Assembly (NCBI RefSeq): GCF_000306785.1
Contig: NC_017955.1
Coordinates: 62,001-126,000 of the forward strand
DNA length: 64,000 nt
Direction of reading: 5' to 3'
Source of the DNA: Modestobacter italicus
GTDB taxonomy: Bacteria > Actinomycetota > Actinomycetes > Mycobacteriales > Geodermatophilaceae
The position numbers and the translations under genes were made by a program. The notes under the pieces were generated by a model, which did not search any database, was not told the DNA's origin, and saw only the letters and a program-made list of their open reading frames with translations. Positions 1 to 64,000 of the stretch are shown here, in pieces. The first letter of the stretch is position 1. Every line of letters begins with the position of its first letter.

Positions 1-143
1 GCGCCACGGTCACCCCCGAGGAGCTCATCGCGCACTGCAAGGAGCGGATGGCGGCCTACAAGTACCCCCGCTCGGTGGTGCTGATCGACGAGCTGCCCAA
101 GACGGTGACCGGGAAGATCCTGCGGAGGGAGCTGCGGGGGTGA
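1..143 (+). CDS. Acyl-CoA synthetase / AMP-dependent ligase, C-terminal end (partial)
   Basis: Only the last 46 codons lie in the window, read in frame from base 3 to a TGA at 141-143. The end contains [14 protein letters not shown], the terminal motif of ANL-superfamily acyl-CoA/acid-thiol ligases, where the Lys before ILRR is the catalytic lysine of the adenylation step. The substrate (fatty, aromatic or other acid) cannot be judged from this fragment. No frame damage is seen. It is followed by the iron-regulated efe promoter region, so it probably ends its own transcription unit. Confidence 0.85.
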
Positions 144-166
144 TCCACGGCACCCCCGTGTACGGA

Positions 167-201
167 GGAGGGCAGGCTCACCTAAGGTGAGCCTGCCCTT
201 C
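167..201. promoter_or_regulatory. Two overlapping DtxR/IdeR-type iron boxes upstream of efeU
   Basis: A 31-nt perfect inverted repeat (169-199; 15-nt arms, one central base) sits 45 nt before efeU. Its centre AGGCTCACCTAA is the right part of the actinobacterial iron box TTAGGTTAGGCTCACCTAA. Aligning the 19-nt consensus gives about 15 of 19 matches at 167-185, and about the same on the dyad-related register 183-201. Fe(II)-loaded DtxR/IdeR would be expected to repress the efe genes here. The hairpin could also help terminate the upstream ligase gene, but there is no T-tract. The regulator is inferred from the motif. Confidence 0.7.
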
Positions 202-244
202 GTCGTCGGACGCAGGGATCCCCTGCTCGTCCGGAGGTGCAGCC

Positions 245-1138
245 GTGGGCCAGGTCTTCGCTGCCAGCTACCTGATCGGGCTGCGCGAGGGCCTCGAGAT
301 GGTCCTCATCGTCAGCGTGCTCGTCGCCTACCTGGTCAAGACCGGCCGGCGCCAGCACCTGGTGCCGGTGTGGGCCGGCGTCGGCGCCGCCGCGGCGCTG
401 TCGATCGGCTTCGGCTGGGCGCTGAGCTACGTGTCCACCACGGTGCTCGGCGGGCCCGGCCAGGAGCTGTTCGACGCGATCACCTCCACCGTCGCGGTCG
501 TCCTGGTCACCTGGATGGTGTTCTGGATGCGCCGCACCGCGCGCCGGCTCTCCGGCGAGCTGCGCGGCCGGCTGGACGGCGCCATCGGCCTGGGCGTCGG
601 GGCGGTGGTCGGCATCGCCTTCCTCTCCGTGGCGCGTGAGGGCCTGGAGACGACGCTGCTGTTCTTCGCCTCCGCGCAGGGCGCGACCTCGTCGGCCCCG
701 CTGCTGGGTCTGGCCGCGGGGATCCTGACCGCCGTCGTCCTGGGCGTCGGCCTCTACGCCGGCGCGATCCGGATCAACCTGTCCCGGTTCTTCATGGTCA
801 GCGGCGCGCTGCTGGTGCTGGTCGCGGCGGGTGTCCTCAAGTACGCGGTGCACGACTACCAGGAGGCCGGCGTCCTCCCCGGGGCGACCACCTACGCCTT
901 CGACGCGACCAGCTGGCTCGACCCCGGCAGCTGGTACGGCGCGCTGGCCTCCGGCCTGTTCAACATCACCCCCCAGCCCAGCGTGCTGGAGACGATCGCC
1001 TGGCTCGCCTACCTGGTGCCGGTGCTCGTGCTCTTCCTCCTCCCCGCCCGCAAGAAGCCGGCCGCCGGCAGCACGCCGCCGGCCCCCAACGTCGTCTCGG
1101 AGACCCCGCAGCATGAAGAAGCCCAAGCTCGTGCGTGA
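245..1138 (+). CDS. efeU: EfeU, FTR1-family iron permease
   Basis: Inner-membrane permease of the EfeUOB ferrous iron uptake system (297 aa, usual family size). Two REGLE motifs, at residues 14-18 and about 131-135, are the signature iron-binding motifs of the Ftr1/EfeU family and lie in transmembrane helices. Roughly seven hydrophobic segments are visible. The GTG start at 245 has a GGAGGT ribosome-binding site 7 nt upstream. The gene overlaps efeO by 26 nt and sits just behind two iron-box-like operators, so it is probably the first gene of an iron-repressed operon efeU-efeO-efeB. Confidence 0.93.
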   Translation: MGQVFAASYLIGLREGLEMVLIVSVLVAYLVKTGRRQHLVPVWAGVGAAAALSIGFGWALSYVSTTVLGGPGQELFDAITSTVAVVLVTWMVFWMRRTARRLSGELRGRLDGAIGLGVGAVVGIAFLSVAREGLETTLLFFASAQGATSSAPLLGLAAGILTAVVLGVGLYAGAIRINLSRFFMVSGALLVLVAAGVLKYAVHDYQEAGVLPGATTYAFDATSWLDPGSWYGALASGLFNITPQPSVLETIAWLAYLVPVLVLFLLPARKKPAAGSTPPAPNVVSETPQHEEAQARA

Positions 1139-2285
1139 GCGCCTTCTCTCAGCCCGCCCCGCCGCCCTTGTCGGCCTCGCCGGGTTGACCGCGCTCACCC
1201 TGGCGGCCTGCGGCGGCGGCGACTCCTCCGCCGCGGGCTCCGACAGCGGCGCCGACGACATCGCGGTGGCCGCCACCGACGACGCGTGCGACGTGGCCAG
1301 CAGCGACCTCGAGGCCGGCGTCCACCAGTTCACCGTGACCAACACCGGCAGCAAGGTCACCGAGTTCTACGTCTACGCCGACGGCGACCGGGTGATGGGC
1401 GAGGTCGAGAACATCGCCCCCGGCGTCGCCCGGGAGCTGCGGGTCGAGCTGCCGGCCGGGGAGTACGAGACCGCCTGCAAGCCCGGCATGATCGGCGACG
1501 GCATCCGCACCGCGCTGACCGTCACCGGCGAGGCCGCCTCGCTGGACGAGGACGAGACGCTGGCCCAGGCCGGCACCGACTACCAGCGCTACGTGCAGAG
1601 CCAGACCGGCGCGCTGGTCGAGCAGACCACCGCGTTCACCGACGCGGTCAAGGCCGGCGACATCGAGGGCGCCAAGGCGCTGTACCCGGTGGCCCGCACC
1701 TACTGGGAGCGGATCGAGCCGGTCGCGGAGAGCTTCGGCGACCTCGACCCGATCATCGACGGCCGGGAGGGCGACCAGGCCGAGGGCGAGGACTTCACCG
1801 GGTTCCACCGGATCGAGCAGGCGCTCTGGGAGACCGGCGACGTCTCCGACATGGGCCCCTACGCCGACGACCTGCTCGCCAACGTGCAGGAGGTCGCCAC
1901 CCAGGCCAACGACGTGACGCTGGACCCGCTGCAGCTGTCCAACGGCGCCAAGGCGCTGCTCGACGAGATCGCCACCGGGAAGATCACCGGCGAGGAGGAG
2001 CGGTACTCGCACACCGACCTCTGGGACTTCGCCGCGAACCTGGAGGGCTCGGAGGCCGCCGTCCAAGCACTGCGTCCGTACCTGCAGGAGGCGGATCCCG
2101 ACCTGGTCGCGACGATCGACGAGCGATTCGCAGCCACCACTGCAGAGCTGGAACAGTACCGGGCCGGCGACGGTTGGCAGTCCTACGACCAGCTGAGCAC
2201 CGAGCAGCTGCGCGGCCTGAGTGACAGCATCACCGCGCTGACCGAGTCGGTCAGCCAGGTGGCCTCGGTCGTCGCAGGGAAGTGA
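1113..2285 (+). CDS. efeO: EfeO, iron-uptake lipoprotein with cupredoxin and M75 domains
   Basis: Extracytoplasmic partner of EfeU, 390 aa. The ATG at 1113 lies inside the 3' end of efeU and gives an N-terminus with a lipoprotein signal peptide: hydrophobic residues about 17-30 and lipobox LAAC with Cys33. Residues about 50-140 form the EfeO cupredoxin-like domain. The rest is the M75 (imelysin/EfeM-like) helical domain with the HxxE metal motif in GFHRIEQALWE. In this family the protein binds iron and passes it to EfeU. The frame is open further upstream, but those residues lack any signal sequence and are ignored. Confidence 0.92.
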   Translation: MKKPKLVRERLLSARPAALVGLAGLTALTLAACGGGDSSAAGSDSGADDIAVAATDDACDVASSDLEAGVHQFTVTNTGSKVTEFYVYADGDRVMGEVENIAPGVARELRVELPAGEYETACKPGMIGDGIRTALTVTGEAASLDEDETLAQAGTDYQRYVQSQTGALVEQTTAFTDAVKAGDIEGAKALYPVARTYWERIEPVAESFGDLDPIIDGREGDQAEGEDFTGFHRIEQALWETGDVSDMGPYADDLLANVQEVATQANDVTLDPLQLSNGAKALLDEIATGKITGEEERYSHTDLWDFAANLEGSEAAVQALRPYLQEADPDLVATIDERFAATTAELEQYRAGDGWQSYDQLSTEQLRGLSDSITALTESVSQVASVVAGK

Positions 2286-2298
2286 GCCTGGAACCCTG

Positions 2299-3576
2299 AT
2301 GAGCAGCAACGGCCTGTCGCGGCGCCGCTTCTTCGGCCTCGCCGGTGCCGGCACCGCCGGCGTCCTCGCCGCCGGTGCGGCCGGCGGGGTCATCGGGCGC
2401 GCCACCGCGGAGGAACCGGCTCCCAGCGCCGCGGCGGCGGCCACCGACGCCGTCCCGTTCACCGGGGCTCACCAGGCCGGGATCGTCACCCCGGCGCAGG
2501 ACCGGCTGCACTTCGTCGCCTTCGACGTCATCACCGACGACCGCGCCGAGCTGGTGGAGGTGCTCCAGGCCTGGACGGCGGCCGCCCGCCGGATGACCGC
2601 CGGGCAGGACGCCGGCGAGGTCGGCGCGGTCGAGGGCGGGCAGTACGACGTCCCGGACGACACCGGGGAGGCCCTCGGGCTGCCGGCCAGCGGCCTGACC
2701 CTCACCGTCGGCTTCGGCCCGACGCTGTTCGAGACCGCCGACGGCGTCGACCGGTTCGGCCTGGCCGCCCGCCGCCCCGCGCCGCTGGCCGAGCTGCCCG
2801 GCTTCCCGGGTGACGCGATCGACCCGGCGATCAGCGGCGGCGACCTGTGCGTGCAGGCCTGCGCCAACGACCCGCAGGTCGCGGTGCACGCCGTGCGCAA
2901 CCTGGTCCGGCTCGGCGCCGGGGTGCTCAGCGTCCGCTGGTCCCAGCTGGGCTTCGGCCGGACGTCGTCCACCTCCAGCGCGCAGGCCACCCCGCGCAAC
3001 CTCTTCGGCTTCAAGGACGGCACCGACAACCTCAAGGCCGAGGCGCCGAAGGCGCTCGACCAGTTCGTCTGGGTGGCCGACGGCGACCCGGGGGCGGACT
3101 GGCTGGCCGGTGGCTCCTATGTCGTCACCCGGCGGATCCGGATGCGGATCGAGCCCTGGGACACCTCCACGCTCGCCGAGCAGGAGGCGACCATCGGCCG
3201 CACCAAGAAGGCCGGCGCACCGCTGGGGCAGCGCAGCGAGTTCGACCCGGTCGACTTCACCACGCAGGTCGACGGCGAGTTCGCCGTCCCGGAGACCTCG
3301 CACGTGTTCCTCGCGCACCCGACCAACTCCGGGACGGCGATCCTGCGGCGCGGCTACAGCTTCGTCGACGGGTCCGACGGGCTGGGCCGGCTGGACGCCG
3401 GGCTGTTCTTCATCGCCTACCAGCGCGACCCGGAGACCGGGTTCGTGCAGGTGCAGAAGAACCTGCGGCTGGACGCGATGAACGAGTACATCCAGCACAC
3501 GTCCTCGGCGGTGTTCGCCTGCCCGCCCGGGGTCATGTCCGACGACGACTGGTGGGGCCGCGCGCTGTTCAGCTGA
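2299..3576 (+). CDS. efeB: EfeB, Tat-exported deferrochelatase / DyP-type heme peroxidase
   Basis: Third gene of the efe operon, starting 13 nt after efeO; 425 aa. A twin-arginine signal (SRRRFFGLAGAGTAG) at the N-terminus indicates export folded with heme. The DyP family GxxDG motif appears as GFKDGTDN, with the catalytic Asp, and further conserved parts follow (RIRMRIEPWD and the C-terminal YQRDPETGFVQVQ region). DyP/EfeB enzymes oxidise substrates with H2O2. In the Efe system the role is thought to be oxidation of ferrous iron or release of iron from heme outside the membrane. Length and domain order are normal. Confidence 0.93.
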   Translation: MSSNGLSRRRFFGLAGAGTAGVLAAGAAGGVIGRATAEEPAPSAAAAATDAVPFTGAHQAGIVTPAQDRLHFVAFDVITDDRAELVEVLQAWTAAARRMTAGQDAGEVGAVEGGQYDVPDDTGEALGLPASGLTLTVGFGPTLFETADGVDRFGLAARRPAPLAELPGFPGDAIDPAISGGDLCVQACANDPQVAVHAVRNLVRLGAGVLSVRWSQLGFGRTSSTSSAQATPRNLFGFKDGTDNLKAEAPKALDQFVWVADGDPGADWLAGGSYVVTRRIRMRIEPWDTSTLAEQEATIGRTKKAGAPLGQRSEFDPVDFTTQVDGEFAVPETSHVFLAHPTNSGTAILRRGYSFVDGSDGLGRLDAGLFFIAYQRDPETGFVQVQKNLRLDAMNEYIQHTSSAVFACPPGVMSDDDWWGRALFS

Positions 3577-3613
3577 CTGGACGGCGGGGCCCGGGGTGGC
3601 CAGGCTGCTCCCC

Positions 3614-4981
3614 ATGGCTGACAGCACTCCCCGGGTCGTGGTCGTCGGTGGCGGGTTCGCCGGCTTCTACGCGCTGCGGTACCTGCAGAAGCACCTGGCG
3701 CCCGAGCAGGCCGAGCTGGTGCTGGTGAACCCCACCGACTACCTGCTCTACAGCCCGCTGCTGCCCGAGGTGGCGACCGGCGTCGTCGAGGCCCGGCACA
3801 TCGCCGTCTCGCTGCGCCGCGCGCTGCCCCGGGTGCGGCTGCTGCTGGGCCACGTCAACGCCGTCGACCTGGGCGACCGGTCGGTGACCGTCACCCCGGT
3901 GACCGCACCCGGTGGGCACGCCGAGAGCTCGCGCCTGTCCTACGACCGGCTGCTCCTGGTGCCGGGCTCGGTGACCCGGCAGTTCGACATCCCGGGCGTC
4001 GCCGAGCACGCCCGCGGGCTGAAGACGCTGGTCGAGGCGGTGTACATCCGCGACCACCTGCTGCAGCTGCTCGACACCGCGGACGCCGAGCCGGACACCG
4101 AGGAGGGCCGGGCCCGTCGCCGGGAGATGCTCACCGTGGTCGCGGTGGGCGCCGGGTACACCGGCACGGAGTTCGTCGCCCAGACGCAGCGGTGGCTGCG
4201 CACCATCGAGTCCCGGTGGAGCCGCACCGGCGCCGAGGACGTTCGCTGGATCCTCATCGACCTCGCCGAGGCGGTGCTGCCCGAGCTGGGCCCGGAGCTG
4301 GGCCGGCACGCGCTGGACCTGCTGCGCGAGCGGGGCATCGACGTCCGGCTGGGGGTCACGGTCAAGGCCGCCGACGAGCGGAGCGTCGCGCTCACCGACG
4401 GCACGGTCGTCGCGACCCGCACGCTCGTCTGGGGCGCGGGGGTGGCGGCCAGCCCGCTGGTGGCGAGCCTGGGGCTGCCGACCCGGCGGGGCCGGCTGGT
4501 GGTCGACGCGGAGATGGCCGTGCCCGGGGTGCCCGACGTCTGGGCGGGCGGGGACGCCGCCGCCGTCCCGGACCTGGCGGCGGCGCTGCCCGCGGCGACC
4601 CCGCCGGACACCCCGCCGACCGCGCAGCACGGTCAGCGGCAGGGCACCGCGCTGGGCCGCAACATCGCGGCCAGCCTGGGCGTGGGTGCCGCGCGGCCGT
4701 ACCGGCACAAGGACCTCGGGCTGGTGGCCGACCTGGGCGGGTGGGACGCCGTCGCGAAGCCGCTGGGCGTCGCGCTGACCGGGCCGCCGGCGAAGTTCGT
4801 CACCCGGGCCTACCACCTGTACGCGCTGCCCTCGATGGCCAACCGGGTCCGGGTGGCGGCCGACTGGCTGTGGCAGGCGGTGCTGCCGCCGGAGAGCACC
4901 CAGCTCGGCGTCGTCCGCCCCGAGGACGCCCGGCTCGCCGCGGCCCAGGGCACCGGCCTGTACGGGTCACCGTCGAGCTGA
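3614..4981 (+). CDS. Type II NADH dehydrogenase-like FAD-dependent oxidoreductase
   Basis: 455 aa from the ATG at 3614; a GTG at 3596 would add six residues with no better ribosome-binding site. The N-terminus has the FAD-binding Rossmann motif GGGFAGFYALRYL. A second dinucleotide fold starts at VVAVGAGYTGTEFV (about residue 178) for NAD(P)H, and VWAGGDAAAVPD is the late FAD contact of this family. It resembles NDH-2 enzymes, which pass electrons from NADH to quinone at the inner membrane face. It begins 37 nt after efeB with a strong hairpin after its stop, so it may be co-transcribed with efeUOB. Exact substrates are not established. Confidence 0.8.
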   Translation: MADSTPRVVVVGGGFAGFYALRYLQKHLAPEQAELVLVNPTDYLLYSPLLPEVATGVVEARHIAVSLRRALPRVRLLLGHVNAVDLGDRSVTVTPVTAPGGHAESSRLSYDRLLLVPGSVTRQFDIPGVAEHARGLKTLVEAVYIRDHLLQLLDTADAEPDTEEGRARRREMLTVVAVGAGYTGTEFVAQTQRWLRTIESRWSRTGAEDVRWILIDLAEAVLPELGPELGRHALDLLRERGIDVRLGVTVKAADERSVALTDGTVVATRTLVWGAGVAASPLVASLGLPTRRGRLVVDAEMAVPGVPDVWAGGDAAAVPDLAAALPAATPPDTPPTAQHGQRQGTALGRNIAASLGVGAARPYRHKDLGLVADLGGWDAVAKPLGVALTGPPAKFVTRAYHLYALPSMANRVRVAADWLWQAVLPPESTQLGVVRPEDARLAAAQGTGLYGSPSS

Positions 4982-5003
4982 GGGACTGCTCCGCGGTTGG
5001 GCT

Positions 5004-5043
5004 GCCGTCAAGGCCGCCGCCTTGACGGCGTTCCCGCGGGAAC
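5004..5043 (+). terminator. Double hairpin terminator after the efe/NDH-2 unit
   Basis: Perfect 11-bp stem GCCGTCAAGGC / GCCTTGACGGC with a 4-nt loop (5004-5029), followed directly by the palindrome GTTCCCGCGGGAAC (5030-5043). It lies 23 nt after the oxidoreductase stop. There is no long T-tract, as is common in high-GC actinobacteria. Confidence 0.65.
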
Positions 5044-5147
5044 GTCTCACGGTGGGTCCGCACGGCCGCTCCACCGCTCCCGATGAGTCCTCGTCGTTGC
5101 GGGAGTCCCGTGTCGGCAGGCAGTCCCCCTGGGCAGAGGAGTCCCCG

Positions 5148-5489
5148 ATGCAGCGGTACCTGGTCTCGTTCGACGACGGCTCGATGGACCACATCCCGGA
5201 GCAGGACCTGCCCGAGGTCAGCCGGGTCACCCGCGGGGTCGTCCAGCAGGCCAAGGACGCCGGCGTCTGGATCTTCGGCGGCGGCATCGGGCGCCAGCAG
5301 GCGACGATCGTCGGCACCGACGGGGCAGTCACCGACGGACCGCCCCCGGAGCAGAAGACGGCGCTCGGGGGGTTCGCCGTCCTCGAGGTGCCGTCGCGGG
5401 CCGAGGCGCTGGACTGGGCCGCCCGGATCGCCGCCGGTTGCCGCTGCCCGCAGGAGGTCCGGGAGATCTTCTACGACCCGGAGTCCTGA
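5148..5489 (+). CDS. YCII-related domain protein
   Basis: 113-aa protein from the ATG at 5148 (MQRYLVSFDDG). The frame is open for another 126 nt upstream, but those residues are unlike the family. The compact alpha+beta ferredoxin-like fold, with KTALGGFAVLEVPSRAEALDWAARIA and a C-terminal EVREIFYDPES, matches YCII/DGPF-type proteins. Their biochemical role is mostly unknown; some are linked to extracytoplasmic-function sigma factors in other genomes, but no such sigma factor is next to this gene. It lies alone between a terminator and the convergent HxlR gene. Confidence 0.7.
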   Translation: MQRYLVSFDDGSMDHIPEQDLPEVSRVTRGVVQQAKDAGVWIFGGGIGRQQATIVGTDGAVTDGPPPEQKTALGGFAVLEVPSRAEALDWAARIAAGCRCPQEVREIFYDPES

Positions 5490-5496
5490 CCGCGGC

Positions 5497-5958
5497 TCAG
5501 GCGGTGGGGGTGTTCGAGCGGCGGTGCACGTCGGCGCCGTGCACCTTCTCACCGCACGTGCCGCACACGGTGGTCGGCGCCAGCTCGTGGTCGTGGTGCA
5601 GCAGCGTCACCGGCGGGGTCTCGACGGCCCAGCGGTCGCCCCAGGCCATCAGCGAGCGGAGCACCGGCAGCAGGTCCTTGCCGGCCGGGGTGAGGTGGTA
5701 GTCGAAGCGCGGCGGCGCCTCGGAGTACTGCCGCCGCTCCAGCACCTCGGCCTCGACCAGCGCCTTCAGCCGCGCCGACAACCGGTCGCGGGGTGCGCCG
5801 GTGCCCTCGAGGATCTCGCCGAACCGGTGGTGGCCGAACGAGACCTCGCGGACGGCGAGCAGCGACCAGCGGTCGCCCACCACCTCCAGGGCAGCGGCGA
5901 TCGAGCAGAAGCGTCCGGGCAGCTCCGACACGAGTGTCACGCCTACAGGTTTGCACAT
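5497..5958 (-). CDS. HxlR-family transcriptional regulator with C-terminal CxxC segment
   Basis: 153 aa from the ATG at 5958. The winged-helix HxlR core is evident (CSIAAALEVVGDRWSLLAVR, then RLSARLKALVEAEVLERR), including the conserved Cys just before helix 1. The C-terminus adds about 35 residues with CGTCG, possibly a small metal-binding tail. The gene is divergent from the thiolase, and its start codon lies within a perfect GGTTTG/CAAACC dyad, suggesting autoregulation and control of the thiolase. A GTG at codon 7 is an alternative start. The inducer is unknown. Confidence 0.85.
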   Translation of the reverse strand: MCKPVGVTLVSELPGRFCSIAAALEVVGDRWSLLAVREVSFGHHRFGEILEGTGAPRDRLSARLKALVEAEVLERRQYSEAPPRFDYHLTPAGKDLLPVLRSLMAWGDRWAVETPPVTLLHHDHELAPTTVCGTCGEKVHGADVHRRSNTPTA

Positions 5959-5964
5959 CAAACC
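5948..5964. promoter_or_regulatory. Candidate operator between the HxlR gene and the thiolase gene
   Basis: Perfect dyad GGTTTG-CACAT-CAAACC lying across the HxlR start codon and 65 nt before the thiolase ATG. The local sequence is clearly lower in G+C than its surroundings. HxlR proteins bind inverted repeats of this size as dimers, so this is the best operator candidate. Confidence 0.5.
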
Positions 5965-6028
5965 GATGGGCGCTAACGTCCGACTCCTCAGTTGGGAAAT
6001 CGAACCGACGCGACCCCGGGGAGCCCCC

Positions 6029-7224
<1,196 letters not shown>

Positions 7225-7228
<4 letters not shown>

Positions 7229-8613
7229 CGGCCGTCGAGGCCCCGGTGCGGGCCACCCCCGAGCAGGCCCGCACGCTGCTCATGGCCTCGCTGGCCACCC
7301 TCCTGGTGCTGGTCACCTTCGTCACACCGCTGGCGACCGGGGTCCGGACGACGGTCGACCTCGCCGCCGGCCCGGGGGCGCAGGCCTGGCTGCTCAGCGC
7401 GATGAGCGTCGGCCTGGCCGCCGCGCTGCTCACCGCGGGCGTGCTCGCCGACGACCTCGGCCGGCGCCGGGTGTTCGCCGGGGGGCTGGCCGTGGTGGGC
7501 GCGGGAGCGGTGGTCGTCGCCGCGGCGTCCTCGCCCGGGGTGTTCATCGCCGGCCGGCTGCTGCAGGGCGTCGGCGGGGCTGCGGTGCTTGCCTGCGCGC
7601 TCGGGCTGATCGGCCACGCCTTCCCACCCGGTCCGGCCCGCTCCCGCGCGGCCGCCGTCTGGGGCGCGAGCGTCGGCGCGGGCACCGGGCTGGGCGGCCT
7701 GGTCACCGTCGCGCTCGACCACGGGCAGGGCTGGCGGACGACCTACTGGGCCACCGCGGCGGCGGCCCTGCTGCTGGCCGCGGTCGCCCGCTGGACGCTG
7801 GCCGAGTCCGGCGGGAACGCCGACCGGCGGGTCGACGTCGCCGGGATCGTGCTGCTCGCGGGCGGGATCAGCGCCCTGCTGGCCGGGCTGGTGCAGTCCC
7901 GCACCGGCTGGGGCCAGCTGCCGGTCGTGGTCCTGCTGGCGCTCGGGGTGCTGCTGCTGGCGGCGTTCGTCCCGGCCGAGCTGCGGCAGGCCGCGCCGAT
8001 GATCGACCTCCGGCTGTTCCGGATCCCGGGCTTCCTGGCCGCGACCGTGGGCGCCTTCGTCACCGGCGCGACCGTGGTCGGGCTGAGCTCCTACGTGCCC
8101 ACCGTGCTGCAGCGGGGCCTGGGCGAGAGCCTGCTCACCGCCACCCTGCTGGTGCTCGTCTGGTCGGCGGTCAGCACGGTCACCGCTCTCTCCGTCCGGT
8201 TCCTGCCCGGGCTCGACGGCCGGGTGCTGCTGGCGCTCGCGCTGGCGGTCTGCGCGGTCGGGCTGGGCGGCTACGCCGTCCTCGGGGTGGACGCCTCCGG
8301 TGCCCGGCTGCTGCCCGGGCTCGTCGTCCTCGGCATCGGCTACGGCGCGGCCAACGCCGCCCTGGGCCGGGAGGCCGTCGCGCACGTGCCCGCGGCCCGG
8401 GCCGGCATGGGCAGCGGGGCCAACAACACCGCCCGCTACCTCGGTGCCGCCATCGGCGTCACCCTCGTCGTGCTGGTCGTCGGCGCCGGCGACCCGGCCG
8501 GGACGACGGAGGGCCTGCTGGCCGGGTGGGACCGGGCGGCGCTCGGTGGTGCGGTGGTGACCCTGCTCGGCGCCCTGGTGGTCGCCGTCATCCGCCCCGC
8601 CCGCACCCCCTGA
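7225..8613 (+). CDS. MFS transporter, DHA2-like
   Basis: 462 aa. The GTG start overlaps the thiolase TGA (GTGA), implying translational coupling. Many hydrophobic helices are visible. MFS motif A occurs as GVLADDLGRRRV between helices 2 and 3, and a motif-C-like glycine-rich stretch as GASVGAGTGLGG. The overall order resembles EmrB/QacA-type drug:H+ antiporters. The substrate is unknown; being coupled to a thiolase it might export an acid or xenobiotic related to acyl-CoA metabolism, which is inference. Confidence 0.85.
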
Positions 8614-8624
8614 CGCGGCGGCCC

Positions 8625-8630
8625 TAGGGT
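8625..8630 (+). promoter_or_regulatory. -10 box of a likely leaderless promoter (glycerate kinase)
   Basis: TAGGGT ends 6 nt before the ATG at 8637, and no Shine-Dalgarno sequence is present. With transcription starting about 7 nt after the box, the mRNA would begin at the start codon. Confidence 0.55.
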
Positions 8631-8636
8631 CGGCCC

Positions 8637-9743
8637 ATGCGGGTCGTCGTCGCTCCGGACTCCTTCAAGGGCACCCTCGGTGCCGCCGCCGCGGCCGAGG
8701 CGGTCGCCGCCGGCTGGCGGGCCGAGCGCCCGGACGACGAGGTGCTCACCCTGCCGCTGGCCGACGGCGGCGAGGGCACGCTCGAGGCGCTGGGCCACGA
8801 CGTGCCGGACAGCTGCTGGCGCAGCGCGGACGTGAGCGGGCCGGACGGCCGCCCGGTGCAGGCCGCCTGGCTGCTGCTCCCCGACGGGACGGCGGTGGTC
8901 GAGATGGCCCGCGCCGCCGGGCTGCCGCTGCTGGACCGGCCCGACCCGCTCGGCGCGACCACCCGCGGGCTCGGTGAGCTGCTGGCCGCCGTCGTCGCCG
9001 ACCCCGGCGTGCACCGGGTGCTGCTCACGCTCGGCGGCTCGGCCACCACCGACGGCGGCACCGGCGCGCTCAGCGCGCTGGGCGCGCGGTTCCTGGACGC
9101 CGACGGCGCCGAGCTGCCGCCCGGCGGGGGAGCGCTGGCCCGGCTGGACCGGGTGGACCTCACCGCGCTGACCCCACCACCGGCCGGCGGGGTGCAGTGC
9201 CTGGTCGACGTCACCGCGCCGCTGCTCGGTCCGCTCGGGGCGGCCGGCCAGTTCGGCCCGCAGAAGGGGGCGGCCCCCGACCAGGTCGCCGCGCTGGACA
9301 CCGCCCTCGCCCGGCTGGCCGACCGGCTCGGCGGCGACCGGGAGGCCCCCGGCGCCGGGGCGGCCGGGGGCACCGCCTACGGCTTCGCCGCGTGCTGGGG
9401 CGCGGAGTTCGTCAGCGGCGCGCAGGCGGTCGCCGCCGCCGCCGGGCTGGACGAGGCCCTGGCCGGCGCCGCGCTGGTGGTCACCGGGGAGGGCCAGTTC
9501 GACGCCCAGTCGCTGCGCGGCAAGGTGGTCGGCGACCTCGTCGACCGGGCCGGGCGGACCGGTGTGCCGGTGGCCGTCGTCGCCGGCCGGGTGTCCGTCG
9601 AGGAGGGTGCCGCGCTGCCGGTGCACCGGGCGCTGTCGCTCACCGACCTGGCCGGATCCGTCGACGGCGCGATGGGCGACCCCGCGCGGTGGCTGACCGT
9701 GGCAGGATCCCGGCTGGCGCGGGAACAGTCCGTCACGGTGTGA
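8637..9743 (+). CDS. Glycerate kinase (GarK/GlxK type)
   Basis: 368 aa, class II glycerate kinase fold. The N-terminus MRVVVAPDSFKGTL is the family hallmark. LPLADGGEGTLEAL, LLTLGGSATTDGGTGAL and VVTGEGQFDAQSLRGK are the conserved substrate and nucleotide segments. It phosphorylates D-glycerate to 2-phosphoglycerate (or 3-phosphoglycerate in some members) in the glyoxylate/glycerate route. Start ATG 8637 is supported by the TAGGGT box 6 nt upstream. It stands alone between the MFS gene and a Ser/Thr kinase gene. Confidence 0.93.
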   Translation: MRVVVAPDSFKGTLGAAAAAEAVAAGWRAERPDDEVLTLPLADGGEGTLEALGHDVPDSCWRSADVSGPDGRPVQAAWLLLPDGTAVVEMARAAGLPLLDRPDPLGATTRGLGELLAAVVADPGVHRVLLTLGGSATTDGGTGALSALGARFLDADGAELPPGGGALARLDRVDLTALTPPPAGGVQCLVDVTAPLLGPLGAAGQFGPQKGAAPDQVAALDTALARLADRLGGDREAPGAGAAGGTAYGFAACWGAEFVSGAQAVAAAAGLDEALAGAALVVTGEGQFDAQSLRGKVVGDLVDRAGRTGVPVAVVAGRVSVEEGAALPVHRALSLTDLAGSVDGAMGDPARWLTVAGSRLAREQSVTV

Positions 9744-9887
9744 CGTTCATCCGGTGCTCCCAGCTGCCCGAACGCATGTGTACGCACGCCCTCGCGGGGC
9801 ATCCCTCCTCGCGGTGCGTCCCGCCGCCCGCGCCGGCCGGCTGGGCTGCGTACCGGACGAGCAGGCAGGACGAGGGGACGGCGCGAC

Positions 9888-11507
9888 GTGGTGGAGCCCG
9901 AGCGGAGGGTCCTCGCCGACCGCTACGAGCTCGAGTCCCTGCTCGCCGCCGGGGGCATGGGCCAGGTCTGGCGCGCCCACGACCAGCTGCTCGGCCGCAC
10001 GGTCGCGGTCAAGGTGCTGCGCAGCGAGTACACCGGTGACGCGACCTTCCTCGCCCGGTTCCGCGCCGAGGCCACCCACGCCGCCGCGCTGAGCCACCCC
10101 AACATCGCTGCCGTCTACGACTACGGCGAGGTGCCGGCGATCGACGGCTCCGGCGAGCACCTGGCCTACCTGGTCATGGAGCTGGTCGAGGGCGAGTCCC
10201 TCTCCACGCTGCTGGCCCGGGTGGGCCGGCTGGGCACCGACCGCACCCTGGACGTCCTCCGGCAGACCGCCTCCGCGCTGGCCGCGGCGCACGAGGCCGG
10301 TGTCGTGCACCGGGACGTCAAGCCGGGCAACGTGCTCGTCCGCTGGGACGGCACGGTCAAGATCACCGACTTCGGCATCGCCTGGTCGGCGGGCAGCGTC
10401 CCGCTCACCCAGACCGGCCAGGTCGTCGGCACGGCGTCCTACCTCTCGCCCGAGCAGGCCGCCGGCGCGCACGCCAGCACGGCCAGCGACGTCTACGCCC
10501 TGGGCATGGTCGGCTACGAGTGCCTGGCCGGCCGGCGGGCCTTCGACGGCGAGAACTCGGTGACCATCGCGCTGCGGCACCTCCGCGACACCCCCGACCC
10601 GCTGCCGGCCGACGTCCCGGCCGGGGTGCGCACGCTCATCGAGCACGCCACTGTCAAGGACCCGGTCCAGCGCTACCCCGACGGCGCCGCGTTCGTCGCC
10701 GCCGTCGACGAGCTGCTGGCCGGCCGGCAGCTGCCGCCGGTGCAGCACACCGACACGCAGAGCTTCTGGCTGCTCCCCGACGCCGCCGCGCTGGCCGGGG
10801 CGTCGACGGCGTCCGCGAGCCGCCCACCGGCGCGGTCGGGCCGGGCCGGCCGGCTGCTGGTCCCGCTGGTCGCGCTGCTGGTCGGCGCCGGGGTCGCCGC
10901 TGCCGTGCAGCAGGCGGTGCTGCCCACCGACCCGGCCACCACCGCGGCCGCCGCGGCCACCGGCCCGGCGGCCCCGACGCCCGAGGCGCTGGTGCTCGAG
11001 GCCGGGGACTACCTGGGCCGGCCGGTCGACGCCGTGGCGGCGCAGCTGGAGGCGCTGGGCCTGGTCGTGCAGCGGGAGACCGTGTCGACCGGCGACGCCG
11101 ACCCGGGCACCGTCGTCGACGTCGCCCCGCTGTCGGTCCGGCTGGAGGCCGGGGACACCGTGCTGGTCAGCTACGCGGTGGCCCCGCAGACCCGGAGCAG
11201 CACCGTGCAGCCCGCCCCGCGGACCCCGGCCGAGGCCGTCGTCGCGCCGTCGACCAAGGCCGCGCCGACGCCGACCGCCGTCCCGACGCCGACGCCCACC
11301 CCGAGCGCGACCCCGACCCCCACGGCCACCCCGACCCCCACGCCGACCGAGACGTCCGCGCCCACCACGACGTCGCAGGCCCCGGAGACCGACGACGGCG
11401 AGGGCGACGAGGACGACGACCACGGCTGGCCCGGCGGTGGGTCGCCCGCTCCGTCGTCCACGCCCACCGCCCCCCCGACGCCGACCGCCACGCCCGTCCA
11501 GGGCTGA
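9888..11507 (+). CDS. Ser/Thr protein kinase with one PASTA domain
   Basis: 539 aa. The kinase domain covers about residues 1-275: glycine loop AAGGMGQVWRAHD, VAVKVL lysine, catalytic loop VHRDVKPGNVLV, DFGIAW, and SPEQ in the activation segment. One transmembrane helix follows at about 323-343. An extracellular PASTA-like module spans about 365-435, then a low-complexity Thr/Pro tail rich in PTPTP and acidic residues. PknB-type kinases sense cell-wall fragments through PASTA repeats; a single repeat is fewer than usual. It sits upstream of a SpoIIE-type phosphatase gene, a possible opposing partner. Confidence 0.92.
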   Translation: MVEPERRVLADRYELESLLAAGGMGQVWRAHDQLLGRTVAVKVLRSEYTGDATFLARFRAEATHAAALSHPNIAAVYDYGEVPAIDGSGEHLAYLVMELVEGESLSTLLARVGRLGTDRTLDVLRQTASALAAAHEAGVVHRDVKPGNVLVRWDGTVKITDFGIAWSAGSVPLTQTGQVVGTASYLSPEQAAGAHASTASDVYALGMVGYECLAGRRAFDGENSVTIALRHLRDTPDPLPADVPAGVRTLIEHATVKDPVQRYPDGAAFVAAVDELLAGRQLPPVQHTDTQSFWLLPDAAALAGASTASASRPPARSGRAGRLLVPLVALLVGAGVAAAVQQAVLPTDPATTAAAAATGPAAPTPEALVLEAGDYLGRPVDAVAAQLEALGLVVQRETVSTGDADPGTVVDVAPLSVRLEAGDTVLVSYAVAPQTRSSTVQPAPRTPAEAVVAPSTKAAPTPTAVPTPTPTPSATPTPTATPTPTPTETSAPTTTSQAPETDDGEGDEDDDHGWPGGGSPAPSSTPTAPPTPTATPVQG

Positions 11508-11542
11508 CGTCGGCGCGGGGCTGCCCGAGCGCCCCGCGCCGG

Positions 11543-11548
11543 TATGGT
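11543..11548 (+). promoter_or_regulatory. -10 box (TATGGT) before the PAS-GAF-SpoIIE gene
   Basis: TATGGT matches TANNNT. If used, transcription starts near 11555. This removes the ATG at 11544 as a start and favours the GTG at 11604. Confidence 0.4.
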
Positions 11549-11603
11549 CACCGCCGACGGGCCACCGAGCCGAGGTGGTGGACCGCTGAGGTCGCGAGGG
11601 GCC

Positions 11604-13523
11604 GTGGTCACGCGGGCGGACGAGCCGGGTGGGGCGACCGGCGGGCGCGCGGGCGGATCCGGTGAGCCGGGTGGCGAGGTCGACCACACCGCGGTCTTCG
11701 CCGCGCTTCCGACCCCCTACCTGGTGCTGACCCCCGACCTGGTCATCGCCGACGCGAACCCCGCCTACCTGGCCCGCACCGGCCGGGAGCTCGCCGAGCT
11801 GGTGGGCCGCGACGTCTTCGAGGCGTTCCCCGGCAACCCCAACGAGGTCGACCCCGACGGCGGCGTGGCCAAGGTGCGGGCCTCCCTGGAGCGCGCGCGG
11901 GACACCGGCCGGCCGCACACCATGTCGGTGCAGGAGTACGACATCGCCGACGGGTCCGGCGGGTTCACCAAGCGCTTCTGGAGCCTGATCAGCGTGCCGG
12001 TGCCCGACGGGCAGGGTGGCTGCCGGTACGTGCTGCAGCGCGCCGAGGACATCACCGACTACGTGCGCCAGCAGGCGCAGGCCGCCCACCCCGCGGGCAC
12101 CGGCAAGAAGTGGCAGCGCCGCGTGCTGGAGGTGGAGAGCGACCTGTTCACCCGCGCCGCCGAGCTGTCCGCCTCGCGGGCGGCCGAGGCGGACACCGCC
12201 CGGCGGCTCGCCGCGCTCTCCGGGGTGGCGCTCGCGCTGGGCCGGGCCGAGACGTTGGACGACCTGGCGCGGGTGGTGACCCAGAAGGGGCTGGTCGCCC
12301 TGGCCGCGCACGGCGGCGCGGTGGCCGTCTGCGAGGACGGCGACCTGCACCTGGTGCTCAGCGAGGGCATCAGCCCGCTCGGCGTCGGCCCGGACACCGT
12401 GCTGCCGCTGGAGGCGCCCTACCCGGGCTGCGTCGCCGCGCGCACCGGTGCGCGGGTGCTGCTCCCCGACCGCGCCAGCAGCGAGGCGTTCTCCCCTGAG
12501 CTCGCCGAGCTGGTGGCGGCCACGGGCGTCGAGGCGTGGGCGGCGGTGCCGCTGGAGAGCGGCGACCGGCGGATCGGGTCGCTGAGCGTGGGGTGGACGA
12601 CGCCCACGACGCTCGACCCGGCCGACCTGGAGCTGCTGCTGGCGCTGGCCGCCCAGTGCGCGCAGACCGTGGAGCGGATCCGCGCCCGCGAGGCCGAGCA
12701 GGCCCGCAACGACGCGGTGCGGGGCATCGCCGAGGTGCTGCAGCGCAGCCTGCTCACCGACCCGCCGGAGCCCGACCACCTGGAGGTCGCCGTCCGGTAC
12801 GTGCCGGCGGCGACCGACGCGCAGGTCGGCGGCGACTGGTACGACGCCTTCCTGCTCGGTGACGGCCGCACCGCGCTGGTCATCGGCGACGTCACCGGGC
12901 ACGACCGGTACGCCGCTGCCGCGATGGCGCAGGTGCGCAACGTGCTGCGGGGCGTCGCGCACTGCCAGCAGGGGTCGCCGGCCACCGTGCTGACCGCGCT
13001 GGACCGGGCGATGCGCGACCTGGCCGTCGACACCCTGGCCACCGCCGTCCTGGCCGTCGTCGAGCAGCGCCCCGAGGACGCCGATCGCGGCGTGCGGGTG
13101 CTCCGCTGGAGCAACGCCGGGCACCCGCCGCCGATGCTGCTCAGCCCGGAGGGCCGGGTGACCGTGCTGGAGCAGGACCCGGACCTGCTGCTGGGGCTCG
13201 ACCCGTCGGCACCCCGCGCCGACCACGTGCAGGAGCTGCGGCCCGGCGCGACCGTGCTGTTCTACACCGACGGCCTCATCGAGCGCCGGGGGGTCGCGCT
13301 CGACGCCGGGATCAGCTGGCTCGCCGGCGTGCTGGCCGCCGGGGCGGAGCTCTCGGTGGACGAGCTCTGCGACCGGCTCCTCGGTGAGCTCGCCGGTGCG
13401 GTGGAGGACGACGTGGCGCTGCTGGTCGTCCGCACCCACCCCGAGGACCGCCGCCGCCCACCGGAGGCGGGACCCGCCCGGGTGCCGGCGGGCCACAGCG
13501 CGGTCAGCCCGCCGAGCCCCTGA
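11604..13523 (+). CDS. PAS-GAF-SpoIIE (PP2C-type) serine phosphatase
   Basis: 639 aa from the GTG at 11604, which has GAGGG 3 nt upstream; an ATG at 11544 would add 20 disordered residues but lies inside a likely -10 box. Domains in order (numbered from 11604): PAS (about 25-155, YLVLTPDLVIADANPAYL), a linker, GAF (about 200-365), and a SpoIIE/PP2C phosphatase (about 385-615) with VGGDWYDAFLL, GDVTGHDRYAAAAMAQ, SNAGHPPPMLL and FYTDGLIERRG. Such RsbU-like enzymes dephosphorylate STAS anti-anti-sigma factors in response to signals sensed by PAS/GAF. No STAS or HATPase gene is adjacent. Confidence 0.9.
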   Translation: MVTRADEPGGATGGRAGGSGEPGGEVDHTAVFAALPTPYLVLTPDLVIADANPAYLARTGRELAELVGRDVFEAFPGNPNEVDPDGGVAKVRASLERARDTGRPHTMSVQEYDIADGSGGFTKRFWSLISVPVPDGQGGCRYVLQRAEDITDYVRQQAQAAHPAGTGKKWQRRVLEVESDLFTRAAELSASRAAEADTARRLAALSGVALALGRAETLDDLARVVTQKGLVALAAHGGAVAVCEDGDLHLVLSEGISPLGVGPDTVLPLEAPYPGCVAARTGARVLLPDRASSEAFSPELAELVAATGVEAWAAVPLESGDRRIGSLSVGWTTPTTLDPADLELLLALAAQCAQTVERIRAREAEQARNDAVRGIAEVLQRSLLTDPPEPDHLEVAVRYVPAATDAQVGGDWYDAFLLGDGRTALVIGDVTGHDRYAAAAMAQVRNVLRGVAHCQQGSPATVLTALDRAMRDLAVDTLATAVLAVVEQRPEDADRGVRVLRWSNAGHPPPMLLSPEGRVTVLEQDPDLLLGLDPSAPRADHVQELRPGATVLFYTDGLIERRGVALDAGISWLAGVLAAGAELSVDELCDRLLGELAGAVEDDVALLVVRTHPEDRRRPPEAGPARVPAGHSAVSPPSP

Positions 13524-13839
13524 CCTGCCGCGCGGGCAGCAGCCGCCGTCCCGCCGCCCGGCAGCCCAGCACCAGGCACGCCGCGGCGGCGGCCAGCGCC
13601 AGCCGACCGGGGCTCGCCTGCACCCCGCCGAGGAGGACGCCGACGACGGCCGCGCCCAGCGCCGCTCTCAGCAGGGAGTCGCGCCCGGTGCGCAGGCCGC
13701 CGACCGCGAGCAGCAGACCGGCGACGACGGCGACCCGGGCGGGCGAGGCCGCGCCGGGCAGCTGACCGGTCCAGGGCAGGCCGAGGGCGGCGACGGCGAG
13801 CCCGCCGGCGGCGAGGTACCAGCCGCGCGGGCTGCTCAC
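13504..13839 (-). CDS. Small hydrophobic membrane protein, unknown function
   Basis: 111 aa from a GTG at 13839 that overlaps the TGA of the upstream gene on the same strand (GTGA). Three or four hydrophobic segments are visible, with GWYLAAGGLAVAALGLPW near the N-terminus and a basic tail. No family is recognised. It overlaps the 3' end of the SpoIIE gene, convergently, by 20 nt. It is probably translated together with the preceding membrane gene. Confidence 0.6.
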   Translation of the reverse strand: MSSPRGWYLAAGGLAVAALGLPWTGQLPGAASPARVAVVAGLLLAVGGLRTGRDSLLRAALGAAVVGVLLGGVQASPGRLALAAAAACLVLGCRAAGRRLLPARQVRGSAG

Positions 13840-14602
13840 TCGGTGCGGCCGGGGGCCGACCAGAGCGCGGCCGCCGCCGCGGCGAGGGCGGCGGTGAGCC
13901 AGAACCCGCGGTCGGTGGGGGCGATCGGCAGCGCGACCAGCACCCAGAACGTGGCCAGCGCCGCGGCGCCGACGGCGCCGGTGCGCCATGCCGTCCGTGC
14001 GGGCAACCGGCCGGTCAGCGCGCCGAGCGGCGCCACGAGGACGACCAGCGCCCCGACGGTCGCGAGCGCGGACCAGGTCGGCACGAGCTCCCACAGCGAC
14101 GCGCTCTCGAAGTCGAGCGCCAGCCCCAGCTCCAGCAGCAGGACGGCGAGGACGGCCAGCCCCAGCGAGAGCACGACCGCCCCGCCGCGGCGGGCGCCGT
14201 CACCGCGGCCAGCGGCGACCGGCGGTGCGACGACGCGCCCGCGGCATGCGCGGCGCCCGGCGTCCCCGGCGTCGTGCCCGGCCCGGCGGACGGCGGCGGG
14301 AGGGTCGCCGTGCTGCTCCCACTGGCCGTGACCGGTGGGCGGTCGGGGAAGCCGGGGACCAGGTCCAGCGGACCGGTGCCGTGCCCGCGCAGCTGCTCCG
14401 TCGCGTGGCTGCCGGCCGGGGGAGCAGGATCGGCCGGGGGCGTCCAGTCCTGCGCCACCTGGGTCGGCGGGTCGTCGGGGCCGGGCGCCGCGGTGGGGCG
14501 CTGGCTGGGGGGCAGCAGGATCGACTGGGTGCGCGGGCCGTCGTCGTCCGGGCCCTGCGGGTGGGGCTGCGGTTCGGGGATCGGCGGGTGGGGCTGGCTC
14601 AT
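13836..14602 (-). pseudogene. Pro-rich membrane protein interrupted by an apparent frameshift
   Basis: The 5' part starts at the ATG at 14602 with a strong AGGAGG site 6 nt upstream and encodes a polar Pro-rich N-terminus (MSQPHPPIPEPQPHPQ). That frame then turns into Arg/Ser/Trp-rich nonsense and stops at 14015. A different frame gives convincing membrane helices (VVLSLGLAVLAVLLLELGLAL onward) ending at 13836, coupled to the next gene. The switch falls in the G/C run at about 14178-14205 and fits one missing base. It is either a real frameshift or a sequencing error; an alternative is a separate gene from a GTG near 14174. The function is unknown. Confidence 0.6.
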
Positions 14603-14702
14603 CTGTCCTCCTGGTGACGGGCGTGGGGCGCGCCCCCGGCAGCGGTGCCGACCGGGTCGGACCGCGTGGCGGTCCGGCAGTCACCGTAGCTGCGCGGCGT
14701 CC

Positions 14703-14708
14703 TAGGGT
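14703..14708 (+). promoter_or_regulatory. -10 box of a likely leaderless promoter (cinA)
   Basis: TAGGGT ends 6 nt before the GTG start at 14715, and there is no ribosome-binding site. This is the same arrangement as at 8625. Confidence 0.55.
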
Positions 14709-14714
14709 CGGGGC

Positions 14715-15998
14715 GTGGCAGTGCGTGCGGGCATCGTGGTGACCGGTACCGAGGTCCTGACCGGGCGGGTCGCCGACCGCAACGGTCCGTGGCTGGCAGA
14801 GGCGCTCCGGGCGCGGGGGGTCGACGTCGGCTCGGTGGTCGTCGTCGGGGACCGGCCCGAGGACCTGCACGCCGCGCTGGCCTTCCTCACCGGCAACGGC
14901 CTGGACCTGGTGATCACCACCGGGGGGCTCGGCCCGACCGCCGACGACCTCACCGCGGCGGTGGTGGGGGAGTTCCAGGACCGCCCGTCGGAGGTGGACC
15001 CGGCTCTGGAGGAGCGGATCGCGGGTGTGGTGGCCCGGCTGAGCGCGCGGCGGGGCTGGCTGATGGACCCGGAGGCCACGGCCGCGGGGGTCCGCAAGCA
15101 GGCCCTGGTGCCGGTCGGCGCGACCGTGCTCGAGCCCGTGGGCACCGCTCCCGGACTGGTGGTGCCGGCCGCCGAGGGGCGCAGCGGCCCGCCGGTGGTC
15201 GTGCTCCCCGGGCCGCCGTCGGAGCTGCAGGGGATGTGGCCGGCCGCGCTGGCCGCCGACCCGGTGCAGGCGGCGCTGGACGGGGCCACCGAGCTGCGGC
15301 AGCAGACGTTGCGGCTGTGGGGGACCCCGGAGTCGGAGCTCGCGGCGACCCTGCGCCGGGTCGAGGACCAGCTGACCGGGCTCGAGGTGACCACCTGCCT
15401 GCGGGACGGCGAGCTGGAGATCGTCACCCGCTACGCCTCGGACGCCGAGCCGGCCTACGCGCGGCTGACCGAGGCGATCAGCAGCGACTTCCCCGACACC
15501 CTGTTCAGCACCGGGCCTACGCCCGACGCCCTGGTCGCCGGTGCGTTGGTCGACCGGGGCTGGAGGGTGGCCGTGGGGGAGTCCTGCACCGGTGGGCTGC
15601 TCACGGCCCGGCTGACCGCGGCGCCCGGGTCGTCGGCGTGGGTGGTGGGCGGGGTCGCCGCCTACGCGAACAGCGCGAAGGAGCAGCTGCTCGGTGTGCC
15701 GGCGGCGACGCTGGCCGAAGCGGGTGCCGTCAGCCCGGAGGTCGCCCTGGCGCTGGCCGAGGGGGCGCGGAACCGGTTCGGGGCCGACCTCGGGATCGGG
15801 GTCACCGGTATCGCCGGCCCGGGAGGCGGGACGGCCGACAAGCCGGTGGGCACCGTCCACCTCGCGGTCGTCGGGCCGGCGGGCACCCTGACGAAGGCGG
15901 TCGTGCTGCCCGGCTCGCGGGAGGCGGTCCGGCAGCGGACGACGACGCTCGCGGTCCATCTGCTGCGGCAGCTGCTCCTGGGCGGGCCGCCCGCCTGA
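14715..15998 (+). CDS. cinA: CinA family protein: MoCF-like domain plus NMN deamidase domain
   Basis: 427 aa, full length. The N-terminal MoCF/COG1058 domain (about 1-170) has GIVVTGTEVLTGRVADRN and TTGGLGPTADDLT. The C-terminal CinA/PncC domain (about 260-420) has VGESCTGGLLTARLT, with the catalytic Ser, and GVTGIAGPGGGTADKPVGTV. The family hydrolyses ADP-ribose or NADH-derived pyrophosphates and deamidates nicotinamide mononucleotide in pyridine-nucleotide salvage. A parS-like palindrome lies just after the stop. Confidence 0.93.
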   Translation: MAVRAGIVVTGTEVLTGRVADRNGPWLAEALRARGVDVGSVVVVGDRPEDLHAALAFLTGNGLDLVITTGGLGPTADDLTAAVVGEFQDRPSEVDPALEERIAGVVARLSARRGWLMDPEATAAGVRKQALVPVGATVLEPVGTAPGLVVPAAEGRSGPPVVVLPGPPSELQGMWPAALAADPVQAALDGATELRQQTLRLWGTPESELAATLRRVEDQLTGLEVTTCLRDGELEIVTRYASDAEPAYARLTEAISSDFPDTLFSTGPTPDALVAGALVDRGWRVAVGESCTGGLLTARLTAAPGSSAWVVGGVAAYANSAKEQLLGVPAATLAEAGAVSPEVALALAEGARNRFGADLGIGVTGIAGPGGGTADKPVGTVHLAVVGPAGTLTKAVVLPGSREAVRQRTTTLAVHLLRQLLLGGPPA

Positions 15999-16005
15999 GC
16001 CGGCC

Positions 16006-16019
16006 GTTCCACGTGGAAC
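16006..16019. repeat. 14-bp palindrome, parS-like, copy 1
   Basis: GTTCCACGTGGAAC, a perfect palindrome in the cinA downstream region. It differs from the ParB site core GTTTCACGTGAAAC at two symmetric positions. An identical copy lies at 38565-38578. Confidence 0.45.
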
Positions 16020-16144
16020 AGCCGGTGACTCGGTACACCGGTTCGTGGACGCAGGGTCACGCCATCCCGACCGCGTTCTCATGATCGGTCAAATACCGCC
16101 CGTTCCGGTTCTACCTCTCTTGTGCGGTGGAGGAGCGTGCACCC

Positions 16145-18955
16145 ATGCCGGAGTCCGGGAGTGGCGCTGCCCCGCGCCCTCCCGCGCGCCGGTCGTGGTT
16201 CCGCCGCTTGGTGGTGACCGCCGGTCTCACCACGGGCGGGTGCCTGGCCGTCGGTCTCGCAGCCGGGACCGCCGTCGCGGAGGACGTGCTCCCGGGCGAG
16301 CCGCTGGATTCCGTGGTGACGACGGTGGCCACGGCGGGGGACGTCGTGCCGAGCGATGTCGTGCCGCCGGCACCGACGTCGGCCGGTGCCGGGCCGGCTG
16401 ACCTGCCGCCGGTCGCCGTGGCGCCACCGACGACACCCCCCGTTGACCCGGCTCCGTCCGGGCTCGTCCCAGACGCGCCGGTGCCTGACCTGCCGGTACC
16501 TGATGTCCCCGTGCCTGATGTCCCCGTGCCTGACGTCCCCGTGCCGGACGTCCCCGTGCCTGACTTCCCCGTGCCGGACGCCTCCGTGCCGGACGTCCCC
16601 GTACCGGACGTCCCGATGCCGGACGCCTCCGTACCGGACGTCCCGGTGCCGGACGTTGCCGTGCCGCAGGTTCCCATGCCTGACCTCCCGGTGCCTGGCG
16701 GTCAGCAGCCGGGTCCCCCCACGGAGCCGGCGCCACCCGTGTCGGTGGAGCCTGTACCCGACCTGCCCTTGCCTCCGGTGACGGTGCCCGACGTCCCGTT
16801 GCCTCCGGTGACGGTGCCCGACGTCCCGTTGCCTCCGGTGGCGGTGCCCGACGTCCCGTTGCCTCCGGTGGCGGTGCCCGACGTCCTGTTGCCTCCGGTG
16901 GCGGTGCCCGACGTCTCCGTGCCGGACGTCCCGGTGCCTGACGTCTCCGTGCCTGACCTCCCGGTGCCTGACGGTGACCAGCCGGGTCCCTCCACGGAGC
17001 CGGCTCCTGTCGTGTCCCTGCCGCCAGGCGTCCCCGACGTCATCGTGCCGCCGATGCCGCTGCCGGACGTGCCGGATCTCCCGGTCCCGCCGGTCTCTGT
17101 GCCGGGGGTGTCCCTGCCGCCGGTCGTCCCGGACGTGGTCGTGCCGCCGGTCTCGCAGCCCGACCTCCCCGACGTGCCGGGTTTCCCGGACCTGCCGCTG
17201 CCGCCGGTCGTCCCGGACGTGGTCGTGCCGCCGGTCTCGCAGCCCGACCTCCCCGACGTGCCGGGTTTCCCGGACCTGCCGCTGCCGCCGGTGCGGGTGC
17301 CTCCGGTCGCGCTGCCGCACGTGCCGGACGTTGTGTTGCCGCCGGTCGTGGTCGTGCCGCCGTTCTCGCTGCCGGACGTCCCGGATGTCCCGGATCTGCC
17401 CGTGCCGCCGGTCGACGTGCCGGTTGTCCCGGATCTGCCGCTGCCGCCGGTGCGGGTGCCTCCGGTCGCGCTGCCGCACGTGCCCGAGGTCGTGTTGCCG
17501 CCGGTCGTGGTCGTGCCGCCGTTCTCGCTGCCGGACGTCCCGGATGTCCCGGATCTGCCCGTGCCGCCGGTCGACGTGCCGGTTGTCCCGGATCTGCCGC
17601 TGCCGCCGGTGCGGGTGCCTCCGGTCGCGCTGCCGCATGTGCCGGACGTTGTGTTGCCGCCGGTCGTAGTCGTGCCGCCGGTCGTGGTCGTGCCGCCGTT
17701 CTCGCTGCCTGACGTTCCGGATGTCCCGGACGTCCTGGACCTGCCGGTGCCGCCGGTGCGGGCGCCTCCGGTCGCGCTGCCGCATGTGCCGGACGTCGTG
17801 TTGCCGCCGGTCGTAGTCGTGCCGCCGGTCGTGGTCGTGCCGCCGTTCTCGCTCCCGGATGTCCCGGATGTCCCGGACGTCCCGGATCTGCCGCTGCCGC
17901 CGGTGCGGGTGCCTCCGGTCTCGCTGCCCGACCTGCCGGACGTGCCCGGTCTCCCGATGCCGCCGGTCTCGCTGCCGGACGTGCCCGAGGTCGTGTTGCC
18001 GCCGGTCGTGGTCGTGCCGCCGTTCTCACTGCCCGACCTGCCGGATGTCCCGGACCTGCCTGTGCCGCCGGTCGAGGCGCTGCCGGTCGTCCCGGTCGTA
18101 GTTGTGCCGCCGCTCCCGCTGCCCGACCTGCCGGTCATCGTCGTTCCGGTGGTCTCGGGCCCGACGCCGGTCGCGGTGCCGGACCTGACGGTCCCCGGGG
18201 TCGTGCTGGAGCCGGCCGTCGCGGTGCCCGTCGTTGCGGTGCCCGTCGTTGCGGTGCCCGTCGTTGCGGTGCCCGTCGTTGAGGTGCCCGTCGTCGAGGA
18301 GTCCGTCGTCCCGGCGCCGACGACCCCGGTGGACGCGGACCCGCCGGTGGTGGCACCGGTGGAGGCGGTCACGGTGGAGGCGGTCCCGGCAACCACCCCG
18401 GTGACTGCTGACCCGGCGGCGCCGGCTACCGAGGCAGCCACACCGGCGGCTGCGGCGTCCGTGCAGCCCGCCACCACCGCCGCCGCCGCGCCGACCTCCG
18501 AGGTGCCGAGCTCGGGCTCGACCTCGGTGACCGCGCCGGTCGTCGTCCCGGCGGCTGGTTCCTCCGGAACTGCCTCCGTGCTGGAGGTCAGCGACCTCTG
18601 CGTCGTGGCCGACTCCGCTGACCCGGGCAGCACCGACCGGTCGTCCACGCGGTCCGGACCCCCGTCGCACGCCCAGCGCACCGCGCCGGTCCCGGCCGCT
18701 CCGGCGAGCCCGGCCGCGCCGCACGACCCGCCGGCCCCGGCACCGCTGCCCGCCCCGGCTCCGACGGCGCCCGCGACTCCCGTGCCGCCGACGCCGACGT
18801 CCCCGGGCGGCGCCAACTGGTCGCCGCTCGGCGCCCTGCACGCCACGCTCCCCACGCTGCCGGTCCAGCCGGCGCTGGCGGACCTGGTCTCCACGGCCCC
18901 GGTCCGCACCCTCCAGGACGGCTTGCTCCCCGAGCCGTCCTCCTCCCCCGACTAG
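16145..18955 (+). CDS. Secreted Val-Pro-Asp repeat protein, unknown function
   Basis: 936 aa from the ATG at 16145 with GGAGGAG 9 nt upstream; a GTG at 16127 would overlap that site. The N-terminus has a Sec signal peptide (basic RRSWFRRL, hydrophobic VVTAGLTTGG..., likely cleavage near AVA-ED). About 600 residues are then degenerate repeats of the VPDVP/LPPV type, built at DNA level from tandem units of 30, 84 and 159 nt. An Ala/Thr/Val-rich region follows, then a tail with WSPLGAL and the last residues EPSSSPD. There is no LPxTG, catalytic domain or membrane anchor. It is probably an extended extracellular or wall-spanning protein. The C-terminal tail resembles that of the gene at 50681-51535. 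Confidence 0.8.
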   Translation: MPESGSGAAPRPPARRSWFRRLVVTAGLTTGGCLAVGLAAGTAVAEDVLPGEPLDSVVTTVATAGDVVPSDVVPPAPTSAGAGPADLPPVAVAPPTTPPVDPAPSGLVPDAPVPDLPVPDVPVPDVPVPDVPVPDVPVPDFPVPDASVPDVPVPDVPMPDASVPDVPVPDVAVPQVPMPDLPVPGGQQPGPPTEPAPPVSVEPVPDLPLPPVTVPDVPLPPVTVPDVPLPPVAVPDVPLPPVAVPDVLLPPVAVPDVSVPDVPVPDVSVPDLPVPDGDQPGPSTEPAPVVSLPPGVPDVIVPPMPLPDVPDLPVPPVSVPGVSLPPVVPDVVVPPVSQPDLPDVPGFPDLPLPPVVPDVVVPPVSQPDLPDVPGFPDLPLPPVRVPPVALPHVPDVVLPPVVVVPPFSLPDVPDVPDLPVPPVDVPVVPDLPLPPVRVPPVALPHVPEVVLPPVVVVPPFSLPDVPDVPDLPVPPVDVPVVPDLPLPPVRVPPVALPHVPDVVLPPVVVVPPVVVVPPFSLPDVPDVPDVLDLPVPPVRAPPVALPHVPDVVLPPVVVVPPVVVVPPFSLPDVPDVPDVPDLPLPPVRVPPVSLPDLPDVPGLPMPPVSLPDVPEVVLPPVVVVPPFSLPDLPDVPDLPVPPVEALPVVPVVVVPPLPLPDLPVIVVPVVSGPTPVAVPDLTVPGVVLEPAVAVPVVAVPVVAVPVVAVPVVEVPVVEESVVPAPTTPVDADPPVVAPVEAVTVEAVPATTPVTADPAAPATEAATPAAAASVQPATTAAAAPTSEVPSSGSTSVTAPVVVPAAGSSGTASVLEVSDLCVVADSADPGSTDRSSTRSGPPSHAQRTAPVPAAPASPAAPHDPPAPAPLPAPAPTAPATPVPPTPTSPGGANWSPLGALHATLPTLPVQPALADLVSTAPVRTLQDGLLPEPSSSPD
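16770..17950 (+). repeat. Nested tandem repeats within the secreted repeat gene
   Basis: Three levels are visible: about five 30-nt units (about 16770-16915), two near-identical 84-nt units (17121-17288), and three 159-nt units in exact register (unit landmarks at 17291, 17450 and 17609), followed by diverged copies. All lengths are multiples of three, so copy changes keep the frame. Confidence 0.85.
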
Positions 18956-19123
18956 GGGTCCTCTCCGCAGCTGCGGCTCGTGCCGACCTGCGCCGTCCCG
19001 GCGTGCGTCCCCCAGCCCGGCTGCTCCGCCGTGCCAGGCCGCCCGCGGCCTCGGCAGGCGGTGAGTGAGAACTGCCGATGACCGGCCACCCCTCCAGCGC
19101 CCCGGCGCCGAGGGACACGGCCT

Positions 19124-19340
19124 GACGGTGGCGCCACGGGGGCCACCGCCTGCTGGATCGGGGCCCCGACCACGGGGCGGGGCCCCGACCTCGGACCGAC
19201 GGTGGCGCCACGGGGGCCACCGCCTGATGGATCGGGGCCCCGGCCACGGGGCGGGGCCCCGACCTCGGACCGACGGTGGCGCCACGGGGGCCACCGCCTG
19301 ATCGGTCAGGGCCCCGGCCACGGGGCGGGGCCCTGACCAC
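19124..19340. repeat. Three tandem 74-nt structured repeats
   Basis: Units start at 19124, 19198 and 19272. Each holds the palindrome GTGGCGCCAC and a larger hairpin with arms TCGGGGCCCC and GGGGCCCCGA. The third unit has TCAGGGCCCC and GGGGCCCTGA, a paired change that keeps the stem. They lie in the 475-nt gene-free stretch between the secreted repeat protein and the SRPBCC gene. The rest of that stretch (18956-19120) shows no gene that I can support. Confidence 0.8.
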
Positions 19341-19384
19341 CACGGACTGCCGGGGTCACTCTCGGGGGCGGATCCCGGCTCCCC

Positions 19385-19420
19385 TGCCCGCCCGGGTGTC
19401 GATCGGCACCCGGGCGGGCA
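19385..19420 (+). terminator. Strong hairpin 10 nt before the SRPBCC gene start
   Basis: Perfect 14-bp stem TGCCCGCCCGGGTG / CACCCGGGCGGGCA with an 8-nt loop. No T-tract follows, and the GTG start at 19431 comes only 10 nt later. It may end transcription from the repeat region or fold in the leader of the next gene. Confidence 0.5.
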
Positions 19421-19430
19421 CCTGGTCCCG

Positions 19431-19820
19431 GTGACCACCCTGACGCTGCACGCCACCGGACCGGTCGCCCCGGCCGAGGCGTGGGACCGCTACCTCCACC
19501 CGGCCCGCTGGTCGAGCTGGGCACCGCAGATCCTGGGCGTCGACACAGCTGCAGACCGGATCACGCAGGGCGTGACCGGTCGGGTGCGCGGCCCGCTCGG
19601 GGTGACCGTGCCGTTCGTCGTCGACGAGGTGGACGACGGCTCGCGGCGGTGGCGGTGGACGGTCCAGGTCGGACCGGCCCGGATGACGCTGCTGCACTGG
19701 GTGACCTCCGGGCCCGACGGCGGGACGACGACCGGCCTGCGCGTGCGCGGCCCGCTCCCGCTGGCCGCCGGTTACGCGCCGGCCGCCCTCGTCGCGCTGC
19801 ACGGCCTCGTCCGCAGCTGA
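19431..19820 (+). CDS. SRPBCC (polyketide cyclase/START-like) family protein
   Basis: 129 aa. It follows the SRPBCC layout: an N-terminal strand MTTLTLHATGPVAPAEAWDRYLHPARWSSWAPQI with the helix-capping WxxW region, antiparallel strands (VTGRVRGPLGVTVPFVVDEVD), and a C-terminal helix ending in LHGLVRS. These proteins bind hydrophobic ligands in a central cavity; no catalytic residues can be assigned. The GTG start follows a strong hairpin by 10 nt and has no clear ribosome-binding site. The next gene begins 41 nt downstream with its own promoter. Confidence 0.75.
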   Translation: MTTLTLHATGPVAPAEAWDRYLHPARWSSWAPQILGVDTAADRITQGVTGRVRGPLGVTVPFVVDEVDDGSRRWRWTVQVGPARMTLLHWVTSGPDGGTTTGLRVRGPLPLAAGYAPAALVALHGLVRS

Positions 19821-19849
19821 ACGCGTCCCGGCCCGGGGCCGACGTCTCG

Positions 19850-19855
19850 TACGGT
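19850..19855 (+). promoter_or_regulatory. -10 box of a likely leaderless promoter (acyl-CoA dehydrogenase)
   Basis: TACGGT ends 6 nt before the ATG at 19862, and no Shine-Dalgarno sequence precedes the start. Confidence 0.55.
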
Positions 19856-19861
19856 GCGTCC

Positions 19862-21490
19862 ATGAGCGTCACGCACCAGGTGACCAACCAGGTCCCGCCG
19901 CTGGTCGGGCACGACCCGATCGCCGGGGACGCCGCGCTGTCCGAGGCCTGCCTGCGGCACGCCGACGCCGGCGCGCTCGCCTCGCTGGCCGGGCTGGGTG
20001 CCCTGGCCGGCAGCGAGCAGGCGCAGGAGTGGGGTCGGCTGGCGAACGAGAACCCGCCCCGGCTGCGCACCCACGACCGGTACGGGCACCGGGTCGACGA
20101 GGTCGAGTTCCACCCCGCCTGGCACGAGCTCATGGGCGCGGCGATCGGGCACGGCCTGGCGGGCGCGCCCTGGGCGGACCAGGCGGCCGGTGACCGGCAC
20201 GCCCACGTCCGCCGCGCGGTCGGGTACCTCGGCTGGACGCAGGTCGAGATGGGCCACGGCTGCCCGGTGACGATGACCTACGCCGTCGTCCCCGCGCTGC
20301 GCCGGACGCCGGACCTCGCCGAGGCGCTGGAACCGGCCCTGACCAGCCGCGTGTACCAGTTCGGGCTCACCGACCCGCAGACCAAGCGCGGCCTGGTGGC
20401 CGGCATGGGGATGACCGAGAAGCAGGGCGGCTCCGACGTCCGGGCCAACACGACCACGGCCACCGCCCGCAGCGACGGCAGCTGGTCGCTGACCGGGCAC
20501 AAGTGGTTCACCTCCGCGCCGATGAGCGACCTGTTCCTGGTGCTGGCGCAGACCGGCGAGGGGGTCTCCTGCTTCCTGGTCCCCCGGGTGCTGCCCGGCG
20601 GCGAGCGCAACGCCTTCGCGCTGCAGCGGCTCAAGGACAAGCTGGGTGACCGGTCCAACGCCTCCAGCGAGGTCGAGTTCGACGGGACGACGGGCTGGCT
20701 GGTCGGCGAGCCCGGCCGGGGGGTCCCGGCGATCATCGAGATGGTCGCCACCACCCGGCTGGACTGCGTGCTGGGCTCGGCAGCCACCGTGCGCGCGGCG
20801 CTGACCCAGGCGGTGCACCACGCCCGGCACCGGCGGGCCTTCGGCGCGCTGCTGGCCGAGCAGCCGCTGATGCAGAACGTGCTGGCCGACCTGGCGCTGG
20901 AGAGCGAGGCGGCCACCGCGCTGGCCGTCCGGCTGGCTGCGGCCCAGGACGCGGGGGAGCGGGACTACCTGCGGCTGGCCGGCGCGGTCGCCAAGTTCTG
21001 GGTCTGCAAGCGCGCCCCGGTCGCGGTCGCCGAGGCGCTGGAGGTGCTCGGGGGCAACGGCTACGTCGAGGAGTCGGGGATGCCGCGGCTCTACCGGCAG
21101 GCGCCGCTGAACTCCATCTGGGAGGGCTCCGGGAACGTCATCGCCCTCGACGTGCTCCGCGCGCTGGGCGCCGGCTCGTCGTCGCTGGCCGCGGTGACCG
21201 CCGAGCTGGACGCCGCCCGGGGCGCGGACACGCGGTACGACGCCGCCCTCGACCGGTTGGCCCGCGAGCTCGCCGACCCCGAGCAGCTGCCGCTGCGGGC
21301 GCGGCGGATCGCCGGCCGGCTCGCGCTGTGCCTGCAGGCCGCGCTGCTGCTGCAGCACGCCCCGGCCGCCGTCGCCGACGCCTTCTGCGCCACCCGGCTG
21401 GGCGGTGACTGGGGCGCGGTCCTGGGCACCCTCCCGCCGGGCACCCCGGTCGCCGAGCTGGTCGACCGTGCCGCCGTCGTCCCGGCCTGA
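19862..21490 (+). CDS. Acyl-CoA dehydrogenase, AidB-like
   Basis: 542 aa. It has the FAD-binding and substrate segments of the acyl-CoA dehydrogenase superfamily: MGMTEKQGGSDVRANTT, LTGHKWFTSAPMSDLFLVLAQT, LKDKLGDRSNASSEVEFDG, and the C-terminal EALEVLGGNGYVEESGMPRLYRQAPLNSIWEGSGNV. The length and the last motif fit the AidB/isovaleryl-CoA dehydrogenase-like group, whose E. coli member binds DNA and is induced by alkylation stress. Whether this protein acts on an acyl-CoA or in DNA protection is open. The ATG at 19862 is chosen by the -10 box spacing. Confidence 0.9.
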   Translation: MSVTHQVTNQVPPLVGHDPIAGDAALSEACLRHADAGALASLAGLGALAGSEQAQEWGRLANENPPRLRTHDRYGHRVDEVEFHPAWHELMGAAIGHGLAGAPWADQAAGDRHAHVRRAVGYLGWTQVEMGHGCPVTMTYAVVPALRRTPDLAEALEPALTSRVYQFGLTDPQTKRGLVAGMGMTEKQGGSDVRANTTTATARSDGSWSLTGHKWFTSAPMSDLFLVLAQTGEGVSCFLVPRVLPGGERNAFALQRLKDKLGDRSNASSEVEFDGTTGWLVGEPGRGVPAIIEMVATTRLDCVLGSAATVRAALTQAVHHARHRRAFGALLAEQPLMQNVLADLALESEAATALAVRLAAAQDAGERDYLRLAGAVAKFWVCKRAPVAVAEALEVLGGNGYVEESGMPRLYRQAPLNSIWEGSGNVIALDVLRALGAGSSSLAAVTAELDAARGADTRYDAALDRLARELADPEQLPLRARRIAGRLALCLQAALLLQHAPAAVADAFCATRLGGDWGAVLGTLPPGTPVAELVDRAAVVPA

Positions 21491-21569
21491 GGCGCGGGTG
21501 GGCGGGCGCCGGGGTCGGCGGCGGGCGACCAGTCCCACGGTCAGCCCGGTCGACCGGCACACTGACCCG

Positions 21570-22259
21570 GTGACCGAGACCTACGCCGTGGAGACGACCT
21601 CGGACGACGGCTACGACGCGGACGGCGTCCGTCCGGCGCTGGACCTGCTGGTGTGGGACGCCCCCAACATCGACATGACCCTGGCGAACGTGATCGGGGC
21701 CCGGCCGACCGCGGCCTCCCGGCCGCGGTTCGACGCGATCGCCGCCTGGTTCGTCGACGGCGCCGAGGACCCGGGCGCGCCGGTGCAGCCGGAGGTCGAG
21801 GCCTGCGTCTTCGCCAACGTGCCGCCGCAGCACGCCACCTCGTTGCAGCGCTGGGTGGAGGCTCTGCGCAGCTTCGGTTACGCCGTCTTCGCCCGGCCCA
21901 AGCTGCAGCCCGACGACGACATCGACCAGTCGATGCTGGACCACATCAGCGTCCGGGCGCACAGCCACCAGCTGCGCCGGCTCGTCGTCTTCTCCGGCGA
22001 CGGGCGCAACTTCGCCGAGCCGCTGGAGGACCTCGCCCGGTCCGGCACCGAGGTCGTCGTCGTCGCCTTCAGCGAGGTCGCCGGCTACGCCATCACGTCG
22101 GACCTGCTGCACTTCGTCGACATCGAGGACGTCCCCGGCGCCTTCGCCGTCCCGCTGGACCGGGTCCGGCTCGACGCGCTGCCGGTGGACGGCGCCTGGC
22201 TGCGGCCGACCAAGAGCCTGCGGGACGCAGCCGGCGCCTTCACCGCCCGCCGCGGCTGA
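21570..22259 (+). CDS. NYN domain protein (LabA/DUF88-like)
   Basis: 229 aa from the GTG at 21570, preceded 6 nt upstream by the weak -10-like CACACT. The PIN-like NYN core includes LLVWDAPNIDMTL with the first acidic residue, DDDIDQSMLDHI, and LVVFSGDGRNFAEPLEDLARSGTEVVVVAF with the later Asp. Such folds usually coordinate Mg and cleave RNA, or serve as degenerate binding proteins. The role here is not known. The gene meets the PRC-barrel gene tail to tail with a 3-nt gap. Confidence 0.8.
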   Translation: MTETYAVETTSDDGYDADGVRPALDLLVWDAPNIDMTLANVIGARPTAASRPRFDAIAAWFVDGAEDPGAPVQPEVEACVFANVPPQHATSLQRWVEALRSFGYAVFARPKLQPDDDIDQSMLDHISVRAHSHQLRRLVVFSGDGRNFAEPLEDLARSGTEVVVVAFSEVAGYAITSDLLHFVDIEDVPGAFAVPLDRVRLDALPVDGAWLRPTKSLRDAAGAFTARRG

Positions 22260-22262
22260 CCC

Positions 22263-22610
22263 TCAGCGGCGGGCGAGCCGCCGCACGCCGGCGGTGTAGG
22301 GCAGCGAGTAGTGCTCGAAGACGGCCGGCTCCTCCTCCACGCTGAGCTCGCCGTCGGTGTCGATCGACGGCGCGTTCTTCGCCAGGTCCTTACTCACGGT
22401 GACCCGGATGTGGTCCGGCGCGACCGTGGCGTTGGTCAGCGGGACGAAGGTCAGCTTGTGGCGGCCGATCATGCCGGTCACGACAGCGGCGAAGAACGGC
22501 AGGTCGGTCGTGGTGTCCACGTACACCGACTCGAGCGTGCCGATCTTGCTCCCGTCGGGGTCGACGACGTTCTTGGTGCGCCAGTCACGGATGTTCTCGG
22601 CCGGGAACAC
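22263..22610 (-). CDS. PRC-barrel domain protein
   Basis: 115 aa. The GTG at 22610 has an AAGGAGGA ribosome-binding site directly upstream, which decides the start. Residues about 3-80 form a PRC barrel (VFPAENIRDWRTKNVVDPDGSKIGTLESVYVD...), a beta-barrel also found in RimM and photosynthetic reaction-centre H subunits. The C-terminus is acidic and ends in RRLARR. Stand-alone actinobacterial PRC-barrel proteins of this type are often stress-associated, but the function is unproven. It is divergent from the small gene at 22738. Confidence 0.8.
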   Translation of the reverse strand: MFPAENIRDWRTKNVVDPDGSKIGTLESVYVDTTTDLPFFAAVVTGMIGRHKLTFVPLTNATVAPDHIRVTVSKDLAKNAPSIDTDGELSVEEEPAVFEHYSLPYTAGVRRLARR

Positions 22611-22737
22611 GGCTCCTCCTTCAATCGCGGACAACCGTTCTCCCATGCCCGGCCCGCGGCCGGCTGAACCGTTGACCAGCGGAATCGGGTACCCCCGAGG
22701 GGTGTTGCACAGGGTGCAGACAACGCGAGGAGGACCC

Positions 22738-23070
22738 GTGAAGGGTGACCGTGTCGAGGTCGTCGTCGACGCCGGCGGCAGCAGCCGCACCTACGAGATC
22801 GAGGCCACCCGGGCCGGCCGCCGGGTGGAGACCACCCACGGGCGCGGGCTCGTCGAGGTCACCGAGGTGACCCGCGGCGGCACCCCGGTGCGCACCGCCC
22901 GGTTCATGGCCGGCCGGGTGCTGGCGCTCGTCGAGCACCCGGCCCCCCGCCGGGCCGAGGACGACGAGCCGGCGGGCGCACCTGGGAAGGACCCCCGTGC
23001 CCCCCACGACTCGCAGGCTCGCCGCGGGCCCCTGCACGAGGGCCGCGGGACGCTGCGACGGGCCGGCTGA
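22738..23070 (+). CDS. Small hypothetical protein
   Basis: 110 aa from the GTG at 22738 with GAGGAGG 5 nt upstream. The N-terminal 70 residues form regular alternating strands (GDRVEVVVDAGGSSRTYEIEATRAGRRVETT), suggesting a small beta domain. The last 40 residues are low-complexity and are encoded by a DNA repeat that recurs just past the stop, so the original C-terminus may have been extended or replaced by the repeat. No family is recognised. It is divergent from the PRC-barrel gene. Confidence 0.6.
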   Translation: MKGDRVEVVVDAGGSSRTYEIEATRAGRRVETTHGRGLVEVTEVTRGGTPVRTARFMAGRVLALVEHPAPRRAEDDEPAGAPGKDPRAPHDSQARRGPLHEGRGTLRRAG

Positions 23071-23160
23071 GGGAACACCCCCTGCCCCCCACGACTCGCA
23101 GGCTCGTCGCGGGCCCCTGCAGGGGGCCGGCTGAAGCCTGCGACGAGGCCGCGGGCCCCT
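22998..23160. repeat. Direct repeats with a shared G/C-rich core
   Basis: A unit of about 38 nt starts at 22998 and recurs at 23083, 85 nt later, with only one or two differences. A third partial copy of its core (GCGGGCCCCTGC) ends near 23161. The first copy is inside the 3' end of the small gene; the others fill the gap before the kinase gene. It may be a mobile palindromic element or replication-slippage product. Confidence 0.7.
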
Positions 23161-23195
23161 GCGCGGGGGCCGCGGCGCCCTGCAACGAGCTGGTC

Positions 23196-23600
23196 GTGAT
23201 GGTGGGGCTGCAGGGCGCCGGGAAGACGACGTGGGTCGCCGAGCACCTGGCCGGCACGCACGTCGTCGTCAGCAAGGACCACTGGCCGAACGCGCGGCAC
23301 CGGGAGGCCCGGCAGCGCCGGGTGGTCGCCGGGCTGCTCGCCGAGGGCGCCAGCGTGGTCGTGGACAACACCGACCCGTCGCCCGCCGAGCGGGCGGCGC
23401 TGGTCGAGCTCGCCGTCGCCGCCGGCGTCCCGGCGCGGGCGGTGTTCCTCGACGTCCCGCTGGAGACCTGCCGGCGGCGCAACGAGGCCCGCAGCGGGCG
23501 CGCCCGGGTACCCGACGTCGGGCTGTTCAGCACCGCCGCCCGGCTCGTGCCGCCGAGCACCGCCGAGGGCTTCGCCGACGTCCGGGTGGTGCGGGGCTGA
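23196..23600 (+). CDS. P-loop kinase, polynucleotide-kinase-like AAA protein
   Basis: 134 aa. Walker A GLQGAGKTTW is at residues 4-13, and a Walker B-like strand reads VVVDNTDPSPAERAAL. RAVFLDVPLETCRRRNEAR, with its Arg-rich lid, matches the small kinase fold of T4 Pnk-type and gluconate/shikimate-like kinases. The substrate is unknown. Start choice is weak: GTG 23196 or ATG 23199, both without a Shine-Dalgarno sequence, and ELVVMVGLQ suggests the first strand may begin slightly upstream. It ends 3 nt before the convergent HATPase gene. Confidence 0.7.
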   Translation: MMVGLQGAGKTTWVAEHLAGTHVVVSKDHWPNARHREARQRRVVAGLLAEGASVVVDNTDPSPAERAALVELAVAAGVPARAVFLDVPLETCRRRNEARSGRARVPDVGLFSTAARLVPPSTAEGFADVRVVRG

Positions 23601-23603
23601 GCG

Positions 23604-24089
23604 CTATGCGGCCGGGCCGGAGGAGGAGCGCGGCCGGGGCAGCGCCTCGGCCGAGCTGAAGCCGGAGGGCAGCCGGGCCCAGACGTGCTTGCGGCCGGGC
23701 TCGCTGCACCAGCCGTAGTCGATGGACAGCTGGGCGACCATCGGCAGCCCCATCCCGCCGTAGGCGGGGTCGCGGTCGACCGCGGGCTGCGGAGGGGACT
23801 CCGGCGCGCCGTCGGTGAGCACGATCAGCCAGCCGGTGGGCAGCGCGACGATCAGCGCCACGACCGAGCCGCCACCGTGCCGCAGCGCGTTGGAGGACAG
23901 CTCCTCGAACACCAGCAGCAGGCCCTCGCGGGCGTCCTCGGTCGACCGGGAGGCCAGCGACGGGTGCGCCAGCCGGGCACGCAGGTCCATCCGCACCCGC
24001 GAGGCGTCGTGCACGGTGGGGAGCTCCCACCGCCAGACGTCACCCTCCTCGGAGGGCACCGCGGCAGACGGCCAGACCAGTGCACCCAC
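23604..24089 (-). CDS. HATPase (anti-sigma-factor-type serine kinase)
   Basis: 161 aa from the GTG at 24089, which has GGGAGGGG upstream; the longer frame to 24173 has no such site. RsbW/SpoIIAB-like GHKL ATPase: N box FEELSSNALRHG, nucleotide-lid DPAYGGMGLPMVAQL, and a final strand HVWARLP. Proteins of this family phosphorylate STAS anti-anti-sigma factors or bind sigma factors. A STAS gene lies just upstream on the same strand, so the two probably form a partner-switching pair. A 33%-similar-looking paralogue with the same layout is at 31251-31697 (visual comparison only). Confidence 0.85.
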   Translation of the reverse strand: MGALVWPSAAVPSEEGDVWRWELPTVHDASRVRMDLRARLAHPSLASRSTEDAREGLLLVFEELSSNALRHGGGSVVALIVALPTGWLIVLTDGAPESPPQPAVDRDPAYGGMGLPMVAQLSIDYGWCSEPGRKHVWARLPSGFSSAEALPRPRSSSGPAA

Positions 24090-24186
24090 AGTCAGCCCCT
24101 CCCGTCGGCGGTTGCTCCGCCCGGACCATGGTGGACGACGTCGTCCGAGACTGCAGCACGGGGGGTCCGGCACGCCGTGCCGCGGT

Positions 24187-24576
24187 TCAGCCGGGGGGTG
24201 TGCTCCCCGGGCGGGCGGAGCCCTCGGGCATGCCCTCCACGTCCAGCCGCTCGAGCAGCCCGGTCAGCTCCAGCGGGCCGGTGACGATCCGGCTGGTCGC
24301 CACCACCCGGACGTGCTTGCCGGCCGCCTCGGGGTGCTGGCTCACCCAGACCAGGGCGGTCACCCCGGCCGACCCGAAGAACGTGACCCCGGACAGCTCG
24401 ATGGTCAGCAGGCGCCCGGCCCGGCGCAGGGCGTCGAGCAGGGACTGCTGCAGCAGCGGCCCGGCGGCGGCGTCGAGCTCCCCGGCCACGTGCGCGACGA
24501 CCTGCCCCTCGGCGGGGCCGTCGGTGAGCGTGACGGTGAACGGCGCCGCCTCGGCTGCCGACCTGACCGTGTTGAT
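24187..24576 (-). CDS. STAS-domain anti-anti-sigma factor, start codon unclear
   Basis: The STAS core is clear: TIELSGVTFFGSAGVTALVWVSQH contains the Ser that is phosphorylated in this family. The only canonical start, GTG 24489, would remove the first strand (TVTLTDGPAEGQVVAHVAGELD), which is intact upstream in the same frame. A strong GAGGAGG at 24581-24587 points to translation beginning near 24576, where the codon is ATC. The end given (24576) follows that reading; the conservative form is 24187-24489 (100 aa). It lies upstream of the HATPase gene, a probable functional partner. Confidence 0.75.
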   Translation of the reverse strand: MNTVRSAAEAAPFTVTLTDGPAEGQVVAHVAGELDAAAGPLLQQSLLDALRRAGRLLTIELSGVTFFGSAGVTALVWVSQHPEAAGKHVRVVATSRIVTGPLELTGLLERLDVEGMPEGSARPGSTPPG

Positions 24577-24722
24577 GAGTCCTCCTCGCGCGACCCGTCC
24601 GGGACGCCGCGCTCCGTGCTCTCCGCCGTGTCCTCGACGGGTCCCTGCCGTGGATCGTGGCCGCTGCCCGACGGGATCCGGAACCGTTCCGCCCGTCCGG
24701 TACCCCGATGGGGGGGGACCGC

Positions 24723-25688
24723 TCAGACCCCGGCAGGCGTGGCTGCTCCGTCACCGTAGGCGACCAGCCGGCTGACCAGGAACTCCACCGCTGCAGGGCT
24801 GTCCACGCCCTCGGCGACCGCGATCGCCGCTGGCGACGCGGACACGGTGCGCCGGTCGACCAGCGTCTGCCCGCGTGCGGCGCCCGGGCCGGTGTCCACG
24901 ACCACGTCGCGGCGCACGGTGCGCAGCGTGCCGGGCACGATCGCCTCGGTGAGCGCCAGCGCGTCGTGCACGACCACGCCGTCGGTCCCGTAGCTGCTCC
25001 GCGCGTGGTCCAGGTACTGCCGCAGGATCGCGGCGGCCCGGGCGCCGACCTCGCCGGCCGCGGCGAACCGGGCGATGCCGGCCTCGGTGAGCACGGTGGG
25101 CAGGGTGACGTCCAGCCCCACCATCACCGTCGGGAGGCCGGCGCGGAACACCACCGCGGCCGCCTCCGGGTCCGCCCAGACGTTGAACTCCGCCGCCGCG
25201 GTGACGTTGCCACCGCGGCTCGCGGACCCGCCCATGACGACCAGCCGGCCGATCCGGGCGGCGGCGTCGGGGTAGACGGCGAGCAGCAGCGCGATGTTGG
25301 TCAGCGGGCCGATCGCGGCCACCGTGACCGGCTCGTCGCTGGTCATCAGCAGGTCGGCCAGGGCCACCACCGCGGGCCGCGGGTCCACCGACGCCGGGGA
25401 GGGCGGCAGGACGACGCCGCCCAGCCCGGCCGCGCCGTGCACGTGCCCGGCCCGCTCCGCCTGCGGCACCACCAGCGAGGTCGCGGCACCGACGGCGACC
25501 GGGACGTCGGAGCGGCCGGCCAGGTGCAGCACCCGCAGCGCGTTCTCCGTCGTCTGCGCCAGGTCGACGTTGCCGTGCACCGTGGTGACCAGGCGCAGGT
25601 CCACCTCCGGGCTGGCCAGCGCCAGCAGGACGGCCAGGGCGTCGTCGATGCCCGGGTCGGTGTCGATGACGAGAGGGGTCGCAGCCAC
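24723..25688 (-). CDS. Inosine/uridine-preferring nucleoside hydrolase
   Basis: 321 aa from the GTG at 25688, the normal family length. The Ca-binding N-terminal motif DTDPGIDDA is complete. VTTVHGNVDLAQTTENALRVL, IGPLTNIALLL, GGSASRGGNVTAAAEFNVWADPEAA and the late VHDALAL Asp are all present. These enzymes hydrolyse the N-glycosidic bond of ribonucleosides to base plus ribose for purine and pyrimidine salvage. Specificity between purine and pyrimidine nucleosides is not decided. It stands alone, ending just after the STAS leader region. Confidence 0.92.
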   Translation of the reverse strand: MAATPLVIDTDPGIDDALAVLLALASPEVDLRLVTTVHGNVDLAQTTENALRVLHLAGRSDVPVAVGAATSLVVPQAERAGHVHGAAGLGGVVLPPSPASVDPRPAVVALADLLMTSDEPVTVAAIGPLTNIALLLAVYPDAAARIGRLVVMGGSASRGGNVTAAAEFNVWADPEAAAVVFRAGLPTVMVGLDVTLPTVLTEAGIARFAAAGEVGARAAAILRQYLDHARSSYGTDGVVVHDALALTEAIVPGTLRTVRRDVVVDTGPGAARGQTLVDRRTVSASPAAIAVAEGVDSPAAVEFLVSRLVAYGDGAATPAGV

Positions 25689-25976
25689 GGCGACATCCCA
25701 CCAGACGCGTGCGACACGCCGGTGCGTCGCCCCGGGCGCCGAGGTCATCGCCCGCCCGACCGGCTGCTGACCTGGGCTTTCCCGCGCGGCAGTCGACAAG
25801 TGACCGCCCCGGCAGGCGGGTCACCGACCGCCCGGAGGAGGTCCCGCAACGGTTCGGTCACGCGGCCGGACGGGGGCGTCCCGGGACGGGGTCGGCGGGC
25901 GTCGCCGTCCGTAGGTTCCTCCTCAGCCGCGGTCCCTTCCCCGACCGCGGCAACCACGTCCCGGAAGGCGGCACCG

Positions 25977-26776
25977 ATGGCAGTGCAGATCGCACCGGGC
26001 ACCCGCGGCGACGTGCGCGCCGTCGGGTCCGCCGGTCTCCCCAGGCTGTTCGGCACCGGCCCCACCCAGCCGGCCGAGCTGCACGTCGGCGCCGACCTCG
26101 CCGCCGACCTCGCGGTCGGGCTGGCCGTCGGGCTCGCGGTGGGCGTGCTGGGCGTCGAGCCCGGCAGCCCGCCGGCTGCCGGGTCGCCGGTCCCCTCCCG
26201 CTGGCGGCGGGCCCACCGGCGGCTGGCCGGCTGGGGTGCCGGTGCCGACGGCGCGCACCTGAGCTGGCGGAGCACGCCGCTGCGGGTCCACCGGCTGGGC
26301 GACGGGCGGGCCCCGGTCACGGCTGCGGTCACGGCCCCGGTCACGGCTGAGGCCACCCGGGTGGCTCCGGCGCCGGCCGCTGCCCCCGCGCCCCCGCGTC
26401 CGGCGCCGGTGGACCTCGAGCTCGAGGCGGCGATCGCGTTCGCCACCGACTTCTCCGTGGACCTGCTGCGCACCCCGGTCCGGTTCGCCGCCCCCGCGCC
26501 GCGGCTGACCGCACCGGTGCGGTCGCTGCTCGCCCGGCTGCGCGGGCTGACCCGGCACGCGGCCGGCTGGGGTGCCGGGCAGCACGGCGCGCGGCTGAGC
26601 TGGGACCGGCCGGTCCCGCCGCCGGTGTACCGCCTGGTCCTGCCGCCGCTCCCCGAGGTCCGGCATCGGGCCCCGGACGACGAGCCCGCCCACGAGCGGG
26701 AGCTGCCGACCACCCCACCGCCCCGCCGGCACTCGTGGCAGCGCGCGCACCGCCGTCCAGTCCTTAGGCTGGCTAC
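25977..26776 (+). CDS. Hypothetical protein with duplicated GWGAG/LSW module, no plausible stop
   Basis: Starts at the ATG at 25977 with GGAAGG 8 nt upstream. Two copies of a module are visible: AGWGAGADGAHLSW followed by PLRVHRL (about residues 82-107), and AGWGAGQHGARLSW followed by PPPVYRL (about 197-222). Each is preceded by a hydrophobic/acidic segment (DLAADLAVGLAVGLAVG; LEAAIAFATDFSVDLL). Coding-like codon use lasts to about 26750, but the frame has no stop until 27143, deep inside the next gene. The end given is therefore the start of ggt. A frameshift or lost stop is likely. No family is recognised. Confidence 0.5.
26765..26770 (+). promoter_or_regulatory. -10 box of a likely leaderless promoter (gamma-glutamyltransferase)
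   Basis: TAGGCT ends 6 nt before the GTG at 26777, and no ribosome-binding site is present. Confidence 0.5.
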
Positions 26777-28597
26777 GTGTTCACCACGCGTCCGGAACTG
26801 GCCGGCACCTTCGGGATGGTCGCCTCGACCCACTGGCTCGCCAGCGCGGCAGGCATGGCGACCCTCGAGGCCGGCGGCAACGCTTTCGATGCCGCGGTCG
26901 CTGCGGGCCTCACCCTGCAGGTCGTCGAACCGCACCTCAACGGGCCCGGTGGGGAGGTCCCCGTCCTCTTCGCCCGGAGCCCGCGGGCAGCCACCGGCGC
27001 GGGGGAGCCCGTCGTCCTGTCCGGTCAGGGGGTCGCCCCCGCGGGCGCCACGATCGAGGCCTACAGCCAGCTGGGACTCGACCTGGTCCCGGGCACCGGG
27101 CTCCTCGCCGCCACCGTGCCAGGCGCCCTCGGCGCGTGGCTGACCCTCCTCCGCGACCACGGCACCCTGCCGCTGGACGCCGTCCTCCGCTTCGCCATCG
27201 AGTACGCCGAGCACGGCCACCCGCTCCTCCCGCGGGTCGCCGCGACCGTCGCCTCGGTCTCCGAGCACTTCCGTTCCCACTGGCCTACCTCGGCCGCCAC
27301 CTGGCTCGCCCCCGACGGAGCACCCCCCACCGCCGGCCGCCTGTTCCGCAACCCGGTCCTCGCCTCGACCTACCGCCGACTGCTCGACGCAGCGCGCGGT
27401 CCCTCCCGAGAGGCGCAGATCGACGCGGCACTCGCGGCCTGGTACCAGGGGTTCGTCGCCGAGGCGATCGACGAGTTCTCCCGGTCCCCGGTCATGGACG
27501 ACTCCGGTCGTCCGCACCGGGGGTTCCTCACCGGAGCAGATCTCGCCGGCTGGCGCCCGACGTACGAGCCGCCGGTCACCCTCGACTGGCGTGGGTGGAC
27601 GCTCGCGAAGGCCGGGCCGTGGTCCCAGGGCCCGGCGCTGCTCCAGGCGCTCGCGATGCTGGACGGCCACCCGGCGGCAGGTGCCGGGGCCGGGTACGTG
27701 TCGGGCACCGCCGACGCCGACCTGGTCCACGCCAGCGTGGAGGCGGTGAAGCTGGCCATGGCCGACCGCGAGGCCTGGTACGGCGACACGGCACAGGCAC
27801 CGGTGGACGACCTCCTGTCCGCCACGTACACGGAGCACCGGCGGGCGCTCATCAGCGACCGGGCCAGCACCGAGCTGCGGCCCGGCTCGCCCGGTGGGCG
27901 CCCGCCCAGGCTCCCGGCCTTCGTCACCGACACCTCGGCCAGGCTCCGCCCCTCGGCCGGCACCCTCGCCGGAGTCGGCGAGCCCACCGTCGACACCCGC
28001 GGCACGACCCGCGGCGACACCTGCCACGTCGACGTCGTCGACCGCTGGGGCAACCTCGTCTCGGCCACCCCCTCCGGTGGCTGGCTGCAGAGCTCCCCGA
28101 CCATCCCGTCGCTGGGGTTCGCGCTCGGCACCCGGGCGCAGATGTTCTGGCTGGAGCCGGGGCTGCCCAACTCGCTGCTGCCGGGCAAGCGCCCGCGCAC
28201 CACGCTCACCCCGTCGCTGGCGCTGCGCGGAGGGGTCCCGACGCTGGCCTTCGGCACCCCGGGCGGTGACCAGCAGGAGCAGTGGCAGCTGTGCTTCTGG
28301 CTGGCCCACGTGCTCGGCGGCCTGGACCTGCAGGCCGCGATCGACGCGCCGGCCTGGCACACCACCAGCTTCCCGTCGTCGTTCTACCCGCGGGAGACCA
28401 ACCCCGGCGAGGTCGTCGTCGAGTCCCGCCTCGGCGAGCAGGCGATCACCGAGCTCCGCCGGCGCGGGCACACCGTCACCGTCGCCGACGCCTGGTCGCT
28501 GGGGCGGTTGTCGGCGGTGTCGATCGACCCGGAGACCGGCGTCCTCCGCGCGGCGGCGAACCCGCGGGGCATGCAGGGCTACGCCGTCGGCCGCTGA
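26777..28597 (+). CDS. Gamma-glutamyltransferase family protein
   Basis: 606 aa. The N-terminus has the family opening MVASTHWLASAAGMATLEAGGNAFDAAVAAGLTLQVVEPHLNG. The self-cleavage nucleophile is Thr415 in RGDTCHVDVVDRWGN, where the usual second Thr/Ser is Cys. The downstream SATPSGGW and GTPGGDQQEQWQL segments line the active site. The family cleaves gamma-glutamyl amides such as glutathione, but members of this YwrD-like branch, with no clear signal peptide, may act on other gamma-glutamyl or amide substrates. The next gene, 100 nt downstream, encodes an unrelated regulator. Confidence 0.88.
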   Translation: MFTTRPELAGTFGMVASTHWLASAAGMATLEAGGNAFDAAVAAGLTLQVVEPHLNGPGGEVPVLFARSPRAATGAGEPVVLSGQGVAPAGATIEAYSQLGLDLVPGTGLLAATVPGALGAWLTLLRDHGTLPLDAVLRFAIEYAEHGHPLLPRVAATVASVSEHFRSHWPTSAATWLAPDGAPPTAGRLFRNPVLASTYRRLLDAARGPSREAQIDAALAAWYQGFVAEAIDEFSRSPVMDDSGRPHRGFLTGADLAGWRPTYEPPVTLDWRGWTLAKAGPWSQGPALLQALAMLDGHPAAGAGAGYVSGTADADLVHASVEAVKLAMADREAWYGDTAQAPVDDLLSATYTEHRRALISDRASTELRPGSPGGRPPRLPAFVTDTSARLRPSAGTLAGVGEPTVDTRGTTRGDTCHVDVVDRWGNLVSATPSGGWLQSSPTIPSLGFALGTRAQMFWLEPGLPNSLLPGKRPRTTLTPSLALRGGVPTLAFGTPGGDQQEQWQLCFWLAHVLGGLDLQAAIDAPAWHTTSFPSSFYPRETNPGEVVVESRLGEQAITELRRRGHTVTVADAWSLGRLSAVSIDPETGVLRAAANPRGMQGYAVGR

Positions 28598-28697
28598 CGG
28601 GGGATCCCGCACGGCAGCCGCCCTCCGAGGAGGCATGATCGGGGCTGCACGTCGACGGGGAGCCGACCCGTCAAGGCGGATCCAGGGGCGGGGGGCC

Positions 28698-31244
28698 ATG
28701 TCGTCGCTCGACCCCGACCGGTTCGCCGCGGCCCGCCGGGTCGCCGCGACGGGGGTCGGGCAGCCGGGCCTGCAGCGGCTCACCGACCTGGCCGCCACCC
28801 TGCTCGGTGCGCCCTCCGCGCAGGTCGCCGTCGTCGGTGAGGTGCACACCATCGCCGGGGTCGCCGGCACGTCGGTGTGGGAGATCGGCACCGAGTACCA
28901 GCGCGAGCAGACCCTCGGCGGGGTGACCATCCGGTGCCGGGGGCCGCTGGTGGTCACCGACGCGCGCACCGACCCCCGCGTCCGCGACCTCCCCCCGGTC
29001 CGGTCCGGGGAGATCGTGTCCTACCTGGGCGTCCCGCTCGTCGACCCCGCGCAGGACCTCGTGGTCGGGGTGCTCGCCGTCTTCGGACCCGAGCCGCGGC
29101 ACTGGAGCGAGGGCGACGTCGTGCTGCTCTCCCGGCTGTCCGCTCCCGTGGTCAGCGAGCTGGAGCTCGCCGCGGTCACCGCCGAGCTCGAGGCGAGCCG
29201 GGTCCGCGGCGAGCTCGCCCTGGACGCCGCGAGCCTGGGCACCTTCGACCTGGACCTGCTCACCGACCGCCTGGTGTGGGACGACCGCATGCTGGAGGTG
29301 TTCGGCTACCAGCGGGCCGAGTTCCCCGGCACCCGCAGGGCCTTCTTCGACCGGGTGCACGTCGACGACGCCGGGCGGGTCGCCGACGTGTTCCAGACGT
29401 CGCTGGACACCCGCGGCGACTTCGTCGTCGAGTACCGGGTCCAGCACCCCGACGGCGAGGTCCGCTGGGTGGAGAGCCGCGGCCGCACCCTCGCCGACGA
29501 GTCCGGGACACCGGTGCGGATGATCGGTGCCGCGCACGACACCACCGAGCGCCGGCACGCCGACGCCCGGGTGGCCCGCGTGCTGGAGTCCATGCCGACC
29601 GCGTTCTTCTCCCTGGACCGCGACTGGACCTTCACCCAGGCCAACGCCGAGGCCGAGCGGCTGCTCGGGCGCGGCCGGGACGAGCTGGTCGGCGGGGACA
29701 TCTGGGCGCTGTTCCCCGCCGCCGTCGGCAGCGACTTCGAGGTCCACTACCGGGCCGCCATGGAGTCGGGGCAGCAGGCCGCCTTCGAGGCTTACTACCC
29801 GCCGCCGCTGGACAGCTGGTACGAGGTCCGCGCCTGGCCGAGCCCCGAGGGGCTCTCGGTCTACTTCCTGGACGTGACGCAGCGCCGGCGGATCGAGGAG
29901 GTCGCCCGGCGCGACGCGCGGCGGCTGGCGTTGATCGCCCGGGTCTCCGACACCCTCTCCGCCGCGCTGATCGACCGGCGCGGCGGGCACGGGGCGCTGT
30001 CCGAGCTGATGTCCGCGGTCGTGCCCGAGCTGGCCGACTGGGCGATCGCCAGCCTCATCGGTGACGACGGACGGCTGCACGACGTCGCCAGCTGGCACCG
30101 CGACCCCGACCTGCGCCCGGTGGCCGCGCAGTACGCCCGGGTGCGGCTGGCCGCGCTCAGCTCCACCGCACCGATCGTCGACGCGCTGGCCACCGGCGAG
30201 GTGACGGTGGTGCCCGACGTCGCGGCCGCCGTGGGGCGGGGACTCCCGCCGGGCGAGGCACGGGACGCCTACTGGCAGCTGGACCCGGCGACGGCGGTCG
30301 CGGTGGCGCTCGTCGCCCGCGGGCGGGTGCTGGGCGCGATGAGCCTGTACCGCGGACCCGACCGCGAGCCCATGGACGCCGCCGACCGGGCGACGCTGCG
30401 GGAGGTGGCCGACCGGGCCGCGCTCGCGCTGGACAGCGCGGCCCTGCACGAGCAGCAGCGGCGGATGGCCGAGGAGCTGCAGCGCAGCCTGCTCACCGCC
30501 CCACCGGAGCCCGACCACTCCCAGATCGTGGTGCGGTACGTCCCGGCCGTGCAGGCCGCGCAGGTCGGCGGTGACTGGTACGACGCCTTCCTGCAGCCCG
30601 GTGGCGCCACCGTGGTGGCGATCGGGGACGTCGTCGGCCACGACACGGTGGCCGCGGCGGCCATGGGCCAGCTGCGGAGCCTGCTCCGGGGCATCGCCTA
30701 CAGCAGCCGGGGCGGTCCGGCGGCCGTGCTCACCGACCTGGACCGGGCGATCGAGGGGCTGCAGGTGCACACCCTGGCCACCGCCGCCGTCGCCCGGTTC
30801 GAGCAGGAGCCGGTCGACCGCGACCGCGGGGAGACCCGGTTGCGCTGGTCCAGCGCGGGGCACCCGCCGCTGCTGGTGCTGCTGCCCGACGGCCGGGTCG
30901 AGGTCCTCGCCACCGGACGGGCCGACCTGATGCTGGGCGTCGACGCGCGGGCGGTCCGCCGTGAGCAGGTCGCCGTGCTGCCCACCGGGTCCACCGTGCT
31001 GCTCTACACCGACGGCCTGGTCGAGGGACCGGACCTGCCGCTGGACGACGGCGTGGCGCAGCTGGCGGCGCTGCTCGCGGAGCTGGGCGGGCTGGGGCTC
31101 GACGAGCTCTGCGACCAGGTGCTGGCGCGGATGCGCCCGCACGGCTCCGAGGACGACGTCGCGCTGGTCGCCGTCCGGCTGCACCGGGAGGACCGCCCGC
31201 GACCGGCCGAGGCGGGACCGGAGGTCACGCCCGACACGCCCTGA
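28698..31244 (+). CDS. GAF-PAS-PAS-GAF-SpoIIE serine phosphatase
   Basis: 848 aa from the ATG at 28698 (MSSLDPDRFAAARR). Order of domains: GAF (about 15-160), PAS with a PAC region (about 170-290, TDRLVWDDRMLEVFGYQRAEF), PAS (about 290-410, SMPTAFFSLDRDWTFTQANAEAERLLG), GAF (about 415-590), and SpoIIE/PP2C (about 600-830) with VGGDWYDAFLQ, GDVVGHDTVAAAAMGQ, SSAGHPPLLVL and LYTDGLVEG. It is a multi-sensor RsbU-type phosphatase. It lies tail to tail with an HATPase gene. The open frame upstream of 28698 overlaps ggt and is not coding. Confidence 0.9.
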   Translation: MSSLDPDRFAAARRVAATGVGQPGLQRLTDLAATLLGAPSAQVAVVGEVHTIAGVAGTSVWEIGTEYQREQTLGGVTIRCRGPLVVTDARTDPRVRDLPPVRSGEIVSYLGVPLVDPAQDLVVGVLAVFGPEPRHWSEGDVVLLSRLSAPVVSELELAAVTAELEASRVRGELALDAASLGTFDLDLLTDRLVWDDRMLEVFGYQRAEFPGTRRAFFDRVHVDDAGRVADVFQTSLDTRGDFVVEYRVQHPDGEVRWVESRGRTLADESGTPVRMIGAAHDTTERRHADARVARVLESMPTAFFSLDRDWTFTQANAEAERLLGRGRDELVGGDIWALFPAAVGSDFEVHYRAAMESGQQAAFEAYYPPPLDSWYEVRAWPSPEGLSVYFLDVTQRRRIEEVARRDARRLALIARVSDTLSAALIDRRGGHGALSELMSAVVPELADWAIASLIGDDGRLHDVASWHRDPDLRPVAAQYARVRLAALSSTAPIVDALATGEVTVVPDVAAAVGRGLPPGEARDAYWQLDPATAVAVALVARGRVLGAMSLYRGPDREPMDAADRATLREVADRAALALDSAALHEQQRRMAEELQRSLLTAPPEPDHSQIVVRYVPAVQAAQVGGDWYDAFLQPGGATVVAIGDVVGHDTVAAAAMGQLRSLLRGIAYSSRGGPAAVLTDLDRAIEGLQVHTLATAAVARFEQEPVDRDRGETRLRWSSAGHPPLLVLLPDGRVEVLATGRADLMLGVDARAVRREQVAVLPTGSTVLLYTDGLVEGPDLPLDDGVAQLAALLAELGGLGLDELCDQVLARMRPHGSEDDVALVAVRLHREDRPRPAEAGPEVTPDTP

Positions 31245-31250
31245 CGGCGG

Positions 31251-31697
31251 TCAGCGCCGGGGCAGCAGCGCCCAGACGCTCTTCTGACTCCCGGCCAGGT
31301 GCCAGCCGTGGTCGTCGGCCATCTCCGCGATGAGGTACAGCCCGAGGCCGCCCTGGCTCGGGTCCCGGCCGACGGCGGGCTGCGGGGGGCGCTCCGCGGC
31401 GGAGTCGCACACCTCGACCAGCCAGGCGCGCGACGTCCGCTGGACCCGGGCGCTCACCCCGCCCCCGCCGTGCCGGAGCGCGTTGGAGGCCATCTCGTCG
31501 AAGGCGAGGACGACGGCCTCGTCGAGGTCGGCCGCCGCGTCGGTCCCGTCGGACTCCGCGGCCAGACCGCGGCGGAGCTGGGCGCGGACCCGGGGCAGCT
31601 CGGAGACGTGGCCGAGCTGCCAGGCCCAGCCGTCGACGGCCGGTGGCGGTGGCGACGAGGGCCACGCCGGACCGGCCGACTCGCCCGTCACCCGCAC
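31251..31697 (-). CDS. HATPase (anti-sigma-factor-type serine kinase)
   Basis: 148 aa. The GTG at 31697 has GAGGAG upstream. GHKL ATPase with N box FDEMASNALRHGGGG, then DPSQGGLGLYLIAEMADDHGW, and the last strand SVWALLPR. The C-terminal half closely parallels the HATPase at 23604-24089, including PPQPAV(D/G)RDP before the glycine box, so the two are probably paralogues. It is convergent with the GAF-PAS-SpoIIE gene, 6 nt apart, and likely belongs to the same signalling network by opposing the phosphatase. Confidence 0.82.
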   Translation of the reverse strand: MRVTGESAGPAWPSSPPPPAVDGWAWQLGHVSELPRVRAQLRRGLAAESDGTDAAADLDEAVVLAFDEMASNALRHGGGGVSARVQRTSRAWLVEVCDSAAERPPQPAVGRDPSQGGLGLYLIAEMADDHGWHLAGSQKSVWALLPRR

Positions 31698-31838
31698 TCC
31701 TCGTCACCCGGCCGCTGCACGCTCAGCGGCGAACCCCAGTACTGGCCCGCGCTGCAGGACCGCAAACCCGCAGGAGGACGTGACCCTCGCCTCATCCTGC
31801 CCGGCGGGGGAGGCGGGCACCAGCCGCACCCGTCGTCC

Positions 31839-31844
31839 TAGGGT
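31839..31844 (+). promoter_or_regulatory. -10-like box before the ABC transporter pair
   Basis: TAGGGT lies 8 nt before the ATG at 31853, near the leaderless spacing seen elsewhere in the window; no clear Shine-Dalgarno sequence is present. Confidence 0.45.
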
Positions 31845-31852
31845 GCGCAGCG

Positions 31853-32539
31853 ATGGCGGAGACCGGGCTGCTGAGCGCCACCGACGTGGCGGTCGGCTAC
31901 GGCGGGGAACCGGTGTGCGCCCCGGTCACGCTGTCGGTCGAGGCCGGCACGGCGGTGGCCCTGGTCGGGCCCAACGGCGCCGGCAAGTCCACGGTGCTGC
32001 AGACGATGGTCGGCCTGCTGCCGCCGCTGGCCGGGTCGGTGACCTTCGCCGGCCGGCCCGTCGACGAGCGGGCGGCGGACTTCCGCCGGGCCGTGGCCGG
32101 GGTGCTCGACGACGACGCCTTCTTCCCCTCGCTGACCGGCGAGGAGCACCTGCTGCTCACCGCCCGGGGGCACGGGGTGGTGGACGCCGAGCAGGTGGTG
32201 GCCGACCAGCTCGCCGCCTTCGGGCTCACCGAGCGGGCCGGGGCGCTGCCCACCCAGCTGTCCTCCGGGCAGCGCCGCCGGCTCGCGCTGGCCGGCGTGC
32301 TGGTGCGCCCGGCCCGGCTGCTGGTGCTCGACGAGCCCGAGCGGCGGCTGGACACCGCGATGCGGCGCAGCCTCGCCGACCGCCTCGCCGCGCTGGTGGG
32401 CACCGGCGTCGCGGTGCTGTTCGCCAGCCACGACCCGGCCTTCATCGGCACCCTCGCCGACCGCGTGCTGGTCGTCGGCGACGACGCGTGCCCGGTCGTC
32501 GCCCCCGCCGACGCGGTCGCCGCGCTCCAGGAGGGCTGA
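31853..32539 (+). CDS. ABC transporter ATP-binding protein
   Basis: 228 aa with one complete nucleotide-binding domain: Walker A GPNGAGKST, signature LSSGQRRRL, Walker B RLLVLDEPE, and the switch His in FASHD. The family Glu after Walker B is present. The membrane partner is the next gene, which starts 3 nt later. This two-gene layout, with one ATPase and one large poly-helix protein, is typical of ABC-2-like exporters of unknown cargo in actinobacteria. Confidence 0.9.
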   Translation: MAETGLLSATDVAVGYGGEPVCAPVTLSVEAGTAVALVGPNGAGKSTVLQTMVGLLPPLAGSVTFAGRPVDERAADFRRAVAGVLDDDAFFPSLTGEEHLLLTARGHGVVDAEQVVADQLAAFGLTERAGALPTQLSSGQRRRLALAGVLVRPARLLVLDEPERRLDTAMRRSLADRLAALVGTGVAVLFASHDPAFIGTLADRVLVVGDDACPVVAPADAVAALQEG

Positions 32540-32542
32540 GCC

Positions 32543-34102
32543 GTGCCGGCCGCGGTGCCGCTGGTGGCGCGACCAGAGGACGAGTGGAGCGGCACCGCGG
32601 TCCGCCGCTACACCCGCCGGGCCACCGCCGCCCGCGCCGACACCTCGTGGCTCACCCGCGCCGGTGACCTGCTCTCCGGCCTGACCTCGGCCGGCGTCGC
32701 CGTGGCGCTGTGCGGCGGCACCGTCGCCCGGCTGCGGGAGCAGATCGCGGCGCGGCCGGCGGCGGGCTCGGCGGTGCTGCCCGGCTGGCTCACCGCGGCG
32801 GCGGTCGCGCTGGCCCTGGCGGCCGCGCTCGTGGCGCTGCTCGCCCGGCTCGGCCCGGTGAGCGCCACCCCGGCGGCCGCCGCCTGGTGGCTGTCGCTGC
32901 CGGCCGGGCGGCGCGGGCTGCTGCGCGGCGAGCTGCGCCGGGTCGCGCTGCTGGCGGGGGCGGCCGCAGCGGCGGTCGGCGTCCCGGTGGCGCTGACCCT
33001 GGCCCGCACCCCGACCGGGGTGCTCCTCGGGACCGGCGCCGCGGCGCTGCTGGCGGTCGCGGCGGTGGGGGCGCTGGTGCTCCGCCAGGCCGTCGACCGC
33101 ACGCGCTGGGTGCCCGCCCTGGCCGGGGCCGTGACCGTGGCCGCGCTGGCCGGCCCCGCCGCGGTCGGCTGCCTGCTGGCGGTGGCCGGCGGCCGGCTGC
33201 CCAGCGGCGGCCGGGGCACCCTGCCGGAGCCGCTCGGCGCGGCGCTCGTCGGGCTGCTCGCCGTCGTCGCCGCCGCGAGCATGGGCGCCGCCGACCGGCG
33301 GCTGGACCGGCTGCCGGCCGGGTCGCTGCGCGCCTCCGGCGAGACGGTGCAGTACGCCACCGCGTCGGTCCTGTCGCTGGACACCCGCGAGCTCGGCCGG
33401 GCGCTGCGGACGACGGTGCGCCGGCCCCGGCGGCGGCGGTCCTGGCGCCAGGTGCGCCACCCGTGGCAGGCGGTGGTCGCCGGCGACCTGGCGGTGCTCG
33501 GCCGCTCCCCGGTGCGCTGGGGGCAGCTGCTGGCCGGCGGGGCGCTGCCGGTGCTGGCCGCCCGCACGCAGGGGCTCGCCGAGCTGCCGGCGCTGGTCGC
33601 GGTGGCCGTCGTCCTGGGGTGGGGGAGCGCGGCGGTCGCGGTGGGCGAGCCCAGCCGGCGGGCCACCGCCGCCCCGGCGGCCGACCGGTCGCTGCCGATG
33701 GCGGCCGAGGAGGTGGTCCGGGCCCGGGTGCTGCTGCCGGTCGTCGTCCTGGCCGTGGTCTGCGGCCTGTCCGCGCTGCTGGTCGGCCAGGGGACCGGCG
33801 CCCCGCTGGGGTGGCTGGCGCTGGGCGTCGCGGCAGCGCCGGCCTGGGCGGGTGCCGCCGTGCGGGCCGGCTACCGGCCCGACCTCGACTGGTCCGGGCC
33901 GGTGCTGTCCTCGCCGATGGGCGCGGTGCCGGTCGGGGTGAGCACCACCCTGGTCCGCGGGCCGGACGTCGGGGTGCTGGGCACCGCGCCGGTGGCGCTC
34001 GCGCTGCTGCTGGGCACCGTGCCGCCGGCGCTGGTCGCGGTGCAGCTGGGCTGGTCGGTGGCGCTGGCCGCCTTCGCCGTCCTCACCGCGCAGCGGGACT
34101 GA
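32543..34102 (+). CDS. Multi-pass membrane protein, probable ABC permease (DUF6297-like)
   Basis: 519 aa from the GTG at 32543. The N-terminus is cytoplasmic and basic (RRYTRRATAARADTSW). About 12 hydrophobic segments follow in two halves separated by a polar basic loop ([16 protein letters not shown], about residues 290-305). It starts 3 nt after the ATPase stop, so it is almost certainly the membrane part of that transporter. The organisation resembles proteins annotated as DUF6297; this assignment is from memory of the family and not certain. The substrate is unknown. Confidence 0.7.
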   Translation: MPAAVPLVARPEDEWSGTAVRRYTRRATAARADTSWLTRAGDLLSGLTSAGVAVALCGGTVARLREQIAARPAAGSAVLPGWLTAAAVALALAAALVALLARLGPVSATPAAAAWWLSLPAGRRGLLRGELRRVALLAGAAAAAVGVPVALTLARTPTGVLLGTGAAALLAVAAVGALVLRQAVDRTRWVPALAGAVTVAALAGPAAVGCLLAVAGGRLPSGGRGTLPEPLGAALVGLLAVVAAASMGAADRRLDRLPAGSLRASGETVQYATASVLSLDTRELGRALRTTVRRPRRRRSWRQVRHPWQAVVAGDLAVLGRSPVRWGQLLAGGALPVLAARTQGLAELPALVAVAVVLGWGSAAVAVGEPSRRATAAPAADRSLPMAAEEVVRARVLLPVVVLAVVCGLSALLVGQGTGAPLGWLALGVAAAPAWAGAAVRAGYRPDLDWSGPVLSSPMGAVPVGVSTTLVRGPDVGVLGTAPVALALLLGTVPPALVAVQLGWSVALAAFAVLTAQRD

Positions 34103-34105
34103 CGA

Positions 34106-34873
34106 TCAGGAGAAGACCGGGTGCCAGGCGCCGGTGAGCACGCTGGCGGTCACCGCGGCCGCGCACAGCAGCACCGCGCCGGCGACGAACCAGCCGTCCA
34201 GCGGCCGCAGCACCGAGCCCCGGGCGTTGCTGCGGGCCACGCCGGAGTCGAAGCCGCGGGCGTCCATCGCGGTGGCCAGCCGGGTCGCCCGCCGCAGCGC
34301 CCCGACCAGCAGGGTGAACGCCGTCCCGGCCAACAGCCGGGCGCCGGCGACCGGGTTCCGGCCGGCGTCCACCCCGCGGGCCCGGCGGGCCAGCCGGATC
34401 GACTCCCACTCGGTGGCCAGCAGCGGCACCAGCCGGAGCGCGGCCAGCGCGCCGTAGCCGAAGCGTGTGGACACCCGCCAGTGCAGGGTCAGCGCGTCGG
34501 CCAGCCGCACCGGGTCGGTCGAGGCGACCAGCAGCACCCCGGGCAGCGCCAGCGCGATCACCCGCACCCCCCAGGTGGCGCCGCTCTGCCAGGCCGCCGC
34601 GCCGTCCAGCGAGCCGAACGCGACGTTGACCCAGGTGATCCCGGCGGCGCTGAGCAGCAGCGGCCAGGTGCGCCGGGCGATGTCGGCCGGCCGGGTGAGC
34701 CCGGCGGCGGGCAGCAGCGCCAGCTCGGCGGCCAGCACGACCAGCGGGGTCACCAGGTCACCGCAGATCAGCAGCACGACGGTGACGACGACGACCGCGG
34801 TGAGTTGGGCGACCGGGTTGACCGCCGACAGCGGCACCGGCCGGGCCGGGCCCAGGGACAGCGGCGCGCTCAT
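34106..34873 (-). CDS. ykoC: ECF transporter T component (YkoC/CbiQ-like)
   Basis: 255 aa from the ATG at 34873, which overlaps the TGA of the ATPase gene (ATGA). Energy-coupling-factor T protein: several N-terminal helices, then the cytoplasmic coupling helices with the conserved Ala-Arg-Gly motif, LARRARGVD and ATAMDARGFDSG, which dock on the ATPases. It is the last gene of a three-gene operon behind a TPP riboswitch, so its likely cargo is the thiamin pyrimidine precursor HMP or thiamin. Confidence 0.88.
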   Translation of the reverse strand: MSAPLSLGPARPVPLSAVNPVAQLTAVVVVTVVLLICGDLVTPLVVLAAELALLPAAGLTRPADIARRTWPLLLSAAGITWVNVAFGSLDGAAAWQSGATWGVRVIALALPGVLLVASTDPVRLADALTLHWRVSTRFGYGALAALRLVPLLATEWESIRLARRARGVDAGRNPVAGARLLAGTAFTLLVGALRRATRLATAMDARGFDSGVARSNARGSVLRPLDGWFVAGAVLLCAAAVTASVLTGAWHPVFS

Positions 34874-36354
34874 CCCACGCCCACCGGGCGGCCGAGGGTG
34901 AGCACGTCGTCGGCGAGGGCGGAGACGACGGCGGCGTCGTGGGTGACCAGGCACAGCGCCCGCTCGTCGTCCTGCTGCTCGGCCAGCAGCGCCACCAGCT
35001 CGGCCCAGGTCTCCCGGTCCTGGCCGAAGGTGGGCTCGTCGAGCACCAGCACCCGCGGGCGGGTGGCCAGCGCGGTCGCGACCGACAGCCGCCGCTGCTG
35101 GCCGCCGGAGAGGGTGAACGGGTTGGCGTCGGCGAGCGGGGCGAGCCCCAGCCGGTCCAGCAGCTCCTCGGCCGCGGCGTGCGCCTCGGCGGCGCCCGCC
35201 CCCGACCGCAACGGCCCCAGGGACAGCTCGTCGCGGACCCGGCCGGTGAGGAACTGGTGCTCGGGCTGCTGGAAGACGGTGCCGATGCGGCGGGCGAGCT
35301 CACCGGCCCGCCAGCGCGCCGGCGGCCGGTCCGGGTGGCGCAGCCCCGCGGTCAGCGCGGCCCCGGGGACGACCTCCCCGACCGTGGGGGCGCGCAGCCC
35401 GGCCAGCAGCAAGGCGAGGGTGGACTTGCCGGTGCCGTTGGGTCCGGTGACCGCCAGCGTCCGGCCGGCGCGCAGCACGACGTCGGTCGGGGCGAGCGCG
35501 GGGCGGTCGCTGCCGCGGTGCGTGTAGCCGGCGCCCACGGCGGCCAGCAGCTGCTCACCCGGCGGGTGCGGGTGCCGCGCGGGCAGCCGCAGCGGGGCCG
35601 GTCGCCAGCCCGCCGGGTGCTCCGCGGCACCGCCCCCGGGCAGCAGCTCCACCACCCGGTCGACCAGCGGCAGCCACGCCTCGACGTCGTGGTCGACCAC
35701 GACCAGGGTGGCCGACCGGTCGGCCACCGCCCGGACGACGGCCGCCCGGACCAGCGCCGTGCCCTCCGGGTCGAGCTGGGCGGTGGGCTCGTCGAGCAGC
35801 AGCAGCCCCGGACGCGGGGCCAGCGCACCGGCGAGCACCAGCCGCTGCTTCTGGCCGCCGGACAGCGCGGCGGTGGCCCGGTCCCGGCCGAGGGTGAAGC
35901 CGACCGCGTCCAGGGCGGTGTCGACCGCGGGCCAGATGAGCTCCGGCGGCGTCCCGGTGTTCTCCAGGCCGAACGCCACGTCGTCACCGGCGCGGGTCAT
36001 CACCAGCTGGGAGTCCGGGTCCTGGAACACCATGCCGACCCGCTGCCGCCGGCGGTCCGGGGCGTCGCCGTCGACGGTGAGCTCGCCGGCGACGTCCCCG
36101 GACTCGGGTTCCAGCAGCCCGCCCAGCGCCCGCAGCAGCGTCGACTTGCCCGCGCCGGAGGCGCCGGTGAGCAGCACCCGCTCGCCCGGGAGGACGGCCA
36201 GGTCGACGTCCCGCACCGCCCAGGCCCGCCGGGAGGCGTGCCGGAACCCCCACCCGGACAGCCGGATCGTTGTTGCACTGTGCTGGAACGGCCTCGTCCC
36301 AGGGGCCCGAGGCGCGCGGAGCGTGTCGCGGGGAGGGACGTGGTCCTTCGTCAC
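34870..36354 (-). CDS. ykoD: ECF transporter ATPase with two fused domains (YkoD-like)
   Basis: 494 aa with two ABC ATPase domains in one chain. The first (about 30-240) has GASGAGKST, LSGGQKQRL and LLLLDEPTAQLDPEG. The second (about 265-485) has GPNGTGKST, LSGGQQRRL and VLVLDEPTFGQD. A fused A-A' subunit is characteristic of the YkoD group. Its GTG start overlaps the S-component stop and its stop overlaps the T-component start, so the three genes are translationally coupled. Confidence 0.9.
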   Translation of the reverse strand: MTKDHVPPRDTLRAPRAPGTRPFQHSATTIRLSGWGFRHASRRAWAVRDVDLAVLPGERVLLTGASGAGKSTLLRALGGLLEPESGDVAGELTVDGDAPDRRRQRVGMVFQDPDSQLVMTRAGDDVAFGLENTGTPPELIWPAVDTALDAVGFTLGRDRATAALSGGQKQRLVLAGALAPRPGLLLLDEPTAQLDPEGTALVRAAVVRAVADRSATLVVVDHDVEAWLPLVDRVVELLPGGGAAEHPAGWRPAPLRLPARHPHPPGEQLLAAVGAGYTHRGSDRPALAPTDVVLRAGRTLAVTGPNGTGKSTLALLLAGLRAPTVGEVVPGAALTAGLRHPDRPPARWRAGELARRIGTVFQQPEHQFLTGRVRDELSLGPLRSGAGAAEAHAAAEELLDRLGLAPLADANPFTLSGGQQRRLSVATALATRPRVLVLDEPTFGQDRETWAELVALLAEQQDDERALCLVTHDAAVVSALADDVLTLGRPVGVG

Positions 36355-36959
36355 ACCCGGGTGCGGCCGGAGGCGAACGAGGACAGCGCGCCGCTGGCGG
36401 CCAGCGCGCGGGTGAGCGCCATGCCGCCGACGCCGGCGACGGCGACGGTGCTGGCGACCACCAGCAGCAGGTAGGTCGTCTTCCAGCCGCCGGTCCAGTC
36501 CGGGTAGTAGTTGACGAAGTCCAGGACGGCGGCGGCGACCCCGGCGAAGGCGGCGGCCAGCAGCGCCTGCAGCCAGCCGAAGCGCTTGTAGCGGAACAGC
36601 GCGAAGCCCAGCTCGGCGGCCGCGCCCTGGAGCAGGCCGTAGAGGATCACCAGGCTGCCGAAGTGCGAGCCCAGCAGCGCCTCGACGGTGGCGCCGATCA
36701 GCTCACCGAACAGCGCGGCGCCGGGCTTGCGGACGATCAGCGGGATGACGACCGCGGCCAGCAGCCAGACGCCGTAGAGCACGGCCTGACCGGGCGGGAA
36801 CGCCGCGAACGCGGGCGCGACGGCGCTGGAGAGCAGCGACCACGCCCAGAAGACGACGCCGAAGGCGACGCCCAGCACGGCGGTGACGACGATGTCGACG
36901 GTGCGCCACCGCGGCGTCGCCGGGGCAGCATCGGACGGACGGACGGCCTGAGCGGCCAT
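36351..36959 (-). CDS. ykoE: ECF transporter S component, YkoE family (HMP/thiamin)
   Basis: 202 aa from the ATG at 36959 with GGAGGAG 6 nt upstream. Five or six helices; VYGVWLLAAVVIPLIVRKPGAA-like and GELIGATVEALLGS sequences match the YkoE family of substrate-binding S components. A TPP riboswitch in the leader supports hydroxymethylpyrimidine (HMP) or thiamin as the substrate. The following genes encode the matching ATPase and T component. A longer frame from 36989 overlaps the riboswitch and is rejected. Confidence 0.9.
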   Translation of the reverse strand: MAAQAVRPSDAAPATPRWRTVDIVVTAVLGVAFGVVFWAWSLLSSAVAPAFAAFPPGQAVLYGVWLLAAVVIPLIVRKPGAALFGELIGATVEALLGSHFGSLVILYGLLQGAAAELGFALFRYKRFGWLQALLAAAFAGVAAAVLDFVNYYPDWTGGWKTTYLLLVVASTVAVAGVGGMALTRALAASGALSSFASGRTRV

Positions 36960-36971
36960 GGTGCTCCTCCA

Positions 36972-37055
36972 GACTCCCTGCGCCGGCATGACCCGGATCA
37001 GGTTCGAGGGTCTGCGGTTGCCCGCACTCTCAGCGCCGAAGCGCTCCCCTGTCGT
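36972..37055 (-). promoter_or_regulatory. TPP (THI-box) riboswitch
   Basis: On the minus strand the leader carries CAGGGGAGC, then CTGAGAG (37033-37027), then CCTGATCCGGGTCATGCC and GCAGGGAG: the conserved pyrophosphate- and pyrimidine-sensor elements in the right order and spacing. It ends 3 nt before the GGAGGAG ribosome-binding site of the YkoE gene, so it probably blocks translation initiation when thiamin pyrophosphate is bound. Confidence 0.93.
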
Positions 37056-37153
37056 GTGTGTGCGCCCACCCTAGACCGGTCGGACCGGGGCGGCTGCCCG
37101 TCGGGTGGCCGCCCCGGGCACCCGGCAGCCGGACGCGCGCCCGGCGTGCGGTG

Positions 37154-37165
37154 TACTGGTCAGTA
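37154..37165. promoter_or_regulatory. Possible TetR-type operator upstream of the SDR gene
   Basis: TACTG-GT-CAGTA, a 5-2-5 inverted repeat, 70 nt before the start codon. Similar TACTG/CAGTA dyads are used by TetR-family regulators of fatty-acid genes. No TetR gene is adjacent, so this remains a motif observation. Confidence 0.3.
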
Positions 37166-37234
37166 GCCAGACGGGTGCGCGCAGCGGGGGAGGGCCTCCA
37201 CGCGGCCTGCCGACCAACTCGACGAGGAGATGCA

Positions 37235-37990
37235 GTGGCACAGCAGCGGACGGCGATCATCACCGGGGCAGCGCGGGGCATCGGCGCGGCCGTCGCCCGG
37301 CGGTTCGCCCAGGACGGCATGCAGGTCGCCGTGCTCGACCTGGACGAGGCGGCCTGCAAGGGCACCGTCGAGGAGATCCAGCGGGCCGGTGGCGAGGCGC
37401 TCGCGGTGGGCGCCGACGTCGCCGACGAGAGCTCCGTGGCGGCGGCGGTGGAGCGGGTCGCGCAGGAGCTCGGCGCGCCGACCGTGCTGGTCAACAACGC
37501 CGGCATCACCCGGGACAACCTGCTGTTCAAGATGAGCGTCGCCGACTGGGACGCGGTCATGGGCGTGCACCTGCGCGGTGCGTTCCTGATGAGCCGCGCG
37601 GCGCAGAAGCACATGGTCGAGGCCGAGTTCGGCCGGATCGTGAACCTCTCCAGCGTCTCGGCGCTGGGCAACCGCGGCCAGGTCAACTACTCCGCCGCCA
37701 AGGCCGGCATGCAGGGCTTCACCAAGACCCTCGCCATCGAGCTGGGCCGCTGGAACGTCACCGCCAACGCGATCGCCCCCGGCTTCATCGAGACCGAGAT
37801 GACCGCGCAGACCGCCGAGCGGGTGGGCGTGCCGTTCGAGCAGTTCAAGGAGATGGCCGCCAAGCAGATCCCGGTCGCTCGGGTGGGCCAGCCCGAGGAC
37901 ATCGCGCACACCGCGTCGTTCCTGGTCAGCGAGGGTGCCGGCTTCGTCTCCGGCCAGGTCATCTACGTCGCCGGCGGCCCCCGGGATTGA
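37235..37990 (+). CDS. SDR oxidoreductase, FabG-like 3-oxoacyl reductase
   Basis: 251 aa from the GTG at 37235 with GAGGAG 7 nt upstream. Classical SDR: cofactor motif TGAARGIGAAV, NNAG in VLVNNAGITRDNLLF, catalytic Ser in NLSSVSA and YSAAKAG as YxxxK, followed by the long ANAIAPGFIETEMT segment. FabG-like enzymes reduce 3-oxoacyl-ACP or -CoA with NADPH. The FabG versus acetoacetyl-CoA reductase or xenobiotic role is undecided. A nested hairpin follows. Confidence 0.87.
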   Translation: MAQQRTAIITGAARGIGAAVARRFAQDGMQVAVLDLDEAACKGTVEEIQRAGGEALAVGADVADESSVAAAVERVAQELGAPTVLVNNAGITRDNLLFKMSVADWDAVMGVHLRGAFLMSRAAQKHMVEAEFGRIVNLSSVSALGNRGQVNYSAAKAGMQGFTKTLAIELGRWNVTANAIAPGFIETEMTAQTAERVGVPFEQFKEMAAKQIPVARVGQPEDIAHTASFLVSEGAGFVSGQVIYVAGGPRD

Positions 37991-37999
37991 GGCTGGAAC

Positions 38000-38071
38000 G
38001 GGTTGAGCCGCACCAGGCAGGGTTGAGCCGCGTGCTGACGCGGCTCAACCCGTCTGCAGGCGGCTCAACCC
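38000..38071. terminator. Nested bidirectional hairpin between convergent SDR genes
   Basis: GGGTTGAGCCGC occurs twice (38000, 38020) and its inverse GCGGCTCAACCC twice (38040, 38060). The inner stem is 13 bp with a 6-nt loop. The stop codon of the minus-strand SDR lies in the outermost copy. It shares its core with the hairpin at 45719-45753. Confidence 0.75.
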
Positions 38072-38844
38072 GCGCGGCGCTCCGGCCCGCCGTGGAGGCC
38101 GCGGCGGGCCATCGCGGCGGTGAGCGCCGTCCAGGCCCGGACCGGCACCAGCCGGGCGAGCTTCATCGAAACGGCCATCGGGAGCGGGAACACGATCTCC
38201 GCCTTGTCCCGGGCGATGCCGTCGGCGATCGTCCGGGCGGCCGCCTCCGGCTCGATGAGGAACGGCATCGGGAAGCGGTTCCGGTCGGTCATCGGGGTCC
38301 GCACGAAGCCCGGTGACACCGTCTGGACGACGACGCCGCGCGGGCCCACCGAGCCGCGCAGCGCCTCCAGCAGGTTCAGCAGCGCCGCCTTGCCGGCGCC
38401 GTAGGCCTCCGAGCCGGGCAGCCCGCGGTACCCGGCGACCGAGGCCGTCCCGACGACCCGGCCGCGGCCCGCGGCGAGCATCTGCGGCAGCACCGCCTCC
38501 AGCGTGTGCACCGCGCCCATCACGTTGACCTGCAGGTGCTCGGCGAACAGCGAGGAGTCCCACGGTTCCACGTGGAACCGCGACCACGTCCCGGCGTTGA
38601 GGACGGCGACGTCCAACCCGCCCAGGGCCTCGCGCACCGCTCCGCCCGCGGCGACGGTGGCGGCCCGGTCGGTCACGTCGAGCGGGACGACGACCATCCG
38701 GCCCCCGGCGACCTCCGTGAGGGCGTCGACGCTGCGGGCGCTCACCGCCAGGTGCGCGCCCCGGTCGGCGAGCTCGCGGGCCAGCGCCGCGCCGATGCCG
38801 CTGGACGCGCCGGTGACCCAGATCCGTGCGCCGGCGATCTCCAT
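38065..38844 (-). CDS. SDR family oxidoreductase
   Basis: 259 aa from the ATG at 38844. Classical SDR: TGASSGIGAALA for the cofactor, LNAGTW for NNAG, and AYGAGKAALL as YxxxK with the upstream Ser in GTASVAGY. The SPGFVRTPMT segment shapes the substrate pocket. The C-terminal region (AVSMKLARLVPVRAWTALTAAM) is amphipathic and may touch the membrane. The substrate is unknown. It is divergent from the gene at 38869 across 24 nt. A parS-like palindrome lies inside the coding region. Confidence 0.85.
   Translation of the reverse strand: MEIAGARIWVTGASSGIGAALARELADRGAHLAVSARSVDALTEVAGGRMVVVPLDVTDRAATVAAGGAVREALGGLDVAVLNAGTWSRFHVEPWDSSLFAEHLQVNVMGAVHTLEAVLPQMLAAGRGRVVGTASVAGYRGLPGSEAYGAGKAALLNLLEALRGSVGPRGVVVQTVSPGFVRTPMTDRNRFPMPFLIEPEAAARTIADGIARDKAEIVFPLPMAVSMKLARLVPVRAWTALTAAMARRGLHGGPERRAG
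38565..38578. repeat. 14-bp palindrome, parS-like, copy 2
   Basis: GTTCCACGTGGAAC, identical to 16006-16019, inside the SDR coding sequence (encoding part of RFHVEP on the minus strand). ParB sites are commonly located within genes. Confidence 0.45.
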
Positions 38845-38868
38845 GCGCACAGCCTGGATGATGGGCAC

Positions 38869-39357
38869 GTGGCAGCACGCAAGGGGGCGAAGCGGGCGGC
38901 CCCGGCACCGCAGCTCGGCCGCGGCGAGTTCGTGGCCTGGCCGGGTGGCCCGACGGCCGTCTACGACCTGCTGGAGCGGCTCGCCGCCGTGGCCGGGGAC
39001 TCGCCGGACGCCGGCACCCACGGCATCAGCCTGGACCGCACCCGGCTCGTCGTCCGCTGGTTCGGGGAGCCCCCGGCGGCGGTGCAGGCCGTCCTGCGGG
39101 ACGCCGGCGGGGTCGAGGTGACCGTGCAGCAGACCGCGTACCGCCCGGGCGACCTGGCGGTCGAGGCGGACCGGCTGGTCGCCGGGCACCCGGACGTCGT
39201 CGCTGCGGCGACCCCGCGGCCGGAGGGGGACGGCATCGAGGTGCTGGTGCCGCCCGCGGTGGCCGAGGCAGCGGGGGGTGCGGAGCAGGCGCTGGCCGGC
39301 GTGCCAAGCGCCGTCCCGCTGTTCGCCGAGGTGGGGGAGGCCCTCCCGAGGACCTGA
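38869..39357 (+). CDS. Hypothetical protein, divergent from an SDR gene
   Basis: 162 aa from the GTG at 38869. The N-terminus is basic (ARKGAKRAAPAPQLGRGEF). The rest alternates helices and strands (LLERLAAVAGDSPDAG, DRTRLVVRWFGEPPAAVQAVLRDAG, VEVTVQQTAYRP), suggesting a small alpha/beta fold with two similar halves. No family or active site is recognised. The earlier in-frame codons overlap the divergent SDR gene and are rejected. A strong bidirectional hairpin follows. Confidence 0.6.
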   Translation: MAARKGAKRAAPAPQLGRGEFVAWPGGPTAVYDLLERLAAVAGDSPDAGTHGISLDRTRLVVRWFGEPPAAVQAVLRDAGGVEVTVQQTAYRPGDLAVEADRLVAGHPDVVAAATPRPEGDGIEVLVPPAVAEAAGGAEQALAGVPSAVPLFAEVGEALPRT

Positions 39358-39366
39358 TCGCAGCGT

Positions 39367-39398
39367 CGAGCTCTGCCCCCACCTGGGGGCAGAGCTCG
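39367..39398. terminator. Bidirectional terminator hairpin
   Basis: Perfect 14-bp stem CGAGCTCTGCCCCC / GGGGGCAGAGCTCG with loop ACCT, between convergent genes ending at 39357 and 39413. Confidence 0.8.
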
Positions 39399-39412
39399 AG
39401 CCTGCGGAGGAC

Positions 39413-40081
39413 CTACCGGGCGGCGCTGCCGAGCGCGGCTCCGGCGGAGCGCAGGGCGGTGCGGCCGGACGCCGAGGCGAACCCCAGCCAGGTGTGCCGG
39501 TTGCCGGCCCAGCACCAGCCGACCTTCGGCGCGCCCCGGTGGTCCCTGCCGTCGCGGCCGGTGCCGTTGCTCAGCCACAGCGCCGGCGTGCGGGCGTCGA
39601 GCCGGCCGTCCGGCTTCCGCAGCCGCGACCCGATGGTCATGAAGCAGCGGTTGCGCTCCAGCGCGGCGGGCTGCTGGAGCAGCCAGTGCAGGCCCTCGGT
39701 GAGGGTCAGCGGGCTGCGGCCCCGCCCGGTGATCGCCGGCAGCGCCTCGTCCGGGCTCCAGTTCGCCAGCTCGTCGCCGCGCTCGAGACCGTGGACCAGG
39801 GCGAGCGGTCCGGCGGGCAGGGTGACCGCCTCGACCGGGGCGAAGGCGTCGACGTCGGTCATGTCGACGACCACGAACCCCTGCCTGCCCTCCCGCTCGA
39901 CGAGCCCGGCCAGCCGGGAGGCCGGTGCCAGGTCCGGGTGCAGGACCAGCAGGGCGCCGTCGCCCGGATCAGCGGCGGCCGCGGCGTCGCAGAGCTCGGC
40001 CGGGGTGAGCCCGGCGAGCTCGTGCAGCCCGAGGGCGATCAGCCGGTCGGCCTGGGCGGTCAGCGGGGGCAGTGGCAGCAC
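39413..40081 (-). CDS. DUF5701-like protein
   Basis: 222 aa from the GTG at 40081 with GGAGGT 5 nt upstream. The middle (LALVHGLERGDELANWSPDEAL, RSPLTLTEGLHWLLQQP) and the Trp-rich C-terminus (RGAPKVGWCWAGNRHTWLGFASASGR) match what I recall of actinobacterial DUF5701 proteins. Their function is unknown. No catalytic motif or membrane segment is seen. Conservation of the C-terminal GWCWAGNRHTWLG stretch suggests a binding or enzymatic role. Confidence 0.65.
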   Translation of the reverse strand: MLPLPPLTAQADRLIALGLHELAGLTPAELCDAAAAADPGDGALLVLHPDLAPASRLAGLVEREGRQGFVVVDMTDVDAFAPVEAVTLPAGPLALVHGLERGDELANWSPDEALPAITGRGRSPLTLTEGLHWLLQQPAALERNRCFMTIGSRLRKPDGRLDARTPALWLSNGTGRDGRDHRGAPKVGWCWAGNRHTWLGFASASGRTALRSAGAALGSAAR

Positions 40082-40092
40082 GGGGGACCTCC

Positions 40093-40154
40093 ACGGCGGG
40101 GGAGCGGGCGGTCCGGCGTCAACGCGGCGGACCGCCCGCGGGTTCCCCCGCCGT
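40093..40154 (-). terminator. Long hairpin after the RibD-C gene
   Basis: Inner 12-bp stem GCGGGCGGTCCG / CGGACCGCCCGC (40104-40115 with 40128-40139), extended by outer arms near 40093 and 40154. It starts at the stop codon of the RibD-C gene and ends just before the DUF5701 ribosome-binding site. Confidence 0.6.
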
Positions 40155-40705
40155 CAGGCCGCGGGGCCGTAGGTCAGGTGCGCCACACCGTTGCTGAGGC
40201 CCTCGACGCCCCGCAGCGCGAGCTTCTGCGGGGTGCCCTCGGGGAACAGCCGGATGCCGGTGCCCACGGCCAGCGGGTAGACGTAGAGGTGCAGCTCGTC
40301 GACCAGGCCGTCGGCCAGCAGCGCCCGGACCAGCGTCGCGCTGCCGCTGACGTAGAGGTCGCCGTCCACCTCGCCCTTCAGCGCCCGGACCCGGTCGGCG
40401 GCGTACCCGCCGAGCACCGTCGAGTTCCGCCAGACCGGCTCGGCGTCGGTGAGCGTGGAGCTCACCACGTACTTGCGGGTGTCGTTGAAGAACGGGGCGC
40501 CGGGGTCTTCCTCGACCGTGCGCGTCGACCAGGCCGGCGCGAACATCTCGAACGTCGTGCGGCCGAGCAGGATGCCGGACGCGGACCCGGTCAGCTCGCC
40601 GATCGAGGCCGAGAGGTCGTCGGGGAACCCGTAGTCGACCGTCCACATGGGGACGTCGACGACGCCGTCGACGGTGGTGAACTCGTGGACCTTGATCGCG
40701 CCCAT
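40154..40705 (-). CDS. Dihydrofolate reductase-like protein with RibD C-terminal domain
   Basis: 183 aa from the ATG at 40705 with GAGGAG upstream. The family pattern is clear: KVHEFTTVDGVVDVP at the N-terminus, ASGILLGRTTFEMFAPAW, NDTRKYVVSSTL, GDLYVSGSATLVRALLADGLVDELHLYVYPLAVGTGIRLF. Members bind NAD(P)H in a DHFR-like fold. Few have known substrates, and most are annotated only as dihydrofolate reductase family. It stands upstream of the DUF5701 gene but is separated by a strong hairpin. Confidence 0.85.
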   Translation of the reverse strand: MGAIKVHEFTTVDGVVDVPMWTVDYGFPDDLSASIGELTGSASGILLGRTTFEMFAPAWSTRTVEEDPGAPFFNDTRKYVVSSTLTDAEPVWRNSTVLGGYAADRVRALKGEVDGDLYVSGSATLVRALLADGLVDELHLYVYPLAVGTGIRLFPEGTPQKLALRGVEGLSNGVAHLTYGPAA

Positions 40706-40786
40706 GTGCAGTGCTCCTCAGCGTCAGGACCGGCGGTCGCCGGTGATGTCGTACCAGAGACGACGGACGCACGGGGTTCTCATTGG

Positions 40787-42079
40787 TCAGCCCAGCACGG
40801 TGCTCACCAGCAGGTAGCCGTTCAGCCCGATGATCAGCGCGGCGACCAGCGAGCCGGTCAGCGTGGTGACCGGCCGGTTCACCCAGCCGCCCATCAGGTC
40901 CCGGCGCGAGGTCAGCCAGAGCAGCGGCACGAGCGCGAAAGGGATGCCGAAGCAGAGCACGACCTGCGACCAGACCAGCGCCGTCGTGGGGTCGCCGCCC
41001 AGCCCGAGCACCAGCAGGGCGGGGGCGAGCGTGACCAGCCGGCGGGCCAGCACCGGCACGTGCTTGCGCAGGAAGCCGGCCATCACCACCTGCCCGGCGT
41101 GGGTGCCGACCGAGGACGCGGCGAACCCCGACGCCAGCAGGGCCAGCGCGAACGCCAGCGCCGCCCCGCCGCCGAGCTGGTCACCCAGCCCGGCGTGCAC
41201 GCTCTCCAGCGAGGTGATCGAGGCGTCGCCGGTGAACAGCTGCGCGGCGATGACCAGCATCGCGGCGTTGACCAGCCCGGCCAGGCCCATGGCCAGCAGC
41301 ACGTCGAGCCGCTGCGCGCGCAGCAGCCGGCGGCGTCCGGCGTGCGTGCGCCCGGCGGTCACGGTGTCGCCGTAGCGGCCCGGGGTGAGCGCCGAGTGCA
41401 CGTAGATGACGTGCGGCATCACCGTCGCGCCGAGGATCCCGGTGGCCAGCAGCAGGCTGTCGGTACCGGCGAAGCTGGGGACCAGGCCGGTGGCCACGCC
41501 GCCGGCGTCGACCCCGGAGCCCACCAGCGTGTAGGCGAAGCCACCGCCGATCACCAGCAGCAGCCCGGTGATCACGCGCTCGAACGGCCGGTGCCCCCGC
41601 GACTGGGCCGCCAGCAGCACGAACGCGACGACGGCGGTGATCACCCCGCCGATCGGCAGCGGCACCCCGAACAGCAGGTACAGCGCGACCGCGCCGCCGA
41701 CGATCTCGGCCAGGTCGGTGGCGATCGCGACCGCCTCGGCCTGCGCCCACAGCCCCCAGACGACCGGCCTCGGCAGCCGCTCCCGGCAGCAGGTGGCCAG
41801 GTCGCGCCCGGTGGCCAGGCCCAGCTTGGCGGTCAGCGACTGGATGAGCATCGCCATCAGGTTCGCCGCGACGATCACCCACAGCAGCGTGTATCCGAAG
41901 GAGGCGCCGCCGGAGAAGTTGGTCGCGAAGTTGCCCGGGTCGACGTAGGCCACCGCGGCGACGAACGCCGGTCCGAGCAGCGGCCACAGCCGGCGCCTGA
42001 CCCGCGGCTCGACCGGGCGGGGCAGCGTGCGGGGGAGCGTGCTGGTGAGGACGGCGGCCTCGGTCTTGGACAGGTACAC
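40787..42079 (-). CDS. mntH: Nramp family divalent metal transporter (MntH-like)
   Basis: 430 aa from a GTG at 42079. Eleven helices are expected and visible as hydrophobic blocks. The metal site motifs are intact: DPGN in AYVDPGNFATNFSGG (helix 1) and MPH in GATVMPHVIYVHSAL (helix 6), with the Nramp transport signature between helices 8 and 9 (GTHAGQVVMAGFL region). These proton-coupled transporters import Mn(II), Fe(II) or related metals. No MntR or Fur box was recognised; a long G/C hairpin lies in the leader. Confidence 0.93.
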   Translation of the reverse strand: MYLSKTEAAVLTSTLPRTLPRPVEPRVRRRLWPLLGPAFVAAVAYVDPGNFATNFSGGASFGYTLLWVIVAANLMAMLIQSLTAKLGLATGRDLATCCRERLPRPVVWGLWAQAEAVAIATDLAEIVGGAVALYLLFGVPLPIGGVITAVVAFVLLAAQSRGHRPFERVITGLLLVIGGGFAYTLVGSGVDAGGVATGLVPSFAGTDSLLLATGILGATVMPHVIYVHSALTPGRYGDTVTAGRTHAGRRRLLRAQRLDVLLAMGLAGLVNAAMLVIAAQLFTGDASITSLESVHAGLGDQLGGGAALAFALALLASGFAASSVGTHAGQVVMAGFLRKHVPVLARRLVTLAPALLVLGLGGDPTTALVWSQVVLCFGIPFALVPLLWLTSRRDLMGGWVNRPVTTLTGSLVAALIIGLNGYLLVSTVLG

Positions 42080-42086
42080 GGGGACC

Positions 42087-42137
42087 TCGCGGGGGCGGGC
42101 AGGGAGCTGGTCACTCCTGTCCTGCCCGCCCCGCGGG
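42087..42137 (-). promoter_or_regulatory. Long hairpin directly upstream of the Nramp gene start
   Basis: Arms GGGGCGGGCAGG (42092-42103) and CCTGCCCGCCCC (42121-42132) pair across a 17-nt loop and can extend outward with one bulge. The structure begins about 8 nt upstream of the start codon, so it would hide the initiation region of the mRNA. The 169-nt gap holds no gene. It could also be the terminator of the preceding acetyltransferase gene. Confidence 0.4.
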
Positions 42138-42248
42138 GACCATCCGGGCCTACCTGTGGCCCCCGGGGGTCAGGACAGGCTCACTTCAGGCCGGGACGAC
42201 GAGCCCGCTGGTCGCCGTCCGGGCCCGCCTGTCCGTGGCCCCGGGGGG

Positions 42249-42863
42249 TCAGCTCGCCAGGCGGCGCGGCTGCCGCACCATCGTCCAGACCGGGAGCTCG
42301 TGGTCGACCGCCGTCCGGGTGGCGTGGGTGACCGCGAACCCGGACCGCTGCAGCCAGCGGACGACGGTCGAGGTGTAGACCGTGGCCGCGGCCGGCACCC
42401 GCTCGGCGTCGCACCGCTCCAGCACCGGCTGGAGCACCGCCGTCCCCAGGCCCTGGTGCCGGCCCGCCGGCCGGGTGCCCACCGCGGTCAGCCACCAGTG
42501 CGGCGCGTCGGGCCGGCCCAGCGCGCCGAGCCGCTCGCTGGCCGCCACCACCGGCTGCCGGGCGCCGAAGACCCGGGGCAGGTCGCGGTCGATCACGGCC
42601 TGCAGGTCGGCGGCCGGCTCACCGGCGTCGGGTGCGACCCAGGCTGCGACCGCGCTGACGTCGTCGGTGACCCACGCCGTCCCGTCGAGCACCGGCACCA
42701 GCCCGCCCCACAGCTCCGCCCAGCGGGACAGCCGCTGGGCGCGGCCGTCCTCCGGCAGCGCCCAGGAGGTCCACCGGTAGTCGGGGTAGGCGGCGGCCAG
42801 CGTGGCCGCCATCCGGGGCACGTCGGCGCGGGTCGCCGCGCGCACGACGGGGGTCTCGGTCAC
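42249..42863 (-). CDS. GNAT family N-acetyltransferase
   Basis: 204 aa from the GTG at 42863 with GAGGAC directly upstream; the longer frame overlaps the clpP leader and is rejected. The acetyl-CoA site is visible as LTAVGTRPAGRHQGLGTAVLQPVL (Q/RxxGxG/A form), and the rest follows the GNAT strand-helix order, ending with TVYTSTVVRWLQRSGFAVTHATRT. The substrate is unknown. Starts of this gene and clpP are divergent across about 160 nt. Confidence 0.82.
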   Translation of the reverse strand: MTETPVVRAATRADVPRMAATLAAAYPDYRWTSWALPEDGRAQRLSRWAELWGGLVPVLDGTAWVTDDVSAVAAWVAPDAGEPAADLQAVIDRDLPRVFGARQPVVAASERLGALGRPDAPHWWLTAVGTRPAGRHQGLGTAVLQPVLERCDAERVPAAATVYTSTVVRWLQRSGFAVTHATRTAVDHELPVWTMVRQPRRLAS

Positions 42864-42892
42864 GTCCTCATGAGACCACGGTGCCGGACCGG

Positions 42893-43011
42893 GGAATTGT
42901 CCAGTGCCTTTCTCTGACGGCGCAGGAATTGCGCGTCCAGCACAAGAACGCCATTCCCCTCGCCATTCCTGCGGTGCGGCGATTGGCTGACGGTGTCCCG
43001 TCCACCACGGA
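42893..43011. promoter_or_regulatory. clpP upstream region with inverted repeat
   Basis: A pocket of lower G+C between the GNAT and clpP genes. CGCAGGAAT (42921-42929) and ATTCCTGCG (42965-42973) form a perfect 9-bp inverted repeat spaced by 35 nt, with another CCATTCC in between. It could be a binding region for a stress regulator. I could not match it with confidence to a ClgR or heat-shock motif. Confidence 0.35.
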
Positions 43012-43024
43012 GAGGAACCCACCG

Positions 43025-43615
43025 ATGAGCACTGCCACCCTGGACGACGCGGTCTACGAGCGGCTGCTGAGGGAGCGGATCGTCTTCCTCGGCCGTGAGG
43101 TCGACGACGTGCTGGCCAACCAGCTGGCCGCGCAGATGCTGCTGCTCGCCGCGGAGGACCCGCGCCGCGACATCCACCTCTACGTCAACTCACCCGGTGG
43201 CGGGGTGACCGCGGGGATGGCCGTCTTCGACACGATGCGGTCCCTGCAGTGCGACGTGGCGACCTATGCGATGGGCATGGCCGCCTCGATGGGCCAGTTC
43301 CTGCTCACCGCCGGCACCCCGGGCAAGCGCTTCGCGCTGCCGCACGCGCGGATCATGATGCACCAGCCCTCGGCCGGGCTCGGCGGCACCGCCGCCGACA
43401 TCACCATCCAGGCCGACATGCTGGCGCGGACGAAGCGGCAGCTCGCCGAGCTGCAGGCCGAGCACTCCGGGCAGAGCGTCGAGCAGGTGGAGCGGGACTC
43501 CGACCGGGACCGCTGGTTCACCGCCGCCGAGGCGCGCACCTACGGCCTCATCGACGCGGTCATCGCCGACGCCGCCGCCCTGCCCCAGGCGGGTAGCGCC
43601 CTCGGGATCGGCTGA
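43025..43615 (+). CDS. clpP: ATP-dependent Clp protease proteolytic subunit
   Basis: 196 aa from the ATG at 43025 with GGAGAGG upstream. The catalytic triad is intact: Ser88 in MAASMGQ, His113 in MMHQPSAG and Asp162 in DSDRDRW. The N-terminal axial-loop region and the handle helix (ADMLARTKRQLAELQAEHSG) are normal. ClpP forms a 14-mer chamber with ClpX or ClpC. Actinobacteria usually have a clpP1-clpP2 operon followed by clpX. Here the gene is alone, so it is an additional stand-alone paralogue. Confidence 0.95.
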   Translation: MSTATLDDAVYERLLRERIVFLGREVDDVLANQLAAQMLLLAAEDPRRDIHLYVNSPGGGVTAGMAVFDTMRSLQCDVATYAMGMAASMGQFLLTAGTPGKRFALPHARIMMHQPSAGLGGTAADITIQADMLARTKRQLAELQAEHSGQSVEQVERDSDRDRWFTAAEARTYGLIDAVIADAAALPQAGSALGIG

Positions 43616-43657
43616 CCCGGGCTCGTGGTGGTCGACCGTCTCTGACACGGTGACCCG

Positions 43658-44425
43658 ATGGCTCCCCACGCCCTCGCCGTCACCCTCACCGGCGGGCCGA
43701 CCGCCCTGCTCGAGCTCGGCGGGGTCCGGCTGCTGGTCGACCCCACCTTCGACCCGCCGGGGGAGTACCCGCTGGGTGGTGGCCGGTCGCTGACCAAGAC
43801 CGCGCCGGCGGCGCTGGACGCCCAGGAGCTCGGCCCGGTCGACGCCGTCCTGCTCAGCCACGACCAGCACCCGGACAACCTGGACACCGCCGGCCGGGCG
43901 GCGCTCACCGACGCGCCGGTGGTGCTGACCACCGGGCTCGCCGCCGAGCGGCTCGGCGGGACGGCCCGGGCGCTGCCCACCGGCGAGACCGTCGCGGTCG
44001 GTCCGGTGCAGGTCACCGGGGTCCGCGCCGTGCACGGGCCGCCGGGAGCGGAGGAGCTGACCGGTCCGGTCACCGGCTTCGTGCTCACCGGCGCGGGCCT
44101 GCCCACGGTCTACGTGAGCGGCGACAACGCCTCGCTGGACTGCGTCGACGAGGTCGCGGCGGCGTTCCCGCAGGTCGACGTCGCCGTCCTGTTCGCCGGT
44201 GCCGCGCGCACCGCGCTGTTCGACGGGGCCCCGCTCACGCTCACCGGCGAGGACGTCGCCGAGGCGGTCCGCCGGCTGGACGCCGACCGGGTGGTCGTCG
44301 TGCACGTCGACTCGTGGGCGCACTTCAGCGAGGACCGGGACGACGTCCGTGCCGCCCTCACCGCCGCCGGCCTGGCCGACCGGTTGGTCGAGTGCCCGCC
44401 GGGGCAGCGGGTCGAGCTCGACTGA
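43658..44425 (+). CDS. Metallo-beta-lactamase-fold hydrolase
   Basis: 255 aa. The MBL metal motif appears as LSHDQHPDNLD (HxxxxDN form), with a later His in VRAVHGPPGAEE, an Asp in VYVSGDNASLD, and a C-terminal His in VVVHVDSWAHFSED. The layout resembles the UPF0173/UlaG-like group, whose members hydrolyse lactones or phosphodiesters. The substrate is unknown. It is downstream of clpP by 42 nt and is followed by a hairpin shared with the convergent thioesterase gene. Confidence 0.82.
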   Translation: MAPHALAVTLTGGPTALLELGGVRLLVDPTFDPPGEYPLGGGRSLTKTAPAALDAQELGPVDAVLLSHDQHPDNLDTAGRAALTDAPVVLTTGLAAERLGGTARALPTGETVAVGPVQVTGVRAVHGPPGAEELTGPVTGFVLTGAGLPTVYVSGDNASLDCVDEVAAAFPQVDVAVLFAGAARTALFDGAPLTLTGEDVAEAVRRLDADRVVVVHVDSWAHFSEDRDDVRAALTAAGLADRLVECPPGQRVELD

Positions 44426-44479
44426 GCAGGTGCGGTCGGCGACACGGCGCGACCCGCCGGGCGCGGCGACCGCATCTGC
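44426..44479. terminator. Bidirectional hairpin between convergent genes
   Basis: Arms GCAGGTGCGGTCG (44426-44438) and CGACCGCATCTGC (44467-44479), 13 bp with one G-T pair, between the MBL gene and the thioesterase gene. Confidence 0.6.
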
Positions 44480-44495
44480 CCAGTCGGCGCGCGGG

Positions 44496-45011
44496 TCAGC
44501 CCACGGCGGTGCCGGGCTGGGGGCGGATCACCAGGATGCTGCTGATCGCGGTGGCGAGCAGCCGGTCGGCGTCGTCGACCAGCCGCGCCTCGGCCAGCGC
44601 GGTGCGCCCGCCCAGGTGGGTGACGGTGCCCGTGCAGCGGACCCGGCCGGTGTCGACGGTGATCGCCCGGAGGAACTTCACCGTCAGGTCCAGGCTCGTG
44701 TAGCCCACGCCGGCGGGCAGCATCGAGTGCACCGCGCAGCCGGTCGCCGAGTCCAGCAGGGTCGCGTAGACCCCGCCGTGCACCGAGCCGATCGGGTTGT
44801 AGTGGAACTCCTCCGGCGCGAAGGAGAACACCACCCGCCCCGGCTCGACGGTGTCCAGGGAGAAGCCGAGCGTGGCGATCACCGGCGGGGCGGGCAGCTC
44901 GCCGCGGACCATCGCCTCCAGCACCTCGATGCCGGCCGAGGTCCGGGCGGCCTCGGCGCTGACCGACGGGTCGCCCCAGGAGTAGGTCCGTTCACGCGTC
45001 GGTTCGATCAC
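44496..45011 (-). CDS. PaaI-type hotdog-fold thioesterase
   Basis: 171 aa from the GTG at 45011, chosen because a TAGAGT box ends 7 nt before it; the frame is open up to 45053. The hotdog core includes HYNPIGSVHGGVYATLLDSATGCAVHSML, with the conserved HGG(V) and the acidic residue on the long helix, then YTSLDLTVKFLRAI and GRTALAEARLVDDADRLLATA. These enzymes hydrolyse acyl- or phenylacetyl-CoA esters. Specificity is not evident. Confidence 0.85.
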   Translation of the reverse strand: MIEPTRERTYSWGDPSVSAEAARTSAGIEVLEAMVRGELPAPPVIATLGFSLDTVEPGRVVFSFAPEEFHYNPIGSVHGGVYATLLDSATGCAVHSMLPAGVGYTSLDLTVKFLRAITVDTGRVRCTGTVTHLGGRTALAEARLVDDADRLLATAISSILVIRPQPGTAVG

Positions 45012-45018
45012 CCAACCG

Positions 45019-45024
45019 ACTCTA
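45019..45024 (-). promoter_or_regulatory. -10 box of a likely leaderless promoter (thioesterase)
   Basis: TAGAGT on the minus strand ends 7 nt before the GTG at 45011. Confidence 0.5.
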
Positions 45025-45090
45025 GAGGGTGCGCCCGCGGGACGTGGCGTCACCTCTCGGGGACGGTCACCGGCTGGTAGGAGTACTGAC

Positions 45091-45642
45091 GTGAGCCCCG
45101 AACTCGACCTACAAGGCCTCGCCGGCTCGGCCGGCCACGAGCCGGACGGGAGCCGAGCCGTGGAGCCGGTGGAGCTGACCGTCGGGGAGCTGCTGCTGCG
45201 CCCCTGGCATGAGGACGACGCCGAGGCGGTGTGGGCGGCGGCTCAGGACCCGGTGATGCGGCAGTGGCACGGCGTCGAGTCCCGGACCCTGGACGGCGCC
45301 CGCGCCCGGCTCGCCCGCCTCGCCGACTGGAGCACCGGGGACCACTGCTCGTGGGCGGTGGAGGACGCCGGCGTCCTGGTCGGCTCGGTGTCGCTGCACG
45401 AGCTGGACCACGACCAGGCCGAGGGGGAGACCGGCTACTGGACGGTGGCCGCCGCCCGCGGCCGGGGGATCGCCGTCCGTACCGCCGACGCGGTCTGCCG
45501 CTGGGGGTTCTCGACCCTGGGGCTGGACCGCGTCCAGCTGTTCCACGCGGTGGAGAACGTCGCCTCGGGCCGGGTGGCGGCGAAGGCGGGGTTCACGCTG
45601 GAGGGCCGGCCCGCAGGTCGTACCGCTACCCCGACGGCGTGA
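45091..45642 (+). CDS. RimJ/RimL-type GNAT acetyltransferase, C-terminus frameshifted
   Basis: The frame from the GTG at 45091 encodes a typical RimL-like enzyme: LRPWHEDDAEAVWAAAQDP, GETGYWTVAAARGRGIAVRTADAVCRWGF with the acetyl-CoA loop, and FHAVENVASGRVAAKAGFTLEG. After about residue 172 it reads PAGRTATPTA and stops. The family's normal ending, RSYRYPDGVKHDELLWSRL, is present in another frame up to 45707. Restoring one base near 45609-45617 joins them. The unbroken gene would span 45091-45707. Either a real mutation or an assembly error. Confidence 0.8.
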   Translation: MSPELDLQGLAGSAGHEPDGSRAVEPVELTVGELLLRPWHEDDAEAVWAAAQDPVMRQWHGVESRTLDGARARLARLADWSTGDHCSWAVEDAGVLVGSVSLHELDHDQAEGETGYWTVAAARGRGIAVRTADAVCRWGFSTLGLDRVQLFHAVENVASGRVAAKAGFTLEGRPAGRTATPTA

Positions 45643-45718
45643 AGCACGACGAGCTGCTGTGGAGCCGGTTGGCCGACGACCCGCCTCCGGCGCTGGGCTC
45701 GGCGTGACCCGCCCGAGG

Positions 45719-45753
45719 CGGGGATGAGCCGCGTGCGCACGCGGCTCACCCCC
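45719..45753. terminator. Bidirectional palindromic hairpin
   Basis: Perfect 24-nt palindrome with arms TGAGCCGCGTGC / GCACGCGGCTCA (45725-45748), flanked by GGGG and CCCC with one bulged A, between convergent genes. Same core as at 38020-38051. Confidence 0.75.
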
Positions 45754-45782
45754 ACCTCACCCGGGTCGACCCGGTCCCGTCG

Positions 45783-46436
45783 TCAGGCCGCGAGGCGGGT
45801 GGAGCTCAGCAGCCGGCCGTGCTCGGCGGCCTCGCGCTCGGCGGTGGTCTTGAGGTCGGCGGCGAGGTCGGCGAAGGAGTCCAGCGCCGGGTTGACCCCG
45901 ACGAGGGTGAACTCGCGCTCGACGACGCGCAGGTCCAGCTGCCAGACGTCGGCGAAGATGCGGCGCATCCAGGCGGTGGCGTGGTCCCAGCCCTCCCGCG
46001 GGGTCCCGGCGCTGTAGTTGCCGCCGCGCACGACGGCCAGCACGGCAGGCTTGCCGGCCAGCGCCGGCTCGGCGCGCGGGCCCATCCGCGGGTCGGTGAT
46101 GACCAGGTCGACCCAGCTCTTCAGGTGCTGGGAGACGCCGAAGTTGTACAGCGGGACGGCGAAGAGCAGGGCCTCCGCGTCGACCAGCTCGTCGGTGAGG
46201 GTGGCTGCCAGCGCCAGCGCCTCGGCCTGCTCGGCGGTGCGCTCCTCGGCGGGCAGGTACGAGCCGGCGACCGCGGCGCCCCACGTGGTGGCCGGGATCG
46301 GCTCGGTGCCGACGTGCCGGCGGGTCACCGGCGCGTCCGGGTTCCCGGCCCGCCACTCGCGCTCGACGATGTCGGCGATCTCGCGGCTGGCCGATCCCTC
46401 GACCCGGATGCTGGCGTCCAGACGGAACAAGGACAT
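45783..46436 (-). CDS. FMN-dependent NADH azoreductase-type flavoprotein (AzoR-like)
   Basis: 217 aa, flavodoxin-like fold. The N-terminal phosphate-binding region is LDASIRVEGSASREIAD, then PLYNFGVSQHLKSWVDLV for FMN contact and VRGGNYSAGTPREGWDHATAWMRRIFADV. AzoR-type enzymes reduce quinones and azo compounds with NAD(P)H. It is divergent from an HxlR regulator carrying an N-terminal Cys, with two CTAGC-N5-GCTAG dyads between them. This mirrors the B. subtilis YodB-AzoR1 pair and suggests quinone or electrophile control. Confidence 0.88.
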   Translation of the reverse strand: MSLFRLDASIRVEGSASREIADIVEREWRAGNPDAPVTRRHVGTEPIPATTWGAAVAGSYLPAEERTAEQAEALALAATLTDELVDAEALLFAVPLYNFGVSQHLKSWVDLVITDPRMGPRAEPALAGKPAVLAVVRGGNYSAGTPREGWDHATAWMRRIFADVWQLDLRVVEREFTLVGVNPALDSFADLAADLKTTAEREAAEHGRLLSSTRLAA

Positions 46437-46461
46437 GGTGGCGCTCCCTCACGACTAGTCA

Positions 46462-46493
46462 CTAGCGAATTGCTAGCACTAGCGGAAAGCTAG
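46462..46493. promoter_or_regulatory. Two HxlR operator candidates
   Basis: CTAGC-GAATT-GCTAG (46462-46476) and CTAGC-GGAAA-GCTAG (46479-46493): the same dyad twice, 17 nt apart, in the AT-rich region between the divergent azoreductase and HxlR genes. Confidence 0.7.
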
Positions 46494-46533
46494 CACTTCG
46501 AAAGGAGGAGTGCAGCGAGGAGCAGCCAGGTCC

Positions 46534-46539
46534 TACGAT
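46534..46539 (+). promoter_or_regulatory. -10 box of a likely leaderless promoter (HxlR regulator)
   Basis: TACGAT ends 6 nt before the GTG at 46546. The AAAGGAGG further upstream (46501-46508) is too close to the GTG at 46510 to serve it. Confidence 0.5.
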
Positions 46540-46545
46540 GAACCG

Positions 46546-46899
46546 GTGACCGAGGACGTCCTGCACACGCCGGAGGCGTGCGACGGCGCGCTGGCACGTG
46601 CCTTCGGGTTCCTCGGCAAGCGCTGGAACGGCCTGATCATCGGCGTGCTCGCCGGCGGGCCGGCGACGTTCACCGGCCTGCGCCGCGCCGTCGGCGGCAT
46701 CAGCGACTCGGTGCTCTCCGACCGGCTCACCGAGCTCGCCGCGGCCGGCCTCGTGCAGCGGACCGTCGACGACGGGCCGCCGGTCGCGGTCAGCTACCAG
46801 CTCACCGAGGCCGGGAGGGCGCTGCGGCCGGTGCTCCAGCAGCTCACCACCTGGGCCCGGGAGAGCCTGCCCGACGAGCGCTGCACCGAGGCGAGCTGA
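46546..46899 (+). CDS. HxlR-family regulator, putative quinone/redox sensor
   Basis: 117 aa from the GTG at 46546; a GTG at 46510 would add 12 residues. Winged helix: ALARAFGFLGKRWNGLIIGVL, then ISDSVLSDRLTELAAAGLVQRTV and VSYQLTEAGRALRPVL. Cys12 lies just before the first helix, the position of the redox-active Cys in YodB/QorR-type HxlR proteins. A second Cys is near the C-terminus (ERC). It probably represses itself and the divergent azoreductase gene through the CTAGC dyads, with release on thiol modification. Confidence 0.85.
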   Translation: MTEDVLHTPEACDGALARAFGFLGKRWNGLIIGVLAGGPATFTGLRRAVGGISDSVLSDRLTELAAAGLVQRTVDDGPPVAVSYQLTEAGRALRPVLQQLTTWARESLPDERCTEAS

Positions 46900-46902
46900 G
46901 GG

Positions 46903-47349
46903 TCAGCAGCCGCAACTGATGCCGGCCGGCGCGGTCAGCAGGTCGACGTCAGGGCGCGCGACCCCGGTCGCCGTCTCGACCGCCAGGCCCTCCCGGGCCC
47001 AGTACTCGAAGCCGCCGATCATCTCCCGCACGCGGTAGCCCAGCTGGGCCAGCGTCAGCGCCGCCCGGGTGGCCCCGTTGCAGCCCGGACCCCAGCAGTA
47101 GGTGACCACCGGGACGGCGGGGTCCAGCTCGGCCGCGGCCCGCCCGGCGATCTCGCGGCCGGGCAGGTGGACCGCACCGGGCACGTGGCCCTGCGCCCAG
47201 GACTCCTCGCTGCGGCTGTCCAGCAGCACGAAGCCGGGCCGGCCGGACTCCAGGGCCGCGTGCACGTCGGAGACGTCGGTCTCCACCGCCAACCGGCGGG
47301 CGAAGTGCGCAGCGGCGTCGGCGGGCGGGGTCGACCAGTCCAGGCTCAT
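46903..47349 (-). CDS. Rhodanese-like domain protein
   Basis: 148 aa from the ATG at 47349; upstream codons are unlike the family. Single rhodanese domain: VLLDSRSEESWAQGHVPGAVHLPGREI, active-site loop TYCWGPGCNGATRAALTLAQLGY with the Cys that carries the persulfide, and MIGGFEYWAREGLAVE. The C-terminus ends in SCGC, a second cysteine pair that could pass sulfur or bind metal. It may act in sulfur transfer or thiol detoxification. It is convergent with the HxlR gene, with a 3-nt gap. Confidence 0.87.
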   Translation of the reverse strand: MSLDWSTPPADAAAHFARRLAVETDVSDVHAALESGRPGFVLLDSRSEESWAQGHVPGAVHLPGREIAGRAAAELDPAVPVVTYCWGPGCNGATRAALTLAQLGYRVREMIGGFEYWAREGLAVETATGVARPDVDLLTAPAGISCGC

Positions 47350-47435
47350 GCCGCTGACCGTAGGGACGCCTGCCGGCCGGGACGAGTGGCTCGACGGACG
47401 GCGACCGCAACGATCCGGCCGCCGTCCCGACCCAT

Positions 47436-47480
47436 GGGCTTCCTGTACTGGAAGCCCGGTGCTTCCGGTACAGAAAGCCC
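47436..47480. promoter_or_regulatory. Large imperfect dyad upstream of the GntR-acdS operon
   Basis: Two 20-nt arms (47436-47455 and 47461-47480) match at 18 of 20 positions around a 5-nt centre; each contains CTGTAC or GTACAG. The left arm also forms a hairpin with arms GGGCTTCC and GGAAGCCC. It lies 13 nt before the TTGACA box. It may be an activator site or a terminator for the divergent side. Confidence 0.5.
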
Positions 47481-47492
47481 CGGACGGGTGCC

Positions 47493-47530
47493 TTGACAGG
47501 TGGTGCAACTGACATGTCAGATGTCAGTTG
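47493..47530 (+). promoter_or_regulatory. Promoter and GntR operator overlapping the regulator's start
   Basis: A -35 box TTGACA at 47493-47498. The perfect dyad CAACTGACAT / ATGTCAGTTG (47506-47515, 47521-47530; 5-nt centre) covers the expected -10 region and the start codons. A GntR dimer bound here would block RNA polymerase, implying autorepression. Confidence 0.7.
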
Positions 47531-48177
47531 TGTCGATCGCGCCGGTGCCCCGGGTCCTGCTGCGGGACCACGCGCTCACCCTCATCCGCTCGGCCATCGT
47601 CAGCGGCGAGCTGGCGCCCGGCGCCGTCGTGAAGGACGCCGAGCTGGCCGGCCGGCTCGGGCTGTCGGTCGCCCCGGTGCGCACCGCCCTCGCCCGGCTC
47701 GCCGACGAGGGGCTGGTGGAGAGCAAGCCGCAGAGCCACACCCGGGTCACCCCGCTGGTGCCGCAGCAGGTGCGGGACGCCGCCGTCGTCGTCCGGGCGA
47801 TGCACGAACTGGCCGTCCGGGAGGGCGCCGCGGCGGTCACGGCCGCGGACGTCGCGGCGATGCGGGCCGCGAACGAGCGCTTCGCCGCCGCCGTCGGTGC
47901 CGGCGACCTCGACGGCGCACTCGCCGCCGACGACGAGCTGCACGACGTGCTGCTGGCCCGCTGCGGGAACACCGCGGTGCGGGCCACGATCGACCGCTTC
48001 ACCCCCGCGGTCCGCCGGCTGGAGCGGCAGCGGTTCGCCGCCGCGCACGGCCGCGGGTCCGTGGCGCTGCACGACTCCCTGATCGCCGCCTGCGCGGCCG
48101 CCGACGTCGACGCCGCCGTCACCACCACCACCGAGATCTGGACGGCGCTGCTGTCCGAACTGGAGGAGACCCCGTGA
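47521..48177 (+). CDS. GntR/FadR-family regulator, likely controls acdS
   Basis: 218 aa from the ATG at 47521; a GTG at 47530, placed 7 nt after a possible -10, is equally plausible. Winged helix [24 protein letters not shown]...[28 protein letters not shown]. Then an all-helical FCD effector domain (about 85-210) with the metal-site Asp/His pattern ([22 protein letters not shown]). Its stop overlaps the ACC deaminase start (GTGA), so the two form an operon. Confidence 0.88.
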
Positions 48178-49196
48178 CGACCTTGAGCGACTTCCCCCGC
48201 CACCCGCTGCTGTTCGGCCCCTCGCCGGTGCACAAGCTGGACCGGCTGACCGCCCATCTCGGCGGGGCGGCGGTGTGGGCCAAGCGCGAGGACGTGAACT
48301 CCGGGATCGCCTACGGCGGCAACAAGACCCGGAAGCTGGAGTACCTGGTCGCCGACGCGCTGGCCCAGGGCTGCGACACGCTCGTCTCCATCGGCGGTGT
48401 GCAGAGCAACCACACCCGGCAGGTCGCCGCCGTCGCCGCGCACGTCGGGCTCAAGTGCGTGCTCGTGCAGGAGAGCTGGGTCGACTGGCCGGACGCCGTC
48501 TACGACAAGGTCGGCAACATCCTGATCAGCCGGCTGGCCGGCGCCGACGTCCGGCTGGTGAAGGCCGGGTTCGGCATCGGGTTCAAGGAGAGCTGGGAAA
48601 CCGCGCTCCAGGAGATCGTCGACGGCGGCGGCAAGCCCTACCCGATCCCGGCCGGGGCGTCGGACCACCCGCTCGGCGGCCTGGGCTTCGCGAACTGGGC
48701 GCACGAGGTCGCCGCCCAGGAGGCGGAGCTCGGCGTCTTCTTCGACACCGTCGTCGTCTGCTCGGTGACCGGTTCGACCCAGGCCGGCATGGTCGCCGGC
48801 TTCGCCCAGCGCGAGGAGCAGGGCGCCCGGCCGCGGCGGGTGCTGGGCATCGACGCCTCGGCCAAGCCGGCCGAGACCCGCGACCAGGTGCTGCGGATCG
48901 CGCAGCGGACGGCGACGGCGATCGGCGTGCAGCGTCCGCTCACCCTGGACGACGTCGAGCTCGACGAGCGCTTCCACGCCGGCGTCTACGGCATCCCGGA
49001 CGCGACCACGATCGCCGCGATGGAGCTGGCGGCCCGCACCGAGGGCATGGTCACCGACCCGGTCTACGAGGGAAAGTCGATGGCGGCCACGATCGACCTG
49101 GTCGGCCGGGGCGAGATCGACCCGTCGGCGACGGTGCTCTACGCCCACCTCGGTGGGCAGCCCGCGCTCAACGGCTACAGCGCGCTCTTCTCCTGA
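48174..49196 (+). CDS. acdS: 1-aminocyclopropane-1-carboxylate (ACC) deaminase
   Basis: 340 aa. PLP enzyme converting ACC, the plant ethylene precursor, to 2-oxobutyrate and ammonia. Lys51 in [11 protein letters not shown] binds PLP, and Ser78 in [10 protein letters not shown] is the family nucleophile-site residue. Tyr298-Glu299 (VYEGKSM) and Leu326 ([11 protein letters not shown]) are the residues that mark true ACC deaminases against D-cysteine desulfhydrases. It is coupled to a GntR regulator. A plant-associated role or use of ACC as nitrogen source is inferred. Confidence 0.93.
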
Positions 49197-49201
49197 GCAG
49201 C

Positions 49202-49241
49202 CGGACGGGCCCGGCCACCGCGAGGTGACCGGGCCCGTCCG
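49202..49241. terminator. Bidirectional terminator hairpin after acdS
   Basis: 13-bp stem CGGACGGGCCCGG / CCGGGCCCGTCCG (49202-49214 with 49229-49241); the 14-nt loop can pair further. It lies between acdS and the convergent chaplin-like gene. Confidence 0.8.
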
Positions 49242-49248
49242 CACCGGG

Positions 49249-50574
49249 TCAGCCGAGGGCGCTCGTCCGACGGCGGGGGAGCGCGATCAGCCCGAGGCCC
49301 AGCGCCAGGGCGAGCAGGCCGCCGAGCGCCAGCGCCGCGACCGGGGTGCCGGTGTAGGCGAGCCCACCGGACGTGCCGGCCGTGCTGCCGTCAGCGGTGA
49401 CCAGGACGCCGGACGAGGCCGACACCGTGCTGACCGCACCGCGCTGGTCGACGGCGCCGAGGGTGACCAGGTCGAGCGACGGACCCTGCAGGCCGGTGAC
49501 GGTCCCCGGAGTGGTCGAGCCGACCGGGGTGGTCGGGTCCACCGGAGCGGTCGGCCCCACCGGGGCGGTGCAGTCGCCGGTGACCTCGCCGAGGACGGCG
49601 ATCCCGTTGCCGCAGGCGGTCACCGGGACGTCGACGTCGACGACCGGCTGCCCGCCGGTGGTGGGCGTGGTGGCGGGGGTGGTGCAGTCGCCGGTCGCGT
49701 CGCCGAGGACGGCGATCCCGTTGCCGCAGGCGGTCACCGGGACGTCGACGTCGACAGCCGGGTCCCCACCCGGGCCGGGGGTGGTGGCTGCGGGAGTGCA
49801 GCCGCCGGTGGCATCGCCGAGAACGGCCAGGCCGTTGCCGCACGCGGTGATCGGGGCGTCGACGTCGACGGCCGGGTCCCCACCGGTGTCGGGGGTGGTG
49901 GCGGGGGTGGTGCAGCCGCCGGTGGCGTCGCCGAGAACGGCCACGCCGTTGCCGCACGCGGTGATCGGGGCGTCGACGTCGACGGCCGGGTCACCGTCGG
50001 TGTCGGGGGTGGTGGCGGGGGCGGTGCAGCTGCCTGTCGCGTCGCCGAGGACGGCGATCCCGTTGCCGCACGCGGTCACCGGGACGTCGACGTCCGCGAG
50101 CGTCCCGCCAGGACCAGAGCCGGACCCGGTCGCCGGCGGGGTGGCCGGGCCGGCCGGGGCGTCAGCGGTCGCCTCGCCGAGGACGGCGACCGCGTTGCCG
50201 GTGACGGTCACCGGCACGTCGACGTCCACGAGGGAGCCCGCCGAGGAGCCCGCTGCCGGCGCGGCCGGGACCTCCGCGTCGGGCTGGACGACGTCGATCC
50301 CGGCGACGTCCGCCGCGTTCCCGCCGATCGTGATCGGCACGGTCAGGCTGACCGCCCCGAGGTCGGCGGCGAGGGTGCCGTCGAGGGCCGGCAGGTCTAT
50401 CTCGGCCGGGGTGCTGCCGGTCGTCCCGAGGACGGCCAGGGCGTTGTCGCTGACGGTGACCGGGACGGTCACGTCGGCCAGGCCGTCGTCGGCGGAGGCG
50501 ATGCCGGTGCCGAGCGCCAGCAGGCCGCCGGTGAACAGGCCCGTCTGCAGGGCGCGCTTCATCCACACGTTCAT
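49249..50574 (-). CDS. Chaplin-like repeat surface protein with LAxTG anchor
   Basis: 441 aa from the ATG at 50574 with GAAGGA 8 nt upstream. A Sec signal peptide ends near ASADD. Eight repeats of the form VDVDVPVTACGNGIAVLGDATGDC-like (consensus V-x-V-x-V/A-P-V/I-T...GN-x-V/I-A-V-L-G) follow, separated by Pro/Thr/Gly linkers. The last five carry two Cys each, 13 residues apart, as in chaplin domains. Near residue 405 is LAYTG, then a hydrophobic helix and PRRRTSALG, a sortase class E (LAxTG) sorting signal. It is probably a wall-anchored, beta-rich surface protein. Chaplin homology is by motif only. Confidence 0.8.
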   Translation of the reverse strand: MNVWMKRALQTGLFTGGLLALGTGIASADDGLADVTVPVTVSDNALAVLGTTGSTPAEIDLPALDGTLAADLGAVSLTVPITIGGNAADVAGIDVVQPDAEVPAAPAAGSSAGSLVDVDVPVTVTGNAVAVLGEATADAPAGPATPPATGSGSGPGGTLADVDVPVTACGNGIAVLGDATGSCTAPATTPDTDGDPAVDVDAPITACGNGVAVLGDATGGCTTPATTPDTGGDPAVDVDAPITACGNGLAVLGDATGGCTPAATTPGPGGDPAVDVDVPVTACGNGIAVLGDATGDCTTPATTPTTGGQPVVDVDVPVTACGNGIAVLGEVTGDCTAPVGPTAPVDPTTPVGSTTPGTVTGLQGPSLDLVTLGAVDQRGAVSTVSASSGVLVTADGSTAGTSGGLAYTGTPVAALALGGLLALALGLGLIALPRRRTSALG

Positions 50575-50680
50575 GAGGGGTGTCCTTCTCGAGGGTGGTG
50601 CCGGACTGAGGGGGACCGGTCCTGTCCGAGGGACGGGCCGGGTGGTGCCGCAGGTCAGCGCGGAGCTGACGGCGGCGTGC

Positions 50681-51535
50681 TCAGTCGGGCGAGAAGGAGG
50701 GCTCGAGGACGGCAGGACGGGCCGGTCGGGAACCGGTCCCGGGCACCGCAGCCAGGACGCCGCCGAGCACCGTCCAGGGAGCGGAGGAGAGGTCGGCCGG
50801 CGTCTGGTCACCGCCGGACGAGCTGGCCCCGGCGGACGACGCCGGCACCGAGGCGGCCGGCAGGCCCGTCGGCGCGGCGGGGAGGACCGGGCCCGGCGTC
50901 GTCGCCGGCCCGGCCAGCACCACGTCCGTGGCCGCCGGGTCGGTCGACGCAATGGACACGGAGGACGTCGATCCGTCCGACAGCTGTGCGGCGGCCACGG
51001 CAGCCGCCGGGACACCGTCGCCGGCCGGGGCCGGGAGGGTCGGCTGCGCGGCGTCGGCCGGCCCGGTCACCGGGAGCGCGACCGGCAGGACGGGCGCGAC
51101 CACCTCGTCGACGACCGGGACGACCTGGTCCACGACCGGGACGACGACCTGCTCGACCACGGGCACGACGACCTGGTCCACCACGGGGACGACGACCTGC
51201 TCGACCACGGGCACGACCACCTGGTCCACCACCGGCACGACGACCTGCTCGACCGTCGGCGTCAGGACCTCGGTGACCGGCCGGACGACGGGGCTCACCG
51301 TCGGGACGACGACCTGCTGCGTCACCGGGGCCACCACCTCGCCGACCGGCACGAGCAGGTCGGAGGCGAGCGAGACCACCGGGCCGGGCGCGCGGGCGAC
51401 CTCGTCCGCGGAGGCGGTCGAGGCGGCCGAGCCCAGCAGCCACAGGCCGGTGCCGACGCCGGCGAGCACCAGCGCCCGGCCCGCGGAGCGGGTGAGGCGG
51501 CGTCCGGGAGCGACGGTGTGCGCGTGCTCGGTCAT
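50681..51535 (-). CDS. Secreted Val-Pro repeat protein with EPSFSPD tail
   Basis: 284 aa from the ATG at 51535 with GGGGAGG upstream. Signal peptide: RRLTRSAGRALVLAGVGTGLWLL, likely cleaved near ASADE. Residues about 65-140 are tandem VVVPVVEQ / VVVPVVDQ octapeptides. An Ala/Pro/Ser-rich part follows, then a tail with APWTVLGGVLAAVP and the end EPSFSPD. That tail resembles the end of the protein at 16145-18955 (WSPLGAL... EPSSSPD). There is no anchor. It is upstream of the chaplin-like gene, 106 nt apart, and probably co-expressed. Confidence 0.75.
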   Translation of the reverse strand: MTEHAHTVAPGRRLTRSAGRALVLAGVGTGLWLLGSAASTASADEVARAPGPVVSLASDLLVPVGEVVAPVTQQVVVPTVSPVVRPVTEVLTPTVEQVVVPVVDQVVVPVVEQVVVPVVDQVVVPVVEQVVVPVVDQVVPVVDEVVAPVLPVALPVTGPADAAQPTLPAPAGDGVPAAAVAAAQLSDGSTSSVSIASTDPAATDVVLAGPATTPGPVLPAAPTGLPAASVPASSAGASSSGGDQTPADLSSAPWTVLGGVLAAVPGTGSRPARPAVLEPSFSPD

Positions 51536-51661
51536 GCCACCTCCCCACTCGTTGTGATCGGGCTCTCACGTCGAGTGAACAGGCAGCAGTCGGATCCGGC
51601 AGCCCCAGATGGGTCCTCCGATCGGGTGGACTGCCGGCCCGCGGGGTGACGCAGCGTGAGG

Positions 51662-52399
51662 TCAGAGCGGGACGGACAGCCCCTCCGGGCTCGGCTGCTG
51701 CATGGCCGCCGCGATGTCGGCGCGCATCGGCGCGAGCCCGGTGCCGGCCAGGACGACGTCCCGGGCGAAGGCGTGCCAGCGGGCGGACCGGCGAACCATG
51801 GAGTGCCCGCCGGCGATCGTGAAGCGGGCGACCCGGGCGCCGGCGCGGCGGGCGCGGACGGCGTGGTCGAACGAGAGCCGGGCGGGCACCCAGCGGTCGC
51901 CACGGCCGTGCAGCACGGCCACCGTCTGGCCGCGCAACGGCAGCACCGGCTCGCCCGGCGGTGTCCAGGGGGCCAGCGCGCAGACGGCGGTGACCGACGG
52001 CTCGCTGCCCGCGCGCAGCACGGCCCGGCCGCCCATGGAGTGCCCGACCAGCACGATCGGGACGTCGGTGCCGTGCTCCTCGCGGAGGCGGGCGATCGCC
52101 CAGCGGACGTCCTGGAAGGCGTCGGCGGCCTCCCCGTTCCAGCCGGCGACGCGGTAGCGGAGCAGCGCCGTGCCGATCCCCTGGGCCCCGGCGGAGGCGT
52201 GCACGAACTGGTCGAAGGCGCGCATCCGGACCAGGGAGAGGGCGCGTTCGCGGGGCGGCTCGATGCTGGCGACGGTGCCGCCGTGGCAGAACAGCGCGAG
52301 GCCCCGGGTCTCGCCCTGCGCGGCGCGCTGCTCGAGGGCCGGGACGAGCGGGTCGGGGCGGTCGGCGTCGGGGGTGGGGATCGGTGGCTGGGCGTCCAC
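51662..52399 (-). CDS. Alpha/beta hydrolase
   Basis: 245 aa from a GTG at 52399. Nucleophile elbow GHSMGG in IVLVGHSMGGRAVL. The oxyanion region is near LALFCHGGTVAS, and late acid and base residues are plausible in LHGRGDRWVPA (Asp) and AGGHSMV (His). Dienelactone-hydrolase or serine-aminopeptidase-like arrangement; the substrate is unknown. No signal peptide. It ends about 125 nt from the promoter of the surface-protein genes. Confidence 0.85.
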   Translation of the reverse strand: MDAQPPIPTPDADRPDPLVPALEQRAAQGETRGLALFCHGGTVASIEPPRERALSLVRMRAFDQFVHASAGAQGIGTALLRYRVAGWNGEAADAFQDVRWAIARLREEHGTDVPIVLVGHSMGGRAVLRAGSEPSVTAVCALAPWTPPGEPVLPLRGQTVAVLHGRGDRWVPARLSFDHAVRARRAGARVARFTIAGGHSMVRRSARWHAFARDVVLAGTGLAPMRADIAAAMQQPSPEGLSVPL

Positions 52400-52474
52400 G
52401 GTGTCCTTCGGGATCGGCGGGTGCGGTCGGTCGGGGTCCGGCGCGGTGAACGCGACGGAGCCCCGACCGGACCG

Positions 52475-52681
52475 TCAGCGACCGCGGCGGGGCTTGCCCC
52501 CCAGCTTGACGCGCGCCCGGTCGCCGACGTCACCGGCCCTCAGCAGACCGTTGCTCAGGGTGGTCGGACCATTGCGCCGCTGCAGGGCCAGCCCGAGGCG
52601 GCGGAGCAGGCCGGTGGCCAGCGGGGCGAGGACGGTGAGCAGGACCCACATGCGGAACCGGCGGGTGAGGAAGAGCCACAT
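52475..52681 (-). CDS. Small basic membrane protein
   Basis: 68 aa from the ATG at 52681. One hydrophobic segment (MWVLLTVLAPLATGLL, about 11-26) is preceded by TRRFR and followed by a strongly basic tail (RRLGLALQRRNG ... KLGGKPRRGR). No family is recognised. Its orientation matches the neighbours, and coding bias looks right, but its small size makes the call less certain. Confidence 0.55.
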   Translation of the reverse strand: MWLFLTRRFRMWVLLTVLAPLATGLLRRLGLALQRRNGPTTLSNGLLRAGDVGDRARVKLGGKPRRGR

Positions 52682-52753
52682 GATCAGGACTCTGCCCGGA
52701 TCGCCGCCAGGTCAACCGGACCGCCCGGTCCGCACCGCCGCCCGCGGCGCCGG

Positions 52754-53773
52754 TCAGTCCGGGTCGGGCGCCAGCCGGACGACCATCTTGCCGGTGTTGC
52801 CCCCGCTGAGCAGCGCCCGGAAGGCGTCGACGGCGGAGTCCAGCCCCTCGACCACGGTCTCCCGCGCGACCACCGACCCCTCGCGCAGCCACCCCGACAC
52901 CGCCGCGACGAACTCCGGCCGCAGGTCGGCGTGCGAGCTGACGATGAACCCGCGCAGCGACAGCTGCTTCCCCACGGCCAGGCTCAGGTTCCGCGGCCCC
53001 GGCGGCGCGCTGACGGCGTTGTAGTTCGAGATCGACCCGCACAGCGCGGCCCGGCCGAACGTCCGGAACGCGGTGATCGCCGCCTCCAGGTGCTCCCCGC
53101 CGACGTTGTCGAAGAACACGTCGATGCCGTCCAGGGCGGCAGCGGCGAGCAGGTCGGTGATCGCGCCGTCGTGGTAGTCGAAGGCCGCGTCGAAGCCGAG
53201 GGACCCCAGCCAGGCCACCTTCTCCGGCGTCCCGGCGCTGCCGACCACCCGGGAGGCCCCGCGGAGCCGGGCGAACTGCCCCACCAGGCTGCCCACCGCA
53301 CCGGCCGCGCCGGACACGAAGACCGCGTCCCCGGGCTGGAAGGCGGCCAGCCGGAAGAGCCCGGCCCAGGCGGTGAGCCCGGGCATGCCGAGCACGCCGA
53401 GGTGCAGCGACAGCGGCAGCCCGGGCAGCGGCTCGACCACCTGCACGTGCGCGGCCGGCAGCACGGCGAGGTCACGCCAGCCGGCCCCGTGCAGCACCAG
53501 CGCACCCTCGGGCACGTCGTCGGACCGCGACGTGACGACCTGCCCGATCGCCCCGCCCTGCATCGTCTCGCCCAGCTCCCAGCTGGGCGCGTAGGACCTG
53601 GTCGCGTTCATCCGCCCCCGCATGTACGGGTCGACCGACATGGCGATCGTGCGGACGACGACCTCACCCGGCTGGGGCTCCGGGCGGTCGAGGGAGACGA
53701 GCGCGAAGTCGGCGTCCACCGGCTCGCCGTGCGGCCGACGGACCAGCTGCCACTCGCGGGTCGCGATGGTCAC
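52754..53773 (-). CDS. NADP-dependent MDR oxidoreductase (leukotriene B4 dehydrogenase-like)
   Basis: 339 aa. The GTG start overlaps the SDR stop (GTGA). Medium-chain reductase without zinc: MSVDPYMRGRMN at the substrate site, HLGVLGMPGLTAWAGLF, and the cofactor motif SGAAGAVGSLVGQFARLRG. The FFDNVGGEHLEAAI and YNAVSAPPGPRNLS segments are typical of the PTGR/CurA group, which reduces the C=C bond of enones with NADPH. It is coupled to the upstream SDR, so the two may act on the same pathway. Confidence 0.9.
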   Translation of the reverse strand: MTIATREWQLVRRPHGEPVDADFALVSLDRPEPQPGEVVVRTIAMSVDPYMRGRMNATRSYAPSWELGETMQGGAIGQVVTSRSDDVPEGALVLHGAGWRDLAVLPAAHVQVVEPLPGLPLSLHLGVLGMPGLTAWAGLFRLAAFQPGDAVFVSGAAGAVGSLVGQFARLRGASRVVGSAGTPEKVAWLGSLGFDAAFDYHDGAITDLLAAAALDGIDVFFDNVGGEHLEAAITAFRTFGRAALCGSISNYNAVSAPPGPRNLSLAVGKQLSLRGFIVSSHADLRPEFVAAVSGWLREGSVVARETVVEGLDSAVDAFRALLSGGNTGKMVVRLAPDPD

Positions 53774-54537
53774 CGCGGGAAGTCCGGCTCGTTGCGCGGC
53801 ACCACGAAGACCTCGGGCACGAAGCTGGTGTCCGGCATGGTGACCATCGTCAGCACCATCCGGGCGACGTCGGCCGGCGGCATCATCCGGTGCGCCGGGA
53901 TCCCCCAGCGCTCCATCATCGGGGTGTCCATCGCGGCCGGCACGATGCTGTGCACGCGGGCCGGGAACGGGGTCTCCGCGCCGTCGGCGCCGACGGTCGC
54001 CTTCTCCCGGAGCTCCCGCTGGATGCACCGGGTGGCGCTGCGGAACGCCGCCTTCGAGCTGTTGTAGGCGATCGCCCCGGCGCCCGAGGTCACCGCGGAC
54101 AGCGACGTCACGTGCACCACGTCGGCGACGGTGTCGGCCGGGCGGTGCTGCACCACCTTGAGGAACTCGCTGGTCAGGAAGACCGGGCCCTCGCAGTTGA
54201 CCGCGTGCACCATCCGGTAGTCGGCGAGGTCGATGTCGGTGATGTAGCCCGGCCGGTCGATGCCGGCGACGTTGACCAGCAGGTCGAAGGCGTCGCCGTG
54301 CCGGTCGAACAGGTCGGCGACCACCCGGCGGCGCGCGTCGTCGTCGGTGACGTCGAGCGCGACCACCTCGGCGGCGTCCCCGATCTCCGCCCGGGTCTTC
54401 TCCGCCCCGGCGGTGTCGACGTCGCCCAGCACGACGGTGGCCCCGGCGTCGGCCAGGGCGGCCGCCACCGCCCGGCCCAGCCCGCTCGCGGCGCCGGTCA
54501 CCAGCGCCACCCGACCCGACAGCTGTTCAGTGCTCAT
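53770..54537 (-). CDS. SDR family oxidoreductase
   Basis: 255 aa from the ATG at 54537 with GGGAGC upstream; 12 extra codons to 54573 are unlike the family. Classical SDR: TGAASGLGRAVAAAL, NVAGIDRPG as the NNAG equivalent, VTSLSAVTSG with the catalytic Ser, and AYNSSKAAF as YxxxK. The VVPRNEPDFPR C-terminus is unassigned. It is the first gene of a pair with the MDR reductase and divergent from the methyltransferase gene. Confidence 0.87.
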   Translation of the reverse strand: MSTEQLSGRVALVTGAASGLGRAVAAALADAGATVVLGDVDTAGAEKTRAEIGDAAEVVALDVTDDDARRRVVADLFDRHGDAFDLLVNVAGIDRPGYITDIDLADYRMVHAVNCEGPVFLTSEFLKVVQHRPADTVADVVHVTSLSAVTSGAGAIAYNSSKAAFRSATRCIQRELREKATVGADGAETPFPARVHSIVPAAMDTPMMERWGIPAHRMMPPADVARMVLTMVTMPDTSFVPEVFVVPRNEPDFPR

Positions 54538-54665
54538 GTGCTCCCGTTCCTCGTCTCGCCAGAGTCGCCACAATGGCGGACGGCGACCGTCGCCGCAGCA
54601 CGGGCCTGCGCCCGCCCCCGACCCACCCGGGTCGGGGCCGCCGCCGTTCGTGGAGAGTGGTCGCC

Positions 54666-55787
54666 GTGGACGCCGCCGAGTTCTTCGCCCAGCTGAGCCG
54701 GGAGCCCGACGTCGACGCCCCCGACCTGGTCGCCGTCGACGCCACCGACCGGCTGCTGCTCGACGAGGCCGCGACCGACCTCGCCGCGCACCCCGGCGCC
54801 GTCGTCGTGCTGGACGACGACCACGGCGCGCTCACCCTCGGCGCCGTCGCGCTGCACGGGGCGACCGGCGTCCGGGTGCACCAGGACCTGCTGGTCGGTG
54901 AGCTGGCGCTGGCCGCCAACGCCGAGCGGACCGGTCAGACCGGGACGTACACCCGGCACGGCCTGGACGCCGACCTGCTGCGCGGCGCCCGGGTGGTGCT
55001 CGCCAAGGCCCCGAAGAGCCTCGAGGCCCTGCGCGAGCTCGTCCAGGTGGTGGCCGCCGGCGCCGACCCGGCGGTGACGCTCTACGTGGGCGGCCGGGTG
55101 AAGCACATGACGCTCGGCATGAACGACGTGCTGGCCGAGGGCTTCACCGACGTGCACGCCACCCTGGCCCGGCAGAAGTCCCGGGTGCTGGTGGCCCGCG
55201 GCCCGCGCCCGGTGCAGAGCTCCTTCCCGGTCTGCCGGGAGCACGCCGACCTCGGGCTCACCGTCTGCGCGCACGGCGCGGCGTTCGCCGGGGTCAAGGT
55301 CGACCGCGGCACCCGGGCGCTGCTGGCCGCGCTGCCCGGCGCCGTCCCGGACGCCGCGACGGCGGTCGACCTGGGCTGCGGCACCGGCGTGCTGGCGGTC
55401 GCGCTGGCCGCCGCCCGGCCCGGGCTGTCGGTCGTCGGCGTGGACCAGTCGGCGGCGGCGGTGGCCTCCGCGGTGGCGACGGTCGCCGCCAACGGGCTGG
55501 GCGACCGGGTGCGGGTGGTCCGGGACGACGCCGCCGGCAGCCTGCCCGACGCGAGCGTCGACCTGGTCGTCTGCAACCCGCCGTTCCACAGCGGGGTGGC
55601 GGTCTCCGAGACGCTGGCGCACCGGCTGTTCGCCGGCGCGGCCCGGGTGCTCCGCCCAGGCGGCGAGCTGTGGTGCGTCTACAACAGCCACCTGCCGCAC
55701 CGGGACGCGCTGCGCCGCATCGTCGGCCCGACCCGGCAGGTCACCCGCGACCCCACCTTCACCGTCACGGCCTCGACCCGGACGTAG
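54666..55787 (+). CDS. Class I methyltransferase, RsmC/RlmG-like
   Basis: 373 aa from the GTG at 54666 (GGAGAG 9 nt upstream); GTG 54657 is an alternative. The N-terminal half (about 1-190) is a degenerate methyltransferase-like domain, as in RsmC/RlmG. The C-terminal half has the SAM motif VDLGCGTGVLAVAL and catalytic VVCNPPFHSG (NPPF), the mark of N2-guanine rRNA methyltransferases. The target is therefore probably a guanine in 16S or 23S rRNA. This is a family inference, not site-specific. Confidence 0.85.
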   Translation: MDAAEFFAQLSREPDVDAPDLVAVDATDRLLLDEAATDLAAHPGAVVVLDDDHGALTLGAVALHGATGVRVHQDLLVGELALAANAERTGQTGTYTRHGLDADLLRGARVVLAKAPKSLEALRELVQVVAAGADPAVTLYVGGRVKHMTLGMNDVLAEGFTDVHATLARQKSRVLVARGPRPVQSSFPVCREHADLGLTVCAHGAAFAGVKVDRGTRALLAALPGAVPDAATAVDLGCGTGVLAVALAAARPGLSVVGVDQSAAAVASAVATVAANGLGDRVRVVRDDAAGSLPDASVDLVVCNPPFHSGVAVSETLAHRLFAGAARVLRPGGELWCVYNSHLPHRDALRRIVGPTRQVTRDPTFTVTASTRT

Positions 55788-55800
55788 CCGGGGCCCTCCG

Positions 55801-56295
55801 TCAGTGCCCGGAGCCGCCGCGGGAGACGACCGGCGGCTCGGTCGACCAGGGGAAGTTGATCCAGGCGTCGGTCTTCTTCCACGCGTAGTCGCAGGCGACC
55901 ACCGAGCGCGGCTTCTCGTAGATGACGGCGGTGCGCACCTCGGTGACGTGGCCGGCGCAGAAGTCCGTGACCAGCTCGAGGGTCTTGCCGGTGTCGGCGA
56001 CGTCGTCGGCCACCAGCACCCTCGTGCCGGTCAGGTCGACGACGTCCAGGGTCGGCGGCAGGACCACCGGCAGCTCCAGCCGCTCGTCGACGCCGGTGTA
56101 GAACTCGACGTTCATCACGAAGAGGTTCTTCACGTCCAGCGCGTAGCCCAGCGCCCCGCCCAGGAACAGCCCGCCGCGGGCGATGGACAGGATGATGTCG
56201 GGCTCGAAGCCGCTGTCGGCGACCTGCTGTGCCAGCTCCCGGGCCGCCCGCCCGAAGTCGGCGTAGGTGAGGGTCTCGCGCTCGGCGTCGGTCAC
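55801..56295 (-). CDS. Phosphoribosyltransferase (xanthine/hypoxanthine type)
   Basis: 164 aa from a GTG at 56295. The PRPP-binding motif is RVLVADDVADTGKTLELV, the pyrophosphate loop lies in DIILSIARGGLFLGGAL, and the C-terminal DAWINFPWS aromatic region stacks the base. Closest in form to Gpt-type xanthine/hypoxanthine phosphoribosyltransferases. It starts 9 nt after the urate oxidase gene, last in a purine-degradation operon, where it may salvage xanthine or hypoxanthine. Confidence 0.85.
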   Translation of the reverse strand: MTDAERETLTYADFGRAARELAQQVADSGFEPDIILSIARGGLFLGGALGYALDVKNLFVMNVEFYTGVDERLELPVVLPPTLDVVDLTGTRVLVADDVADTGKTLELVTDFCAGHVTEVRTAVIYEKPRSVVACDYAWKKTDAWINFPWSTEPPVVSRGGSGH

Positions 56296-56304
56296 CGGAC
56301 GATC

Positions 56305-57210
56305 TCAGCAGAACCCGGGCGTGCCCAGCCAGGCGGCCGGGGCGGCCGGGACGTCGTCCCGCAGGACGGTCCCCTCGATCAGCCCGTACGGCCGGTCGTC
56401 GGCGTGGTAGACCACCGCGCCCGGCGCGTCGAGGGCGTTGTCCAGCCCGTAGGCGGACAGGTCCTGCAGGAAGTGGTGCTTGTTCGGCATCGAGAACCGG
56501 ATCTCCGCCACGTCGCCGTGCTGCTCGAGCGCCTTCTCGCCCATCGCGTACAGCGTCTGCTGCAGCGCCAGGCTGTGCGTGCCGGCGAAGGTCTCCAGCA
56601 GCGTCGTCCGGACGGCGTCGTAGCTGCCGTTCCAGTCCACGTCGGTGCCGGTGTACCGCCAGCGGGCGGTGACCGCGGTGGCCAGCACCCGGTCGGTGGT
56701 CTCCGGCAGGGTCGTGTAGCGGTCGCGGGGGAAGCCCCAGAACTCCGACCCGGTGCTCTTGAGGACGACGAGGTCGGTCAGCCCGGCGATCACGTGCACG
56801 TCATCGCCGTCCACGGTGACCACCGCCGTCCGGACCTCACCCCCGGGCCGGCGGAACGCGTGGTCGTGCGGCTGCCCGCCGACGGTGATCCGGTCCCAGC
56901 CGTAGGACTCGATCGCCACCCGGGCGCCGGAGACCCAGGGGTAAGAGCTGGTGAAGTGGTCGGCCAGCCGGATGCCGAACTCCTCGCAGCTGCCGATCCC
57001 GTCGCGGGCGAAGGCGAAGACGGTGTTCTTCTGCGCGTCGGTGGTCAGCACGTGGGCGTTGTCACCGGCGGTGTGCGCCGCGGCGAAGTCACCCCGCAGC
57101 GCGGAGCTGACGTTGAGGTCGACCAGCGAGTGGCGGGGGGTCGAGCGGTCGACCGCGACGACGCGGACCTCCGCCTTCCCGTACTGGTTGGGCCCGAGGA
57201 CGATCGCCAT
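56305..57210 (-). CDS. pucL: Urate oxidase (factor-independent uricase)
   Basis: 301 aa from the ATG at 57210 with GAAGG upstream. Two T-fold (tunnelling) domains: the N-terminal GPNQYGKAEVRVV, with the catalytic Lys, and TTDAQKNTVFAFARD with the Thr and Asn that bind urate and oxygen. The C-terminal domain has FSMPNKHHFLQDLS, with the conserved His pair. It oxidises urate to 5-hydroxyisourate and H2O2. The next two pathway enzymes are encoded just upstream on the same strand. Confidence 0.95.
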   Translation of the reverse strand: MAIVLGPNQYGKAEVRVVAVDRSTPRHSLVDLNVSSALRGDFAAAHTAGDNAHVLTTDAQKNTVFAFARDGIGSCEEFGIRLADHFTSSYPWVSGARVAIESYGWDRITVGGQPHDHAFRRPGGEVRTAVVTVDGDDVHVIAGLTDLVVLKSTGSEFWGFPRDRYTTLPETTDRVLATAVTARWRYTGTDVDWNGSYDAVRTTLLETFAGTHSLALQQTLYAMGEKALEQHGDVAEIRFSMPNKHHFLQDLSAYGLDNALDAPGAVVYHADDRPYGLIEGTVLRDDVPAAPAAWLGTPGFC

Positions 57211-57310
57211 GCGCGCACCTTCGCTGATCGAGATTGCCGGGATGTTGCACACGAAGGACCCCGTCCTCCCCACCCTTCGCAAGCTCAGGGCGGGACCCGG
57301 GACGGGGCCG

Positions 57311-57628
57311 TCAAGAACCTCTGTACGTCGAGTAGCTGAACGGGGAGAGCAGCAGCGGCACGTGGTGGTGCTCGGCGGGCTCGCGGACGGCGAAGGTCAG
57401 CACCACCTCGGGCCAGAACGTCTCGCGGCCCTGCGCCTCCGCCCACGCGCCGGTGCCGAACACCAGCCGGTGCGGCCCCGCGGCGGTCGCGTCCTCGGTG
57501 AGCCGGCAGCGCCCGTCGGCGTCCGTGGTGCCGCTGGCCACCACCCCGTCGGCGTCCAGCAGCTGGACGGCGATGCCCGCAGCGGGCCGGCCGAGCACCG
57601 CGTCCAGCACGTGCGTCGAGACGCTCAT
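57311..57628 (-). CDS. uraH: 5-Hydroxyisourate hydrolase
   Basis: 105 aa, transthyretin-like. STHVLDAVLGRPAAG carries the first His, GPHRLVFGTGAW the Arg region, and the C-terminus YSTYRGS is the diagnostic family ending. It hydrolyses 5-hydroxyisourate to OHCU. The ATG overlaps the OHCU decarboxylase stop (ATGA). A 100-nt gap with a weak hairpin separates it from urate oxidase. Confidence 0.95.
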   Translation of the reverse strand: MSVSTHVLDAVLGRPAAGIAVQLLDADGVVASGTTDADGRCRLTEDATAAGPHRLVFGTGAWAEAQGRETFWPEVVLTFAVREPAEHHHVPLLLSPFSYSTYRGS

Positions 57629-58152
57629 GCCGCCCCTTCCTCCACCAGCCGGCGCACCCGCAGCGCCGTGATCTGCGCCAGCTGCTCGGTCACCTCGGAC
57701 CGCTCGGTCTCCGGGTCGTTCGCCAGCCGGCGGTCGAGCTCGGCCAGCATCTCCTCCGCCGTCCGGCCCGCGGCCCGGATCAGGAACACGTGGTGGAACC
57801 GCTGCTCGTAGGCCCGGTTGCCGGCCAGCACGGCGGCCCTCAGCTCGGCGTCGGCGGCGCTCATCCCGTTCTGCTCCCGCCGCGAGGAGCGGGCCTCGGC
57901 GGTGGACCCGGTCACCCGGTCGCCGATCCGCGGGTGGGCGGTCAGCGCGACGGCGACCTCTTCCCAGGGCAGCGCGCGGCTGACCTGCTCGACCCGCCGC
58001 ACCAGCGTGTCGACGTCGGGGTAGGGCCGGCCGACCGCCACCTCGGTCGCGAACCGCGGCGCGGCGTTGATCGCCTGCAGCACGTCCTCGACCTGCTCGA
58101 CCGGTTCGGAGTTGAAGCGCATGAGGGCAGGGGGGACGGCGGGCTCGGCCAC
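57625..58152 (-). CDS. uraD: OHCU decarboxylase
   Basis: 175 aa from a GTG at 58152; an ATG at 58122 (MRFNSEP) is an alternative. All-helical decarboxylase with the catalytic His in ALTAHPRIGDR and the NRAYEQRFHHVFLIRAAGRTAEEML segment. It converts 2-oxo-4-hydroxy-4-carboxy-5-ureidoimidazoline to S-allantoin. It is first in the operon uraD-uraH-uricase-phosphoribosyltransferase and divergent from the aldolase-like gene. Confidence 0.95.
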   Translation of the reverse strand: MAEPAVPPALMRFNSEPVEQVEDVLQAINAAPRFATEVAVGRPYPDVDTLVRRVEQVSRALPWEEVAVALTAHPRIGDRVTGSTAEARSSRREQNGMSAADAELRAAVLAGNRAYEQRFHHVFLIRAAGRTAEEMLAELDRRLANDPETERSEVTEQLAQITALRVRRLVEEGAA

Positions 58153-58203
58153 GTGGGAGAGGATGCCAGCTCGCGACCCCGGTCAGCAGACAACGGAGCC
58201 ACC

Positions 58204-59406
58204 GTGATCCCCGAGCACGTCCTCGCCGCACTCGACCAGCAGCTGGCGCCCGTCGACGCCGCCCGGCTGGCCGCCTACCCGGGCGAGCCGCCGACCCGGC
58301 AGCCGGTGCACACCTGCTACGTGCCCGCCGACGCAGTCGTCCCCGGGCTGGTGGCCTCCTGGGGGGCGACGGCGCTCGCCGCCCTCGACGAGCACGGCCT
58401 CCCCGACCTCGGCCTGGACGCCGACCTGGTCGCCGACGTCCTGCCCCGGGTGCGCCGCAAGCTGGCCGTCGAGCCGGTCGAGGACCTGCGGGTCGACGCC
58501 GAGGACGGCTACCGCGGGTCGCCGGAGGTCGAGGACGACGACGTGCGGGCCGCGGCCGCCGTCCTGGCCGCCGAGCCGGCGCTGCCGCCGTTCCTGGGCA
58601 TCCGGGCCAAGTCGCTGGAGGAGCCCACCCGGCGCCGCGGCGTCCGCAGCCTGGACCTGTTCCTGACCGGGCTGGCCGGCGCCGGCCGCGAGCGGGCGGT
58701 CGTCACGCTGCCCAAGGTCACCGCCGTCGAGCAGGTCACCGCGTTCCTGCCGGTCCTCTACGCCCTGCAGCAGACCAGCGGGCTCGCGCTGGACCTGGAG
58801 CTGCAGGTCGAGACCCCGCAGGCCGTGCTCGGCGCGGACGGGACGGCGACGCTGGCCCGGATGCTGCACGCCGGGGCGGGCCGGGTCACCGGCCTGCACT
58901 ACGGCACCTACGACTACAGCGCCTCGCTGGGCATCGCCGCGGCCCACCAGGCCTCCGACCACCCCGCGGCCGACGCCGCCAAGCAGGCCATGCAGGTGGC
59001 CGTCGCCGGGACCGGTGCACGCGCCGTCGACGGCTCGACCAACGTGCTGCCGGTCGGGTCGACGGCGGAGGTGCACGCCGGCTGGCGGCTGCACGCCGGG
59101 CTGGTCCGCCGGGCGCTGGAGCGCGGCTTCTACCAGGGCTGGGACCTGCACCCCGCCCAGCTGGTCACCCGGTACGTGGCGACCTACGCCTTCTTCCGGG
59201 CCGCGCTGCCGGCCGCCGCCGCCCGGCTGACCGCCTACGTGAGCCGGGTCGAGGGCGGGGTGCTCGACGAGCCGGCCACCGCCCGGGCGCTGGCCACCGT
59301 CGTGCTGCGCGGGCTGGACTGCGGTGCCCTCGACGTCGCCGAGGTCGAGTCGGCGACGGGCCTGGACCGGACCGCCCTCGACGCCCTGGCCGGCCGGCGG
59401 CGCTGA
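58204..59406 (+). CDS. HpcH/HpaI aldolase/citrate lyase-like protein (DUF6986 type)
   Basis: 400 aa from the GTG at 58204 with GGAG 5 nt upstream. TIM-barrel features include VDAEDGYRG with acidic metal ligands, LGIRAKSLEEPTRRR with the Arg, LDLELQVETPQAVLG with the Glu ligand, and GLHYGTYDYSASLGI with the late Asp. FYQGWDLHPAQLVTRYVATYAFFR resembles the end of malate synthase/citramalyl lyases. It is divergent from the urate operon (51-nt gap), so it may process a product of ureide catabolism. The reaction is not known. Confidence 0.8.
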   Translation: MIPEHVLAALDQQLAPVDAARLAAYPGEPPTRQPVHTCYVPADAVVPGLVASWGATALAALDEHGLPDLGLDADLVADVLPRVRRKLAVEPVEDLRVDAEDGYRGSPEVEDDDVRAAAAVLAAEPALPPFLGIRAKSLEEPTRRRGVRSLDLFLTGLAGAGRERAVVTLPKVTAVEQVTAFLPVLYALQQTSGLALDLELQVETPQAVLGADGTATLARMLHAGAGRVTGLHYGTYDYSASLGIAAAHQASDHPAADAAKQAMQVAVAGTGARAVDGSTNVLPVGSTAEVHAGWRLHAGLVRRALERGFYQGWDLHPAQLVTRYVATYAFFRAALPAAAARLTAYVSRVEGGVLDEPATARALATVVLRGLDCGALDVAEVESATGLDRTALDALAGRRR

Positions 59407-59603
59407 CCCGGCGGGCGATCTCCGGCGACACGCCGACACGGCAGCTCACCCTCCGCGAGGAACGGGGAGACCGCGCAGGCCAGCCGCCTGTCCGGGCCCG
59501 GCGACGGACCGCCGCGGGGGCCGGGTGCGTCCGCCGGGAGGCGGGTGCTTGAGAATGCGACCAGTCGTCGAGGTCCCTGGGGCCCGGGAGAGGAGCGCCG
59601 CCA

Positions 59604-60530
59604 GTGACCGCCAGCCCCGTCGTCCCCGAGCACGACCTCCTCGTCGTGGACTCGGACGAGCAGCTGCGCAGCGCCGCGGCGGCGTTCCTCGACGAGGGCC
59701 GGGACGCCGGTGACCTGATGCGCGCCTCGGTCCCCGGCTGGCTGGTCGACGAGCTGGCGCCCGCCCTGCCCGAGGTCAGCTTCGCCGCCGCCGAGAAGGC
59801 CGTGTGGCGGCGGGAACCGGACCTCATCGGGTCGATCCGCAAGGCGGCCACCGAGTGCGCGCCGCGGCGCTACCGGCTGCTGGGGCTGGTCACCGCCCCC
59901 GAGGGGCGCGCCTGGGACGAGCGGCGTCGCTGCGAGGCGATCACCAACATGGCCTACGACGGCCAGGCGGTCTCCATCCTCTGCCTCTACGACCGCCGGA
60001 CGGCGCCGGACGGTGCGCTCGCGGCCGCGGCCGCCACCCACCCGTACCTGCGCACCCTGGACGGCCGGCAGGTCAACCCCGGCTACCGCGACCCCCGCGC
60101 CTACCTCGACGGGCTCGACGTCCCCGAGGAGCCCGTGCAGCGGACATCACCGGTCCTCGCCGTCGACGCCGCGCCGTCGCTGCCGCAGCTGCGCCACCAG
60201 CTCGGCGCCGCGCTGCGCGGCCGGGCGGGGGACCGGGACGTCGAGGAGGACTTCCACCTCGCGGTCAGCGAGATCGCGGCGAACGCCTTCCGGCACGGCA
60301 CCCCGCCGGTGTCCGCCCGGCTGTGGGCCACCCCGGACCGGTTGGTCTGCACGATCACCGACTCCGGCACCAGCTTCCGCGACGCCACGGCCGGGTACCA
60401 GCCGGCGCACGGGGACGACCTCTCCCGCGGCGGCATGGGCCTCTGGCTCGCCCGCAAGCTGTGCGACCACGTGGACCTCGTCCGCGGGCCCGGGGGGCTG
60501 ACCGTCCGGCTGGTGACCGCGCTGCGCTGA
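59604..60530 (+). CDS. MEDS-domain sensor with HATPase (anti-sigma-type)
   Basis: 308 aa from a GTG at 59604. The N-terminal half (about 8-170: HDLLVVDSDEQLRSAAAAFLDEGRDAGDLM ... VSILCLYDRR) matches MEDS/DcmR-type sensory domains. The C-terminal half (about 180-305) is a GHKL ATPase with N box VSEIAANAFRHG, ITDSGTSFRD and LSRGGMGLWLARKLCDHVDL. This fusion is common in actinobacteria as an anti-sigma-factor-like regulator. It lies in a 197-nt gap region without other features and is convergent with the acetyltransferase gene. Confidence 0.85.
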   Translation: MTASPVVPEHDLLVVDSDEQLRSAAAAFLDEGRDAGDLMRASVPGWLVDELAPALPEVSFAAAEKAVWRREPDLIGSIRKAATECAPRRYRLLGLVTAPEGRAWDERRRCEAITNMAYDGQAVSILCLYDRRTAPDGALAAAAATHPYLRTLDGRQVNPGYRDPRAYLDGLDVPEEPVQRTSPVLAVDAAPSLPQLRHQLGAALRGRAGDRDVEEDFHLAVSEIAANAFRHGTPPVSARLWATPDRLVCTITDSGTSFRDATAGYQPAHGDDLSRGGMGLWLARKLCDHVDLVRGPGGLTVRLVTALR

Positions 60531-60537
60531 GCCGGGC

Positions 60538-61089
60538 TCAGCCGAGCTGCCGCACCACCCGGGCCGGGTTGCCGACCACGAGCACGCCGGCGGGCACGTC
60601 CCGGGTCACGACCGCGCCCGCCCCGACGACGCTGCCCGCGCCGATCGTGACGCCGGGCAGCACGATGACGCCGCCGCCCAGCCAGACGTCGTCCTCGATG
60701 GTGATCGGCGCCGAGCCCTCCCAGCCCTCGCGCCGGCGGCCGGCGTCCAGCGGGTGGGTCGCGGTGAGGAACTGGCAGTTCGGGCCGACCTGCACGAAGT
60801 CGCCCACGGTGATCCGGCCGACGTCGAGGAAGACCGCGCCCCAGTTGACGAACACGTTCTCGCCGACGTGGACGTTGTAGCCGTAGTCGCAGCGCAGCTC
60901 CGGGCGGATCGTGGTGCCGGACCCGACCGAGCCGAACAGCTCGGTGAGCAGCTCCCGGTGGCGGTCGTGGTCGAGCTCGGCGTTGTACCGGGCGGTCAGC
61001 TCGGCCGCCCGGCGGCCGTCGGCGCGGAGGTCGGGATCGCTGGCGATGTACTCCCCGCCGGCCAGCATCCGGTCCTTCATCTCTCCCAT
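60538..61089 (-). CDS. Sugar O-acetyltransferase (Maa/LacA type)
   Basis: 183 aa from the ATG at 61089, placed by a TACGGT box 6 nt upstream. Left-handed beta-helix acetyltransferase: N-terminal Mac domain MKDRMLAGGEYIASDPDL, hexapeptide repeats such as ITIEDDVWLGGGVIVLPGVTIGAGSVVGAGAVVTRDVPAG, and the catalytic His in TATHPLDAGRR. It transfers acetyl from acetyl-CoA to maltose, glucose or galactosides. Specificity is unknown. It is divergent from the NmrA-like gene. Confidence 0.93.
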   Translation of the reverse strand: MGEMKDRMLAGGEYIASDPDLRADGRRAAELTARYNAELDHDRHRELLTELFGSVGSGTTIRPELRCDYGYNVHVGENVFVNWGAVFLDVGRITVGDFVQVGPNCQFLTATHPLDAGRRREGWEGSAPITIEDDVWLGGGVIVLPGVTIGAGSVVGAGAVVTRDVPAGVLVVGNPARVVRQLG

Positions 61090-61095
61090 CCCGGC

Positions 61096-61101
61096 ACCGT
61101 A
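61096..61101 (-). promoter_or_regulatory. -10 box of a likely leaderless promoter (acetyltransferase)
   Basis: TACGGT on the minus strand ends 6 nt before the ATG at 61089. Confidence 0.5.
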
Positions 61102-61127
61102 TCGGCCGCAGAGAGGTACCTCAGCCC

Positions 61128-61133
61128 TAAGGT
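61128..61133 (+). promoter_or_regulatory. -10 box of a likely leaderless promoter (NmrA-like gene)
   Basis: TAAGGT ends 7 nt before the GTG at 61141; no ribosome-binding site is seen. Confidence 0.5.
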
Positions 61134-61140
61134 GACGGGT

Positions 61141-62004
61141 GTGATCGTGGTGACCGCGGCGGGCGGGTCCACCGGGACGGCGGTGGTGCGGGCGCTGCGC
61201 GCCCGCGGCCGATCCGTGCGCGCGGTCGTCGGCCGGCGCGGCCCCCGCCCGGAGCTCACCGCGCTGGGCGCCGAGCTCGTCGTCGCCGAGCTGGGCCGGC
61301 CGATGGCCTGGTCCGGCGTCCTCGCCGGGGCCGAGGCGCTGTACCTGATCTGGCCGAACTTCGACCCCGACGAGGCCGAGGGGGCGCCGGCGCTGTTCGC
61401 GGAGGCCCGCCGGGCCGGGCTGCCGCGGGTGGTCTACCACTCGGTGCTGCGCCCCCAGCTGCGGGTGATGCCGCACCACGCGGCCAAGGACCGCGCCGAG
61501 GAGGCGCTGGACGGCAGCGGTCTGCGGTCGTGGCGGGTGCTGCAGCCGTGCGCCTACGCCGACAACCTCGACGCCCAGCTCCCGGCGGTGCAGGCCGACG
61601 GGAGGCTGCGCAGCCCCTGGGGCCTCCGGACGGCGCAGTCGCTGGTCGACCTGCGCGACGTCGCCGACGCCGCCGCGGTGCTGCTGACCGAGGACGGGCT
61701 GGACGGCGGCACGTTCGAGGCGGCCGGCCCCGAGGCGCTGACCGCCCCCCGGATCGCCGAGCTGGTCGGGGAGCGGCTGGGGCGTGCGGTGCGGGCGGAG
61801 GACGTCGTCCCCCGCGGCGAGGTGCCCACCTCCTACGCCGCCCGCTGCCGCCGGACGATGTTCGACCACTACCGGGCGCACGGCTTCACCGGCAGCCCCC
61901 GGGTGCTCACCGACCTGCTCGGCCGCCCGCCGCGGACCTTCGCCGAGCACCTGGCCGACCTGGACCCCGGCGCGCTCGGCCTCCCCGACCGGACGCCGGC
62001 GTGA
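61141..62004 (+). CDS. NmrA-like NAD(P)-binding protein
   Basis: 287 aa from the GTG at 61141. Atypical SDR: VTAAGGSTGTAVVRALRARG for the dinucleotide, then VYHSVLRPQLRVMPHHAAKDRAEEALDGSGL, and LVDLRDVADAAAVLLTEDGLDGGTFEAAGP typical of NmrA/YwnB proteins. These either reduce quinones or sense NADP. It overlaps the MarR gene by 4 nt, so the regulator probably controls this pair. Confidence 0.87.
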   Translation: MIVVTAAGGSTGTAVVRALRARGRSVRAVVGRRGPRPELTALGAELVVAELGRPMAWSGVLAGAEALYLIWPNFDPDEAEGAPALFAEARRAGLPRVVYHSVLRPQLRVMPHHAAKDRAEEALDGSGLRSWRVLQPCAYADNLDAQLPAVQADGRLRSPWGLRTAQSLVDLRDVADAAAVLLTEDGLDGGTFEAAGPEALTAPRIAELVGERLGRAVRAEDVVPRGEVPTSYAARCRRTMFDHYRAHGFTGSPRVLTDLLGRPPRTFAEHLADLDPGALGLPDRTPA

Positions 62005-62531
62005 GCGACCGCGCCGACGGGGACGCGATGGACGAGATCCTCCTGCAGTGGGCCCGGGAGCGGCCGGACCTGGACTGCTCGCCGATGGGCGTCATCGGCC
62101 GGATCAGCCAGCTGCAGCGCGAGGTCTTCCTGGCCCAGCGGGCCACCTTCGCCCGGCACGGGCTGGACGCGCCGTCCTTCGACGTCCTCGCCGCGCTGCG
62201 CCGGGCGGGGGAGCCCTACCAGCTCACCCCGACCGCGCTGATGCGCACCGCGCTGGTCACCTCCGGCGCCATCACCCAGCGGCTGGACCGGCTGGAGGAG
62301 AAGGGGCTGATCACCCGGGGCCGCAGCGACGCCGACGGGCGGGCCGTCGTCGTCACGCTGACCGACGCGGGCCGGACGGCGCTGGACGCCGCCCTGCCCG
62401 ACCACCTCGAGACCGAGCGCGGGATGCTCGCCGGCCTGACCGACGACGAGCGCGACCAGCTGGGCGCGCTGCTGCGCCGCTGGCTGGTCGCGCTGGGCCG
62501 CGTCCCCGGCGGCATCCCCGACCCCTCCTAG
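62001..62531 (+). CDS. MarR-family transcriptional regulator
   Basis: 176 aa from a GTG that overlaps the preceding TGA. MarR winged helix: ARHGLDAPSFDVLAALRRAGEPYQLTPTALMRTALVTSGAITQRLDRLEEKGLITRGRSDADGRAVVVTLTDAG. The wing has the usual DxR form (DADGR). Dimerisation helices flank the core. The target is probably its own operon with the NmrA-like gene. The stop shares the tetranucleotide CTAG with the convergent STAS gene. Confidence 0.9.
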   Translation: MSDRADGDAMDEILLQWARERPDLDCSPMGVIGRISQLQREVFLAQRATFARHGLDAPSFDVLAALRRAGEPYQLTPTALMRTALVTSGAITQRLDRLEEKGLITRGRSDADGRAVVVTLTDAGRTALDAALPDHLETERGMLAGLTDDERDQLGALLRRWLVALGRVPGGIPDPS

Positions 62532-62923
62532 GAGTGCTCGCTGGGCCGGTGGGTGGCCTCGTGGACCTCCTCGGGGGCGTCCGGACGGCGGTCGATGACG
62601 GTGAACCGGTGCCACAGGCCGCTCAGCTGCAGCGGCCGGGTGACCGAGTCGTCCCCGACGACCAGCGCGAGCTCGATGCCGCGGGGCTGGCACATCTTCT
62701 GCACCTGCACCAGCGTGGACAGCCCCGCGGAGTTCAGGAAGGTCACCGGGCGGGTGTCCAGCTGGACCCGGCGCAGCTGCGGCGCACCGAGCAGCAGGTC
62801 GGTCATCGCCCGGACCAGCGGGCGGCGCGCTCCCTCGGTCAGCTCGCCGCGCAGCGTGATCTCCGCTCCGTGTGCATCCTGCTCGGTGACCTCGACGTCG
62901 ACGCTGGCATCAGGCTGGTCCAT
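62528..62923 (-). CDS. STAS-domain protein (anti-anti-sigma factor-like)
   Basis: 131 aa from the ATG at 62923. STAS fold: VDVEVTEQDAHGAEITLRGELTEGARRPLVRAMTDLLL, QLDTRPVTFLNSAGLSTLVQVQKMC with the Ser (NSAG) that is phosphorylated in this family, and a final LSGLWHRFTVIDR. Its likely partners are one or more of the HATPases in the window. It is convergent with the MarR gene, with overlapping stop codons. Confidence 0.87.
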   Translation of the reverse strand: MDQPDASVDVEVTEQDAHGAEITLRGELTEGARRPLVRAMTDLLLGAPQLRRVQLDTRPVTFLNSAGLSTLVQVQKMCQPRGIELALVVGDDSVTRPLQLSGLWHRFTVIDRRPDAPEEVHEATHRPSEHS

Positions 62924-62966
62924 GCCCCCGATCCTTCCCGGTGCCGGGAGGGTTCATGCTGCCGTC

Positions 62967-62972
62967 TATGGT
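62967..62972 (+). promoter_or_regulatory. -10 box before the FMN reductase gene, with a downstream dyad
   Basis: TATGGT, with the dyad GAGTC-CTCAAC-GACTC a few nt downstream (62977-62992). The start at 63010 has AGGAGC upstream, so this mRNA would carry a leader of about 30 nt. The dyad may be an operator. Confidence 0.35.
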
Positions 62973-63009
62973 GCTTGAGTCCTCAACGACTCGTTCCAGG
63001 AGCAGCCCC

Positions 63010-63585
63010 GTGTCCCAGCCCGTCCTGCAGGTCGTCGTCGGCAGCACCCGCCCCGGCCGCAAGGGCCTCGCGGTGGCATGCTGGGTGCAGCAGCTCGCCG
63101 AGGCGCACGGCGGCTTCGACGTCGAGCTGGTCGACCTGGCCGAGGTTGGGCTGCCGGTCTTCGACGAGCCGGACCACCCGCGGCTGCAGCGCTACACCCA
63201 CCAGCACACGAGGGACTGGAGCGCGGTCGTCAGCCGCGCGGACGCCTTCGTCTTCGTGACCCCGGAGTACAACCACTCGTTCCCGGCGGCGCTGAAGAAC
63301 GCGCTGGACTACCTGCACGTCGAGTGGGCCGACAAGGCGGCGGCGCTGGTCTCCTACGGCGGCGTCTCGGCCGGCCTGCGGGCCGCCACCGCGCTGAAGC
63401 CGGTGCTCACCTCGCTGCGGATGGTGCCGGTGGTCGAGGCGGCGACGATCCCGTTCTTCCAGCAGTTCCTCACCGAGGACGGCGAGTTCGTGCCCAACGA
63501 CCAGCTGGCCGCCGGCGGCAAGGCGATGCTCGACGAGCTGCTGCGGCTCACCACCGCCCTGCGCACCCTCCGCGCCGCCGCCTAG
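63010..63585 (+). CDS. NADPH-dependent FMN reductase-family protein
   Basis: 191 aa from the GTG at 63010 with AGGAGC 6 nt upstream; the open frame further up is not family-like. Flavodoxin-like fold: VVVGSTRPGRKGLAVACWV as the FMN phosphate loop, FVTPEYNHSFPAALKNALDYLHVEWADKAAALVSYGG as the FMN ring contact. Such enzymes reduce FMN, chromate or quinones with NAD(P)H. The physiological substrate is unknown. Confidence 0.92.
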   Translation: MSQPVLQVVVGSTRPGRKGLAVACWVQQLAEAHGGFDVELVDLAEVGLPVFDEPDHPRLQRYTHQHTRDWSAVVSRADAFVFVTPEYNHSFPAALKNALDYLHVEWADKAAALVSYGGVSAGLRAATALKPVLTSLRMVPVVEAATIPFFQQFLTEDGEFVPNDQLAAGGKAMLDELLRLTTALRTLRAAA

Positions 63586-63598
63586 GGCCCGACCCGGC

Positions 63599-64000
63599 TC
63601 AGGGGCGGGTGAGCAGCAGCAGGCTGTAGGCGGCGAGCGAGGGGCCGTCGGTGAAGCGGCCGTCGCGGACCATGGCCCGGAACTCGGTCTCCGGGACGAA
63701 CGCCGTCCGCATGTCCTGCTCGGTGGCCTCCCGCGCGGTGGGCCCCGGAGTCAGCCCGGTGGCCAGCCAGACGTCGAACTCCTGGGTGGACAGCCCCGGG
63801 GCCAGGTCCAGGTGCCCGAGGTGCCGGAAGCCGTCGGCCCGCAGCCCGGTCTCCTCGGCCAGCTCGGCCCGGCCCAGCTGCTCGGCCGTCCCGTCGTCCC
63901 CGTCGGTCCAGGTGCCCTGCGGGAACTCCCACGCCCGGCGGCCGAGCGGGTGCCGGAACTGCTCGACGAGCCAGAACCCGTCGCCCTCCACCGGGATCAC
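63599..64000 (-). CDS. Nudix hydrolase (ADP-ribose pyrophosphatase-like), partial
   Basis: The N-terminus lies beyond the window; 133 residues are visible. Nudix box region TAEQLGRAELAEETGL fits the usual pattern except that the Arg of REUxEE is Ala here. WEFPQGTWTDGDDG precedes it, and VWLATGLTPG with MRTAFVPETEFRAMVRDGRFTDGPSLAAYSLLLL follows, as in ADP-sugar pyrophosphatases. It hydrolyses a nucleoside diphosphate linked to another moiety; the substrate is not known. Confidence 0.85.
   Translation of the reverse strand: MIPVEGDGFWLVEQFRHPLGRRAWEFPQGTWTDGDDGTAEQLGRAELAEETGLRADGFRHLGHLDLAPGLSTQEFDVWLATGLTPGPTAREATEQDMRTAFVPETEFRAMVRDGRFTDGPSLAAYSLLLLTRP

Follow-up and report, generated by a model that had tools for sequence, protein, structure and literature searches.

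The chaplin-like gene and its upstream neighbour

The window, i.e., the whole 64,000-nucleotide stretch of Modestobacter italicus DNA that was analysed, contains on its minus strand a gene (P0001) encoding a 441-aa protein, with an ATG at 50574 and a stop codon at 49249-49251. The protein is composed, in this order, of a signal peptide, eight units of ~25 residues, a Pro/Thr-rich linker, an LAYTG motif, a hydrophobic segment and an RRR tail (Table 1). The original prediction had described eight repeats, five of them with two Cys residues, and an LAxTG signal at 49249-50574; the ORF and a unit HMM showed both the coordinates and the description to be right. A longer mechanical ORF starting from 51015 was set aside in favour of the ATG at 50574, since MNVWMKR, or a sequence very close to it, opens the proteins of relatives and a ribosome-site-like GAGAAGGA lies before this ATG.

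The units start at residues 33, 75, 116, 160, 198, 236, 274 and 312. Units 4-8 read like VDVPVTACGNGIAVLGDATGDC and contain two Cys residues with 13 residues between them; these Cys units start 38 residues apart. Units 1-3 contain zero Cys. The bit scores given for single units in Table 1 were obtained using an HMM built from the same eight units. The protein is rich in Val, Ala, Gly and Thr, and the hydropathy of its units is 0.65-0.78; Streptomyces-type stretches, which are longer, average 0.39 (n = 64).

Table 1. Features of the chaplin-like locus (positions in the window)
Feature	Position	Strand	Basis
Gene of multi-unit chaplin-like LAYTG wall protein, P0001	49249..50574	-	ORF and translation, PF03777, relatives with similar start
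Signal peptide, ~residues 1-28, ends IASA	50491..50574	-	Read from sequence; kept in relatives
Unit 1, Cys-less	50404..50478	-	HMM match, 38.3 bits
Unit 2, Cys-less, divergent	50278..50352	-	HMM match, 39.5 bits
Unit 3, Cys-less	50155..50229	-	HMM match, 40.5 bits
Unit 4, CGN-x11-C	50023..50097	-	Unit HMM
Unit 5, CGN-x11-C	49909..49983	-	Unit HMM
Unit 6, CGN-x11-C	49795..49869	-	Unit HMM
Unit 7, CGN-x11-C; best PF03777 stretch (residues 274-291)	49681..49755	-	Unit HMM, Pfam
Unit 8, CGN-x11-C	49567..49641	-	Unit HMM
DNA tandem array under Cys units	49562..50094	-	Tandem Repeats Finder: period 114 bp, 4.7 copies, 87% matches, score 751
LAYTG sorting motif, residues 405-409	49348..49362	-	Sequence; motif kept in relatives
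Hydrophobic segment and RRR tail of sorting signal	49252..49347	-	Sequence; helix in both predicted models
Putative partner gene P0002, secreted Val/Pro/Ala-rich repeat protein, 284 aa, C-terminal EPSFSPD	50681..51535	-	ORF; conserved position
Tail EPSFSPD of P0002	50684..50704	-	Only tail-pattern match in own genome; reversed control 0
Intergenic hairpin 1	50647..50676	-	MFE fold, changes on both sides of pairs
Intergenic hairpin 2	50617..50640	-	MFE folds

Two runs of the AlphaFold2 program (12 and 26 sequences) gave models of P0001 that are of moderate confidence, with mean pLDDT of 60 and 63 and pTM of 0.58 and 0.52, respectively. In both models, each Cys unit has three or four short strands that turn close to CGN and LGD, and the linker is disordered; the strands and their stacking differ in part between the two. 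The first model aligned with beta-solenoids of the SufB/SufD type (Z up to 16.7, rmsd 4.9, 255 residues). Repeat proteins often align to beta-solenoids in this way. A Foldseek search of the PDB with the same model found no match at E ≤ 0.001, and a sequence search found no solved-structure relatives of P0001 at E ≤ 1.

Directly upstream of the chaplin-like gene lies P0002. The protein encoded by this gene has a GxWL-type motif in its signal peptide, an 8-residue repeat rich in Val and Pro, and the terminal sequence EPSFSPD (hereinafter, the SPD tail); searches of Pfam and NCBIfam gave no match for it at E ≤ 10. A 24/48-bp tandem array at 51093-51254 codes for the VVxQVVVP-type repeat of P0002. 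Searches of the locus found no sigma-70-like promoters or T-tract terminators, a result that is uninformative given the G+C-rich DNA.

The gap between the two genes is 106 bases long (50575-50680, minus strand) and contains two hairpins. Hairpin 1 folds in 30/30 Geodermatophilaceae sequences, 28 of which have a fully paired six-base stem, and shows two-sided changes at several pairs (T-A/C-G, A-T/G-C, G-C/C-G). According to RNAalifold analysis of 11 sequences, the covariation term is small (-0.19) and double changes are found at 5/20 pairs; one helix overlying the coding start was ignored. The MFE z-scores against shuffles, calculated for a set that leaves out L134, were modest (mean -1.7, 11/30 below -2). 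A MAFFT alignment of 26/31 intergenic sequences (without L127, L128, L133, L134 and L135) misaligned the hairpins and was not counted from. Rfam gave no match to the hairpin region at E ≤ 0.5. Since the shuffles show moderate extra stability only, the conservation of the hairpins is taken as suggestive.

Relation to chaplins and predicted wall anchoring

Comparison with the chaplin domain PF03777 had been named in the original prediction as a test able to refute it. According to hmmscan, the whole P0001 protein matches this profile with 31.1 bits (curated cut-off 21, E 2.1e-7); the score sums six weak stretches, the best of which spans profile positions 28-45 of 57 only. A six-frame PF03777 search of the own genome at E ≤ 0.001 gave no match, presumably owing to the shortness of single units. 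In addition, profile-profile analysis of 27 units against 17 Streptomyces-type chaplin domains showed similarity with a probability of 94% (E 1.3e-7) over 19 columns, in which VDVDVPVTACGNGIAVLGD of the units is aligned with VPVHVPVNVCGNTVNVIGL of the Streptomyces-type domains. An HMM of these 17 domains gave 42.5 bits for the whole P0001, compared with 10.5 bits for the best of 1000 residue shuffles (908/1000 reported at all) and -14.3 for the reversed protein. The result for the best single unit was far less clear (13.6 bits versus 8.0 for the best shuffle). P0001 is kin of the chaplin core.

The chaplin domain is defined by three GN motifs 12-13 residues apart (PMC13251363, PMC7766987). Each unit of P0001 contains one GN-type motif corresponding to the middle GN, the first and the third being absent, and the two Cys residues per domain that are typical of chaplins are found in 5/8 units. 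Kinship with chaplins, as expected in the original prediction, was borne out; the units are not full chaplin domains, and because they keep the middle GN only, the protein is named chaplin-like and not chaplin. The long chaplins ChpA-C of S. coelicolor share with P0001 secretion, an LAxTG-type signal, a VPV-x-x-CGN core, two Cys residues (in five P0001 units) and the Pfam match. The differences are that ChpA-C combine the sortase signal with two full domains bearing three GN motifs each, whereas P0001 combines it with eight short, partial units, and that the Cys residues are separated by 17 residues in Streptomyces-type domains versus 13 in the P0001 units. Also in contrast to S. coelicolor, an SPD-tailed neighbour is present in the M. 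italicus genome, and neither short chaplins nor paralogues were found there by the six-frame PF03777 search and the unit profile. In this 5.58-Mb single-contig genome, the P0001 query retrieved itself only. The unit profile gave seven matches at E ≤ 0.0012, all within P0001, and two further matches outside it (E 0.08 and 0.37) that were judged to be noise.

Similarity also exists with CwpA and CwpB of Actinoplanes missouriensis, hydrophobic wall proteins dependent on a class E sortase, for which genetics shows a role in shaping colony growth; according to their authors, these proteins have no chaplin domains, and their motif is LPVTG (PMC13251363).

A class E sortase, whose absence would likewise have spoken against the original prediction, was found. 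Five sortase genes are present in the genome, and one of them (C1:335713-336351) passes the class E cut-off (NF033747, 251.5 bits versus 160). Three others pass the NCBIfam class F cut-off, and the fifth is class F-like but below it (108.1 versus 166 bits). The solved-structure relatives of the sortases include SrtE1 (5cuw). The class E sortases of S. coelicolor cut at LAxTG (PMC5148588). The class E substrate signature of P0001 is complete, with LAYTG at residues 405-409, a membrane helix and the basic RRR tail, and known families predict that it is exported and anchored. The class E cut-off is passed in 99/112 family genomes, and a strong class E match was found in 35/35 family genomes with a chaplin-like protein; the chance of this co-occurrence is 0.005 if genomes are independent, which they are not.

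Distribution of chaplin-like and SPD-tailed genes

Matches to the chaplin-like protein were found in 35/112 Geodermatophilaceae genomes, the closest named copies being those of Modestobacter altitudinis and M. excelsi; the other 77/112 gave no match, so the lifestyle does not depend on this protein. The units were counted in 30 proteins (the own one and those of 29 loci, some incomplete) after L003 and L006, which are low-complexity matches in the own sortase loci, had been dropped. A signal-like start and LAxTG were detected by a simple test in 25 of these proteins, the others being interrupted by masked bases, an early stop or the end of a contig. The 182 units include 92 with two Cys residues, always with a spacing of 13 residues, 88 with none and two with one (one at a contig end, the other with C changed to W). 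The Cys pair is absent in 83/90 units at positions 1-3 and present in 85/92 later units; two exceptions among positions 1-3 come from proteins with a missing or masked start (L032, L034). The unit number in complete proteins ranges from four (L030) up to many more in Nakamurella, where the 834-aa N. silvestris form (L134:6001-8502) also ends with LAYTG. Among 27 complete proteins of the 33 loci L103-L135, 24 contain LAYTG, two LAWTG and one LASTG (the proteins of the other six are cut short or misread); the relative in L019 contains LARTG.

In the class, the unit profile at E ≤ 1e-4 matched 52/394 genomes and PF03777 matched 96/394. Chaplin-like proteins of other families often have several units, as P0001 does. 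They include short one-unit proteins with LAVTG and a 13-residue Cys spacing (L074, L076), long proteins with four to six Cys-paired units according to a simple pattern (L082, L084, L085, L088, L092, L093, L096, L100) and multi-unit proteins with LAxTG and mostly or wholly Cys-less units (L090, L097, L101). L074 and others resemble P0001 by the Cys-13-Cys core, and LAxTG is found in L074 as well. Unlike P0001, the units of these families keep an extra SG-rich segment ending with GNQ or GTQ (by eye), and the pattern used detected no LAxTG in L088, L092 or L100.

The statement of the original prediction that long chaplins carry two domains holds for ChpA-C of S. coelicolor (PMC7766987). Against such textbook chaplins eight units are unusual, but they are not unique: the idea of a unique eight-repeat architecture was rejected in view of the N. 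silvestris form and the multi-unit relatives in other families. The presence of relatives in several actinobacterial families indicates that wall proteins with several chaplin-like units are a more widespread kind. Chaplin-like genes outside Streptomyces, including those of organisms that lack aerial growth (e.g., Arthrobacter chlorophenolicus), were noted in 2013, and attachment was put forward as a possible older role of chaplins (PMC4255298); the accessible part of that article mentions no repeat architecture, partner gene or Geodermatophilaceae chaplin-like gene. No description of the multi-unit architecture or of the upstream gene was found in the accessible parts of the open-licence PMC literature.

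An ORF ending with PD lies just upstream of the chaplin-like gene, on the same strand, in 33/36 named loci (L103-L138), and in 31 of the 33 the gap is 83-146 bases. For comparison, 38 of the 3089 ORFs of at least 60 aa in these loci end with PD. The three remaining loci are L113 and L136, which lie at contig ends, and L137, where the match is without the N-terminal part. The tail consensus is [DE]-P-[SA]-[FTSLY]-[SA]-P-D; single deviations from it occur three times, at two positions. Its last two letters are given by construction, the ORFs having been chosen by their PD end; at positions free of this selection, D/E is found at -7 in 33/33 and P at -6 in 32/33. The tailed gene reaches Nakamurella (L134) and Actinomadura (L138) and also lies upstream in L074, L100 and other loci of other families. 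None of the SPD-tailed proteins scanned reaches a Pfam or NCBIfam cut-off.

A search of the class with the DNA pattern of the tail gave matches in 34/394 genomes versus two control matches; 33 genomes remained after the match in G493, which does not end at a stop codon, had been set aside. PF03777 or unit matches are present in 33/33 of these genomes and in 101/394 overall, which is not independent evidence, because 32/33 belong to one family (f19); the exact tail match is absent in 22/52 class genomes with unit matches. Thirty loci were read out of 36 class tail matches (six were without a locus), and L140, having no true stop codon, was left out. In this search, which is blind to chaplins, units were found downstream on the same strand in 27/29 loci with a true stop, the locus of the window being one of them. 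The first unit begins 93-710 bases past the tail, mostly 200-400; L143 and L160 have no chaplin-like units within 1.5 kb. Gene position is better evidence for the pairing than the genome counts, and the linkage of chaplin-like and SPD-tailed genes extends across families. The tail pattern is absent in 39/39 genomes of group g38, which by chaplin content are probably Streptomyces, and in the 30 loci L036-L065 (1.5 kb each side).

In the own family, a chaplin-like protein was found in 23/26 genomes with a stringent tail match versus 12/86 without it. In six of the 23 (G041, G042, G046, G047, G050 and G056), the tail match falls in a second gene located away from the chaplin-like gene, the neighbour of which has a non-Phe tail.

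Several further tails were observed. In L191, L193, L194 and L195, a tailed gene lies ahead of repeat proteins whose signal peptide is similar but in which no chaplin core is seen by eye; those of L191, L193 and L195 have Ser/Gly/Thr/Asn-rich repeats. Geodermatophilus loci L173-L177 and L179 contain a second, longer SPD-tailed gene, located on another contig or far off, with no such neighbour. The occurrence of the tailed gene without a chaplin-like neighbour suggests that the putative partner may serve several repeat proteins, or that the tail is a more general mark. In the window, a candidate ORF of 956 aa at 16085-18955 (plus strand) ends with PEPSSSPD, resembling the tail of P0002. ORFs near Cys-less multi-unit proteins of another family (L086, L097, L101) end with DTDVSPD or DTDTTPD, which may be a tail variant.

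Proposed function of the gene pair

Taken together, these data make it rather likely that P0001 forms a class E-anchored, hydrophobic coat of beta units serving adhesion, with the SPD-tailed protein as a partner in its assembly. The class E sortase would cut LAYTG and link secreted P0001 to the cell wall, exposing three Cys-less units and five units with putative disulphides. In this reading, the units are shortened versions of the chaplin core whose short beta strands turn at CGN. By stacking or pairing, they probably build a surface coat that is hydrophobic and rich in beta structure and that would make the cells stick together and to mineral surfaces; the units may also form an amyloid-like layer, as suggested in the original prediction. 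Since no other unit-bearing protein or short chaplin was found in the genome, a single chain with many units would take on the task divided between short and long chaplins in Streptomyces. The SPD-tailed protein would be exported alongside P0001 and is probably a dedicated assembly partner. Judging from the sequences, the pair is probably a surface-coat and adhesion module.

The repeats could alternatively be a length-adjustable wall spacer or stalk that has its acting part elsewhere and plays no role in a hydrophobic coat. The strong variation of unit number among relatives with constant ends is consistent with this explanation, as is the DNA tandem array, which suggests easy gain and loss of units; the spacer is nevertheless considered unlikely, because past the signal peptide there are only units and the Pro/Thr-rich linker, with no separate head domain, and the unit residues and paired Cys are kept across genera. 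That the Cys-paired units are mainly wall material protecting against oxidation or drying appears improbable: the paired-Cys pattern and the dry habitats of Geodermatophilaceae point to it circumstantially, whereas three P0001 units and all units of the multi-unit relatives L090 and L097 in another family are Cys-less.

A true chaplin helping aerial growth or dispersal as in Streptomyces would account for the PF03777 match, the LAxTG motif and the class E sortase. This role is improbable for a protein with one GN per unit instead of the three expected, encoded in a genome where no short chaplin was found. In addition, Modestobacter is described as short rod-shaped, which agrees with the original prediction that the organism is not known for aerial hyphae, and strain CPCC 205119, a carrier of the locus (L129), as non-spore-forming cocci or short rods (PMC8602919). 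Finally, the Val/Ala/Gly/Thr-rich composition could suggest low-complexity repeats that arose by chance and have no function, but the probability of this is negligible in view of the shuffle control, the conservation across genera and the conserved gene pair.

The gene pair may be one of many copies of something broader, a proposal that is put forward tentatively: an undescribed system of non-Streptomyces Actinobacteria in which two genes direct surface assembly. In such a system, a secreted partner ending with [DE]-P-[SA]-x-[SA]-P-D and encoded directly ahead of a sortase-anchored repeat protein would guide or seed the assembly of the latter, the hairpins would set the ratio of the two, multi-unit chaplin-like proteins would be the commonest client, and the streptomycete chaplins would represent a branch in which the partner was lost.

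Chaplins are usually treated as tools of aerial growth, whereas here the chaplin core is multiplied in a predicted wall-anchored protein of rods without aerial hyphae. As a short signature, the SPD tail can be used to search for such surface systems. P0001 and its putative partner offer a direct way to test whether attachment preceded aerial growth, a possibility stated previously (PMC4255298).
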